From the NCBI GenBank assembly GCA_002749535.1, contig MZZL01000031.1:62001-126000 (forward strand): DNA of 64,000 nt, given 5' to 3'. Numbering within the stretch: position 1 is the first letter of the stretch; every line of letters starts with the position of its first letter. This DNA is from Apophysomyces variabilis. Lineage: Eukaryota > Mucoromycota > Mucoromycetes > Mucorales > Mucoraceae. Under the pieces are notes generated by a model. The model was not told where the DNA came from, did not search any database, and worked only from the letters and a program-made list of their open reading frames with translations. Of the stretch, positions 1 through 64,000 are shown in pieces. The position numbers and the translations under genes are program-made.

Positions 1-452
1 GGAACGTGCTGAGTCATGAGTTTCGCACCGTCAGTTCCTGCATTAAATAAGCACTGGCCCGTGTTCATGTGCGCACAGGGTAATTGTTTAAGACTGCGGA
101 AAACCCGTATTTGGGAAAATTGCGGGGGACATCAAGTAATAGCCTGAGAAATTCCCTCTTATGTCTGCATAAATTTCCTACTGCATCTCTATAGTGGATT
201 TTAGACGACAATTTTCGCAGGGAAGAACATCTTTAATGCATTGAACTATTGGACGTGCCTGATGAATCCTGCATTCAACTATCCGCAAAGCAGGACCATA
301 TTATCTATCTTTTAGTTAAAGCAGACAGTTTTCCGTATGCTAATATACACGTCTTTAGCAAAAAGCTTTCTTCAGTAATAAGCAAAATAAAACAGATAAT
401 ATCTAGCATGCGAAGTGTTTTATGTACAAAAAGTTGTCTGGAAGATAGGAAA
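1..452. other. 3' flank of RPC2, no gene seen
   Basis: Non-coding sequence downstream of the RPC2 stop. A 69-codon open frame at 249-458 (+) has no recognisable features and lacks splice or family support. I see no RNA gene. Confidence 0.5.
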
Positions 453-3400
453 CTATAAAGCGTCATCTAAAATCATTCTTGGTGAAATATTCATTGCCAT
501 CAACTCCTGGAACAATAGCTTGGCAGCATATGGTATCTGCATTGTCTTGACGTGTTTACTGCTCTTGCAGTATTGGCACCACCCAGCATAACCAATCAGA
601 CCACAGCTATCACAGACATGAACTTCAAAGGCGTCGGATGAAATCATCAGTCGTTCGAGGAGAAGCATACTAGCACCATAACCAATCAGACAATCACGCT
701 CCATTTCTCCGAGACGAAGACCACCATCACGCGATCGACCTTCGGTTGGTTGTCGAGTTAAAGTGGCACGAGGACCACTAAAGAACAAAGTTACGCTTAG
801 CCTTTATTGCTTACTATTGCTTATGACTTACCGAGCACGTGCGTGCATTTTATCGATAACCATGTGTTTCAACTTTTGGTAGTAGATCGGTCCAAAGAAG
901 ATATACGCAGATAGAGGTTCGCCAGTGATACCTTTGATCATTCTTGTTACCGAAACTGCGTTTCATCGTGCAATAACCCACCTGATGTTACATAGTCCTT
1001 TCCAGAATAGTTAAAGCCATGCTCAATCAAGATTTTGCTCATGTCTTCCACTTTGCTTCCGCCGAATGCTGTACCGTACTGCAATTTGCCAGCTAGAACG
1101 CCTGCTTTACCTGCAAGCAGCTCAATCATTTTACCAACTGTCATACGAGAAGGGAAACCGTGGGGGTTCATAATGATGTCAGGGCAGATACCAAGATCCG
1201 AGAATGGCATGTCTTCCTGTTGTACAATGATACCACAAACACCTTTCTGTCCGTGACGCGATGAAAACTTATCTCCAAGTTCTGGTCTTCGAGTTTGACG
1301 GATATTGACTTTAATGAGAGTTTGATCACTTTCAGTTGTCGTGAATAGCACTTTGTCAACGTAGCCTGTGTGAGGGGACTTGTATCGCATTGGTGCATGT
1401 TTGTATGTTACGGTCTGGGCAGCGCCAGCTACACCTGAATCCACGCCACTGCCCGTTGGAACTTGCTTGTTGATAAAGATCGATCCTGATTCCAATGGTT
1501 CTCCCACACCAGCGATACCATCTTGCTCAATACCATCAAAGGTGGGATTCCACATATCTGAGTCCGGCTTTGGTGGGTCCGCCAGACGATCGTGCCTATC
1601 TATGATTTCAGCAAACAAGTAGTACACCACTGCCTCACCACGTACGTTCCATTAGGATATCGTTTTACGAGTGTGCTATACTTTCTCATCACTTGGCAAC
1701 GGCCGAATCCACGATCAAGACCCGACTACGAAGGGATGGTTAGCTTTGCGCTTACAAAATCTCTTGGATATCTTACTTTGTTCAAAACTAGGGCGTCCTC
1801 AATATCATATCCAGAGTAACTCATAACAGCGACTGTGGCATTTTGACCCGCAGGCAGCTAGACATCATACATGAGTATATTGTACGTGTCATGAATCATG
1901 GTAAAATGATACCTTGTCGTAATTGATCAACTCAATTGTCTTCGATTTTACCATGGGTTGCTGAGGATAGACCATCAAGTAAATAAGTGTTTCGATACGA
2001 TTCAATTGATTGTAACCAATGGCTCCAATAGCTTGTTTACCCATAGCACATTGGTACCTGGAATTTTTGTCATTAAATTCATATTATATTAATCCTACTA
2101 CTTACGTATTACGAGGCGACTGATTGTGATGCGGATATGGAATCAGGCCAGCCACAGCACCAAGAATAGTAAAAGGCTCAATTTCCAAATGGGTTGATTG
2201 CGGGATGATATCACGTTCATAAGTAGCGATGTTTGCATCGCTCTCCTCATTTACGTCCAAGTATTCTACAAGACCTTTCTTCAGGAAGTCATCGAACGTT
2301 AACTTCTCAGCAATAAGATCCTGATATGGAGAAGTCAGTATCACCACTAACAGCAGAAGCCAAAATGGATCCACTTACGTCAATATGCTGCTGTGTTACT
2401 CTTGGTTTGCCCTTCTCAACGATAATAAGAGGACGACAAATACGGCCACCATCGGAAGACAAATTTACGGTTCTTTGATGAGTATTAACAAATACCGTAA
2501 CAAATTCCGAAATGCGTCCTGCACGCCGAAGGCGGCGGAAATCTGCGACGAACTTCTGAGCACGTCGGGTAACACCCAAGATACCACCGTTCAAAAGTAC
2601 AATAAAGACATTAGGAGCGTAAACTTCTGCACCAGTGAGGAGATTCATGTCTAAAGTAATATTGGTTAGCGCTTGCTTAAGGTTATGCAAGATAATTTAC
2701 CTTCAACACCTAATGTAAAAGCGATCTTTCGAATCGGCTCTTCCTCGTCATCCGTCGTAATATGGGTCATCAATGCCAGGTTTTTGACGAGACCACAAGC
2801 TTCACCTTCAGGTGTATCCGAAGGACATAGCATACCCCATTGGGAAGGCTATAAGCGGCATGAATAATAGAATCGCAAGAAGTTTTTCTCTTCCATTGCA
2901 TACCTGGAGAGCTCTTGGACCAGACACTTTTCGAGTTTTTTCAAACTGTGATGAGATTCTGGTCATCATACCAAGAGCAGAGATATATGAAAGGCGAGAT
3001 AAAACTTGCGTGATACCGGCTCGGTCCATTTTGAAACGCTTCAACACCCAATTTCCGGTGGAGATCGCTCTGATAATACCGCTAGTAATGTGGTCACCAT
3101 GCAGGATCAATTGATTGAATATATCAAATTCTTGCGTGCGGTTTGGTTTCTTAAGAACTTTGTCTGCGTTCATCTTCAAATCCGAGTTGAACTTTTTGAA
3201 TAAATCTTCAAAAAGCAAAGAAAGCAATTGACCAGCCCTAGGTGCATAAACTTTAGTCAAGCACTTCCTAATATTCTCATACATACAGTTCCAGCCGTTT
3301 GTTACCGACATAATCACGATCATCGACCTGGACGTCGTCCCCCATTGCCACAAGCACACGTCTTATCATCATGGCCGCATAAATACTCTTCTCGCGGAAA

Positions 3401-4728
3401 TTCAAGTTCTCTACCGGCACGTGAGCCAAGATAACGGTTGCCAACACTTCCAACGCTTCCTCTGCCTAACCCATCATAGATCGTTAAAAGGAGCTACAGT
3501 AGCCCTATAAACTTACAATTGATTTGCGAATGGTCGCCAATTTTCTGTTTACTTTGACCTTTGCTCCAATATACTCCAGTGCCTGTATCTGGGAGAAAAC
3601 GCGTAATTTTGCTGCTTCCTCGATATTAATAGCGAACGTATCATGCAAATCATGATCATTGCCGCATACGAGCTGTGCAATTTCCCGATCGGATTGGATA
3701 CCCAAAGCCTACAAATTACAATTAAGAATTGTGTCGTAGAATATCCCTGATGGTACCTTCATGAAAATCACGACAGGAACATCTTCCGCAATCGAGTTAT
3801 GGCGCAGGTATATCTTATTGTTTTTGACAAATATGGCCGTCTTCGATTTACGTTCGTGCGTAGAACTATTTCGACATAAGATATTAAATTTATAAGATAA
3901 CCATGCTTACCTCTGTACATTAGCAACAATACTGCCTTTTCTGTCAATGTCCACAATGATACGATTTTTGGACAACTGTTCTTGTACCAAGATAACTTTT
4001 TCAGTACCCTTTACAACAAAATAACCGCCTATAGGCAAGCTTCAGTATATAGAATCCATCGAGGCAAACTGTCGATTTACCTGGATCCAAGGGACATTCC
4101 CTCATGCGTGCTAATTCAGCCTCGGATTTGCCACGTAGAACGCAATGTGACGAACGCAACATGACAGGCATACGACCGATGTTCACATTCTTTCGTTTCA
4201 CAATCTGTTTGCCACGAGTATATTCCACATCCACGTATATATTAGCGGAGTAGGTAAGATCGCGCAGACGACATTCATGAGGAGTATAGCTTCGATTAGC
4301 TACATCGGCATCAGTTCGTTCCGGCATACCAACGCGGATCCCCGTGTATCTAGTGTATGTACTATGAGCACAAACCATTATATTTTTTTTTGCAGTCTTA
4401 CTTAAGATAGAAGTGAGGATCGACGTCTGATGTCACTTTCTCATTCGCTTTGATGATTTTACGTAATTCAACATTAACAAAATAATCGTAGGAATCGATG
4501 TGCTGTTTGACAAGACCCTTGACTTTGAGAAAAGCGGGCAACAGCTTCCATTTATCCTAAATATACTCTTCATTAGTTGTCCAGCTGTAACCATTGCCGT
4601 ACTTTGATTTCTTTCACGGGCTCGGTCATATGTTTTCCTTCATAATACTCTTGAGTCAGAGGTTCAAAGCCGTCCTTGGCGGCATGGACGTCTTTATCAG
4701 CCTGTGGCATAGGAACGTCTTCGACCAT
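453..4728 (-). CDS. RPC2: DNA-directed RNA polymerase III second-largest subunit (RPC2)
   Basis: Beta-like catalytic subunit of nuclear RNA polymerase III, which makes tRNA, 5S rRNA and U6. A multi-exon gene. The start chosen is the ATG at 4726-4728, giving [20 protein letters not shown]. Landmarks in order: the EYTRGKQ / [10 protein letters not shown] / ECPLDPG protrusion region (about 4.08-4.35 kb), [20 protein letters not shown] (about 4.0 kb), the fork region [20 protein letters not shown] (about 2.9 kb), [15 protein letters not shown] (about 1.8 kb), [20 protein letters not shown] with [16 protein letters not shown] (1.1-1.3 kb), and [20 protein letters not shown]. The C-terminal zinc ribbon [16 protein letters not shown] followed by [11 protein letters not shown] is the Pol III form, not Rpb2. 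Several introns check by phase: 778-831 joins HARAR to GPRA, and another joins SGPRALQ to the downstream SQWG. No lesion was seen, so it is probably functional. Confidence 0.96.
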
Positions 4729-5598
4729 GTGAAAGAGGTTGACAAGAATAATCGCGAGCGCATCCGCAACGCAAGCCACAGAAACGGTGCGGACTCTGAA
4801 GCTTTCAGTATTAAATTCTCCCCATAAAGAAGGGAGGGATTTTTTACAATATGCGCCTGTTTCGAATGATTTTGCATCGATGCATAGGACAAATATACGG
4901 TTGGTTGAGGACCATTTTTGCGCCAACTGAATGGTCATGTATGCCTTGGCTGATCGACGTGTGAGTAACACTTTGGTGAATGTACCTCATCCTGGCTTTA
5001 TTCAATATCTTTGGTTTCATCTCTTTGGTCTTGCACTATAACTATCAATTCAGGCAAACAGAGACAGTTGTCTCATCTTTATGACATGAGTACCTTGCAG
5101 TGATTGAAAAAAAAGTTATATGTAGTCAGCATTATGTTGGCAATAGATCATTTTCTTCGTGTGACGTTCCCATATATTCGGATAGCATGTTGTACCTCTT
5201 TCCTTTATGTATTCTCTCCACTGTACGGACAATCGCACTTCCAATTGATAACGAGTCGAACCGATCTTTTTGTTGTCAATTGTGTATTGTTGATAAGTGT
5301 GATACGGAGCTTCCCATGATGGTGTTGGGTAAGACATCATAAAGATGTTTCAGATGCGTTCCTTTATAAACGCATGTGAAATTGTTCTCGCTTTCTTTTT
5401 CTTTGGACTTCTTTACTCTTTTGCTAGGACTCGTCCCCCTGTTGGTAAGTATACGCGCTTTGGAATTGTACTCTTTGACCTAGACTCTTTACATTGGACA
5501 GTGTTCTCGTGGTTGATGCGGTCGAGGTGCCTTCGCCTGTATGGCCCTCCCGCTCCCACTTTTTTTCTTTCTTTCTTCTTCCCTCGCCCCAGAATGAG
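4729..5598. other. Intergenic, upstream of RPC2
   Basis: Contains the RPC2 5' flank. Short open frames at 5100-5342 and 5345-5677 (+) are low in complexity or hydrophobic and show no family signal. A pyrimidine-rich stretch lies at about 5560-5590. Confidence 0.4.
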
Positions 5599-6045
5599 CA
5601 CCAGCACCTCCTCGCGGAGTGTGTATGTCCTGGATTGGGATAAGGTGTCTGTAAGTACCTTATCTTTTGTTGAATGAGCAATTACATATTGACAACATCT
5701 TTCTTTTCCATCTGTAGCTCCTGGTGGCTGTTTTCTTTAGCAAGTTTTTACTTGTTTTCTTAAAATAATCTGAATACCGTTGGCCATCCTGGACTGGGTG
5801 CGCCGTGGTCCCCAACCCATGCGTTGGGATTACGCTTCGGGGGTAAGTACAAGATGTCAAGTTATCCTTCCATTTACTAACCAGAATATAATTTTTATGC
5901 TACTCGAATGAATTTTGTGTCCTACTGGAGGACCAAGTTGATGTAAGTAAAATATAGTTGCCGCATAATTGATTTTACTAATAACGCATATTTATTTTAA
6001 TTTTAGCGCAAACTTGACCCTTTCATGAACACAAAATCCATTTAG
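5599..6045 (+). other. Possible small spliced gene, unrecognised
   Basis: Several consensus splice signals on the + strand suggest a transcribed unit. ATG at 5594-5596 opens a short peptide MSTSTSSRSVYVLDWDKVS ending at a GTAAGTACC donor. Next comes a hydrophobic segment (LLVAVFFSKFLLVFLK) that stops. A later exon, GLGAPWSPTHALGLRFG, ends at a GTAAGTAC donor. That intron carries a TTTACTAACCAG branch/acceptor and joins in phase to EYNFYATRMNFVSYWRTK at 5884. A final GTAAGT..TTTTAG intron follows. I could not connect the first and last exons in one frame, and I do not recognise the protein. It could be a decayed gene or a small membrane protein. Confidence 0.25.
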
Positions 6046-6676
6046 AGTAGCGTAAAATAATGTTCAATAAACAGTAAACACGAACAAAGTTATCAGTCTC
6101 GCATAATATCAATTGCAGGAAGTGTAGGCGAGCAACATTGTTAGAAAGCAAGAATTAAGTAGGAAAATAATGCAGACAACTAAACACGCTTGCCGCCAGA
6201 CACCGTATAGACTAAAATAGGCAGCGTCTCCTAAAAACTAATTACACAATGTATGAAGATTAAAAATGATGACGCATCTGACACTCTTAGCATTCTATAG
6301 CATGAAGAGATCAACTTCTTAATTTTGGAATTAGAGATTTACTGTTAAGTCAATCTAGATATTCTACTTGGAAAGAAACCAGTGAAGATCTTTTGTGTAT
6401 TTTTTCGTTTCTGACAGTGTTGATATAATCCGGGTGGACATTTGAACTACTGTTGCACCGTAGAGTTCCATATCTAATAAAGCTGGCAATTAAAAAACCG
6501 TGTCGTGCACTGGTTTACCGACTCCCATATCCTTTACCATTAACGTAACGTAATTTCTGAACCAAACCTGGCATAATGATATTATTGATGAAATCAATAG
6601 GCCTGAACGCATAGATTACGTTTATGAACGCAGTATTTTCATAATCTTCCACACAGATCATTGTACAATCAAATGG
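5884..6676. repeat. First copy of a 793-bp direct duplication at an N joint (likely assembly artefact)
   Basis: This stretch reads the same as 6678-7470, and the two copies meet at the single N at 6677. The first copy ends at ...aatcaaatgg exactly where the second copy would continue into unique sequence. That is the pattern expected when two overlapping contigs are abutted instead of merged. No biological repeat boundary or target-site duplication is seen. Confidence 0.8.
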
Positions 6677-6677
6677 N
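6677..6677. other. Scaffold gap (single N)
   Basis: A single ambiguous base separates the two 793-bp copies. Confidence 0.95.
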
Positions 6678-7470
6678 GAATATAATTTTTATGCTACTCG
6701 AATGAATTTTGTGTCCTACTGGAGGACCAAGTTGATGTAAGTAAAATATAGTTGCCGCATAATTGATTTTACTAATAACGCATATTTATTTTAATTTTAG
6801 CGCAAACTTGACCCTTTCATGAACACAAAATCCATTTAGAGTAGCGTAAAATAATGTTCAATAAACAGTAAACACGAACAAAGTTATCAGTCTCGCATAA
6901 TATCAATTGCAGGAAGTGTAGGCGAGCAACATTGTTAGAAAGCAAGAATTAAGTAGGAAAATAATGCAGACAACTAAACACGCTTGCCGCCAGACACCGT
7001 ATAGACTAAAATAGGCAGCGTCTCCTAAAAACTAATTACACAATGTATGAAGATTAAAAATGATGACGCATCTGACACTCTTAGCATTCTATAGCATGAA
7101 GAGATCAACTTCTTAATTTTGGAATTAGAGATTTACTGTTAAGTCAATCTAGATATTCTACTTGGAAAGAAACCAGTGAAGATCTTTTGTGTATTTTTTC
7201 GTTTCTGACAGTGTTGATATAATCCGGGTGGACATTTGAACTACTGTTGCACCGTAGAGTTCCATATCTAATAAAGCTGGCAATTAAAAAACCGTGTCGT
7301 GCACTGGTTTACCGACTCCCATATCCTTTACCATTAACGTAACGTAATTTCTGAACCAAACCTGGCATAATGATATTATTGATGAAATCAATAGGCCTGA
7401 ACGCATAGATTACGTTTATGAACGCAGTATTTTCATAATCTTCCACACAGATCATTGTACAATCAAATGG
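6678..7470. repeat. Second copy of the 793-bp duplication
   Basis: Same sequence as 5884-6676 by eye. It continues into unique sequence at 7471, so this copy is the one joined to the right-hand contig. Confidence 0.8.
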
Positions 7471-7611
7471 GGAATGACATAAAATATATGGAATCATACA
7501 AAACTCAGTAAGAGGAGCTCTGACGCCTATGGATAATTTGATTGTCAGTGATTTGTACCGGAAAATCAAACTAAAGTAATGAAATTCGCCACAGATAACT
7601 CCCGGATACAT
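7309..7611 (-). CDS. Conserved-looking protein fragment, unrecognised
   Basis: An open frame ending AFRPIDFINNIIMPGLVQKL..YGSR then stop. The composition is protein-like (EDYENTAFINVIYAFRPIDF), but no family is recognised. No ATG is supported at its 5' end: the upstream (7600-7780) sequence in the same direction shows only short open stretches and a stop. It may be the last exon of a spliced gene or a decayed copy. Its last 54 codons also occur at 6516-6676 through the assembly duplication. Confidence 0.35.
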   Translation of the reverse strand: MYPGVICGEFHYFSLIFRYKSLTIKLSIGVRAPLTEFCMIPYILCHSPFDCTMICVEDYENTAFINVIYAFRPIDFINNIIMPGLVQKLRYVNGKGYGSR

Positions 7612-9368
7612 GTAGCTAAGTCGATAGACACTTTATATTCAAAGCCGTGTTGTCGCTGTTGCAAGGAAGGTCAAGAGCAACGTTTCAACTTCCTATCACG
7701 ACGTCCTGCGGTACCGGTAGATTATGGAGCCCGGTTGGAAAGTAGTCTTGAGAAGTGCTGCGCGTAGCTTGTCGTACCATATGGTCCCCTTGTTCCACCA
7801 TGATGGTAATCCAACAGACAATCCGGAGACTGTTGCGTGATACATGTTACCGTTCATCAGCGTCCACGCTGGTTTATCCCTTCGTCAGGGCGTCTGGAAA
7901 CCGCTAGTGAAGAGGAGCCAAAAAGAATTTCTGCTCTTGGATGAAGCCCTAGCAAGGAAATGGCTATGATAACCCCCGACTGCACGATGTCGAATCAGAG
8001 CTAACCGAACCAAGACTATGGTTAAACCACCCAGGTTTCCGGGGCATAACAGCGAACGAGAAGAAGAAAAGACCAGAATCGTCCCGAGCCTCTTTAAGGT
8101 GATCTAAAAGGGTCCTAGTAAAAAAAAAAAAAGAAAAGAAAAGGATTCGTCAAATCAAGTGGATATGGCTTTTACACCTGGTATATAATAAGCATCATTA
8201 TAGAATTATTGCATTTTCTTTTATTATTCGCCAATTGAAATCTGTAGATGCATCTTGCATTCGCTTAGATGGCAGCTTGGTATGGCGTTGTCAGTTATTA
8301 GATGAATATGTAAAATAGTAAATTCAGACTTCTGCAAGATGGCAACTAAGTGATTTTTTGGCGTTTAGCTCTTTTTCTTTAAATAGACCAAGCGATTTGG
8401 AGATATAGTACAGCTTGGGCAAACAATAAGAAAGCCCGAAAGACTGCCTATTTAACCGCGTCGCATAAGGATCACAGAATCACTTATTGAATGTAGATTT
8501 AACATAGAATAGGTACCCTAACCATGTCATACATGTCTATATATTTCAAACAGAATAATGGCCTCCTCTGAGTGCTGAACGCGACAAAAGATATACGTGG
8601 AGTTAAGACATTGTTTCATTTTCTTATTATTTGTCATTCGGGAAGAACTATGTAGGAAAACATTTCGTAAGTGCTTCATACTGATGTCACCACTACATTA
8701 ATGCTGTCCTTCGTTCTGACACTGGTCATTTTGAGAGTTATTTACTATTCAAAATACCCACTGGTAAGTCCAAGCGCCATTATTTTCTAGTAGGTAAGGT
8801 TTCATCGGCGACAGAATCGCGCGTCGGTCTTACCAAAAAATTATAGGTGGGCAAGTTGTGGTTATTGAGGAAATACGTATGGTTCTTTCTTGTCAGATCT
8901 AGACATGCCGCAAACAGACGAAGCTATATCATCAACTGCATCTATTACTATACATTTCATTGAATCGGCAAAGAAATGCTCAAAGATCCCGTAGTCCACT
9001 GAATTTTAACTTCTATTTGTCCATAGCGAGTCTTCTATACAGCTCGTTTTCTCAGTCTTTGGAAGCAACGAAGGGATGGTTGAAGACTGTATATCGGATT
9101 GTGGTAAGTTTATTTAAAAGTTGATTAACATCTTATAGTTTGTTTGATAAACAATTTTAGCTGGAATAGCAGGAACATGAGCCTTGTTTTTTAGACTTGC
9201 AATTTTTCAAACTTAATAATGCTTGTTAATGTGGGAAAAAAGGGGAAGAGGGTGGAGAGAAATAAGGAACGAAAACAGAAAAGAAAGAAAGAACACAAAT
9301 AAGATGAACTGTTACAACGTAACAATCACCTATACAACTTTGTTGTCACATTGTAGGGTTCCTCTCCA
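7612..9368. other. Gene-poor interval
   Basis: No convincing coding exon chain or RNA gene. There is an A-rich run at about 8118-8145. An ATG at 8701 opens a short hydrophobic peptide ending at a GTAAGT donor, with no supportable downstream exon. Confidence 0.45.
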
Positions 9369-10046
9369 TCACAGATCCATCAAAATATCGTCAGCTTCAT
9401 CCATATACGAGGTAAGCTCCAAATCCAATTTAGACTGCGCAGTTTTCGGATCCTTCATCATATAGTCATCCAAGGCTTTGTCGAGATCTTCGCTCGTCAC
9501 TTTCTTTGGCTTGTCGCTCGTGCGAGCACCATTGCCTGAACCTTTGCCGCCACCTCGCGCTACGCCACGACCTGCTGTTCCTCGACTACCTCCACGAGCA
9601 GGGACTCCTCTTCGGTTCTGATTAACATGGCCTCGACCTCTCGATGATCCCGTCATCGCTCGTCGATCACGCAATGGACCCGATCGTTCTACACCAGTCA
9701 TAGGAGTAGGACCACCTTTCGATTTCCTAATCCCACCGTTTTTTGGCTTGCCGAGACGGTCTTGAATACCAACCGACAACTTACGACCACTTGCAGCAGC
9801 ATTGGTATTAACCTTTGCACCACGAATGCGACTGAAAACACTAGCCTGGCGGGCCTGTGTCTGACTAGTGGCAGCTGTTGTTGTCTTGTGGGATTTTTCA
9901 AGCTGACTGAATCTACATGAAAATAATAAGTCATCGGATCCCCAGTCAATCTACAGTACGTACCGTTCATTAAGGCCACCAACGCTATAAGTCACGGTCC
10001 GAGTGCTATCGGCTGATTGGGTAAACATACTACGAGTAGGAGCCAT
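9369..10046 (-). CDS. CHTOP/FoP-type RNA-binding mRNA export factor
   Basis: Predicted 208-residue basic nuclear protein of the type that links TREX/Mex67 export to mRNA. Two exons, 9964-10046 and 9369-9912; the intron joins NER to FSQLEK in phase. The start is the ATG at 10044-10046 (MAPTRSMF); a longer in-frame N-terminus to 10145 exists but looks non-coding. Seen in order: an N-terminal LNERFSQL motif like the SLNERF of animal CHTOP; SVFSRIRG and VGIQDRLGKP; an Arg/Gly-rich centre (RGRGHVNQNRRGVPARGG); and a C-terminal FoP-duplication-like segment with LDKALDDYMMKD and LDLELTSYMDEADDILMDL. There is no RRM, which separates it from Yra1/ALY. The family assignment rests on motif order, not an alignment. 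Confidence 0.8.
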
Positions 10047-10233
10047 TCTTCGTTGAATATACAGGCTTTTTAACCGATAAGATAGTAAGTCAATGGTGCC
10101 GGTCACTTTCTCTCCAAAGTTTTTTGAAAAAGTGCCAATTTTCATATCGAAGCGCCGCTACAATATTTAAATGCAGTTTACAAACTATCCAATAAATTTA
10201 TTCCCCGCAAGCTATTTTATCAAGACATACAGC

Positions 10234-10546
10234 ACATGCTGTTTAAAGGAAGCCATGGCTCTTAACGCAGTGATCCTCGTTCTCAAATATCCTGCGGATT
10301 ATCTCAAGTTCAAAATAATCACCGAGCTCCTAAGTATGCTACCATATCAGCTTCTTTAATTACGTAAAATACCGTTATAGTTGTATCGTATGGTGAGCAT
10401 ATTAGAGAAGTATCATGTAATTTTAGGAATGCTAATCTTGCCCTTAATTTGGTAAAGGAGAAAGTAGAAGACAACTAGAAAAATGGAAGTTTTACAGCCC
10501 ATTCATTACGATCCTGTTTTATCCACGTAACGGGATATAGAGTACA
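10234..10546 (+). mobile_element. Fanzor-element relic (copy 0), upstream arm
   Basis: These 313 bp match 22744-23056 essentially base for base and match 30430-30620 and its inverted partner more distantly. They are the region upstream of the Fanzor gene in the other copies. Conserved peptide: ILVLKYP..KIITELL..LPYQL. The sequence stops at the N at 10547. In copy 3 the same point continues into the middle of the Fanzor gene. Confidence 0.75.
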
Positions 10547-10547
10547 N
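10547..10547. other. Scaffold gap (single N) inside the Fanzor relic
   Basis: The flanks match the two ends of a region that in copy 3 is separated by about 1.3 kb (23057-24357). The true gap may therefore hide about 1.3 kb of element, or mark a mis-join between copies. Confidence 0.9.
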
Positions 10548-10940
10548 AGCATCTCACTTGTCAAGTACAATACATCATCAGACAAACGAACCGTCGGTTT
10601 AATTGTAGATCATTTATAGGTGTGCAATAACCGTAGAGAGAAAAAAAAAAAGTAAGATCACCGCTGCGGACGGTGTCACTCGCCATAGCATACTAGTTTG
10701 CAAACATTGTGAAGTACTATGGCAGTGAGATATTAACGCTAGCAAATACTGTTTTCTCGATCGCGCTGTTCACTTTGGTTGGGCGAGAATGGCTGCAATG
10801 GTTCTCCCTTCCCCCAGACTTTACCAATATCCCCAACGTGAACGCAGGTCTTCCCCTCGCAGACATTTCGATTTTTGCTGGAAAGTGCATTAGAAAGTGT
10901 TTACAGTTAGGAATATTAATATCTAACTTTCGTAGTTAAT
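10548..10940 (+). pseudogene. Fanzor C-terminal exons, dead (copy 0)
   Basis: Near-identical to 24358-24696, with a few substitutions and an A-run length difference. After an intron ending ATAG the frame reads VCNNRREK.. ITAADGVTRHSILVCKHCEVLWQ, then TGA at 10726-10728, then DINASKY. It aligns with the intact copy at 34732 onward (VCHSCRC..HHSILVCKNCKMLWDRDVLGSK). The first zinc pair is lost and the RuvC-III Arg codon is a TGA, so no active nuclease can be made. The conserved 3' motif lies about 60 bp further on, at 11000-11047. Confidence 0.8.
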
Positions 10941-10999
10941 ATCATCGGTAAGCCTTTTATCACGTTTTACTAGCAATTATTGGTAAATTCTATTTCCGA

Positions 11000-11047
11000 A
11001 TCTTCAAAAAATTTTGGCGCAATCTACAAAAACTATTGAATAAACTA
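11000..11047 (+). repeat. Conserved Fanzor-downstream motif, copy at 11.0 kb
   Basis: AATCTTCAAAAAATTTTGG, then CGCAATCTACAAAAACTATT and GAATAAACTAG. It matches the motifs at 29713-29764 and 35141-35214 in order and spacing. It is repeated at 12109-12156 by the assembly duplication. Confidence 0.65.
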
Positions 11048-11414
11048 GCGACCAGGACCTTATCGTTGGAGTGCCTATGGTAATATGATATAGTAACTAA
11101 TTTATTGCTGCCTTTTTCCGGGCATTTTCTTAACAATTCATGGGGTTGCTGTAACTGACGCGCTTGTACTGGCATACAAGCGAGTCTATCTTTACCATTG
11201 CTATTGTTAAGATCTCTGCATCCCAAGTTCTGTGAACGCTTTATAAACAGGTTTTCGATTTAACCTGATGAATTGATGTAATATCGCTAAATATGATCCA
11301 TGCTCTTAGATCATTAGCAGACTCTTGAAGCGTTTATCCAATCAATTTCACTTTCCTGCGTGACTCGTATGTGCAATGGCCAAATCCTCACCTCACTGAA
11401 GTCCAAATGCCGTT

Positions 11415-11923
11415 ATGCCTCAAACATCGGACGCGGAAGCGATCTACGCTCAATTTGAGGAGGCTTGCCTGGACTTTCAGGTACTATAATACAATGTTAG
11501 TTTGGGAAACTTATAATTCCACTCGTTCCTTGAAAGGTCCCAGCAACAAGACAGGCAGGGGAACATGTTTTGACATCTTTCCGTCAACTGCCGAAAGCGT
11601 TGCCGATCTGCCAGTATATTCTTAGTCGCGCCGAAAGTCCTATGGTTCAATTTCAAGTAGCATTAGCAATAAGCGAGATTTCCATTCGTGACTATACAAG
11701 TTATGCGCTCGAAGACTTAATGCAGCTCAAAAATTATGCACTCCAATATTGTTTGGACAGAGAAAAGTGAGTTGCTACAATATTTATCATTTGGTATATA
11801 TCTTACACGATAATCTAGAATGCCGAAATATGTCCGCGATCAACTTCTTTTAACAGTGTCCTTGATTACAAAAAGAAGTCTATTAGATGTGTCGGATACA
11901 GATAGAGAATCGATTTATATCCA
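11415..11923 (+). pseudogene. Duplicate 5' part of exportin-4 (assembly artefact)
   Basis: First copy of exons 1-3 of XPO4, starting at the ATG at 11415 and cut at the N at 11924 in mid-exon (after ESIYI). It reads the same as 12524-13032, so I treat it as one gene shown twice, not as a truncated paralogue. Confidence 0.8.
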
Positions 11924-11924
11924 N
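11924..11924. other. Scaffold gap (single N)
   Basis: Joins the two copies of the 1108-bp duplication. Confidence 0.95.
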
Positions 11925-13032
11925 AGACTTTACCAATATCCCCAACGTGAACGCAGGTCTTCCCCTCGCAGACATTTCGATTTTTGCTGGAAAGTGCATT
12001 AGAAAGTGTTTACAGTTAGGAATATTAATATCTAACTTTCGTAGTTAATATCATCGGTAAGCCTTTTATCACGTTTTACTAGCAATTATTGGTAAATTCT
12101 ATTTCCGAATCTTCAAAAAATTTTGGCGCAATCTACAAAAACTATTGAATAAACTAGCGACCAGGACCTTATCGTTGGAGTGCCTATGGTAATATGATAT
12201 AGTAACTAATTTATTGCTGCCTTTTTCCGGGCATTTTCTTAACAATTCATGGGGTTGCTGTAACTGACGCGCTTGTACTGGCATACAAGCGAGTCTATCT
12301 TTACCATTGCTATTGTTAAGATCTCTGCATCCCAAGTTCTGTGAACGCTTTATAAACAGGTTTTCGATTTAACCTGATGAATTGATGTAATATCGCTAAA
12401 TATGATCCATGCTCTTAGATCATTAGCAGACTCTTGAAGCGTTTATCCAATCAATTTCACTTTCCTGCGTGACTCGTATGTGCAATGGCCAAATCCTCAC
12501 CTCACTGAAGTCCAAATGCCGTTATGCCTCAAACATCGGACGCGGAAGCGATCTACGCTCAATTTGAGGAGGCTTGCCTGGACTTTCAGGTACTATAATA
12601 CAATGTTAGTTTGGGAAACTTATAATTCCACTCGTTCCTTGAAAGGTCCCAGCAACAAGACAGGCAGGGGAACATGTTTTGACATCTTTCCGTCAACTGC
12701 CGAAAGCGTTGCCGATCTGCCAGTATATTCTTAGTCGCGCCGAAAGTCCTATGGTTCAATTTCAAGTAGCATTAGCAATAAGCGAGATTTCCATTCGTGA
12801 CTATACAAGTTATGCGCTCGAAGACTTAATGCAGCTCAAAAATTATGCACTCCAATATTGTTTGGACAGAGAAAAGTGAGTTGCTACAATATTTATCATT
12901 TGGTATATATCTTACACGATAATCTAGAATGCCGAAATATGTCCGCGATCAACTTCTTTTAACAGTGTCCTTGATTACAAAAAGAAGTCTATTAGATGTG
13001 TCGGATACAGATAGAGAATCGATTTATATCCA
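11925..13032. repeat. Second copy of the 1108-bp duplication
   Basis: Same sequence as 10816-11923. It continues into the rest of exportin-4, so this is the copy to keep. Confidence 0.85.
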
Positions 13033-16000
13033 CATGAAACAATTGCTAGACATGGGAGGCAATAGCGCGGTAGGAAAACTTGATGTTTCTCCTTTGCTGC
13101 TAAGCCTTGAGGGTAGGTTCTAGGAGCAGCACTTGCAAATGCTATGGTGGATCAATTTTCGAGCACAAAATCATCTACCGTCGGTTTAAGTTGGGAATTC
13201 CACAATAAATGCAAAGTCTTCTTTGAGGTAGATCATCGTATAAATTAGCTAGAACTAAAAATTTCGGTAGGGTCACATTTTATTTCCTCTGTTGCAAGAA
13301 GCTTTAACAAAGCTTCACGCCGCCGTGCAGACATGTCAATATCTGACTTCTCCTCCCCCATCCCTGCTTGTTGAATTATTGGAACTGCTGGAAAAGATCT
13401 TCCAATGGGAGTTCGAATCAACCAACCTGAATAGAGAATTGCCAGGATCCTTTTCCAGACCGGGACTTGATGATGATAATTTTGACAAAGAAGATGGACC
13501 TATGTCTGTCAAGAGGACATTCACAATGTTTCCCAATAATTGGCAACCAGTTGTTGCCAACAGCGATGTTTTGTGGTTATTCTTTAAGGTCCGTATTGGT
13601 AGCATTCTGGATTAGATAATTTATACTTGCCTTAGACTTATTCGCTTGTCCGGTCGGATGATGTGTTGGGCCACAGATGTAGACAATGTCTTGTTCAGCT
13701 CGCAGGGTTCAAAGAAGAATTTTTCAACCACGATCAGAATTTGATTCGAGCCTACACAGAAACGATGATACATGGTACTCTTAAGATAGTGAGCGAGTAA
13801 GCAAGCAATATGCTATACAAACAATAAGAACACTCATCCTTTGTATCAGTATTCTCAGTAGTGGATATGATTCCGACGCTCTGAATGAACAGGGACCGCA
13901 ATTACTTGGAGCCATACAGATGGTTCGACGTCTACTAGAGAATGTGCCACTTAGTATACTCTGCTCCATACGTGATTTCTTTCAATTTCTCAACGAAGTT
14001 GCCCGACTTACAATAAGTTGCATCAGAGCTACGGTAGGCGATTTGGATGAAGGATGGATCAGCGAAGCCTGTAATGAGTGCTTAGATGCATGGGTTATAC
14101 TGGGTAAGTATATAGCATAGAAAAAAAGAAGGTTTTCGGAAATTAATGTAAACATGCAGCGGACGAAATACAGCCTGCACATGGTGGTGACAGCCAAATG
14201 AAATCTAAACTAAGCCAATCAGAATTCGACCAGTTGACACAATATATGAAGACAGTCGCATATCAGATCGTAGAAATATACATTGCGACCCGTCTCGAAC
14301 AAGCAAATTTAATATTGGAAGAGGAAGAGGAAGATGAGATCGAAAGTGGATTTAAGGATTGGGTATCGAAGAACCAAAGGATGTAGAACCAAAGCTAATT
14401 ACTGACGTTGCTAGGATGTATATGGGGACCAACTTACCTGCGTGGGCACCATGGGAAGGCTCAATCCACATCAATCTCTGCTTTACTTACAGCGGATATT
14501 ACATGAACAATTCGAACGGTTAAAGTCATATTTTACAGATGTTAGCCGAACAGGTTAGCAACCGAATGACTAGATTCATTCTTATATTTAAACGGAATAG
14601 ACCATACTTTGATAATTCTCAATGAGCAGCTGCATTGGATAACCCTTATTGCAGGACACGTCCTTGCGGATGCAGGTAAAGGCGAGCAACCGATGATCCC
14701 AGAATCGTTGATGCATTTGTCCGGGTCACAGGTATGAAGATATTTTATGCAGCTTTAATTGCAAAAGTAGCTATACTGAAATTATCTGCAAAGAGCTTTG
14801 AGCAGGATCAAGTTACGAGTGTTTCCAGACAGTTCTTGGAATTGTTTCGCTTCTTGTCTAGTTTTGGTCCAAACACTGTCGAAGTATGCTATACCTTGCA
14901 TGATTGGTCCATTGTTCACCTTTGTTTGATATTTGTAGGCATCCAACTGCAGTCCGCGTCTTGCTGAAACCTTGCTATGGTTTCTAGAGCGATGGTGCAA
15001 ATCTTATTTATTAATCGATGAGAATGAATACGGTTATATTAGGTATATTCTGCATCTGACAACAAATATTAACGCTTGTATTTAGCCCAAATATTGCAAA
15101 AGCCTTTGGCAGATCTGGTCCTTCCGAAGGTCAAGGACCACATATAATCGACTTCCTAGTTGAGCAAATGAAGACAAACTTTATGCTTTGGAACGCTGAT
15201 ACAAATGTGTTATTGCAGGTATTTGCAATATTATGCTGAACGCTCAAGATTAACATGTACAGATTATCCAATGGCTGAATACTTGCGGCACTTTGCCCAG
15301 CCTGAAAACCGGCCTTTTACATTCAAGTAAGTATCCTTCTTTTACGATAGCCTTAATTTAACACAAAGTAAATAGGCGGTTTTCCCGCTTTGGTTCAGTT
15401 CGTAACCAGTAACATGCAGCAACTTCCCGAAGCGGTCCACAAGTATGTCTGAATTCATGAAATATGTATAACTGATTTTACGATCGATTAGTTCTTTAGT
15501 CCAGACAATTGTGACAATAGCTAGTGGTGCTTCCGATATAACCGTAAGACAGAATTATTTCGACCTTATGTTTGCCATGGTTGAGGTGAGCAATGCTTGT
15601 GATAAGTTTTTCTTATGTCTGAATTTTAATAGGGATCATTTAGTTCAGTTCTTCAATATCCAGACTTTGCGCAACAATTTCAGCGAGTAGATGTGATGAA
15701 CCAAGTATTAAATGCACTTGAGGTAATACAAGACATTGTATGTATATTGTGCCATATTTAACCTACTTTCGAAAGATGTTTGATGGTTTAGCATTAGCGA
15801 GCCAGTTCAACAATACGCAGGCGATCTTTACATTTTGTTCCCGGTTCTTTGAAAGCTTCTTGCAACTGATGAACATCTACAAAAGTGTCCCGGAAGTGCA
15901 ATTGCAGATCCTACAACTTTTTGAGGATTTAGCTGGGCGCCTGGTAAAGCTTCATTATCGGGTTTCTCTGTTTTAATACTGAGTCTGTGTGCAGGATTTC

Positions 16001-17121
16001 TCCAATCTACGTACAGAACAAAAGCAGATGCTATTTGGCGTTGTGGTGGAAATTCTGAAATCGTTCGGTTCGGCAAACCAAGGTATGAACAATGCCAAAG
16101 CAAGGTGAATGAAAGAACGTAATTAAAAGGACAATTTAGGCAAAAAGAGACAGCATTCGCAAGAAGAAGAACAAGACAGGCCATATGCCGATATTTCAAC
16201 TGTGCTTGTATTACTATTTAATATCATGGCCTCGGAATTTGAAGACTTCAGTAAGTTTGAAATACTTACTTACAGACTCTAATAGAGATTTGTTTCAGAT
16301 AGACAACATGCCAATACTTCTGTCATTTCAGATGAACCTGAGGTAGCTGAAGTTGTTCTCTATGGCGTGAACATTGTATTGCCGATGATCGATCTAGAGA
16401 TGCTCAAGGTGAGAGAAAAGAAAGCAAAAAGCAGTTTTTTGTTAAGACAATCTCATTCTAGATTCCGAAACTGTGCCAAGAATACATTAGATTGGTCACT
16501 CGTCTTATCGAACGTTTCCCTGAAAAATTGGCAGGTCTGCCAACGGAGTTATTTAACAACTTGATGTCTAGCTTGGATTTCGGTATCAGTCACGATATTG
16601 TTGATATCAATATCAGCAGTTTGCATGCAGTTGCTCCTCTCGCTTTGTGGGTGTATAAGCAGGAACAAAGCCATGGTAAGGCAATGTTGATGTGGTCATC
16701 TTATTTTCTAACACCTGTGTAGCCAATGCTGATTTTGTAAAGCCAGCATTAAAGAAATTTATGCAGCAGCTCTTGAATATGTTATTGTTTCAGCATCTTG
16801 ACATGCTAATTGTTGACGCGGCCGGCGAGTCATTTCTGACACTTACCTGTGTACAGAGGGTAATTCAAACGGACGGGCCGGATTTGTTTGATAGATATAT
16901 TGATGGTGATATAGGATGAGTATATGAACGCAGTGAACCAAGTAATTGCGCAGCAATCCACGGACGTCCAAGCCCGGCTATACCATGCATTTCAACAATT
17001 AGATCAAGCCACGCCGAAGCAGTTGCCATTGAGCCGTCCGATTAGTCAGAGTACAAATGGCTTTAAAGAAGCCTTCCTCCACTTCCTGGTGGATGTTCGC
17101 TCCGTTTTAAGAATCAAATGA
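12524..17121 (+). CDS. XPO4: Exportin-4
   Basis: Importin-beta family nuclear export receptor; exportin-4 carries cargo such as eIF5A and Smad3 in animals. The start is the ATG at 12524, giving MPQTSDAEAIYAQFEEACLD, which joins through a GTACTA..GAAAG intron to VPATRQAGEHVLTSFRQLPK. About twenty exons follow. Diagnostic stretches: MPKYVRDQLLLTVSLITKRS, GLSWEFHNKCKVFFE, an acidic LEEEEEDEIESGF linker, DQLTCVGTMGRLNPHQSL, and the C-terminal VVLYGVNIVLPMIDLEMLK followed by RFPEKLAGLPTELFNNLMSS. The last intron joins FDRYID to VNQVIAQQ in phase, and the frame ends VRSVLRIK, like the CVK end of animal XPO4. No broken exon was seen. Baker's yeast lacks this gene, which fits an early-diverging fungus. 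Confidence 0.93.
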
Positions 17122-17832
17122 AAAACAGGATTTGTTCTACATTTGCAGGAACTGGTTAGCAATCTACAAAATTTCCCAGTTACATGTAATTATTACGTAC
17201 ACAAACAAAAACTGTAACGAAGAAGGAGGAGAAATAGAAACGATTAGTTATATCGTAGCACATAATAACTTTTCTTAAGTTACAATCTGTGTCTGATCGC
17301 TATTCTGAAGCTTCACATGATTTAATGCGCATTTATGTTAAAGGTCGAAGGCAGAAAATCTACGAGCATTACTCAAACGCATAATGGATTCAGTACTTTA
17401 CCCAGCCCACCCGCCCTTTTCCTTTCCTAATGGTTCTCTTTCGGATATATCATATACAATCACCTAATGCACCATGGACCATCAGTCTGTTCTTGTGAAA
17501 TAAAAGTGGAAGTTATAGTACATTGTCAGAGAACCTACATCCCTCGGAGCACGATGTGTCCAAGGAAATCAAGAAAAAAGATATTGAAACGGTATCGTAA
17601 CGGTTTGCACAAAGCTTGAGATGGCTTCAAAGCTGATACTCTTCGTGCCTGTCTAGCAAAACTAGCAAAATTTATCGCATACTTCTCTCTGTATAAGATC
17701 ACTATATACTTAAAAAAGCAAATGTTGGATATTGTATGCATAAGGCAAGAACATGAAGCTTTGAAGTGTAATATAACGTTTTATCTTTTTCCATCAGCCC
17801 ATTGAGAAGCGCAGAAAACAAATTAATAAATA
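17122..17832. other. Convergent intergenic spacer
   Basis: Lies between the 3' ends of exportin-4 (+) and the Rho GEF (-). AT-rich; a 68-codon frame at 17535-17741 has no support. Confidence 0.5.
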
Positions 17833-20800
17833 CTACAAAGGTGGCTCAAAATTGGCAATCAATTGGAAGACGAATTGCAAGTCAGGTTTGAATGGATGGG
17901 CCATACAGCCATGAATAACTGGAGCAAACGTATCGTTTCTAAACTGTAAACAACGCATGTGATCGCCGGCAAAGATTTGTGTTAGTTCCCCCTAGTAAAA
18001 TCATTAGTGTCTGTGCGCCAACGAATAGCTATAAGCGTGAGTTGTCACTAACCGTCTCTGCATGTCGTACTTCGATAAATTGCGGATCAAATGCAATCAC
18101 GTAGGGATAGTAAAAAGCAACTGCTTGTGGTGTTCCCTCCCATTCAATCCTATTGTTTCTAGGTATAAGGCTACTCCAATTATGCTCGGTATAACTTACT
18201 TTGAATATAGATCTTGTACAAAAGATCCATGACTATCCACAAGAAATGCGAACGTATCATAGCATAACAGGTAATGTTCTCTGCATCGGAACATGCCCAG
18301 CGGTCTTAATTCTTCGCCTCGTTGCTGCACAAATGTGAAATCGGGGTTTTGCAGGTCAGGTAAATTGCGATTCGTGCTTAGATCTTCAAGATCAATGATT
18401 TCAAAGCCTCGAGTGCATACAACAAACACTCTTCTATTTAAGAAATGAACAGCGAAGGAATCTGCGCCAATGTAGAATTCCTGTATACCGTGCGTAGCTT
18501 AATTAAATTACTTTAAACTAAAGTAGAGCACTCACCTTGTATATCTTGAACCATGCAGGGGGCTTACTGAAGAAGCTTGTCTTCATAGTAAGGAATTTTG
18601 CGTTGTCAGGATCACGTAGATCGCCACACACCGGCTCGAACGCCTTAAAATGGCTATTCATGCCTCGCTTCTTCATTGCAATTACTAACGTCTTGTTATT
18701 GCACACCCCAGCATTGAAATATGAAATATGTTGAGCTATTCTTTGGTTTGGTCTATCTGCAGGCCTGTTCGGGGCTGTTGGATCCAAGGCATCAAGTGCG
18801 TAAGCTACCAAGTTCTTATCTAATATGCAAAAAGAAAACAAGTATTTAAACTTTCCGTTTTTCTTTTTTGTTTCCTTGCTTTTTTAACGCGTTTAATTTT
18901 CTGCAAACCTGCAAGTATAAGAAGAATATGCTCTTCCTCCAGAATGGCTATTTGAGTGACATCAGTTATTGAGAGGACATGACGGATGCTATTGGTGTCC
19001 CCTTCAATGCCTATCCAGATCCCGCTGGCAGAACCAATTGCTATCATTCGAATCCCCGTTGCCCCAACTGTATAAAAGTATTATTTTTAGCGCTCTTTCA
19101 GTGCACATTTATATCATACTTACGGAAAGGCACAGAACAAGTAACTTTTCCTGGATTAGAGCCTCCTCCGGCAGCGGATGAACCCGTGAAAGTCGTGTCG
19201 CTCAAGGATCGAACCTCAAAGACTAGACGATCAGCATTCGAGTGTTCAAGCGTCGCCTTAGCTTCTACGATCTTTTGCTTCCACTCTAATCGCACCTCTG
19301 CATTTTCAGCATGAAGTAAATAATCGTCACCTCTTCGACCTAGATGGCGTAACTGTATAGCATTATTTGACGCGGGTAATACGTTATTGGCCATGGATGC
19401 TATCGTGCTGGAATGAGTGGTACTGAGAGATCTGAAACCAACAGCGAACCCTTCAGTAGCTTCCTGGACGTGTAGCAGCTCGAGTGGAATAGGACGTTTG
19501 GATATGTGGTACTCCTCGTCATTTTCCAAAGTCTTTCTTACTTTGGTCATTAAAAGCATATGGTCGAACAGAAATACATGCAGCTCCAAAGTTTCGATCA
19601 CTATGTGAGAACGACGCGTTAGAGGACCCTCGTGTATCAGTTTCCGGCCTGGCTGTAAAAGTTGCAAATCGTGTGTTTGGCCCGGCTTAAATCGTATCCT
19701 GTCATTGATTTCGAATACCCGAAGTGTGTTCTTCGTTGTTGCGGTTAATTCATCCATCCGATTTGCCACCGATTTCAAGATTCCTGAGCACTTAGTGAGT
19801 TGCTCTTTGTCGGGATGGTCATCAGGTGTTTTTTTCAAAATAGCACCAATCAGGAGCGGATAGCGCTGCAATCGAGTGACGGGAAGAATAATAAAATGTC
19901 TGAAAGGCAACTTGCGACATTCAGCCTGTCGCTCCTTCTCATGTATAAAATTCTTGAACAAAATATTGTCATTCATCTCTTTTTTAACAGCATATTCCGC
20001 CAAGACGACATGTGGGCCATATTTCGCGTATGCTTCCATGAACTTTGGAAGATGCCGTAAAAATATGTCGCCCACCTCATCCACAAACCCACCAGTACTT
20101 TGGGACTGACAGTAGCTCTGATGATCACGTAAATCTCGATATAATTCTTTGTGGATCTGCAGAATATCCATATAGTTGTTGAACACGTTGCTGCAAAATT
20201 CTTCGCGACGATCCTCTTCAATACATTGGGCGCTGCGAAGCGACGTCGCGTAAAGCTAAGAACATATTTTTTTAGGGAAGGTAACTAGCATTTTACGTAC
20301 CTCATCGAGAAGGGTTAGATCTCGTACGTAGTCTTCTTCTGTATAGATTATTTCATGGATGGCCTCTTGCCTCTTGATCTCGCTATCGGGTGTATTCTGC
20401 AAAATCTCTCGAGGTACAGAAGCGGACCATGCGCGAGATAAGGACTATAAAACATGAGGATAAGAAATTACAGGTAGCATAATACCTACAGTGTCATGAG
20501 AAGACGCTATAGATGAGGTAATTGAGGCATGTCGTTGTAATGTACTGCCTTGTTTCTACATGAACCCGTATATACGTTGTGTTTTGCGTATAGTTGTGTT
20601 GGTACACTTACTGGTCGGTCCGCTTGCTGCAAATCTAGATTAGGACAGCGAGGAGCATAACACCCTCCTTGACCAGGCAAACAAGAATTCGTATAACATC
20701 GTGTAAGCGGTGTATAGACACCTTGAGGTACACCTTGTTCCAGTGTCTCTTCAACTAATGTGTAAGTTTCATGCGGTGAATCGTATAATGTATTCTTCCT

Positions 20801-22074
20801 CGTAGATTTCTCAGAGTAGGAAATAGGGCTTATCAAAGGCGGAGATGTATGCATCAGAGCTCGTGCCACCTTGCGATACATGGCATCAGGTAATCCGGTT
20901 GGAAGAAGCATGCGCATTATTTCCTACTCGTTGAGTGAGGATTTTCAGATAAGGAATGGCTGTTCAATACTTACTACAGCCTCTTCCCCCGTAAAACTTC
21001 TAGGATATTCGGCAGTGCAGAATATTCTTCGTCTCTCATTGAGGTATTTAACTTCGGCGATCATCTTATCGCCCAGTTCAGATATAAGCGGATAGTTTGG
21101 GAAGAAGATCTCTGGGGATTCGGTGACTGATATCATGGGTTCGTACATATGTTTGGTTATGTCTGCTGATAGTGGGGATGTCGGATTGCTAAATCCTCTT
21201 CGAATCGTGGGCATGGCTGCTAACGAGCGTGCCGAGGATTGCGATGTCTGTCGATTCAACGAGCTTGAACGGGTTGTATAAACCACTGTATGATCTTCCA
21301 TCGCTATTTTGGTTATCTGCTGCCTGGGTGATGCAAATGGTTGGATTTTCTTCGCGACATTGAGGTAGGATGGAGAAGTTGGTGGCGACAGGGTATCTTT
21401 TGGCAGCGCATTATTTACAGGTGAGGACGACGGGGAAGAATTGCTTTTGTGAGTATCATCCTGTAACTGAGTCTCTTCTTGCTCATGTTCGCTCGAGAGC
21501 TTTTCGTTTTTTTCATGGAATGGCTTTGGTTCCACACATTCTTTGTCATTGATATCTTGTTCGCATATTGTTTTCTCATTCATTTCCTTATCTTCGTTGT
21601 TATCGAGTAATTGGAGGGTGTTGCTATTGTCTGATAATCTGTGATTCTCTTCACTGTTATTATCGGTTATGGTTGTTTCTGCTCGTTCTTCATCGTCTTC
21701 GTCTTCCTCTTCTGACTGTGATACTAAGATTTCTTTAGACAATCCATGAGCTGTAGCTGATTGTAGCTCGCTGAACGGCCTCGCATAGTTTTCAAGGACG
21801 GGAGAATAACCAGATTCATCCCCTTCGTACAAATAGGAAACTCTATTAATGTGTGACAACTCATCGTTTGAATACTGCCAGGACAATATGAGAAAGCCTT
21901 CATTGACGTGAGAGAACAACTCACCCGTCGAGATGCTCCATAGATGTTGTGAGTTGCTGCTTGTTCAGGAAGTTCTCCCGAAAGCTCGTTAATGAATGAA
22001 TCTAAGTCATTGTAAAGGGCCTCTAGGGCGGGGGATGAAGGAGTGTCGGCTATTGGTTTTTCGTACTGTGCCAT
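17833..22074 (-). CDS. ROM2: Rom1/Rom2-like Rho1 guanine nucleotide exchange factor
   Basis: Activates Rho1 at the plasma membrane in the cell-wall integrity pathway. Start ATG at 22072-22074 (MAQYEKPIADTPSSPALEAL). Order of parts: a long acidic, Ser/Glu-rich disordered N-terminus (about 21.1-21.9 kb); a DEP-like domain (YPRSFTGEEAVV, then MRMLLPTGLPDAMYRKVARA, 20.8-21.0 kb); a DH domain (19.75-20.4 kb, with LPFRHFIILPVTRLQRYPLL and ILKKTPDDHPDKEQLTK); a PH domain (HEGPLTRRS..ELHVFLFDHMLLMTK, 19.2-19.7 kb); and a C-terminal citron homology domain (17.8-19.05 kb, with GSASGIWIGIEGD, FVVCTRGFEIIDLEDL, GELTQIFAGDHMRCLQF). The stop at 17833-17835 follows IANFEPPL. The architecture matches full-length fungal Rho1 GEFs, and the gene looks intact. 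Confidence 0.92.
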
Positions 22075-22387
22075 GGATGGCGCTTATGCATCAAGACAAT
22101 GAAAAAAGCAATGAGGTTCGAAGCAAAAAGGTAGAATGAGTAGGAACCTTCGTGTAACATATGATGTCACGATTCAAAGACGTGTTCTTAATGTTATCGA
22201 CCTTAATGCATAATTGATCCTATGAATATCATTTCGCATGCCTAGAGTAAGGTTCAATTACGATGATATTGGACAAAAACCTTATAACTGTCTATGAGAG
22301 ATGATTTTGCAACCAAAGTCCCGTAAGCTCTTTGAAGCGAACATGTGATACGATAGATTGCAGTGTAGCAGTTAGGATCATCCAACG

Positions 22388-24700
22388 AATTATGAAGATT
22401 CCGGGCAGATATTTGAATCAGAAGCATGTTTTTGTTCAAGGAGCAAGGCAACTACATTAGCAAACATGGATACCCATCCCCACTAATTAGATGATGATTG
22501 TAAACGCCCCGATGCTTAAAACAGTTGATGATAAAGGAATATATTTAACGAAGATGGTGTAGCCGATTCTGTTTGTATCATGTAAAATGTCAGGTACCTG
22601 TATGATGTATGGAAAAATAATAAGTAGAAGTTAAACCGTATTAAACATACCATATACAGTGAATAAAAAGAAAGCCAATGATAATTATTTACGTAGCTAT
22701 TTTAAATTGGTGAATATTATGTCGAGACATACAACAGAGGCTTACATGCTGTTTAAAGGAAGCCATGGCTCTTAACGCAGTGATCCTCGTTCTCAAATAT
22801 CCTGCGGATTATCTCAAGTTCAAAATAATCACCGAGCTCCTAAGTATGCTACCATATCAGCTTCTTTAATTACGTAAAATACCGTTATAGTTGTATCGTA
22901 TGGTGAGCATATTAGAGAAGTATCATGTAATTTTAGGAATGCTAATCTTGCCCTTAATTTGGTAAAGGAGAAAGTAGAAGACAACTAGAAAAATGGAAGT
23001 TTTACAGCCCATTCATTACGATCCTGTTTTATCCACGTAACGGGATATAGAGTACATATTAACAGAGAGTTTGATTGTTGTTTGGTATTAGAAAACAATG
23101 ACAATTATAACACTATGGCGGTAAATTTCACCACAAGTGTACAAATTATAGTATCAACAACCCTTTTATCGGACGGAAGAGCTCACGGTGGCATCTCATG
23201 CTTGATTCAGATCTAAATGGATTTGTTTTCATTGCATATACACCGGCACATGCTCCTAGATCAGGCCAATGAAAGCTTTGTAGACAGTGACCCAAGAAAT
23301 AACCACTCTGTTTTCTTTGCATGGTTTCTTTTATAGTCTGGAACAATTGTTGTGGGGAACAGGCAGCAGAGGTCATGTCTACTTCCCACGAAGGTCTGTC
23401 CCGATTCTACGTCTTATTTTAAGAATTTATGACGAAGAATATAAAAACAGCAAAGGTTCTGACGAGGAGCTTCCGCGGCGATTCAGCTTATTACCCATGC
23501 TGTCTACAAAATGGCGATTTGCCACAATCAATGCAAAAGCCTTATCATGCTTAACCAGATCCAATTTGGAAGGGGCTCTTTGAGAAGAACATTGCGTTAT
23601 TTCATACCGTTTTTGACTTTACCAAGCTATCGTACCAAAGGTAAAATGGAGAAAAGCCATACGTAAAAGAAACCTAACTCCATGGTGGCTAGTGTTGAAG
23701 AACGAAGCAACTCGTCAAAGGATCGCGGCGGTATCTTCGCTGGTCAAATTCTCTCATGTGGTTTGGTAGTTGACTTCCATTTTGCGAGAAGATCAGGAAA
23801 GAAAGAAAGGGCTTAAATTCGGAGCAGACCTCACTGCTAGAGATTTTACAGAAGAGGAGATTACGGGTTGCTTCGAACCGTGTACAGTCGACCCTAGCCG
23901 ATCACAAGTGTTTACGGTCGCATATGGGTGCGGCGAGAGTCCACATGAAATTCGCAAATGCAGTATATGGAAGAACTATATACACTGGATCCCGCCGTGC
24001 GTGGAAAATAAAGTCCAGGCAGGAAAGAAAGAAGCAGGTATCGAGCCTATCGAAACGGATATACAGAGTGGAAAACCGTAGAGTCTCGACATGTATGGCA
24101 GTTATGTCCGCTGCACCTTTCAGCATATAAATGCGCTATTTGCGTTCTATGGGCCATCAGAAGCAGAGGGAATATTTCCGGATTACCAGGGCTATAAAAA
24201 TTCGGAAAAGGTGCTGTTGATTGTATTCGGCTATGAGATGTTTGGGAAGGATACGGTGAGAGCACAAGGGTCATCGGACTGGTGTAGTCTGCAAGTTGTG
24301 GAAGTACATCAAAAGTAGAGAACGAAAAGGTGAGTTACTGACCGTCAAGATGGATAGGCATCTCACTTGTCAAGTACAATACATCATCAGACAAACGAAC
24401 CGTCGGTTTAATTGTAGATCATTTATAGGTGTGCAATAACCGTAGAGAGAAAAAAAAATAAGATCACCGCTGCGGACGGTGTCACTCGCCATAGCATACT
24501 AGTTTGCAAACATTGTGAAGTACTATGGCAGTGAGATATTAACGCTAGCAAATACTGTTTTCTCGATCGCGCTGTTCACTTTGGTTGGGCGAGAATGGCT
24601 GCAATGGTTCTCCCTTCCCCCGGACTTTACCAATATCCCCAGCGTGAACGCAGGTCTTCCCCTCGCAGACATTTCGATTTTTGCTGGAAAGTGTAGGGAA
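22388..24700 (+). mobile_element. Fanzor element copy 3 (degenerate)
   Basis: The left part (22388-23230) is homologous to the inverted-repeat arms at 28-31 kb. Shared blocks include GATACCCAT..ACTAATTAGA, GTAGCCGATTCTGT and the KIITELL..LPYQL peptide, with about 165 bp missing relative to 30263-30428. The right part is a broken Fanzor gene. The element ends near 24700, where similarity to the relic at 10.9 kb stops. Confidence 0.75.
23385..24696 (+). pseudogene. Fanzor nuclease pseudogene (copy 3)
   Basis: Aligns with the intact copy from the FPGSYIPVLAYILTEYN region onward. Pieces in shifting frames: VPILRLILRIYDEEYKNSKG with LPRRFSLLPMLSTKWRFATI; FEKNIALFHTVFDFTKLSYQ (one-base shift near 23580); FAGQILSCGLVVDFHFARR; CTVDPSRSQVFTVAYGCGES (RuvC-I Asp kept); YGPSEAEGIFPDYQGYKN joined directly to VLLIVFGYEMF (basic linker deleted); then LTVKMDRHLTCQ, an intron, and VCNNRREK. 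The catalytic Glu of the IDEY motif is Arg (MDRH), the first CxxC is gone, and TGA at 24532-24534 breaks RuvC-III. The intron before VC is at the same site as in the intact copy. The N-terminal third is missing. Confidence 0.82.
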
Positions 24701-24783
24701 TTGCTTGTGATATGCAACAGCCATTGAAGATCATACCCGTTATACATCTCTTGCGCTCCTTATGAGTAATTCTGCGTGCCTTA

Positions 24784-26405
24784 CAGTACACTATGGGAAA
24801 ATTTTCGTCGGGTACGTCGGGTCTCCTTTAGCTAACGACGAACCAGACGAACCCGACGAAGTTGCCGCCGTCGCAGTTACCCCCTTTCTCTCCACCTATT
24901 CCTAGCTTCTAGTATCCGTTTCTATTGATTATGCATTGTAAAGAATAAGACAGTATAATTAAAACAGGGCAACGAATAGCTTTATTTCTTTTTCGCTTAA
25001 GCTTTTCTACACTTGTAGCAATCCGAGTGATTCGAAGCATTTGTCCTTTTTCTTCTGTTTCGTCCCTCAGCCTCTTTCGAGCTATAAACATAGAAGAACA
25101 GAGAAAGCTTAAGTCATTTAAACTGTTGTTCGAAACTTACCAACGAGTGACACTGGAGGACACTGTTTCCCCTCTCATCTCTATACCTGGTGAATGTTGC
25201 TGCGAACTATTTCCATGTGATATAAGAAAGAAATTTTAACCATTACTTACCACTATATAATCTATCTTGCTAGAACTTTATACACTTTACTAGAAGCACT
25301 GCTCTCACGGTGCTAGCTGTAGAGATGCCTGTATTCGGCATTTTACGCTAGTACGATTGTACCAATGCTTTCACAACAGGTACTGCGAGGCCAAGTAACC
25401 TTCGCACTGGTTCAGTAGACCTTGTATTTGAGAAGGGCCATTCTGTCCAGGCTGTCAATGGCCTCTTGTTTCTACCAGAAATGCACGTCCTTTCAGTACA
25501 TATCGGACCGGTCTTTGGCTTGCATTTATGCCCATCACCAGCTTTTTGATCACCAGGTTAGAGATGTTACTGATAGAGATATAAGTGTCTGTTATAACGC
25601 CATCGGGTATCTCCTCTTTCGGGTTGACAACAAACTGCTTGACCAGGCCTATATTCATATCCAAGGCTTGCTTCTTTTCCAGGGCATCCGTTTCGTAAGT
25701 TGCCTTGATGGTTCCTGCGGACGAAGTTGGTAGAGCCACGTTACCAATATCATTGTTCTCAGAGAGCGACAGAGGTAGAACCTTTCAATCTATTTTAATC
25801 TCTGTTTCGTCAGCCTTCAACTCCTCGTGCGATCTTTCTTATTCTCTAGGCGGATGTTAATCCCATTGGTATCAGATGGGTTAGTCAAAGGAAAAACGAA
25901 GAAAAAAATGTTTGCGAGAAGTAACCGCAGCAAATTGTATATCGGTTTCGGTGTAACATCTCAGCAATCTAGTCAACGAAACGTATATAACCTTGGAGAT
26001 AAATAAACCTACGCTCGCTACAATAATAGTTTTAACTTACTAATTCTATGTTCATACCAAAGATTCATAAAGTGTTTATTTTTCCTCAAACATGATAATA
26101 ATGCCCTATCACAGCAACTTTTTATACACATTGATGTACAAGCTATACGGGATCTTACGTGAAGCCACAGTGTTTGCCGATGTATCTCGCGTATATACTG
26201 GGCACTACTAATGTGTACCATGGCTTTGTTGAAGGAGGGCTCGACCTGATAATTTTGAGCAAATCTAATAGCCGATATTAAGGAAAAAGGAACCGTTTTT
26301 AAAAATCTGTCTCGTCGAAAAGATGAATAGCGGAGAGGAATTGACTTAGTGAAAATATCTTCGATTTCCCGACGAATCCGACGAAAAATTTCCCACCGTG
26401 GTTTG
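24784..26405. mobile_element. Candidate DNA transposon with imperfect terminal inverted repeats
   Basis: The left end CAGTACACTATGGGAAAATT, then TTCGTCGGGTACGTCGGG (24784-24821), is mirrored at 26368-26405, read on the - strand as CAAACCACGGTGGGAAATTT then TTCGTCGGATTCGTCGGG. The left end follows a TA dinucleotide, as in Tc1/mariner elements; the right end does not show TA. The left end also folds on itself, because GACGAACCCGACGAA at about 24855 is complementary to the TTCGTCGGG runs. No transposase is recognised inside. The right end sits exactly where homology of Fanzor copy 1 breaks off. Confidence 0.45.
25455..25739 (-). CDS. Unrecognised open frame inside the TIR-bounded element
   Basis: A 94-codon frame with protein-like composition (MNIGLVKQFVVNPKEEIPDG, then DTYISISNISNLVIKKLVMG). 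No start, splice or family can be confirmed. It may be a fragment of a transposon-encoded protein. Confidence 0.3.
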   Translation of the reverse strand: MALPTSSAGTIKATYETDALEKKQALDMNIGLVKQFVVNPKEEIPDGVITDTYISISNISNLVIKKLVMGINASQRPVRYVLKGRAFLVETRGH

Positions 26406-28141
26406 CACCACGATGCTTCCGTTTCCGATAGTTGTATTTACGGCCTCCGTCTATCAAAATATTTGCCAACTCTTCTACCGCTCGTTGCCTGCCTTGATGG
26501 TCGCGGAACCGCCTCTCTCGGTCATTTGGCCCGTAGAAATTGAATAACACATCTTTGTGCAAGAAAAAGTAATCCACTCGTGCATTGTATTTGCGGATAT
26601 CGTATGTTTTTGCACTTGGAAAATTACTCTCGATGGTATCAATGCCCTGATGTCTTTTTTGTTTCAGTAGCTGCTGACCCCTTTGAGGCGACCCAAGTCA
26701 TGCAGTAATACTCTGCAGAAGAACAGCGGCGGATTTCATGCTCTGTTTCACCAGCACCATATGACGCAGTATATAGATGCCGCACGCCAAGGTCAATCCC
26801 ACACACACGATAATATCTGTTGATGTCCTCAGTGGTAAAATCTCCAAGTTCAAGCTCAACCGTGTTAAGCTTTGCACTGCGAGCAGTTACCTTCATAGTC
26901 GTCTGTATCGTTTCTGACTTGAACCAACGCTCTCAAAGCCTCTGCATTAATGGTGACGAAGCGAAAGTGGAAGGAAGGTTGAGGTGCTAATGGAAACAGC
27001 CTAGGCAAATTGCCTGATTCCTCGTCGTCGTTCTGTTGGTGCTGTTGCTCGTACATGTCTGATATAACACGCAATACAGAGATACATACCCCAGGTCGTT
27101 CCGATAAAGCCTCGAGAGTGCACATTTGGGGCATCAAGGGAATAAGAAAATCACGCGAGGTTAACAACTGCAAGGAATAGGTCGAAGGACGCATTTTCCA
27201 AGCATGAGGGCCAAGCTGCTCACCACCGGCAATGCTTTCGTACAGATAATCATACGTGATCCGACTTGCAGAAGATTTACATAGATTCTGCAGTGGGAAA
27301 CAATAAGAATGTCATTGAATCAGGCATATAAATTTCTGTTGCGCTGCCTTACTGGAACAAGCATTTGAAGCCTATGAATGATGAATCCGCAAAACTCTTT
27401 GTTGAAAATTTTCAACAATGTCGTTTGTATAAGTATATCGCAATGTCTTGCAAGCCGCAGAAAGAGCATCACTGTATCCAGTGAAGTTGTTTCTCGGGAA
27501 AACAATAGCAGGATGCCGCTCGCGAAATTGATTCCAAAAATCGTAAATGTTGTCTGGCATATGAGGATTGGTGTTCGTCACAGAGATATTCATCACCAGT
27601 TGTGCGATCGAATACCAAAAGCTCTGTGAGTACAGATACACTGGGATTTCTCTCTGGCTATATTCAATTATATATGCATTGACAAAGAACTGCATTCAGA
27701 TTATAAGGTTGCGCATGAATTCCGATAAAAACCTGATGTGACTTTGCAAGAGAGTTGCGTACTCTGGACGGACGACATTTTGAAACAGTATTTTTCGTGA
27801 AAATCTTTCCACTTTGTTCCCATATCGCACTTGTATTTCTTGTTTAATCGTACGGTTCCGGCGTTGTCGACGAGCAGCACCAGGGTTCGCGTTCAGCGCA
27901 TCCCTTGAGGTACGTCCTTTCTTTTTTTCAGCCTTCTGTTCTTCTGTGCCAACCTCAGTTGCTTTTCGTTTTTTCCCAACTGCAGTAAAGTATCAGAATC
28001 AGTGTGAAATTATCAGGCGTTAGTAAGAAGATTCTGACCTCGTTTATATGATTCACGAAGGCGACATTTCTTACTTGTCTTTAGTTTATGGCCGTGTTCA
28101 TCACAATGACGACAAGCAGCTTTCAAGTTCAATTTAGTATG
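26396..28141 (-). pseudogene. Fanzor nuclease pseudogene (copy 1)
   Basis: Homologous to the intact copy over most of its length, reading leftward. An N-terminal zinc knuckle CRHCDEHGHKLKTSKKC (about 28.07-28.13 kb) precedes VGKKRKATEVGTEEQKAEKK after an intron. Then come VNAYIIEYSQREIPVYLYSQ, NFTGYSDALSAACKTL, NLPRLFPLAPQPSFHFRFVT, CGIDLGVRHLYTASYGAGET (RuvC-I Asp kept) and VLFNFYGPNDRERRFRDHQG. Lesions: TGA at 27696-27698 where the intact copy has Arg; a frameshift near 27400; loss of about 65 residues near 26885; a second frameshift near 26655. The frame is truncated at 26396, so RuvC-II, the zinc finger and RuvC-III are gone. Confidence 0.85.
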
Positions 28142-29545
28142 ACTTTATGACAAATCTTTGTTTTTGGCCTCCTCTTCTTTTTGAAGCTTTTCCGCTTTTT
28201 TAAATGTTGCAAATAGCAAAGGTGGATAGACTAATATATTGACTGAAATGAAAAGAACCGATAGAAAGTCTATGAAATCGTAAAATAGGGAATCAGTCAT
28301 TATGGAGAACGATTGAAGGGAAAGAGAAAGGAAAAGCAAAACTAGACTTAAGAAAGAGGGATTATATTCTCGTTTGTCAAAATCATTGTTTGACAACATT
28401 TGGTTTTACACCCCATTCATGCGTACTTATGATTTGGAACCCACGGTTTTGCCAAACTTCATCTATTGCACAAGTGGTGAAAATGGACTCAAATAAAAGC
28501 AATATAACGGTCAAAGTTAGAGAAATCGCATAGGAAGATGCGGTATGTGATGCCTCGTATCGGAACAATTGCTTGATTGCCGAAGAGAAGGGAGCAATCA
28601 TTTGACGGCCACTGTCAGTAAGGTTTCATTTGCCTGATTTAGGAGGGTGTACCAGTGTGTATGAGATTAGAATGAATTCATCTAGAGATGATACAGGCAT
28701 GATGTGCCATTCGTGGTCATCGTCTGCTCAAAGAAGGGCCATTGATACTACTCTTTGTACACTCATTGTTAACTTTACCGCTAAAATATGAATTCATCGT
28801 TGTTTTCATTAGAAAGAACAATCAAACTTTCCTTGATATGCATTCTGGATCGCACTTTATAAACAAAACAGGATCATATTTAGTGGAATTTTTGAAGTCT
28901 TTCATTTTCTAATTTTCTGTCACTTATTGATGTAATAACTGATTACGCCATGAATAGCGGTCCCAAATAGGAAGTGCTACTCTCCTTTGTGGAACACAGC
29001 GGGGCAGCTATGGATGAGACCTCACGTATTGAGGAAGCTGATATGGTAGAATGGTCAAAAGTTCCGTGATTATTTTGTTCGTGACAAAATCAACAGGATA
29101 TTGAGAACAAGGATCAGATGGTTGGGGAACCATGGCTTGCTTTAAATATCACGTAAGCCTCCATGAGATGTGTTATAGAATTAGCCGAAAGTAAAAAGTA
29201 GAAGTAGAATTGAAAGCCAGCTATTTAATTAGCCTGCACTTAGAGAATAAAGAACTCTTTCAGCTGTATCCATTCTGACCCTGGAATTGTAGCCCTATAT
29301 TATTCTACTACGATCCTAATCTAGTAATCAATAAACAGTATGTCTCGACGTAATACTCAGTAATTCAAACTATTTACGTTGAAAATTACTACTGATTTTG
29401 TTTTGTTATTGTAATTGATATATTTGATAAAGTTCAATTTTTACTTACTGTCTTTCCATACATCATACAGACATCTGGCGTTTTGCATTACACAGACAAA
29501 ATCGGCTACACTGTTTTTGGTGATGTTTTCCAGTATCCTCAACTG
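28141..29545. repeat. Left arm of a diverged long inverted repeat
   Basis: Reverse-complement homologue of 30040-31394. The outer end is TTGTCATAAAG on the - strand and the inner end is CCTCAACTG. The arm continues directly into Fanzor copy 1. Small indels and substitutions throughout show it is old. Copy 3 carries a third version, which extends the homology of this arm inward to about 29690. Confidence 0.85.
28145..28601 (-). CDS. Hydrophobic protein segment conserved in both arms
   Basis: Two adjacent frames, 28383-28601 (YEASHTASSYAISLTLTVIL, then LFESIFTTC and DEVWQ) and 28145-28399 (MTDSLFYDFIDFLSVLFISV, then YPPLLFATFKKAEKLQKEEE). The right arm encodes recognisable equivalents (ESIVTTCVMDEVWQ; MTDSVLHISIDLLFALFISI), so the peptide, not only the DNA, seems conserved. 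Both frames contain membrane-length hydrophobic stretches followed by a charged coil. It may be a separate small membrane protein or 5' exons of the Fanzor gene: the intact copy has a similar hydrophobic stretch plus the KYFQQEAERLKREE coil spliced to its zinc knuckle. No complete gene model can be given. Confidence 0.4.
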
Positions 29546-30039
29546 TTTTAACCACTGGTTGTTTAAAATTATCTTCTAATTAGTGAGATGGGTATCTATG
29601 TCTTCCTGATGGAGTTACGCTTGCCGCTGAACGAGCACACGCTTTTGATTCAAAATCTCTTATTGGAATCTTCATGGTTTGATTGGAAGATTCTGTAAAA
29701 TTTGAATCTCCGATACTTCAAACAATTTTGGGTGGAATCTTCAAAAACTTTTGAAAAAACCAGTGTCAGCTGTAATGACTGTTTGGATCAGGTTACACTA
29801 ACACCTTTTATATTCTATTCATCTGTTGCTGAGACACCAGCGGACACAGAATATCAAAAGACAGAAGATTAACGTGTCATTACCGATCGTACGGATTTTA
29901 CAAAAGATACTAGTAACTACCCCAACCCGCTTTTACCCGCACGCACTGTCTAAAATATTTAAAGAGAGCAATTAGTTATGAAATAAAGATAATCAGAGTC
30001 TCGCTTATTTTTCTAGCGTCTGTTCTTATTTTTATACAT
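29546..30039. other. Spacer at the centre of the inverted repeat
   Basis: About 494 bp separating the arms. It holds the conserved 52-bp motif at 29713-29764 (+) and an AATAAAG-containing AT-rich tract near 29982. No gene. Confidence 0.55.
29713..29764 (+). repeat. Conserved Fanzor-associated motif, copy at 29.7 kb
   Basis: ATACTTCAAACAATTTTGGG, then TGGAATCTTCAAAAACTTTT and GAAAAAACCAGT. It matches the motif downstream of the intact Fanzor (35141-35214) and the relic (11000-11047), all on the + strand. Confidence 0.65.
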
Positions 30040-31394
30040 CAGTTGAGGATACGCGAAAATATCAGCAAAAGTAATGTAGCCGATTCTGTTTGTCTCATGC
30101 AAAACTCCAGACACTTGTATGATGTATGCAAATACAATAAGTAAAGGTTAAACTTTATTAAACATATCATTTACCCTAGCAATGAAAAGAAAATCATTGA
30201 TAATTATAAACACCGACAGTTTGAATTACTGAGTATTATGTCAGGGCATACTGTTACTGACTACTATATTAGGATTGTAGTAGAGGACAATAGAGCTACA
30301 ATTCCAGGGTCTAAGATAGATATAGCTGAAAAAGAGTTCTTTATTTTTCTAAGCACGGACTAATTAAATAGCTGGCTTTCAATTCTACTTCTACTTTCTA
30401 CTTCCGGCTAAAGTCTATAACACATACCATAGAGGCTTACGTGATATTTAAAGCAAGCCATGGTTCCCCAACCATCTGATCCTTGTTCTCAATATCCTGT
30501 TGATTTTGTCACAAACAAAATAATCACGGAACTTTTGACCATTCTACCATATCAGCTTCCTCAATACGTGAGGTCTCATCCATAGCTGCCCTGTTACGCT
30601 GAATAAATGAGAGTAGCACTTCCTGTCCAGGAACGTTATTCATAGTGTAGTTAGTGATCACAAGAATAAGTGATAGAAAATTAGAAAATGAGACTTAAAA
30701 AGGTCCACTAAGTATGACCCTGCTTTGTTTATAAAGTGTGATCCAGAATGCATATCAAAGAAAGTTTGATTGTTCTTTCTAACAAAACAATGATGAATAC
30801 ATGTTTTAGTGGTAAAGTTAACAATGAGTGTACAAAGAATTGTATCAATAGCCCTTCGTTGAGCAGACGATGACCGTAATGACACATCATACCTGTATTA
30901 TCTCTAGATGAATTCTGATCTCATACACACTAATGCATTCTGGTTGGTGACACGAGGCATCACATACTGCACCTTCGTATTCTCTTTCTCTAGCTTTGAT
31001 AGTTATATTGTTTTTAATTGAATCTATCGTCACCACCTGTGTAATGGACGAAGTTTGGCAAAGCTGTGGAAATCCGCATTATAGGCACGTGTGAATCGAG
31101 TGCGAAACAAAACGTTATCAAAGGCAAAACCTAGTTCGAGTCCAGTCAGAGAGGATACTTGTTTTGACAAGCACGAATATAATACTCTTTTTCTTACGTC
31201 CACTTTCCCTTGGTTTTTCCTTCAATGGTTATCATCAATGACTGATTCCGTATTACACATTTCCATAGACCTCCTATTTGCCCTTTTCATTTCCATCAGT
31301 TTATTAGTCTATTCACCTTTGCTTTTTTCATGATTTAAGAAAAGCAGAAAAGCTTCAAAAAGTAGAGGCCACAAACAAAGGGTTTGTCATAAAG
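30040..31394. repeat. Right arm of the long inverted repeat
   Basis: Homologous in reverse complement to 28141-29545. It includes the ILVLNIPVDFVTNKIITELL peptide that also occurs in the copies at 10.3 and 22.8 kb. It lies upstream of intact Fanzor copy 2 in the same orientation relation as the left arm to copy 1. Confidence 0.85.
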
Positions 31395-32034
31395 GCTTAT
31401 CTTTTTGACCTACAAGTGTCTTTGTATACATTTCAAAATTAGATATTGTAATCTTCTTTGACAGAAGTATGAGTATCGTAGAATATAGCAGTATACTGTA
31501 TGATTTACACATACGCGACATTTGGCACGACTCACCTGTCAAGTATGTGATATCGGCTTGTAACTTACAATTTCGGAAAACCGGTTAGGCCTACACATCT
31601 TAAAAGTCCTGTTTAGCGGGGCTTGTATGGTTTTGATAACCTTGAATTAGTAGCGCAGCGTAGACCCTGAAGCTTAATTTGACATTCTTGTTTCAAGCAT
31701 GATGCGTCTCTGTTTAAAAAAAGTTGTCCAACCTACCAGCTTAAAAAATTTAATAGAATTTGTTTTGTTAGAAAAATGAAAAAGTCGGTCTTAAACTTTC
31801 GAAGGTCTTATTTATGAATGTCGAGGAATAGATCATTGAATGGCATAATGGAAAAAGTTGTTTCCATGTAAAGACGACGAAGTTATAGTCTGGATACACC
31901 GTCATTAATAAGTGAAGAGCAAAAGTTGTCCAATTACGCATGTGACGGTTTCGGATTACCATCGTACCTTAAAAGAGACAACAGAAGTAACAAGAACATT
32001 CTATCACATCTCTTTTGCGTTGTCTTTTCTCATT
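31395..32034. promoter_or_regulatory. 5' region of the intact Fanzor gene
   Basis: AT-rich, with no clear coding exon before the open frame that begins (without ATG) at 31912. It presumably contains the promoter and any upstream exon; no specific site can be named. Confidence 0.35.
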
Positions 32035-35000
32035 ATGCTTCAAGCCGTCTTTGAGTGGTGCTGTTCAAAATTGACAGCTTTGATTCCGCGTTCCTATGAA
32101 TGGAACTGGCAAGGTATCGTCTGCCTTTGCAAAATCAGAAAATATTTCCAACAAGAAGCAGAACGCTTAAAACGAGAAGAAGGTGAGTCTTACAGAAGGG
32201 ACAAGTTTTTCTTGATCAATAGCCTTATTTATCATTGCACACATATCATGTTCAGTCTTTTGCAAAGACTGCGGGCAGAATGGTCATCCAAATAAACGAT
32301 ACAAGGCATGTCCATTGAACGCGCGCCATGGAAAGAAACCTGGTAAGCTAATACATTTTCTAATCCGCAACGTGTCTCTGATAACGTCCCTTCCTGTGTA
32401 AGTTGGAGTAAAAAGAAAATTGAATGCTACAGAGGAGGCAGAGTTTTCAGCGGCAAAAAAACGTGGAAGACAACTCAAAGCGGAGGAGACATCGAATCCA
32501 AATAAATCCAACAAACCATGCCCGAGCTGCGGCGGTATCGATCATTCGAAATCTTCTTCTAAAAATTGCAGGAAACCCTCCAAAACGAAAAAGAGCGTTA
32601 TCGCGGAGAAACTAAACGACAATCATTACGAAACTTTTACTCGAAAGTTACCAACTTCATCTGTGGTGCGTCAAGAATTTCGAGAGATTTTCCAGGAGAA
32701 TAGCGTTCGATTATCGGCATTCCTTAGGGAAGTTATCTTCCGTGCTCAGCTACTTGTCAACTCGTACATTATTGCGAACTGTGATAGACCGGTGCCTTCT
32801 TATATTTATACTCAAAACTTCTGGTATTCGGCGTGTCAGCTTATCATGGGCATCAATATTAGCAACAACAACCCCAATTTCCCTCAAGACCTACGTGATC
32901 ACTGGAGAGCGTTCTTGGATAACCATCCAAATGCTCTTTATCCTGTTAGGAATTTTTCCGGTTACAGTGATGCCCTTTCCGCGGCCTGTGTCACGTTAGC
33001 CACCACATATTCCAACAATGTCGCTGAAAACTTTGAAGGTCGCCTAAAGTTTTATATCTCGAGACGACTTACAAAGCTTATACTTGTAAGATGAAAGCAT
33101 ACATAGTGCATACCTCTCAACTAACTATATATGTATAGGGCTTGTCCCAAAAAAATGCAAAAGCCATTACAGGAGACTATATTTATGAACTACTTGCTAG
33201 AGGTGATCCTCACTGGCCTTTCGAAGATGAACTTGCCGTCTCGGACTTTGATCAGGCTGTAGAAACCATTTGTGGCGAGTTTGCGACACTAATGCCCGAA
33301 TGGCAAACAAACGCGGAAAAACTATCTGCTTTTCCAGGCAGCTACATTCCAGTGTTAGCGTATATACTCACCGAATACAATCGAGAGCATGAAGAAGCCA
33401 AACAAAAACAAAACGCTCAAGGAGAGCAATACGATCCAAAAAACGAAGAAGCCGAAAAAGCAAAAGGTAGTTTTAAGGATCTACCACGATTGTTTTCTCT
33501 GTCTCCGTCTCCTTCAACTCATTGGAGATTTATCTGCGTTAATTCCAAGACCCTTCAACAGTTAACGAACATCAGCCACCGAAAAGACTATGAGGACCAG
33601 CTTGCCCAGTTTTATCAAGTTTTTGATTTCCACAAGCTGGGATTTGACAGGTATTTACTATGATTATTTATAGCTAAATCTCTCAAAAATGTTTGTTAGT
33701 CTGGAGCAGCTTCAAAATTTCGGTAACAGTGGACGAATCGCTTTCAAAAATGTTATCTTCACCGATGGCTACGCGATTGACTTCCAGTTCGCTCGCGCAC
33801 GAAAGATTGAGTCAGTGGTCACGGACGCCAGCCTCTCTGTTGAAGACATTGACGGTAACCATATCTATGACAATTTTGCACCATGTGCGATTGATCCGGG
33901 CATCAATCAAGTCTTTACTGCTTCTTATGGCTGCGGATCAGAACCTCACGAAATAAGGAGATGCTCAACCAAAGAATACTATGTGTATACCGGTTCGCCG
34001 AATAGACAGAATAAAATGGAGAAGGAAAAAAAGCAGCAAGGTATACAAGACATTGAAACCTCATTGGAGTCTGGAAAAACAGCTCACATCGAAGCCTACG
34101 ACGGTTATCTACGATCTATATTCGGCAATATGGACGTGCTTTTCCAGTTTTATGGTCCGCATCGAGCTGAAGCTCGATTTCGAGGATATCAAGGCGTGCA
34201 AAGAGCAAGAGAGGAAATGGTCAATATACTAGCATTTGGTGGTAAAAAGTACAACTGTAGCAGACGGAAACGGACGAGATCAAACAGAAAATCCCGGAAA
34301 AGGAAGCGAAAAAGTCGGAAGAAGCATGTCAATAAAGATTCAGAAGTTGGCAATCCGTTACACCAAAGGTTAGTATTTATCTGCATGACAGTTCGTTACC
34401 TGCAGGAATTAACAGCTAATTGATAGCCTTCCCCAGCCAAATACATCTGCCGAGCGCAGTACGCTTAAAAAAACCAAGCGTTTACCTCACTGGAGGCAAA
34501 AGAAATTCACTGTTGAAAGGAAAGTGCCACTCATTGTATTTGGGGACGGGATGTTCAACAATCGATGCAACTACAAAGGACACCGAAAGGGAGTTGTGGA
34601 TATCCTATGGAGATCTTTGAAACGGAGAGAAAAGCGCGAAGAACTATTGGTGCTCACGATAGATGAATACCTTTCTTCGCAAGTAAGTTGGAGCGATTGA
34701 TACTAATATAATGCTCACAAACGTCGTTTAGGTGTGCCATAGCTGCAGATGTAGGTCCCTGCAAAAGCTTACCACAGCCGATTGCGTTTCTCACCATAGC
34801 ATCTTGGTATGCAAAAACTGTAAGATGTTATGGGACCGAGACGTCTTGGGCAGTAAAAATTTTATTCTTGATTGCGAAGTCAATTTGGTCTGGGCAAGGA
34901 AGACCAGGAGAGTTTGCCTTGCCCTCATTAGATCAATATACCGCCGTTACGAATACGGTTGGTCCCTCTGGGGCCTTTTAGGTTTTTACGGTACGTGTAT

Positions 35001-35085
35001 TAGCCAATTTTTCTAGTTAGGATTGTTTTACTAACGTTTATCTTTCGCAGGTGGTCACGCCGGTAAGTTCACTATCACAGTTTAA
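32035..35085 (+). CDS. Fanzor (eukaryotic TnpB-like RNA-guided DNA endonuclease), apparently intact
   Basis: Predicted RNA-guided nuclease of about 880 residues. Proposed exons: 32035-32182, 32256-32342, 32403-33085, 33139-33650, 33700-34368, 34427-34682, 34732-34990, 35051-35085; all introns are GT..AG and every junction keeps frame. Features in order: a hydrophobic start and KYFQQEAERLKREE coil; zinc knuckle 1 CKDCGQNGHPNKRYKAC; zinc knuckle 2 CPSCGGIDHSKSSSKNC; the helical FWYSACQLIMGI / NFSGYSDALSAAC region; RuvC-I CAIDPGINQVFTASYGCG; a very basic linker (about 34.26-34.33 kb, possible NLS); VPLIVFGDGMF; RuvC-II/alternative Glu in VLTIDEYLSSQ; the zinc finger CHSC..CKNC; RuvC-III LWDRDVLGSKNF. 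The D/E/D set is complete. The Glu in the IDEY motif next to the finger is the rearranged site described for Fanzors. The start is uncertain: 32035 is the first in-frame ATG seen, but the frame is open back to 31912 and an upstream exon is possible. Confidence 0.88.
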
Positions 35086-35140
35086 CAGAGGATAATCACT
35101 AACAGTTTGTTGGCAAATTATTTATAACTTTTATACCCAA

Positions 35141-35214
35141 ATCTTCAAACAATTTTGGGTGGAATCTTCAAACAATTTTGGATGAAATCTTTAACAACTT
35201 TTGAATAAACCAGT
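35141..35214 (+). repeat. Conserved motif downstream of the intact Fanzor (candidate element end or guide-RNA region)
   Basis: Three ~23-nt units starting ATCTTCAAACAATTTTGG, ATCTTCAAACAATTTTGG and ATCTTTAACAACTTTTG, ending AATAAACCAGT, 55 bp after the stop. ACCCAAA at 35135 can pair with TTTTGGGT at 35153. Related sequence lies about 60-100 bp after the Fanzor relic at 10.9 kb. Sequence similarity stops after CCAGT in this copy and at 29.7 kb. Confidence 0.6.
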
Positions 35215-35649
35215 AATTGAGAGAGAGAAGAGAGAAGAGAAAACTCAGGTCGCTGTGGCTTGTGTGACTGTTTATTTAAGTAGCAAAAATTTCTTGCAAA
35301 AACTGGTATAAAAATGCCTGCGGGTTTCAAGTTTCAGTTCCTTCCTTGTCCTTTTACAAAAGGTGAGTTGTTGGTTTCAATTGCTTGTCAAGAACGAAAG
35401 TTGGAAGAACGCGTATAGTGGTGATGAGATTGTAGTACATAGAGTCAAGCACTGAGCGGATGTACTGCGAGTACATACTTGATGCTAACTGTATTTTCTG
35501 AGTAATCAACAATCGCGAATTCTCTCTTTCGTTCTTGATTTAACACTTACAAGAAACAAAATGTCTAATCCGTATTTGTTTCATAGATCTATTCCTTGAA
35601 GTTACAATAGGCTCATTATATATAACGATAATAATAAAAAAAATTTTCA
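35215..35649. other. Intergenic, boundary of the mobile-element island
   Basis: A GA-rich short tandem tract (about 35218-35242) follows the motif. No gene seen before the stop of the cyclodeaminase-family gene. Confidence 0.45.
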
Positions 35650-36678
35650 TTAGAAAGGAACAACTGAGCCCAAGTTGGCTTGTTTGGCCTTCTCCAAAAT
35701 GAAACCTGCCACAGCGCTATCTTGAACACTTATCCCAACGCTTTTGAACAGAGTGATCTTTGAGCGTTTTGCGTGTTTGTCAAGTACGATTTGTCCCAGT
35801 TCTATCCAGTCTTCTGGTTTAGATGATTTGATAAGTTCGCCAGCTTCTTCTTTGCATGCTTCGACGGAATCGACCACAAGAGAGGTTACGCGTTGAATGG
35901 TCTCAGAGTCGACCTCATGCATAGTAGGGGTATATGAGCCTATACAGTTGAGATGAACACCATCCTTCAACCACGTTCCCCGTAACACCGGCTCGGACGC
36001 ATTCGTACATGTACACACAATATCCGCTTTTCGGACGGCAGCCTCTAAGTCATCTACAGCTGCGACATGATGGGATGGATAGGCTGCTCGTATCTCTTTG
36101 ATAAGAGCGTCACGCCTCTCTGCCCTACGGTTCCAGATACAGATATGCTCAATACTAGGCCGAACAGCGAGCATCATATCGACATGAGCACGCGCTTGAG
36201 CTCCAGCGCCCAATATAACGAGATGTTTAGCATTTTCAATTGCGAAATAGCGCGTAGCGAGAGCAGAACCTAAAGTTATAGTTTGAGAAACTAAAAATTA
36301 ACTCTTTGACAAAACCTTACCTGCTGCTGTTCGCACAGCTGTAAGTGCTGAGGCATTGATAACTGCTTCTACACTTCCTGTAGCTTCATCCAGCACAAGT
36401 ATGGTCGCGGGTAAACCAGCTTTGGTGTCGCCCGTAGGTACGCTCACTACCTTAACGGAAGTGGTATGGTGAAGCCGCGAGGGCATGAACAACACTTTGT
36501 GAGCATCGGTCACTACCCCGATTCTCTGAGGTGCTTGTGCAGATTTGCTGTCGGTACCCTTAGTGGCAGTATACGTAGCAAAAGTGTCAGCCATGAGATC
36601 AACTATTTCTAATGCAACGGATGAATCTCTTTGGAATAACAAGGAGTCGACATCGGCTTTAGACAGAACACGAATCAT
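35650..36678 (-). CDS. Ornithine cyclodeaminase / mu-crystallin family protein
   Basis: NAD(P)-dependent enzyme of the OCD/mu-crystallin fold; members act as ornithine cyclodeaminases, imine reductases or thyroid-hormone-binding proteins, and the substrate cannot be told here. Start ATG 36676-36678 (MIRVLSKADVDSLL). Two exons, 36321-36678 and 35650-36269, joining ALTAVRTAAG to SALATRYFA in phase. Seen: the KVVSVPTGDTKAGLPATILV substrate-side segment, the Rossmann motif LVILGAGAQARAHVDMMLAV (about residue 130), IVCTCTNASEPVLRG, and HLNCIGSYTPTMHEVDSETI. The C-terminus is TLFKSVGISVQDSAVAGFIL. Full family length, about 325 residues, intact. No obvious targeting signal. Confidence 0.9.
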
Positions 36679-37205
36679 GGCCAGTTACGAAGAAAGAAGG
36701 CTAACGATTGTTCACACGCTTTGCGGACACAAGAATTTCCTCATTGTATCACCGTGGAATCAGAGCAAACGAAGTAGGCGGCTCTTATGAAAGACCTTCG
36801 AGCGATAGATTCTCGACAAACCAGCCTTTGACAAAACGAAGATTACGTGCGTACATCTATGATGCGCACGGTGTTCTTTGTTTTATGGTTAAAGAGTTCA
36901 GCTTATTTGTATTACCACTGTGTTATTAAGGAACTTGCTTTGTTTTCTTCTATGCTATGAATACGGATCAAGAGAGAAAGTTTTATTGTTTAGCAATTGT
37001 CTGGAATGGCGCACAACTCTTCCATGTCATTAGGGTCATTGTACTGATATCTTTATTCAGTATCGTTTAATAATAAGTCGATGGCACAGATTGGGTCATT
37101 CATCGTTGCAATTTAAACGAAACAGCAGAGATTGCAGTCTGGATCTCACTCTTCTACACCTGTGAGCCCAGGTTTCTTCTTTTTTCTGCTCATTCCTCAT
37201 TCTTC
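36679..37205. other. Divergent promoter region
   Basis: Lies between the cyclodeaminase-family gene (-) and the CRIB gene (+). Small frames at 36545-36929 overlap the gene or lack support. No sites recognised. Confidence 0.45.
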
Positions 37206-37940
37206 ATGGGTAGCAAAGTAAGCAAAGTCAATTGCGTGCCACCCCTGTCCACCAGCCGTGACAGAAGGAATCCCACATGGCGCCGTCGCTATCAGAGGAT
37301 TGATAAGGCTAACATTGGATTACCTATGGACTTTCGGGTAAGAACCCCATGAATGAACGCCGCATTAATCTTCATCCTTTCGTTTAGCACACCTATCATG
37401 TCGGTAAGGATATCTATTTTGCCTTTCTTCTATTAACTTCCCAAAAGGAGCTGGTCAAAGCCTTGGGCATCTGGTACTGTGAAAAGGATACAAAAATGGT
37501 TACTTTATACTCATCTTGAACTCGTATGTTTTTGGAATGAAAAGCGTTCTGCTGATGAACCGGAGGTGTTGCAAACAATTGCGGAAATCACCGAAGCACT
37601 TCAAAGCCTGCCTCAGCAGCCTCTACCTAGATCGAACCAGGCTAATCATCAGAAGGAAAACAATGCAATACAAGCGATAGCAGTTCCGCCAAACAGAAGC
37701 TCGCCATTACCAACTGTCAAGCGAAAGAATATTGGGACAAGATCGTACAAAAGATTGCCTATATGTACCATTTCTTCAGCAATGTCCAGAAAAGGATCTG
37801 CTGTATGGTCCTCAGGACCTCATCCAATAGCACCGTCTTTATCGGTGCCGAACGATAATCGGTCCTCTCTTGGAAACCTCGGTTCAATTGTTATGGAGGT
37901 TGGTGGAATAACTGGACAGGATGGACAAATCGGGAAGTAG
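37206..37940 (+). CDS. Small CRIB-domain protein, putative Cdc42/Rac effector
   Basis: A predicted 189-residue effector of a Cdc42/Rac-type GTPase. Exons 37206-37337, 37388-37403, 37448-37473 and 37545-37940 join in phase. The N-terminus MGSKVSKVNC has Gly2 followed by Ser/Lys and a Cys, consistent with N-myristoylation and possible palmitoylation at a membrane. The CRIB motif IGLPMDFRHTYHVG spans the first intron (residues about 37-50). The rest is Ser/Pro-rich and probably disordered, with a conserved-looking RSADEPEVLQTIAEITEALQ segment. No kinase domain follows, so it is not a PAK; it is closer in layout to SPEC/Gic-type small effectors. The last exon could be spliced further downstream. 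Confidence 0.7.
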
Positions 37941-38522
37941 AAGAGTTAAACCGGAGCTGTTGTTAGAATACCATGATGTTTCACGGTTGTCTAGAAAGTA
38001 AGATTGATGCCCAGATCCAGAAGGTAATTGCAGTCTACATTGTATATTCTTTTTCCTGATAGCTATGTTCCCAGCGCGCTAGATTGCGATCCAAGAGCTG
38101 TAGTGAGCAGCAACCAAAGTTGGACGCGAAACCCCATAAATCACCATCCTGCTATGTAAGCTCACCTTTTCTTTGTTTCATTTATTATTTCTGTTTTGAG
38201 AGATAATCATGGGCATGAGGAAACTAAACTGTCTCTCACGTTTAGGCGATCCGAGGAAGCAAAAGATATCGCTTGAAAGGGGAAGGGACTTTGCCGCAAT
38301 AATTATTTAGCACATTATGGAATAGATTTGATTATCACATAGTAAAATATTTGGAAGATGTCGTATCTAAACTGGACTCGCATAGTCGGCTGCGCAATTG
38401 ACGTACGTCATCTGTTGTGAAATCGTTGCTTAATAGAATACGATACAAGGCTGTATACGTCAATGGGTCGAATGCAGAAGACGAACCTAGGGATTGCGTT
38501 TAGGAAACATTTCCTACTTTAG
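37941..38522. other. Intergenic
   Basis: Possible 3' UTR of the CRIB gene, with GT..AG-like signals near 38000-38250. No protein recognised. Confidence 0.4.
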
Positions 38523-39145
38523 TCAAATGAACATACTCAGGGGTTTTATGCACAATGGAGCCGAGATTTTAATTGGGATACTCGTTCGTCTTTTTAAATC
38601 GATTCGAGATGCTAAAATTTGTTATTCTCTCGCTTCTCATTCGCAGTTCATTTTAAAGGAGGGATCGATGTTTATGATATAAAACACACAAAGACGCACG
38701 CACGCACACACACACAAAACTTTGCTATCTTACCGGCATTGTTAATAAAAACAAGGATAGGTCGATCAGGATCTGCAGATCGATACTGTATGGCTGTGTC
38801 TGTCACGGGAATCCTGCCCTGCGTGGGGTGTAATAACCATGTTTCTGCTAAAGAAACAGAGTTCATGGCTGGAGCTATTCCTTGCTTGATCAATCGTTTG
38901 ATATCAGCCCAGTCATATGTACAAGGCACAGTCAGCTTGATAGGATCAGTGTACATCTCATAGCGGGCCCAGATAGTGCAGCGGGCATCGAACTGCGTTT
39001 GCAGATCGGACAATGACGATGTGGACATGCATTCTTTGTCTCCCACGGAATGTTTACACTGCCATCCAAAAAGCCGGGGACCAAATGCCATTGCACAGAG
39101 TGAGAAAAGTATAAATGCTTTTAAGCAGATGAATACGGTTGCCAT
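38523..39145 (-). CDS. Orphan membrane-anchored or secreted protein
   Basis: A proposed 166-residue protein: start ATG 39143-39145, exons 38734-39145 and 38523-38611, in phase across a GTAAGATAG..TTTTAG intron that contains a CA/TG microsatellite. The N-terminus MATVFICLKAFILFSLCAMA is a signal peptide or signal anchor. The body has several cysteines (WQCKHSVGDKEC, FDARCTIWARYEMYTDP, VPCTYDWADIKRLIKQGI), followed by SADPDRPILVFINNA and a basic C-terminus. I do not recognise a family. If the intron is retained the frame ends at 38672. Confidence 0.5.
38686..38719. repeat. CA-rich microsatellite
   Basis: Alternating acacaa/acgc/acacac repeats within the predicted intron of the orphan gene. Probably length-variable. 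Confidence 0.8.
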
Positions 39146-41102
39146 GTTCAGGGAACTTGTTGAAGCGCCATTTCTCTCAGCTCTCTCATTCGATGGTTGT
39201 TTAGGGTTTGACCAATTACTGTAAACATGAGGATGCACGGTAACCATAATGTGTCGGTAGATGATACAATACAATGTGGAAACAAAGGGAAAACTGATAT
39301 TCTCGAGACTATAAATTTCAGCTGCCGAATAAGCGCACATGGCCTTTTGTAATCACACGACCCTATTTATGCAGTGTACTGTTTGTTTAAACGATATCTT
39401 TCGCTACCCTAAAATTTCTTATCAGGGAAGAATTAGGTTCGTCCTCCAATATAAACAAATAGACGTCATTACTAAACCATCTATGCAGAAGCAAGCTCTG
39501 TTTAGACGGACTATTAGCAACATACAAGTGAATTCACATTCAATCAATGGGATGATGCCGCGGTGTCCTTTACTCAATCCTGAGCGATTTCGATAAAAGC
39601 ACCCCACGCATAATAATTTAGTAACAGTAAACTAACCATCTTCTCCTGATTGAAGATGTCTTACTGACTTACGTCTATAAGCTGTACCAGAAATACAATT
39701 GCTAAGATCCACAACAGATGCGATCTATTTGATTTCCCAACAGCTTCGTTCTATTTCAGACTGTTCGTTGAAATCTTCCGTATGGTTTTGGATACTTGCA
39801 CACGTGCGTACTTACCCTCACTCTTGAACTCCATATTTGGTGTAATTTATTAATTGATATGCTATTTGCTGATGCCAGCATGCAAGCAGTCCTAGATATG
39901 TGAAGCATACTTCCAATATCTACGGGTATTCGTAGCCTAGACACTTCCATTGTTATGGAAGCGCTTGGTGTCATCGTAACGTTATTCATCTATCGATTCT
40001 CCTTGAAGATGCATGCAAAGCATTCATAAAAGGCAATGTCAGCAAAAGTCGCCTTTATGAGAAGCATTACCATATAGTGCTGTCATACATTGCATACATT
40101 AAGGTAGCGATGCACCAAGCTATTGAATAGTAAAAAAACCTGCAAGGAAGAAAATGCCCGTCCCGTCAATAAGAAACATGTTCCTATCATAGCACGATTG
40201 ATTTGACGCACTTAAACAAATCGAGAAATCGTTGCCATTTCAGTGTCATGAATATCACTGCCAAAAGAAAATCTTACAAGCTCCGCAACACTTCAGACAC
40301 GTACCAATAGTGATTTAATGATATATGAGTTCTCGAAATACGCATTTTTTTTGCTCACCGTTTGTCCACCGATAGAACACAATAGCTGTGACCCCCACTG
40401 GGCTCACTGTTATATTTCTGCGACTTTCTATAGTAATGCTCATACGGCGGTCTTTAACTAAGCCAAAAGATGTTTTAGGCAATATAGATTTAAACAGCAC
40501 AATGGAGGAAATAGTTATAGTATGACGAATATGGTCATGCAATAGACCGTTTCAGTTCATCTCCTACTGGTTATAATACAACGATGTATGAGTATCACCC
40601 ATCCTTGTGCCTTCCTCTGGTAAACTACATGGATGGAAACGGGTCAGGGTACAAGTGGTGCCATCTTCAAATAGGAAATAACTTATATATTCATGACTAA
40701 ACAAAACGATGTCTCCCGGTATATGTCCACATTAACTCAAACTTTACATGGGCTAAGTGGGAAAGGTAAAATAACAGGTATAAAACGAACAGAAATGCGT
40801 GTGCTTCATACACATTCAAGCACTAGGTCTACGTCGGTTACAACTCGTAGGGCAGATTGAAATGATAGGTGAATGTATTGTTGGGAAGTACATATCATGA
40901 CTACTGAGCATGAAATATCACTATGCAATGCAGAAAGCGTGCGAATGGGTAGTTGAGCGAGCGTAGGTTAATTGGTAAAGAGAAAGGGATATGGGCACGT
41001 TCACAGATGGGGGTATTCGTTAGACTTGAATGGAATAAAAAGAATGGGTTGACACGGTGCGAAAACAGCAAATTCAACAGCTGCACGTTTACTCTGACCG
41101 CT
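39146..41102. other. Gene-poor interval
   Basis: Open frames at 39339-39596 (+), 39756-39989 (-) and 40315-40542 (-) have no recognisable motifs or exon partners. No RNA gene seen. Confidence 0.45.
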
Positions 41103-44100
41103 CTACTTTTTCTTTTTTAAAGAACCTCCTCGAGCTGATGGTTTACTGGAAACCTTTGCTGTAGTGGCTGTTCTCTTCTCTTTTGATTTCTCGTTTACCG
41201 TTGTGGTCGGTTTGACGTTCGTGGTTGCTCTGTCATTTGGTGCGACTTTAACCGTTTGTTTAACTGATCTTGGATTTTTCAGGCATCCACTGCCTTCCAA
41301 TAGATGGGCTTTCCATTCTCCTTCTGTTGGTGGATCAATGGTTGTAAAACAGAGTGGACATAGAACTTCCGACTCCGATACAGCTAAAAAGATAAGGTTA
41401 TTAAGAAACCGGTAGATAAAGCTATGTACTGCACCTGGACAAGTCTTCTTCAACGAATGCTGTAGCCATTGTTCGACTGGCACTGCTGTCTTACATCTTT
41501 CACATTGTTTCATCAAGTGTTTCTTACTGCATTCTTGCAAACAATGTTCAGTCAAGGTCGCCACTTCCACAATCTAAAATACGTATTATTATCCAAACAG
41601 ATACTGGGAATCGCAGTTAAACTTACAGTCTTGCACGCTGGACAGCTTGCTAGGGAACGGCAATCGTTATAGTAATGAAGGATTATTGTTTCTTCGTTGA
41701 AATCTGGGTTGACCTCGTCACAGAAGATGCAAAGACTGCAAAAAGTTAAGCTTGACCAACTCTGAGTATCATATTTACCTATTCTCATTCGTAGGCACTT
41801 CTTCCTTTACTTCAGGTTTATTATCTGCCTCCTGCTTTTTGGTGGTATGACTACCTGCTGTCTTTGATGTTCCACGAGTGGTAGTCTGTAAGATTCACTT
41901 TAATAAAACTAATGACAAAAGCATCTCGCTACTAACCTTTTTAGAATTATGCCCCAAAGAAGTCGCACTAGGAGCTTCTGTGCGCCCTAATATCATTCAT
42001 TAAGTAATTACTGGCTTGTAATCATAGAACTGACCTGTTGTTGGTCGACTCTTTTTATCGCCAGTTGCTGTGTGACGTCCACTGTCAGCAGCTCGGCGCG
42101 TTGATCGACCATTGCTTTCTACTTTGCTCTTCTTGGGTGCATTTGCTTGGGCAGCCAGTGCTCTGAGTTCCGCTACCGCATTTGCATTATTTGTCAGTCC
42201 TGCCTTTCCTGTTGCTGGTGTAGTTTCTTTCTCGTTCTGCTGTTGCTTAGCAGCTGCGAATTTTCGTACTGTCTAAGGCAGGTATGAGGTAGTTAAGCTT
42301 AGAGACGGTTATGCTTCGTTTTACCTCTGTAAGGGTTACTTTCAGGTCTTCATCAATATATTTGCTCACGTGCTGAAAGCTGACTTGGTCTGAAACTGCA
42401 ATCACCAGTTCTATGGCAGCGGCACGAACGTCTTCGTGAGAGTGGTTAAGGTATGTGACAACGAATTCCATCAACTTGTCCAAGAAAATAAATCCATCTT
42501 CCTGAGTAATTGTCACATGAAATTTGTTTACAGCAGCTGCAACTAATTCAATCCGGGCCTTTGCATCTCTGTGATTGTGGATGACTCGTTTTGGCTTTTC
42601 CGCAAAAAGCGATAGCAAAGAGTAAGGTGGCGTGCAGTAATTCTCGGCTAAAGTAAGAACAAGCTCAGTTGCTGGCTGGCGGATGCCCATATTTTGGTCG
42701 TTTGTTCGCATCAGCAGACCAGAGAACGCTCGTTCAACCATTGAAAATACCAGACGATGTGGCATATTTGCCAACATGCAGAATTCTAAAACAATCGCTG
42801 TTTAGTTAGGGTCAAATCAGCTTCTACTTACGGTCCAGATCCTTCCATAAGTCAACGGCTATAGTAAATATGGACTCGCGTGAATCCATAATTGCCTCCT
42901 GGATCATCATCAGCGCAGCTTTCACGAATTTGACGCTTTCCCTCGAGTAATTCTCGTAATCTTCGATACTTTCTTCCGAGGTGACGCTATCCTCGTATTG
43001 GTCACCCATGATTTCCTCCAACTCCTCAAGTCGGTCCTCGCTTGCAAGTTGGCAAACAAGTCTGATGGTGTCACCGACTTGTGCAAGACCACGTTCACGG
43101 CATTTTATTTTAACGCTTAACACGCAAGACACGATCTCTTCGCCAAAGACATGGATGGCGGGCAGACAACTCGATCTCTCCTCATCAATAAGTGGCTCTG
43201 GGATGGTCTCGGGATCAACAGGAACGGCTAAAGACTCTTTTCTCATCTGATGTTTCGCTACGATAGACGATGAGAGGGAACCGGCTGGAACAAACATTGA
43301 CACGCGTCGTTCATCATGTGATGCAAATGGAGTACTTTCGTTATGCTCGATTGGAACCATCTGATCTTCTTCGTCGACATTGCTGTAGGAGGTTAAGCAA
43401 GGTGGAAGTAGCATTTGCTCCATCGTAAGTGATTCTGCATAATCTTCCTGCATATAGTCCTTTCCTTCATTTGGCGTAGATAGTACATCAAGGCTGGTCC
43501 ATTTTTCGATGTCATCGTAAAGTTGATCTTGTCGTGCTATTTCTTGTTGCTGTTCGTAGCTGACAAGGGTATTATCGTCCGTGTCGTATTTTTGTCTTCC
43601 GGGTAAAGAGGGTTGAACGATATCGTCTTCCTGGCTGACGTCCATGTCCTTTATAAGCATTGTTAATAATGTTAAAAATTTAACGGATGGTAACGGAAAT
43701 ACTAACATCAAAACTGTAAGTTTGCGAAAGAGAAACCACAAACCCGTCTGGTGTTATTTGCAGACCAGCTTGTTTTAACAATGTTTCTGCATTTTGTTTG
43801 ATTTCGTTCATATCAGCCTATGTCGTTACCCATTTAGATGGTTTGTTTCGGATATGCAGATGCTGACCTTTATCTTTTCAGCTTCGTCGTAATCTCCTGC
43901 TTCAATAGCATGTCTTTTTTCCACCTGAAGCTTTCTGACAATTTCGGACAGCTTATGAAACTTTTCCGCAAGTAGTTTGCAGGCTTCGGCAAGTTGGTAT
44001 ACTTTGTCTGTAATCGTAATACATTGGTTAACAGAGGCTGTTAGATACTTGGGTTCTACCTCTCACAGCTTCTTCCTCAGCACGTAACAGAGCTGAAATC

Positions 44101-45027
44101 CATTGCTCTAACTCGTCCTCGACGGAAAAGCGGTGAATAAGACTGTGGTTGCTGGAGACGCTCGTTCGCCGTGTTGAAGAGCTAAGAATACTCGTTTCAT
44201 CTAACCTATGTTGCAAGTGTTTGGCCATATGATTCTAAAAGCCAAGTAAAAAAGGAATTCTGGTATGAAGCGCAGAGGCAAACTTACTGGTATGGCCGGT
44301 CGGACGCTGTGCCGGAGAGGCTGTCCCTGGACGTTAAGTGCAAGTAGACCGACCTAATTTGGACGTTAGGCTGCGGCCCCACATGATGTGGAACATACTT
44401 GATTATAAGTGTTCAGTCTATTCCGATGACAGTTTCTGATCACTAGACGAATATATTCACCATCTGCATTGACTTTGATTGACTTCAGTTCTCGGGCACG
44501 AAACTGGGCTCTCATGTTATTGTCAAGGCAAACATATCTAGATAGACTCTAAGCCAACGATATTTTTGCAGTCAACAAAGGGATAATTACCCCAACCGGG
44601 TAAATTCAATCAACATATCATCTTCGTCATCTTCAGGACTTTGCTCCAATTCCAGACCGTCTTTTAGCATTCCAACGTACACATCAAGTTTTGTCGCTAT
44701 TTTATAATGATGTGATAAGATCTGAATTTTCGATATACGTGCTGGGCCACACAAGAGATGAATAATCAGATCTTGGGGGTAGTGAGGACATCTAGATAAT
44801 AACCATGACGGGTCAATCGGATAATGATAATTAATGTATGTATTATTATTATACTTTGGTGTTTGCCAGCCTTTGATCTTAGAAGGACTGCCGTCCTCTT
44901 CATCTTCAGACCGCAGTGCCTGATTTTGGCGATTGCCCGGGCTGGAAGACACGAGTTGTTCAGGGCTATGGTCCTCGTCCCACGATGAGCAATGTGCTAT
45001 TTCATAGGGAAGTGATGTCGTCGCCAT
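41103..45027 (-). CDS. CEP104: CEP104-like microtubule/ciliary-tip protein
   Basis: Homologue of CEP104, a tubulin-binding protein at microtubule plus ends and ciliary tips. Start ATG 45025-45027 (MATTSLPYEIAHCSSWDEDH). N-terminal jelly-roll-like domain: GWQTPKYNN, YPQDLIIHLLCGPARISKIQ and LSHHYKIATKLDVYVG. Next, coiled-coil segments with paired Lys/Glu (about 43.8-44.2 kb). An acidic linker follows (42.8-43.7 kb). Then a TOG-type helical domain with FSGLLMRTNDQNMGIRQPAT, HNHRDAKARIELVAAAV and LNHSHEDVRAAAIELVIAVS (42.25-42.75 kb). The C-terminal zinc-finger array has CIFCDEVN, CPACKT, CERCKTAVPVEQW and CPLCFTTIDPP. It ends in a basic Lys-rich tail with the stop at 41103-41105. Several short introns, no lesion. 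Retention in a fungus that may lack flagella is notable. Confidence 0.85.
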
Positions 45028-47976
45028 AACGGGAAGACTACGATGAATGAAGAGAAGGAAAAAGGATAAAGGAAAGAAAAAGGAAAGCTTAAGGGGTTAT
45101 GCTGAACCTCAGTTTAGCTCGTGCAGCATGACCAGATTTCTGTTCTCAGCACATGCCGCTTTGGCCTCGCTCAACAATTTCCATCGACACGTGGTGCCCA
45201 TTTGGAATTCCGCTAAACGGATCATAAACACTACCGACGTCTCAGCAGCAGTATTATCTGAGGATATGCGCATTTTGACAACTGGATCATCTTCTGTTCA
45301 CAATCCATGTGTCTTAAATCATGCTATATCGATCTATAACTCGTATGACTACTATCCAAGCACCAATAATCCCTGACAGGTGATGTTGTACAGAATGGAA
45401 AACAATTGTGGCAGATAAAAATGACACATTAAAAATAGGACCACATCTCTATTGTTCATTGTTACAAGCAAATTTATAACTTCAGTGCGCAACAACTGAT
45501 GTCCGTATGCGTTATCACTCAAAAATAGTAACAGCTGCGTGGACAGCTAACAAATGCTTTAATTCAGTTATACTAAAATGACACTTATAGACATCATAAG
45601 TTCGCGTAAGATACTGCTGGCACGCGCCAATTCAAACATAATCACGACTCATTCGGGACATGGCAGGCAACAAAGACGGGAGATCAAATTCATAATGGAT
45701 AACTGACTTGATACTGTTTGCTTCTCGGAGAAAAATTTCAGTGGTTATGAGCTAGAAGAAGTTGGCACATGTTAGATTGTCTATACGAATAGGAATTAAC
45801 AAATCCTTCACATCATCTGTACCATATAGACTCATCAGGTAGGCACTATGCGCAGATTTGATTCATCACAGACGAAAAGTATGTGGAGATCGGAAAACTA
45901 ATCTAGCTAAGCTATGAAGCAGAGACGTTGGCAATTTGAAAGCCAAAGGAATAATCGAATGCTAGTGAAGTTTAGGATGCCTCCTAAATGAAGACATTCC
46001 TTTAGAGAAGCTGAAATTAAACATCATAGGCCGTAAAGGATATTGAAAAAGCCCAAAGACTGAAGACCTCCCGCTGCCAATGCCACTCAATAACACAACC
46101 GTTAGACATGCAGTTAGTCTATATCCAATGAATTAAAAAAAAGACATGTAATGGGGAATAAGATGTTTCCACGTTGCTTGAAAGGGGCAACATAGCCGCG
46201 GCTTTGTTTTCCTATGGTTTGTCAGCGATCATCCATTTCAAACAGACCAGCACAAAAGACCTGCGGGAAATAGTAATAACAAGTGCAGCAAAAACTCGCT
46301 GCGGTGACGTTTGCATTTCATATTCACGGAAAAAGCAGCCCTTATTACTTTTGTCTATTTATAATCAACTATACTTCTTCTTTATCTTTCGACACTTAAA
46401 CCTTCATACAGGTCACAATCCGGCAACTAATTTCAGTCAATACATCCGTCCGATTGGTTTCAATCGTTACACCATGCTAAATGATTCATAAATTTTGCCC
46501 ATTACTTGAAATTCTGCGTGAATTGCCACGCCGCCTATTCACCACGTAGCTGTTGTGAGCAATCGTTGTGCAACGACGAACTTGACACTTATTAGCAAAA
46601 AGACGGGTTAGGCCATAGGGACCTGCGAAGAAGATTTTAGCAAAGGCATGAATTCAAGGCTTCGCTCGGCAGAACGGGAGGAAGACAAGAAGAACCAGAG
46701 TAATGAGCCTTAAACTAAGGAAAAGTTTGGAATGTATTCCTGGTTGGTTCGTATGAGATCCACTGACTGTCATAAATCTGTATGTTAACACACAACAAGC
46801 ATAATTTATGAATATCTTTTACCTCGTTTTGAATTTTTAACGTGTACAGAATCTGACATACCAAAGTTGAAAGACGAATTTGCTTCATAAGGAATTGTTA
46901 GTACGTAAAATCTTCCTTCCGATACGATGAAAATCGGTTCATCCGATTCGGGCCCATTTACCCGGGAAAGTTCCTGGTTTTTCGAATAGCCAGCTGTGTA
47001 ACATAACCCTGCTCCAAGATTTTCGTACTGACAGCTTCCTCATCGACGTCTAACGCATTAACGGATTCGAGACTAGAACTCTTCCTAAAAACAAAAACAT
47101 AACTCGGCGAGTTACATCTTAGGACATGATTTATGCTCTATCCCGCTTTAAATTTTGGATTGTTACAGAGTCAGAAAACAAAAGCTCTGTGTCGAAAAGA
47201 ATATGAATACAAAATGAGCTATGACTCAATTTGCATGAATGCCGGATAAGGTAACCCGTAACATCCCCTATTTCGGTGAGTATACGCTGACAGTTCAGAT
47301 TGCCTACACCGGTAAATACGTAGTTCCGTTTGTCGACCAGCTACATTACAAAACGTAGTCAGCTCAGTTAATATCATGTAATAAGTAAAGAACATTGCAT
47401 GACCTCTTGGAGGTTTTAGTGATGACTAAGCTTAATGAACAATATAACAGTAGGAGCCGCTAAAGCATAGTTGGCATGTCAACCATATGCAAAGTTGCAT
47501 TTGACGTGAATTCACGGTTAATTTTATACCGATCCTTCTGTATAGTACATTAATGACTCAGCGATTCCTAAAATGACCTCATGACTTGCGCCACGCGCAG
47601 CTTGTACTCCTGTCGATCTAAATATGCCAATCATCGTTGTAAAAACGCGTATAGTGTGTTCTAATAGATAGTAAAACTTTCATTTAAGCTTTGTTCGTTC
47701 CTAGTCCCTTGTGTGAGGCAAGACGCGTCTAAATGCTTTAAGCCCGACGGGATACGCAAATCCACATGGCAGCGGTTAAACGATCAGCCTCAGCAAGTAT
47801 GGAAAGCTGAGCGCGCTTAGGGTGATCGGAGAAATCGGCGGGGATGTGTACAAAGAAAAAAAAGATCGACTTCTCTAAGGTTTAAAAGAGCGGTCTGAAA
47901 CTCGAGCAATGTGGGATTATCATCTTTTCCTCTTTGTTTTCTTTTTGCCTGCTTTTTCTATCATCGTCTATTCGCA
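45028..47976. other. Gene-poor interval
   Basis: About 2.9 kb with no convincing gene. Frames at 45047-45376 and 46174-46491 (+) show no motifs or conserved composition. No mobile-element ends found. Confidence 0.45.
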
Positions 47977-48567
47977 ATGTTCGATTACAAATCTACTTCT
48001 AATGCTCGACTGAAGCGTGCAACAAAGCCGAAGCCATTAAGCACTCGACATTATTATTCATCACCAACGGATTCACTCGGGTCTGGAGTTACTCTTCCTT
48101 TGCTTTTGTCACCACAAGAAGCCATTGGCTCAAGCATGCCAAGTACGCCAAGAACACCACGAACCCCTCAAACACCCACTTTCCGAAAATCAGTCAATGT
48201 ATCCATAGATACGTCCTACTACGACATTCCTATTGCTCCTTGGGATACCCGTTACAATAGTACCGCACCACTTGCACCAAAACCCAATTACTTCTATGAA
48301 GACTTACTAGACTACAGCGAAGACGATAACGATGATGATATACCACTGGGTATCAGTGGCCTGGTGCCCTTCGGTACTACTACTCTAGCAGAAGCTCTAA
48401 TTGCGAACAAATCATGCTCTTTACTGAGTGACAGTTATGACGAGGATGATGAAGATCTAGTACCCATAGCTATGCTGCCTCAGTCAAGTGGATTGCACTC
48501 TGCAGCGGAAAAATACAAGGAAAAGGTGATGGAACGATTGCACATGAGTGTTTCAGGGAGAAATTAG
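47977..48567 (+). CDS. Orphan disordered acidic protein
   Basis: A single-exon frame of 196 residues from the ATG at 47977 (MFDYKSTSNARLKRATKPKP). An in-frame start at 47911 would add a hydrophobic leader, MGLSSFPLCFLFACFFYH, which could be a signal sequence or just 5' UTR. It is Pro/Ser/Thr-rich with a PSTPRTPRTPQTPTFRKS tract of TP sites, suggesting proline-directed phosphorylation. It carries two acidic clusters (YSEDDNDDDIPLGISGLVPF and SYDEDDEDLVPIAM) and a C-terminal helix AAEKYKEKVMERLHMS. The repeated acidic-LVP pattern suggests a docking motif. No family recognised. An AATTAAAG-type signal follows at about 48673. Confidence 0.6.
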   Translation: MFDYKSTSNARLKRATKPKPLSTRHYYSSPTDSLGSGVTLPLLLSPQEAIGSSMPSTPRTPRTPQTPTFRKSVNVSIDTSYYDIPIAPWDTRYNSTAPLAPKPNYFYEDLLDYSEDDNDDDIPLGISGLVPFGTTTLAEALIANKSCSLLSDSYDEDDEDLVPIAMLPQSSGLHSAAEKYKEKVMERLHMSVSGRN

Positions 48568-50275
48568 CAAGTAACATTTATTTATGGACGATGATCCTTA
48601 GCGAACGAAGCAAAACCAGTTTCGTTGTATATAACATACCTTACCGATGTACATTGTTCTCTTCTATTTTACCAATTAAAGTTTACTTCATACGATTTTA
48701 CAATACATTTTTGTTTCATTACGCGCACTACACGTTTAGTAGGCTCCATACATGAAAAATAGACACGACTGCTTAAGCTATCGATGATATCAGGAAGGTC
48801 TATTTGCTCTGACGTTTAGCTCCAACTAGCCGTGTTTAAAGGCTCACCAATACCCCGGTAAAAAAGCATTCAGTCACCGTTTCTGTATCATTGCTTCTGT
48901 TTCACTTCTATTTTTCTGTCCTGATCTCGGGGCCTCAATCACTGTACCTGATCCAAGCGAGAGTCGGACTACCCGCATCCAGCTCCCGCTCAATGTTACC
49001 GACGCATGCAGAACGCGGACCGCATAGCGGAGTCATGACTTTGAGTCAGCCGAAATCTTACCGTCTGTCCCATCGCAGATCATGACTTGAAATCATATGC
49101 TTAACAAATATCTCGTGGTCTGATCTCACTTCCGTATCATTGTCAAACCTATTAATGCAGATTTGATATTGTAAAATCATATCCGCTGTGTCTCGTTCAG
49201 GACCATTTAATCACCGTTAAGATCAGCTTTATTTCCATGGATTGTCTAGAAATACTCGGAGGACCAATAAACACTGTAAAGTTAATGTTAAAGGGCGATC
49301 TGCAGAACATTGCCATTACTACACTACGTTACGATATAACATCTCTTTGTAAATGGAAATGCTGATAAGACGGTGATGAAATTCATTTCGTAATTGCTGC
49401 CATGTAATGCCTTCATAGTATTAGAATCGCTCTGTTTGCTTACACACTCTATGACAGATATCTGCATTTGGACCGTCTGCGAGCTGATCTACACCCAATT
49501 GCGGCAATTTACAATGTTTTATCGCCGCTTTCAAAGATAGTAATGATTTCACGCATTAAACGTTTTCCTCCCTTGGCCCTTTTTCCGTCAAATATTTTGA
49601 AATTACTATCGCAAATCTAGACGCATGGACATTTCCACAGGGTTGCCTCTAGGTTCAGCATCTCATAAGCAAACACTAATCGCTTGGATATTAATATATG
49701 ATGCGTTCTTTAAGAATAATGCAGTGTATGACTGAGGCGGGTTTCTTTGCACCTATTGACTTCCCCCACCGGTGAGTTAAACACGCGAAGACTACATTTT
49801 TTCTTTGCTTCGCTGCCTGTCATCGGTGATCCGGCCGTTCCTGCTACTTATAATCGCTCTGACGTACCGTGTTTGATCCATTGATTCTAGTTGGCTATGA
49901 CTAGGTTTTATGAGGTCTCACACCCACCCATACATACACTTTAAGGTCTCCAGACCGCATGCAAGGCCGTGAGAAAGGCTTGATTCACTTTGCTATTCGT
50001 AACAAGCGAGATGGGAAAAGGAGACAATCTCTACGCAGCATTTGTGTTTAGAGGAAAGAACTACGCATATTCATTCCCAATGCTCTATAAGCGAGGAAAG
50101 CAAAATCGCAATCAGGTTCATACCGGAAAGCCATCCGTGAAATTTTAATACGCATTTGTCGTTTTCACGTGCGAAAGTCCTTACCCCAGATTATTATTCC
50201 GGGTGACCCATAAAAGTTTTGACTTATCGACTTAAACATCGCTCTTTTGTTGTTCCTCATTCCCAAGTATTAGTC
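48568..50275. other. Intergenic, upstream of the thiolase gene
   Basis: No gene recognised. The frame at 48891-49085 is unsupported. The last 150 bp presumably contain the thiolase promoter. Confidence 0.45.
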
Positions 50276-51702
50276 ATGGCCCTCCGACAAGTATTCATTG
50301 TATCTGCCAAAAGGTAATACAGTGTGATGCTCGTCCCTTTTCTCATACTGACAGTTGAATTCTCTTTCGTGTAGGACACCCTTTGGCACTTTCGGTGGCA
50401 AGTTGAAGGACCTTAAGGGTAAAGTAACCGCAAAACACATTCAAAATCAAACTCCATGAATTACTGAAAAATGTGCTCTATAGCTTCTGAGCTCGGCGGT
50501 CTTGCCTCCAAAGCTGCCCTTGCTTCACTACCAAAGGATCTACCCGTTGATTCTGTCATATTTGGTAATGTGTTGCAGTCGGATACCACTGGTGCCTACC
50601 TGGCTCGTCATGTTGGTCATCGTGCGGGTCTACCAGTCCATGTTCCAGCATTGACAGTGAACCGTCTATGTGGTTCCGGTCTCCAGAGTGTGGTGAATGG
50701 CGCACATGAAATTTTGTTGGGCGATAGCGAAATTGTGCTTACAGGAGGTGCTGAGAACATGTCTCTTTCTCCCTTCTCGCTTTCTGGAGAAACTCGCTGG
50801 GGTGCGAAGCTTGGTGTGGATCTCCAATTGAAAGATACCCTGTGGACAGCATTAACTGACCAATACCCAACACCCACACCAATGGGAATCACGGCTGAGA
50901 ATCTGGCCGTCAAATATAATATTACTAAAGACCAATGTGATGAATTCGCCTTGTTGAGTCAGCATCGCTATGAGAAATGTAGGTTTCAACCCAAATACAA
51001 CGAAAAAAAGAGGGCTCACTATTTCCTACTATAGCTGCTAAAGAAGGTATCTTTGATGCCGAAATTGTCCCTGTGGAAGTCAAAGGGCGTAAGGGACCTG
51101 AAATTGTGTCCAAAGATGAACATCCCCGCGCCGGTCTTACCTTGGAATCGTTGACAAAATTGAAACCTGTCTTCAAAAAAGATGGTGTCACCTCTGCCGC
51201 AAATGCGTCAGGTATTAACGACGGTGCGGCAGCTTTAGTCTTAGCTAGCGAAGAAGCTGTGAAGAAGCATGGATTAGAACCTTTGGCACGCGTTGTGAGC
51301 TGGCAGGCATCTGCTGTCGAACCCACATTGATGGGCATTGGCCCTGTCCCGGCTATCAACGGAGCTTTGAAACGCGCAAATCTGACATTGGACCAGATGG
51401 ACTTGGTTGAAGTCAATGAGGCATTTGCTGCCCAATACTTGGCCGTTGAAAAGGAACTTGGCTTAGTCCGTGAGAAAACGAACGTCAACGGCGGTGCTAT
51501 TGCATTAGGCCATCCTCTTGGCGCGTCTGGTGCCCGTATTCTTGCACATCTATCGCACGCGTTACAACGAACTAAATCAAAGTACGCTGTTGGATCTGCT
51601 TGTATTGGTGGTGGTCAGGTACGGTGAAGTAAATATAGCTTCATAGCACAGTTTTATTAACACGTACGTTAGGGTGTCGCTGTTATCTTGGAGCGTGTTT
51701 AG
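50276..51702 (+). CDS. ACAA2: 3-ketoacyl-CoA thiolase / acetyl-CoA acyltransferase (ACAA2-like)
   Basis: Catalyses the last step of fatty-acid beta-oxidation, or acetoacetyl-CoA formation and cleavage. Start ATG 50276 (MALRQVFIVSAK), then small exons giving RTPFGTFGGKLKDLK and a long one from SELGGLASKAALASLPKDLP. Active-site residues: nucleophile Cys in VNRLCGSGLQSVVNGAHEIL; GGAENMSLSPFSL; NEAFAAQYLAVEKELGL; His in GGAIALGHPLGASGARI; second Cys in SACIGGGQ. The last intron splits GGGQ from GVAVILERV, stop at 51700-51702. The length of about 395 residues fits the family. The sequence resembles the mitochondrial ACAA2 group, which keeps an uncleaved N-terminus; no SKL-type peroxisomal tail is present. 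Confidence 0.94.
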
Positions 51703-52213
51703 ACCATATAGTACTGGAAAGCTTCATAAAAGTAATGTAGCTGTTGTTTATAGTATAATCGAGGCAGATATTATTTGTTTGAGCGGGCTATTTATCGTTA
51801 CTATTGTTTAAGTTGTTTGTGCGATGCTTGGAAAGAAATTAGCAAACAGTGCGACGCACTTGTTGGTCATCCCGCCCATCTATGCTATAAATGTGCTGTT
51901 GTCATGATAGTGAATTCTGCTTATGTACACTGCATACCGGGTTATTGTTTCATAGACGCTTAAAAAAGATCCTAAATCGGAATAAAGGCACCTTGGCCAA
52001 TCAATTAAAAAAGTTAGCAGATGGTCTTGAACGCTCCAATCCGGGTAAAAAATGTGACATCATTCGAGACATAAAACAGCATATCCAGCGAAAGGCATAG
52101 ATCTTTAACGGATCCGATTCGCTCCAAACGTTCCTGGCGACTGGTAGCGGGAAATGCGGCGCCAATAAAAGGACGCATCTGATTGGTCAAAATTTTCCGA
52201 GCTGAGCAAAAAA
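51703..52213. other. Intergenic between thiolase and tRNA-Met
   Basis: Short + frames at 51775-51963 and 51891-52100 (the latter with LKKLADGLERSNPGKKCDII) could be remnants of a small gene but lack start and splice support. Confidence 0.35.
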
Positions 52214-52287
52214 TGCTCCCTGCCAGGATCGAACTGGCGACCTTCAGATTATGAGACTGACGCGCTGCCAACTGCGCTAAGGAAGCA
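52214..52287 (-). tRNA. Elongator tRNA-Met (CAT)
   Basis: A 74-nt cloverleaf without intron. Acceptor stem TGCTTCC / GGGAGCA, D-arm with GCGCAGTTGGCAGCGC, anticodon loop CTCATAA (anticodon CAT), T-arm GCCAGTTCGATCCTGGC. The TA at positions 8-9 and box B GTTCGATCC are present. T-loop and D-arm features fit elongator, not initiator, tRNA-Met. Confidence 0.95.
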
Positions 52288-53718
52288 TTAGGTGACTGCC
52301 AAATATGGAGTATTTATTTCTATAAATGGATTTGGGTTAACGTGTTTTAAGTATTCTCAGAGAATTTTAATAACCCTTTCTGCGTTGTCTCTGATAATAA
52401 AACTTAACAAAAGAACTTTTTTTTCAGAGATTAATTGAGCTTACATAACCTAAGTCTTGGCTCTTAATAAATTAATTATGTTGTATATGTCAGAATAGAT
52501 AAAAGAGAACTTCTTATTTTTATCGAAATTTTTTCTTTTTGTTTTCTTTAACGGAATCAATAGAAAATAGAATTATGCATTGTCAATAAATGAATAAGAG
52601 TATAGGAATAAAGATCAAAGTTGAATAGGAAATAGATGTCAAGCTTCATTCATGTTTATGCATGTCATTATAAGATTGCATGCTCAACATGTTAATGGTA
52701 ATTCTTGTCGTTAAATGTTAAAATGTCTGTAGATGTTACTCATAGAATAGAAAAAAACCTCTTATTGACAGTAAGATATTAACTCCTCCGAACCTTACCT
52801 TTCATATACAAATGGTCATTCACTAAAAAGAAAAAGCCTTACATATAAACTGAGTAACAAACGTGATATATTTTTTAAGAGTCATCAATGCCATTTTAAT
52901 CGCATTAGTTGAAGTATTATCTAAGATATCAAGATCAGCTACACTTTGCTTCCTTGACACAATCATGCTTTTTACCTACCTTGTTTAAAGTAGAACTGTT
53001 AATTTAGAGCTTACCGATTTAATACTCACAATTTGATACAAATTCTTTATGGTAACATGCATATACGATGGTTATTGTAGATATATACATGACTGGAAGT
53101 TTATTGATGCAGATACAGAAGTTTCTAAGCTGTAAAACATTAGCTTTCAACGTCAGTTCACCAAGGGCTGAAGTAACAAAGCTTGTCGTCTTTCCAAAAG
53201 ATATATAATCCTCTTCTTTAACGTAAAATATCATAGATAGAAATATAGCATTTGCCAGAGTCCTCATCACGACCGTTTCAGATCTCAATGATTGGCACCT
53301 GGCTTCTCCACGCGAACGGACCCTGCACGACATCCTTTTCTCTTCGTTTTAGAGCCAACGATAGCTAGTAGTAGGTAGAAAAATTATTGGCAGGCATGTT
53401 TACTATTCACATTTTGATTTGGTATACGTCAGGTTTAACGAATTCATTCGTTATCGCTTAAGACCACTATAAGCAGATATTAGTTTTAACGGAAAATATA
53501 TGCATGCTAATAGGGTTACCAATAGCATTGTTCCTGCAGAGCAAAGGATACATACATTTAGAACTGACCTCTAAAAACTAGGATCCTACCTGAAAGGTGT
53601 TTGATAGGATGAATCCAAAGGACGCACACTTGGTCTTTTGAGGCCAATTTGTCTAAGGTGAAGATTTAAGAAACATTTACACATATTGCCCAGTCAATAA
53701 ATGCTTACCGGTAGTGTG
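52288..53718. other. AT-rich interval
   Basis: Low GC, with many T/A runs. A frame at 53019-53333 (-) starts MSCRVRSRGEARCQSLRSET but has no recognised domain; it could be a small orphan gene. Nothing else is supportable. Confidence 0.4.
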
Positions 53719-55190
53719 TTATTGTTGGAATCTCTTCAAAACCTTCTTCCTCATCCGATAATCTCCGGACATTACTTGGAAAGTCCAAACGTTAGTCTGT
53801 CTAACATTCAGTTCTTTCGCAGTCAGAAATCTTACCTAAATCTTGAATTTATATGTAAATTATTGGCGCTTGATGAGCTAGCGCCCTCTCTATTATCTAG
53901 TATTAATAACAGGGTATTATTCGATATTGTTAAAACGCACATTTCACCTCGTTCATCATCGGTTGTGTCATCATCTATCGACACGAGTTGTTCAGTTGTA
54001 TTATCCTGATTTGCTGGTCTAAATTATAAAACAGTCAGCACAATCGAATGACAATATTTCAGTCAGCTGGTATCACCTGCAAGATCCCTCTTCTGGTCGT
54101 AGACTATACTGTGATCTGCGGTATTCCATTTGTTAGAGATCCAATTATCAATAAAAATACGTACAATGCGGCTTCTCCATTGTTGCTATTATTATTATCG
54201 TCGTCAGATATATGGATTATTTTGCTAGGGCGTTGCTCACTATTCAAAAGTTCAATCAGTTAGGAATTGCTCAAAATGCAAGTTTTTCAGCACAGGTTAC
54301 TGACCTCGTCTGTTCTTCAATTTCCTCATCGTCCTCAGGAATAAGTTGACGCCGTTTGCGTCTCGGTGACTCGACGATTCCTGCTGAGTTCCTTGATGTA
54401 GAAGATCTCGCTGCATACTAGACGGCGTTCAGCACTTTAAGATGTATACAATCGTGGATTATATAACATACCTGTGCTTTCAGCGTGTTAATGCGAGCAT
54501 ATAGCCGATCAATTAAACTTTTTGCTTCACGTTCTTTACTGGGGCCAAAGATCTTTGTTAGGACAAGCAGTGAACATAAATTTGATAGTTACAGTCTGGA
54601 GTCTCGTAATTTATCATGTAATCCACCTAGTAAAATGCACAGATCGTCTCGAGGAAGGTTGCGCCACCGGTTCATTCGATTCTGTGCTGAAGGAGTGCCT
54701 AAATTTTGGTCCATAGCAGTGACGCTGAATAACCCAAAAAAAAAAAAAAAAAAAAAAGGTAGGGGAATAGGTGACTCTATCGCGCTATGNTGTTCGATAA
54801 CTTGACTTTCTAACTGACTACGATCATGTTCTGATTTTCTGAGTTGATGCTTCAGCATGTTGTTTTCGTTGCGTAAATGACCAAGTTGAACCTCTTGCGC
54901 GGGTGTTGTTTCTGACGCAGAACCTGATGTATCACGGGTAGCAAATAATGGACCAAGGATATTCCTTTCCTTGATTGCCAATCGACAGACTGGACATTGT
55001 GCATGATGCCCTTGTGTTCGAATCCATTTTCTTATGCTACAATGTACATATCGGTAAGTTATTGTAGTCAACAAGCAGTGATAACATACCAATTGTCATG
55101 GAATGCATGCCTGCAGGGAACGACTGATATATTATTTTGTAGGTTATCAAAACATATGAGACAAGAGCTGTCATTGGTAGGTTGTGACAT
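53719..55190 (-). CDS. RING-H2 E3 ligase-like protein with SIM-like motifs
   Basis: Probable E3 ubiquitin ligase. Start ATG 55188-55190 (MSQPTNDSSCLICFDNLQ). The RING-H2 domain CLIC..CRHAFHDNC..CPVCR spans an intron between HAFHDN and CIRKWIRTQG. A Leu/Glu-rich coiled coil follows (LGHLRNENNMLKHQLRKSEH). A further exon carries FGPSKEREAKSLIDRLYARI. Acidic C-terminal exons carry RRQLIPEDDEEIEE, SKIIHISDDD and EQLVSIDDDTTDDE; the last two look like SUMO-interaction motifs. The C-terminus is uncertain: a stop at 53832 without further splicing, or 53719 after a short intron. The N at 54790 next to a 22-23-base homopolymer lies between the coil exon and the next exon, so the middle of the model is unreliable. 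Confidence 0.6.
54737..54790. other. Homopolymer run and N inside the RING gene
   Basis: An A run of about 22 bases (54737-54758, T on the coding strand) and a single N at 54790. Any translation through it gives artificial poly-Phe. It probably marks a contig join or sequencing failure in an intron. Confidence 0.8.
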
Positions 55191-56209
55191 GGTATGTGAA
55201 TGCGAAGAAAGAGCAAAGGAATGGAAGACTTTCCAGCCACCAAATTGGGTCGGCGGAGAAAAGGATAAATCATGTAGGGATACAACAACATTTCCCTATA
55301 GAAAGATCGCAATAATTCTTGAAACAGTCCGATTCACCTATCAAATGACAGTATAAAGATATCGTTGAAAAGGAAAACGTCGACCCCGGTAGAAGTAATG
55401 CATGGCTATAAATGCCTGACATTATTGACTATGCTACTATCGATATCTTCAAACAATCAATGATAGTATGGCGTAAATGGCTTTGTAGCTTGAGCAGAAG
55501 TTACGAAGTTGCGCGAAAGTAGGAGAAAAATACACTAGATGCTACAGACTAATATAGACTCCGGGAAAGTCAATCCGTCTGCTGCCAAACAAGACCAACA
55601 GTGATAGTACAGAATAATTTGTGCAAAGCAAAGCTTAGCGCTAACCTGGGATGGTTTATTCCGTAGTCATTACACAAGGAAAACTGCAGAAATAGCTGTG
55701 GCAGTATTTGAATAGTTCGAGTGGCACTAATACAGATGTTGGCTTTCTTTGTGACATTAGTAGACTGAGCGTATTGTACGTGTCAATTCCATGAACTGCT
55801 TCGATCATACCGTAAAGCACAGTATCAGGATCGTCAATAAAGAATACAGTTGAAATTTTTGATTTTTTATTGGGGGGAGAGGGGGAAGACACTAGGGCGG
55901 TTGAGCACTGCGCTTTTCTAAGTATGTTTGCTCTCGCCAGATCACAAAGGTCTTTTAGGTCATACAAGAGAAAGCATATATTTCTACTACAACTAACGTT
56001 CGGTAACAGGTAAAGCCAGAGGTGGTCTTGATTTGGGTGCTCAGGGAAAGGTACTGCCACGGGAGTAGCGCACACGGACCAGGACAGGAAGAAGAACAGA
56101 ATACGGCATCAAAACTCTTGCGGCGGGACTCGAACCAAGGTTGGTCGGAAAGGAACAGAAATGGATCAAGCAACTTATCTAGTTGCGGCAGGGGACAACC
56201 AATAAAGAA
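55191..56209. other. Intergenic
   Basis: Holds a 139-codon frame (-) at 55656-56075 that contains STVFFIDDPDTVLYGMIEAV, protein-like but unrecognised and not joined to any exon. A box-B-like GGTTCGAGTCC (- strand, about 56131-56141) lies in sequence that does not fold as a tRNA. Confidence 0.4.
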
Positions 56210-56211
56210 TA

Positions 56212-56384
56212 CAGTGCCTCCCCGCTAATGTCAATCCTCGCCTATTTTCAATCAGTTTGAGATTCCCGAAAAAAAAGGTTTCTATGCTAATTCAAGCCAT
56301 TGTATCTCCCCATTATTGTGACTCCCCGCCTATTTTCAATCAATAGGCTTTAACCAAGTCATTGACATTAGCGGGGAAACACTG
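56212..56384. mobile_element. MITE, Tc1/mariner type
   Basis: A 173-bp non-coding element. The ends CAGTGCCTCCCCGCTAATGT and, read inward from the right, CAGTGTTTCCCCGCTAATGT form terminal inverted repeats of about 24 bp. TA lies on both outer sides (56210-56211 and 56385-56386), the target duplication of Tc1/mariner transposases. Inside is a direct repeat CGCCTATTTTCAATCA (about 56238 and 56328). Too short to code for a transposase, so mobilised in trans. Confidence 0.88.
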
Positions 56385-56580
56385 TAGCTCATTTGTGAAG
56401 ACACAACTATACAGTAGAAGTTTCCGGGGAAACAGAAAATGCCATTTCATTGATTACATTTTTTTAACATGTAAAATATATGCTCTGTAAATCGGAGGGT
56501 TCCCATTCTAGGCAAACTAATGCTATTCAAAATACAACTAACTTTTGGAGAAAAGATTGCAGCCTTTAAAATCTGTGGCT

Positions 56581-59500
56581 CTACTTTGTTAGTTCACCTT
56601 TGTCTCTCTTTTCCTCAGGGTGATCACGATAGAATTGACAAACATTACAAATCTTTTCCCCCGACGATGGATTGCTGGGATCAGCGTCATACCACATCGG
56701 TGAAAACTTCACCGGGCATTCACTGCATTTTCCCTTGCAAGAGACTTTTCTAACACCCGATAATGCTGTGTTTTGAGGTGCGTCTAGATTTACTCTGCTG
56801 GTCCAGTCAGATGTTCGTTTCAAGATACCCAAGACACTCTCTCGTGCAGTGGGAATTTTCGATTCTTTCAGATCCGTCGAGACTGATCCGAGGGGATATA
56901 CTTGTTGGTTATAGGGATGTTTACGGGAAATAGATCGATATCGACGCATAGCAGGAGTTGAGCCTGGCTCAACTTCTTTGTATAGTTTTGCATAGGTGTA
57001 TATGGATGACTGAAGAAATGTCAAATCAAATATCACAGCAAAAAAAGGGTTTACCTCTTGGCCTTCGACAGTTCGTTCTGTTAATTCAATTAAGCGTCGT
57101 GAGCTTAAGTCATGTTCAGGACACCATGCTTGAGGAATCATTAAGCCTGCGGGGTCATTGTCCTTGAATAATCCGCGCGGAATGGTTACTGCATTTTTAA
57201 CATTCTTGCTATCTTGAATATCAAACGCAATTTTAAAATTATTCTTTATCGCACAGTTAAGGTGTATCGCTTTGTGACATTCGCCGCATGTAATACATGC
57301 ACCACTTTTGTCTCTGCATAACTCACAAGTCTGAAATCGACATTAGGTGTCTACATGAGCAATATTCACTTTCACTTACAGTATTCCACCGAGAAAAGTG
57401 ACATGTGGCGATATATTCAACGGGAGAAAACGTTTTGGTGTTGACGAACTTAGTTTCTGGTAGAAAAAGAGCACACAACAAGTGGACCCAGCTATATTCT
57501 GCCGTTCGTTTCATGACCTGACGGTGACCTTTCTCACAACACACACAGCATTCGTAAACCTGAAAAGTCTTTTGTTTACAACTTCACAAAAATGCAATAT
57601 CATACTTACATAAGATGCCACCGGATTTCTTTTGTTGGAGCACACATCGCAAATCCATCCTTCTTTTTCACGTTTCTGGACGCCATAGCAATCTACATAG
57701 TCGTCAATAACTACCTGTGATCTAAACTATGCTTCGATTACCGTCATGTACAGATAATCCGCAGTCATAACAAGTCAGTAACTGGGTCTCTGGTTCCATG
57801 AGTCCACAAAGAGCACAATCCGTCGGTGCGAACAAAAGCACTGTAGATCGCTTCTGCTTATTTATCAAAGCAATTTTCATTTTATATCATCCATATTTAA
57901 GCGAGCCATCAGTGCAACTTACGTCGTCCTTTGACTTCTTTGGATATGATTTCATTCCAGGCACATCGATGTTTCTCTTCCTTTTGCCTGGTGTACGAAG
58001 CGTAATAGTGACTAAAAGAAACTTTAGTCTTTGCAGCAAAAATACCTCTTCATACCTTCTCCGTTAGTCTTTCCCGGACGCCCTCGTCCACGAACAGCTG
58101 CCAAACTTTCAGGTATCGGTTTCATTTTGCCGTACTTTAACCAAAAAATACCACATTCATCACAAAGGACATGACGAAAAACTTTCCGTTTCCGATCAAT
58201 ATCTGAAGGTGATCTTCGCCAAATTTTGGATTCCATGGTCAAGCAATTCATGCATTGATAAGTTTTTTTTGAGTAGGTGCTTGGGGAGATAATAGTGGGA
58301 TCATCGGTGGCAATTTCGCTTTCTGAATCCGATTCGAGCTCCATATCATCGATAGGAGATCCATTGCATATTTCCTTATTTGTGCTTGGCCGTTTTTTGA
58401 ACTTTTTACTTTAACAAGGTAAGTAATAGATGATTTAAGCATAACTCCTTACGTTGGTCGGTATATTTTCGTCCACTGGGAATAAACTGGTTCGTACCGC
58501 TCGGTTTTTTTCCACTTGTAAAAATATCGCACAATATCCGCCATCGTTTTGGTGCTCAACTAATTACAGTCCATCAATATATAAGATAACTTGAACGATA
58601 CCTACTCTCTGCCGGATGCTTTGCAAATCATGCCCATTTTCTTGAATACTCTGTTCAAAGGCAGCCACTTCCTCGTCAGTCCAGGTGCTAAGATATGGAA
58701 AGTCGTCTGCTTCAAGTTTGGATAGACTCTGCAGAGCAACGGTGATATCATAATTGTTGTTTTGAAGTTCTAACAATGCACGGTCCAAGAAGTCCACAGA
58801 ATGGAATGGTAATGGTAAAGAAGAGATGCTTTTAGCCTCCTTAATGTAACTGTCCACTGTAACGGAATAAGATTGCTTGCGAAAGAACGCTTCAAAGTCT
58901 CAGCTTACATTGGACTTCATCAATCTGGCCCGGCTGAAAAATTGGCGTAACAGTGTCATCCGTACCTCGAACAGGCTTTAGTTCATCATGCAAGGGAGAG
59001 TCGATGTCTGGAGTCACATCTGAGGTGACAACACCGTTCATTGCATCTGTTCAGTCGTTAGACTACATAAACTTTGTCTCATTGTTTCCGTTTTGTCTTA
59101 CCCAGACGTTTTTTGGCTGGAGGCCTGCCCCGTTTTTCTGCTCGCTTGGAACGACCTTTGCCATTTAGTTTTTGCAAAGAGTTCTGCGAGGATTTTGAAG
59201 GACCTTCGGCGCCTGATGAATTACTTCGACTATCACCCATTTCAGGTACATTCGCCTGATATCTGGCGCCTATCCGACTGCGAGCCCGAGGATAGATTCG
59301 GTCATCAACGTCTATTCTCATGTTTTGTTACGAGGGGATAAACAGTTGTCATGGTTTACCTAATATATCCCTGGTGTTTGTGTTGATACCAAAGTAACGA
59401 AATGGCCACATATTGGTCGTGCGTATCTCTATCGCAAAAAGTTAAAACCGAGAGCCGAATAAGAAATTTTTGAGATACCTCTTTGAGCTGTGTTTGATTT

Positions 59501-60522
59501 TTGGGAAATTTTCAACTTAACCTCTGTGGTCTTGAGAGTAGCCGCCGGGGCCGTTGGCACTTTTTGGACTTGGCCCCGGGTCGCATTACGAGTTTGCCGT
59601 TTGATCGAGCGTGCAGATCCACTACCATTCGTTCCATTTGTAGCTGGAGGAGTTGACGTCGGCGGGCTATGTGAGACCGAGTTTGGAACAGGATTCGGTT
59701 CTTCTAACATTTCTTTGCGAGAACAAAAAGCACATTGCCAAGCGAAACCTTTAGAAGGTTTACGGACAAGAGGTGGGTTTAAGCAACTCATATGGAAGCT
59801 TTTTTGGCACGCGGCACATTTCACGGAGCTTGCACTGCAAAAAAAAAGAGCTCAAAGATAAATAAATAAAAAAAAAGGAGGATTTCCCCCTTCGTCGACT
59901 TGCCTTGCACACCATTCTTGGCAGACACAACAAGTTCGCCTAGCAACAGTCAGATCAGAGGCTTTGCCTTGTTCGACGACAATGAACTGATATCGTTGAC
60001 ATAATGCCTCTTGGACTTCCATGGGCACATTTTGTACTGTTTCACAGGGCACGATGTCATAAACACGCTGCATGTAGCGGTCATACAGTTGACTATAGTA
60101 AAAATGGTCTGCTTGCGATCGATATTCATCCAACTTGTCCTGACGGATGTAATACTTGTGGGTCACAACGCATTTGCCACGGATAGATGAGACCGGGTTC
60201 AGATCAGAATGCATCGTCGCAACCAGGAGGCAAGGGTCGTATGATTTCCGATTGATCACATCCTTCGGGCGATTGAACCAAGCGATACGTGCCTGTAAAC
60301 CTTTGCGTTTTGGTGACGTGCAGAACTCCATAATACGACCAATGTAATAAGGCTCACCCAAATGCTCTGGTGTGAGATAAACGTGATCTACGGGGATATG
60401 TAAGTCAAAAACATTTGACACCATAAATAACGGTTGTGTCAGACTTTACCGTTGATGGCGACGATGACGCCGTCATTCAGTTTGGCTTGAGTGATGGCCA
60501 ACATCGATTTTGTGTCCGACAT
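56581..60522 (-). CDS. SNT2: Snt2-like chromatin regulator (BAH, PHD, ELM2/SANT, GATA-like and extended PHD fingers)
   Basis: Histone-reading scaffold of the Snt2/Lid2-type complexes that connect to histone deacetylation and H3K4 demethylation. Start ATG 60520-60522 (MSDTKSMLAITQAKLNDG); the first intron, ending CCCCGTAG, joins AIN to DHVYLTPEH. Domains in order: BAH (DHVYLTPEHLGEPYYIGRIM, about residues 25-190); PHD 1 (CCVCQEWC..CAACQKSFHMSC..CAFC); an ELM2-like segment (RIGARYQANVPEM); SANT (STWTDEEVAAFEQSIQENGH, then ADIVRYFYKWKK); a GATA-like finger (CMNCLTMESKIWRRS..LCDEC) with RGRGRPGK; PHD 2 (CALCGLMEPETQLLTCYDCG); an extended PHD (CCVCCEKG..WVHLLCALFLPE..CGECHKAIHLNC..WCPEHDL); and a C-terminal GATA-like CSECPVKFSPMW..CNVC. 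Stop 56581-56583. Apparently complete. Confidence 0.87.
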
Positions 60523-61103
60523 GGAAAGCAATTCTCAAAGGCGCGTGAATGATTGGCGAAAGAATGAGCGACTTTGGTAAAGAAAAGGAAAACGAGGAAA
60601 AAAAAGAGCGAGAACAAATGTGGAAGCTTGGTTTTTATAGTCTGCGACTTTTTTTTTGCACACGAAATATTCAACCCTTTTTCCTAACATATATTCTTCA
60701 AAAGATAATATTACAGAAGTATGTGATGTTGGGTATTTTGCAATAAAAAGGGATCTTATAAAAAGTGCCAATTCAAAGAAGCTCAAAAATTTCTTTGCCA
60801 TCTTTTCCAGGCCATGGTCGTTTTTTCTTTTTCATCTTCCAATGGATACAATAACCCAATCATTCATTGACTATCCATATCCTAAATATAATCAAAAGGT
60901 TTGCTTATAGAACATGTTTCAAGAATCGGTAACATATATGTGCGTTTATTATGCGACATAATTCATCATGTTCTTGTCATCTCATCTTCACCATCTGTCT
61001 GACTCGGTTGGCTGTTCAAGCAACGAAAACACCCATCACATTTTTTATTAGGTCTCCGCACTTGGGATTTTTTTATTATTTTTTGGGCTTTTTTCTGTTG
61101 CAT
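60523..61103. other. Intergenic
   Basis: Upstream of the Snt2-like gene and downstream of the FAH-family gene. Contains T-rich runs and no supported gene. Confidence 0.45.
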
Positions 61104-62309
61104 TCATAGTTTTGCATTTTCACTTAGACAAGGATTAACCAAACTACCTATTCCTTCAATAAAAATCTCACACACATCCTTGTCTTTAAGCCACACTGGA
61201 GGATTCCTTGCTACACCAACCCCGTGAGGTGTACCAGTAAGAATCACTTCACCCGGTTCAAGAGTAGTTCCTTGTGATAAAAAGCTGACAAGATGAGCCA
61301 CATCAAAAACTATAGAGAGAGACAAAAAAGAAGAAAGAGTTATATCAGAGGACTTTTTTTTCTCCCCAAAAGTGACATGCATATACTAAGGGAGGTAAAA
61401 CTTACTCATATCATTCGTACTCCAATCTTGCATGATCTGACCATTCAGTCGGGTACCCAAGCGCAAGTTGTTAGGATTAGGAATAAGTTTGCTAGAAACG
61501 ATCATTGGTCCGAGAGGATTGAAGGTGTCAAATCCTTTGCCGAAGCACCACTGGGTCAGCGACGTTTGCCACTTGCGGGCACTCACATCATTGCAAGCAG
61601 TGTAACCTTTTTTGTATATTAAGTGGTCTTTTGCTGGGAATCTTCTTTTTTCTTTCTTTACCTGCCACGTAATTGAGTGCTTCTTCTCGGCTAACGTCTT
61701 TGCATCGACGACCAATTACTACTGCCAACTCGGCTTCATAGTCTGTTTCATCTTGGCAGATGGACGGGATAATGATTGGCTCATTCGGTCCAATAGTGGT
61801 CAGACCTGGTTTCATAAATACGATAGGCTTCTTGGGAATGGCCATATTGGTATCGGCGGCATGTCGGCGATAGTTCAAACCGATACCTCTGTAAAATGCA
61901 GGTAAAAGGGGAGCAAGTAACTGCCAATAACCCAAAAGAAAAAGGGTGAGTGTCCCCCACCAAACGTAGAGGTTTCATTTTTTTTTTTACCTTTTCTACT
62001 TTCACTGTTGTTCCTGTGACTCTGTGGGATCCGAAGATGTCGCCCTCAATGATATTTGCCTGTAATGTACCGCTGTTGATAATGTCTGCTGTAAGCTCGC
62101 CAGAGGGTAGGATGGGTTGTCCGTAGTGAATGTTGCCGACAGGATCTTGGAACCTTTGGATGATTTTGATAAATAATTAAGACCTTTTTTAAGAGCTAAC
62201 GATAGAGATACCTGATAAGACGTGTCCATTCGGTCGAAATCTATGAGCTATTCAGTATCTAAAGGCAAGACAGCAAAATCCTGCTTACAGTATTAAATGC
62301 AGATGACAT
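61104..62309 (-). CDS. Fumarylacetoacetate hydrolase family protein (acylpyruvase/FAHD-like)
   Basis: Mg-dependent hydrolase or decarboxylase of acylpyruvates/oxaloacetate; the exact substrate is not evident. Start ATG 62307-62309: MSSAFNT, an intron, then ISTEWTRLIRFQDPVGN in phase. An N-terminal FAHD-type domain follows (GQPILPSGELTADIINSGTL). Core motifs: GIGLNYRRHAADTNMAIPKK (catalytic His), PIVFMKPGLTTIGPNEPI, metal ligands in DYEAELAVVIGRRCKDVSRE, YTACNDVSARKWQ with the ligand Asp, KGFDTFNPLGPMIV, RLNGQIMQDWSTNDM, and LEPGEVILTGTPHGVGVARN. The stop at 61104-61106 follows SENAKL. All core residues are present; about 300 residues, a normal length. Confidence 0.9.
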
Positions 62310-62622
62310 AATGCAGGCAAAAACAAGTGAAAGAAGGAAAGAAGAAAGGTTTCTACTTTAACGATGTTATAAAAAAGAAAACAAAGCCTCGCAGGGGGTT
62401 TGGCTTAAAATCACACGCTCTGGCCGACATACAATTGCGTATCACAACAGTGATACATTTAGATTTTCCAGGTCCGCAAAGTGATCAAATAAGAGAGAGG
62501 AAAGACAGCTTTCCTGTATTGTGTATGTTTTCCTTGCAAGAAAAGAACATTAACCTAAATCAGTCTTTAGGAACTAAATATGTACATGGTAAATTAAAAA
62601 AAATCAAGGGATGAGGTAGATA
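62310..62622. other. Intergenic
   Basis: Promoter side of the FAH-family gene and 3' flank of the Ytp1-like gene. No gene seen. Confidence 0.45.
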
Positions 62623-64000
62623 TTAAATTTGTTCGCTGTAGGGTGATCTTGCAACTTGCTTCCGTTGTTCGCGCTTCATCGCCCACGCCTTAATAAGCAT
62701 CATGATAGCAACATAGGAAAGCGTCATTGCGGTCAACGCAACACACACGTTCATCAAGAACATAGAATCCACTTGATTTCGTCGTAACCATAGCAGGGTG
62801 CCGGAATTGGAGGCCATGAACAGAATCGAGCCAGCGATCAAGAAGAAAGACCCGACAAGCTCAGTGGGAGGACGGGTAGGTTGAGCATCCACAGGAGGTC
62901 TGCGATAAAGGGACAGATAGGTCAAGAAACGGCAGATAGCGGCACAAGACAGCAGAAGTCCCCACATATAATGGATATTGCTGGAATACTGAGTATCCTG
63001 GTGATGGTTTCCCATGGAGATACCGGTCATAAGAACTGTCAATGCTGGGAAAGGATTGAGGGACTGTGTCTGTGCGGTTTCATGGCGAGGCACGTCAAGC
63101 GGAGTATTTAAGATGGAGCGTTCTAGCAAGCGGCGTAACGCACGACTCTCGACCAGGATGCCGATAAGACCGCACCACCACCACATAAACGCCAGGCTAG
63201 CGTGCTCTAAATCCTTATGTTGCCATCGAGAGTCCTGTCCAAAATGTTCCATCCAAGTGTTGGTGATACCATACAAGAAAATCAGACTGCTTTCGACCAT
63301 CTCGAAACTGAACCGACTCGCACCATCAACGCGGTTCCAAGCCCAACCACGGTCGGCAAAGGCACCAAGGTATCGACCAAATGTAAGCGATCCATAAAAG
63401 AAGAAAATCCCCCCTTTGATCAGATGAGCAATGCAGCCAAGCACTTCCCATGATCTACAAAGTAAGTGGTAAGTACTCGATAATCGGGATTTGTTTTCTG
63501 CTTTTCGCAGCAACCAACCTGCACACTCCGTGATAAACGACAAGGCCACTGATGGTTTGTGTAAAAATAAGAACAATAAAGACGCGACCAAGGATGAGAT
63601 GGAACCATCGACAAGCCGTCTTCGTAAATGGGTTATAAGCCATGGTGACAAAAGCTGACTTTACAAATTTTGGAATGTAGGGCAAAAGAACGTTGAAAAC
63701 GCGTAAGACCAGCGATGGCTTCTCTTCCCGCATGATATTGTTTTGTTTATCATATAGGAAATCCTCTTCATTTTCTTCTTCTTCAGCATGATGGCGAAGG
63801 GTTTCCATAGAAGCATCACTATGATGATCGCTATGATGATCACTGGATGAAGACGGCCTATTCATCAGATGAACAGTCTCAAGTCTATCGTAATTAGCTT
63901 CTTGGCTTCTGCCTACGGCGTTCGCTATTTTGCGCACAATGCCCACTGCGAGTTGTGCCAGTAGGAAGAGGAACAAGATCCATCCTATGGAATGGTGTAC
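62623..64000 (-). CDS. YTP1: Ytp1-family multi-pass membrane protein (5' end outside the window)
   Basis: A fungal integral membrane protein of the Ytp1/DUF2427 group; its molecular function is not established. Two exons are visible: from the window edge to about 63521, and 62623 to about 63455. An intron joins VVYHGVCR to SWEVLGCIAHLIKGGIFFFY. Features: a disordered His/Asp/Ser linker (SSSDHHSDHHSDAS); a hydrophobic FHLILGRVFIVLIFTQTISG; the family core YGSLTFGRYLGAFADRGWAW followed by TNTWMEHFG; then several membrane helices (ASLAFMWWWCGLIGIL, YMWGLLLSCAAICRFLTYL, LVGSFFLIAGSILFMAS, MNVCVALTAMTLSYVAIMML) and a basic tail KREQRKQ. The N-terminal signal and first helices lie beyond 64000, so the protein is partial here. 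Confidence 0.87.

Follow-up and report, generated by a model that had tools for sequence, protein, structure and literature searches.

Does the gene at 32035–35085 of the 64,000-nucleotide stretch of DNA analysed here (hereafter the window) encode an intact and possibly active Fanzor nuclease, as an initial annotation of this locus had it? Fanzors are relatives of CRISPR nucleases. The explanation that we hold with considerable confidence is that this gene is a Fanzor1 copy in a Tc1/mariner-type family, that its element has lost the transposase part and its C-terminal tail is out of frame, and that in working copies of the family the nuclease would favour retention of the element by cutting at 5'-RCTA. 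This corrects the call of an intact nuclease and suggests that gene conversion from dead copies is able to inactivate Fanzors in a multicopy family.

The first point is the identity of the gene, which we conclude, by sequence, is of Fanzor1 type on the combined grounds of profile, structural-database and fingerprint matches. PF07282 (Cas12f1-like TNB) is the sole Pfam family above the cut-off in the 882-aa form (E 2.6e-7, aa 765–828) and is found with E 3.9e-8 in the 867-aa form of intact sister copies. The single PDB match at E <= 1 for the 882-aa form is Guillardia theta Fanzor1 (GtFz1, 9cer, E 7.4e-5), to which the 867-aa form adds Spizellomyces Fanzor1 (SpuFz1, 8gkh, E 2.8e-4), both matches being short stretches; a protein-database search with the 882-aa form yielded 5797 candidates, none at E <= 0.001. 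As fingerprints of Fanzors, PMC10711439 gives DPG, RD, the TDG of the WED domain and a Glu that stands six residues ahead of a C4 finger. All of these are there: in the intact form, FTDG lies at aa 497, the RuvC-I IDPG at aa 541–544 (present in the window copy too), and E780 of IDEY six residues ahead of CHSC in the series CHSC-x21-CKNC..WDRD, although the x21 finger spacing exceeds the x12–18 of the published search pattern and the Asp–Glu distance is 238 rather than 120–160. Membership in the TnpB/Fanzor group and the rearranged catalytic Glu near the finger, both read from motifs by the initial annotation, are thus borne out, the former also by the Pfam match. That the protein is under selection is weakly suggested by codon-position counts in diverged copies compared with copy L011, since the third-position excess falls chiefly in exon 3 and is small in exons 4–5.

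The gene model rebuilt for the window copy has seven introns, all GT-AG and 49–73 nt long, and the joined exons form an open 882-aa frame:

32035–32182, + strand: exon 1, starting at ATG 32035; this ATG and the splice sites are the same in the close copies L009–L016
32256–32342, + strand: exon 2, with a first C-X2-C-X4-H-X7-C knuckle at 32261–32311 (rebuilt splicing and pattern scan)
32403–33085, + strand: exon 3, with a second knuckle at 32519–32569 (rebuilt splicing and pattern scan)
33139–33650, + strand: exon 4, within the 525-nt genome query that has 33 matches including the window
33700–34368, + strand: exon 5, with the TDG of the WED domain and RuvC-I IDPG (catalytic Asp codon at about 33893–33895)
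34427–34682, + strand: exon 6, with the rearranged catalytic Glu of IDEY (codon 34665–34667)
34732–34990, + strand: exon 7, with the CHSC..CKNC finger and RuvC-III WDRD (Asp codon 34840–34842)
34991–35050, + strand: intron 7 of the earlier model, a conserved intron that, in intact copies, directly follows the stop codon
35051–35085, + strand: exon 8 of the earlier model, 3'UTR in intact copies and no coding exon of the family

The eight-exon join without a frame break therefore stands for the window copy, whereas exon 8 does not stand as a family coding exon. Intron 7 is probably real, judging from aligned right ends, because, read by eye, 21 of 22 right-end sequences have a GT donor immediately after the stop position (GC in L094) and an AG acceptor follows that donor in 21 (the exception being L095), but it is located behind the stop codon. 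TAG occupies the stop position in 20/22 of these sequences. The anchor at which they were cut spans both the stop site and the donor, so that the counts are only partly independent. The set was obtained from 42 stretches after removal of 8 without a recognisable right end, 3 without the anchor and 9 near-identical ones.

Where the window copy departs from its family is seen by comparison with its sisters. Across the 38.7-Mb genome, the exon-4 query has 33 matches, one of which is the window copy; 20 of the other 32 were read with their flanks. Eight of these (L009–L016) are 98.5–99.4% identical to the window over the main aligned part; L017 is also close, with a long N gap that prevents its frame from being judged, and the others are more diverged. 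With the window exon map applied, an 867-aa frame is open in four of the 20 (L009, L011, L013 and L015), and three of them (L011, L013 and L015) combine it with the catalytic triad. In L009 (C95:1795600-1805500), the frame is open and WDIY stands where the catalytic WDRD is expected. Copies L010, L012 and L014 have in common a one-base difference in exon 3, and their first stop falls at aa 205. The frame of L016 runs to a stop at 826, and the remaining 11 copies (L018–L028) all have earlier stops. The intact proteins end within exon 7, with a C-terminus of the form ...WDRDVLASKNLFLIAESIWSGQGRPREFARPSL...GDF and a stop aligned to window positions 34979–34981. This tail can be aligned with the C-terminal end of SpuFz1 (8gkh, WNRDMLSTCNMLLIVRSMLDGHGRPEVFSRS) and resembles the tail of the strongly diverged family L033 (WNRDVNAAKNLFEIAVSVWSTGNRPAVFSRP), the L033 copy being broken too. 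In contrast, the window copy leaves the intact frame directly after WDRDVLGSKN, so that its last 54 residues (829–882) are out of frame relative to the intact copies, L033 and SpuFz1, and the SpuFz1-like tail that follows RD in L011, L013 and L015 is absent. The window copy is thus not intact, contrary to the earlier description, and because a conserved tail has been replaced, the suggestion that it may be an active nuclease appears unlikely.

The origin of this altered tail is apparently DNA copied from a decayed sister by gene conversion, a reading that rests on the way in which similarity switches along the alignment:

34751–34994, + strand: apparent gene-conversion tract of 244 bp, with 2 differences to L024 and 13–15 to close copies, and with the reverse relation in both flanks

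Within the tract, the window differs from the degraded copy L024 at 2/244 positions and from L010, L011, L013, L015 and L016 at 13–15/244; L024 is its nearest relative there among 17 copies compared, the next one having 13 differences. In the left flank (31900–34750) there are 178/2851 differences to L024 and 12–22 to the same five copies, and in the right flank (34995–35215) 26/221 and 1–6, respectively. Against the intact L011, the counts are 12/2851, 14/244 and 1/221 for left flank, tract and right flank. The frame change itself comes from a length difference of one base close to a homopolymer, and some copies contain runs of N, both of which could speak for a sequencing or assembly error; we nonetheless regard such an error as highly unlikely, because L024 has the change too and it sits among further shared differences in a tract whose two flanks show the reverse. 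The same data bear on the idea of an intact, active window copy whose 882-aa product is the true family form. Its frame is open with the catalytic residues and intron 7 is conserved, yet three intact copies, L033 and SpuFz1 agree on a different tail in another frame, and the window tail belongs to the tract that matches degraded L024, which makes this idea very improbable and led us to reject the 882-aa product as the family protein. We give somewhat more weight, while still considering it quite unlikely, to partial function of the 882-aa form in binding guide RNA or DNA or in weak cutting: the Asp, Glu and Asp codons all lie upstream of the frame change, but the lost tail is conserved as far as SpuFz1. 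We take that tail to be the last RuvC helix.

Upstream of the nuclease part, the two CCHC-like knuckles pointed out by the initial annotation, which suggested that they could bind guide RNA or target DNA, are indeed present at the positions given for exons 2 and 3. The pattern C..C....H.{5,9}C without a stop has three matches in the six frames of the 64-kb window: the two knuckles themselves and one match where a nearby Fanzor relic begins. Both knuckles occur in the window copy, L019, L020, L022 and the strongly diverged L033, while by pattern L024 has the first only. A literature search found no paper linking Fanzor with CCHC or a zinc knuckle, and the N-terminal 171 aa gave a best E of 1.5 against the PDB.

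The second point concerns the carrier of the gene, a transposon whose parts in the window are as follows:

29669–35215, + strand: element A, a class-1 Fanzor element with the left transposase part missing
35198–35215, + strand: right end of element A, CTTTTGAATAAACCAG plus TA; the inward terminus is TACT in 42/43 right ends used
29669–29765, + strand: terminal-repeat copy at the junction of element A with the left end of element B; an internal repeat in class-1 copies
26302–29765, - strand: element B, a degraded Fanzor element head-to-head with A, sharing terminal and 5' sequence

The copies read have terminal inverted repeats, TACTGGTTTTTTCAAAAG... on the left and ...CTTTTGAATAAACCAGTA on the right. 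The right-end motif is found in 17/20 copies (not in L018, L023 and L028) and is followed by unrelated flanks, and left ends start with TACTGGTTTTTTCAAAAG-like repeats. A genome pattern scan allowing up to two mismatches returned 90 terminal-repeat ends against 3 for the reversed pattern. TA is present at 29/30 left ends used and right ends were selected with TA, so that the reading as a target-site duplication rests on these end TAs; no empty insertion site was seen. Class-1 copies are about 7 kb long, as in L015 (C94:1887799-1894865, 7,067 bp), and their left 1.63 kb, which we had considered as a noncoding MITE, carries a transposase: a 466-aa ORF with PF13358 (DDE_3, E 3e-21) and PF01527. 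A genome search with this protein found four near-identical (99–100%) open 466-aa frames, as well as a 93% relative of 473 aa in a C93 element, beside which no Fanzor match is listed. In L015, the transposase (466 aa) and Fanzor (867 aa) frames are both open. The window copy lacks both this left transposase part and any separate outer left end, and instead meets the left end of element B at 29669–29765.

Several other Fanzor remnants lie on the left side of element A. The Fanzor gene of element B (26302–28114, - strand) is degraded, with DLG in its RuvC-I region and a single knuckle; more degraded pieces at 23353–24630 and 10654–10830 (both + strand) have nearly the same C-terminal peptide; and two terminal-repeat-like ends at 11050 and 12159, separated by 1109 bp, are identical, as is the sequence that follows each of them, which looks like a tandem duplication. 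The genome is Fanzor-rich, with at least 73 PF07282 matches, near-identical class-1 copies not being among the matches listed. On the other side, a host gene at 35650–36684 (- strand), presumably an ornithine cyclodeaminase relative, ends about 430 bp from the right end of the element.

Across this family, the element ends are, at the sequence level, far more alike than the Fanzor genes between them, because both L033 and element B share ends or 5' parts with the class-2 copy L020 while their proteins have diverged. At the DNA level, L033 and L020 align in patches only. The main ones are a left-end patch of 283 bp (86%), a further 199 bp of 5' sequence (73%) and a right-end patch of 279 bp (71%), and except for some 40 bp directly upstream of the stop they lie outside coding exons. 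Element B matches L020 over 1.68 kb of 5' sequence at 83%, and its protein is about 33% identical to the window Fanzor in the longest aligned stretch. This likeness of ends could stem from exchange between elements or from constraint.

The third point is a marked asymmetry of the insertion sites. In left flanks, TA is preceded by C in 25/30 cases and by RC in 23/30, against 6/43 and 1/43, respectively, in right flanks (Fisher test, 2.4e-9 for C and 7.4e-12 for RC). The inward terminus TACT is found at 42/43 right and 10/30 left ends, a contrast that is softer because related copies share termini by descent. These counts cover distinct flanks of ends within the stretches read, and not all 90 and 68 genome pattern matches. 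Rows were dropped for class-1 internal repeats (L010, L016 and L057), for degraded ends (L060, L064 and L059), for the window end near 11–12 kb, for the shifted right end of L026 and for an additional, shifted row belonging to L025; L027, L045, L068, L086 and L089 were placed by hand in the right set, which required TA. RC still precedes 23/37 left ends if the three degraded ends and L027, L045, L068 and L086 are counted as left without RC. For SpuFz1, Saito et al. (PMC10432273) describe two conserved bases, CA, on the outer side of the left repeat, and by assay they obtained 5'-CATA as the TAM. Because this left-flank CA plus TA equals the TAM, we predict that 5'-RCTA is the TAM of the present family.

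An alternative, which we think unlikely though not negligible, is that the RC bias stems from an asymmetric choice of targets, made by the transposase or by an element end, rather than from a Fanzor TAM. The flank data alone cannot separate insertion preference from retention, and the one transposase-only element examined (C93: L054, L061), whose two ends have AC and GT, is uninformative. Against target choice, the terminal repeats are alike at both ends and Tc1/mariner targets are symmetric. Moreover, SpuFz1 has the same pattern together with its assay-confirmed TAM, as described in PMC10432273.

A guide RNA would be expected from the right side of the element:

34982–35215, + strand: 3' region from the stop position to the right end, candidate omega-RNA scaffold by position
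35216–35235, + strand: unique right flank, predicted guide segment on Fanzor precedent

The 3' region and right flank are a candidate omega-RNA source by virtue of position and precedent. The 3' region has a mean identity of 84% among 22 sequences, in which RNAalifold found no conserved guide-RNA fold: the energy z was -1.05 against column shuffles, and the covariation term was equalled or bettered by 87/100 of them.

Taken together, we picture that in working copies the transposase would move the element between TA sites, the Fanzor would be loaded with RNA from the 3' region and right flank and would cut the emptied or uninserted site at 5'-RCTA plus guide, and repair would then restore a copy of the element. 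The window copy would no longer be an active nuclease, while its right end could still yield a guide RNA. A broader proposal, which we put forward tentatively and with less than even confidence, is that a two-knuckle Fanzor1 lineage and a Tc1/mariner transposase share one chassis, that the RCTA TAM is legible in the left-flank bias, that the nuclease selects the insertions that are retained, and that homogenised noncoding ends, as guide-RNA source, are swapped among strongly diverged Fanzor genes. The genome offers intact Fanzor1 copies, and in one of them (L015, C94) a transposase frame, also open, lies within the same ends; these copies and a concrete TAM prediction make the role of the Fanzor for its transposon testable.

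Comparison with known systems places these findings. Two fungal systems are similar in part. Like MCi-2 of Mucor circinelloides, the window family is multicopy, with Fanzor 3' parts that are nearly identical and 5' parts that vary, but MCi-2, as characterised in PMC3627910, has 11–12-bp ATAATT-type target-site duplications, no recognizable terminal inverted repeats and a partial Crypton transposase in one subfamily, unlike the TA, terminal inverted repeats and DDE_3 transposase found here. No long repeat matching between the left and right flanks compared was seen by eye, and an MCi-2-like or Crypton origin was rejected given the terminal inverted repeats and DDE_3. PpFz1 of Parasitella parasitica is likewise a fungal Fanzor1, with a solved structure, but in the description in PMC11423790 it has the TAM ATN and an FRI domain; the PDB matches listed for the 882-aa and 867-aa forms do not include it. 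SpuFz1 of Spizellomyces punctatus is similar in lying in an inverted-repeat element with a conserved left-outside dinucleotide matching the TAM (predicted in our case), in its RNA-source region between stop and right repeat (here by position), both as presented in PMC10432273, and in the homologous C-terminal tail of intact copies. It differs in its TAM, CATA rather than the predicted RCTA, and in that its inverted repeats flank no transposase in that account, whereas here the transposase shares the ends. Finally, the carrier type is already known, since Fanzor1 occurs in the Tc/mariner elements PGv-1, PUl-1 and PUl-4 (Bao and Jurka 2013, PMC3627910), which, in the passages on these elements, have Fanzor1 with or without a Mariner-like transposase within TA-flanked terminal inverted repeats, and related members sharing ends and differing in their 3' parts. 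Compared by description and not by sequence, the window family is unlike them in the internal terminal-repeat copy between transposase and Fanzor of class-1 copies and in the two N-terminal knuckles of its Fanzor. To this, the present analysis adds the intact sister copies and the apparent conversion tract, together with the ends shared with a transposase and a predicted TAM.
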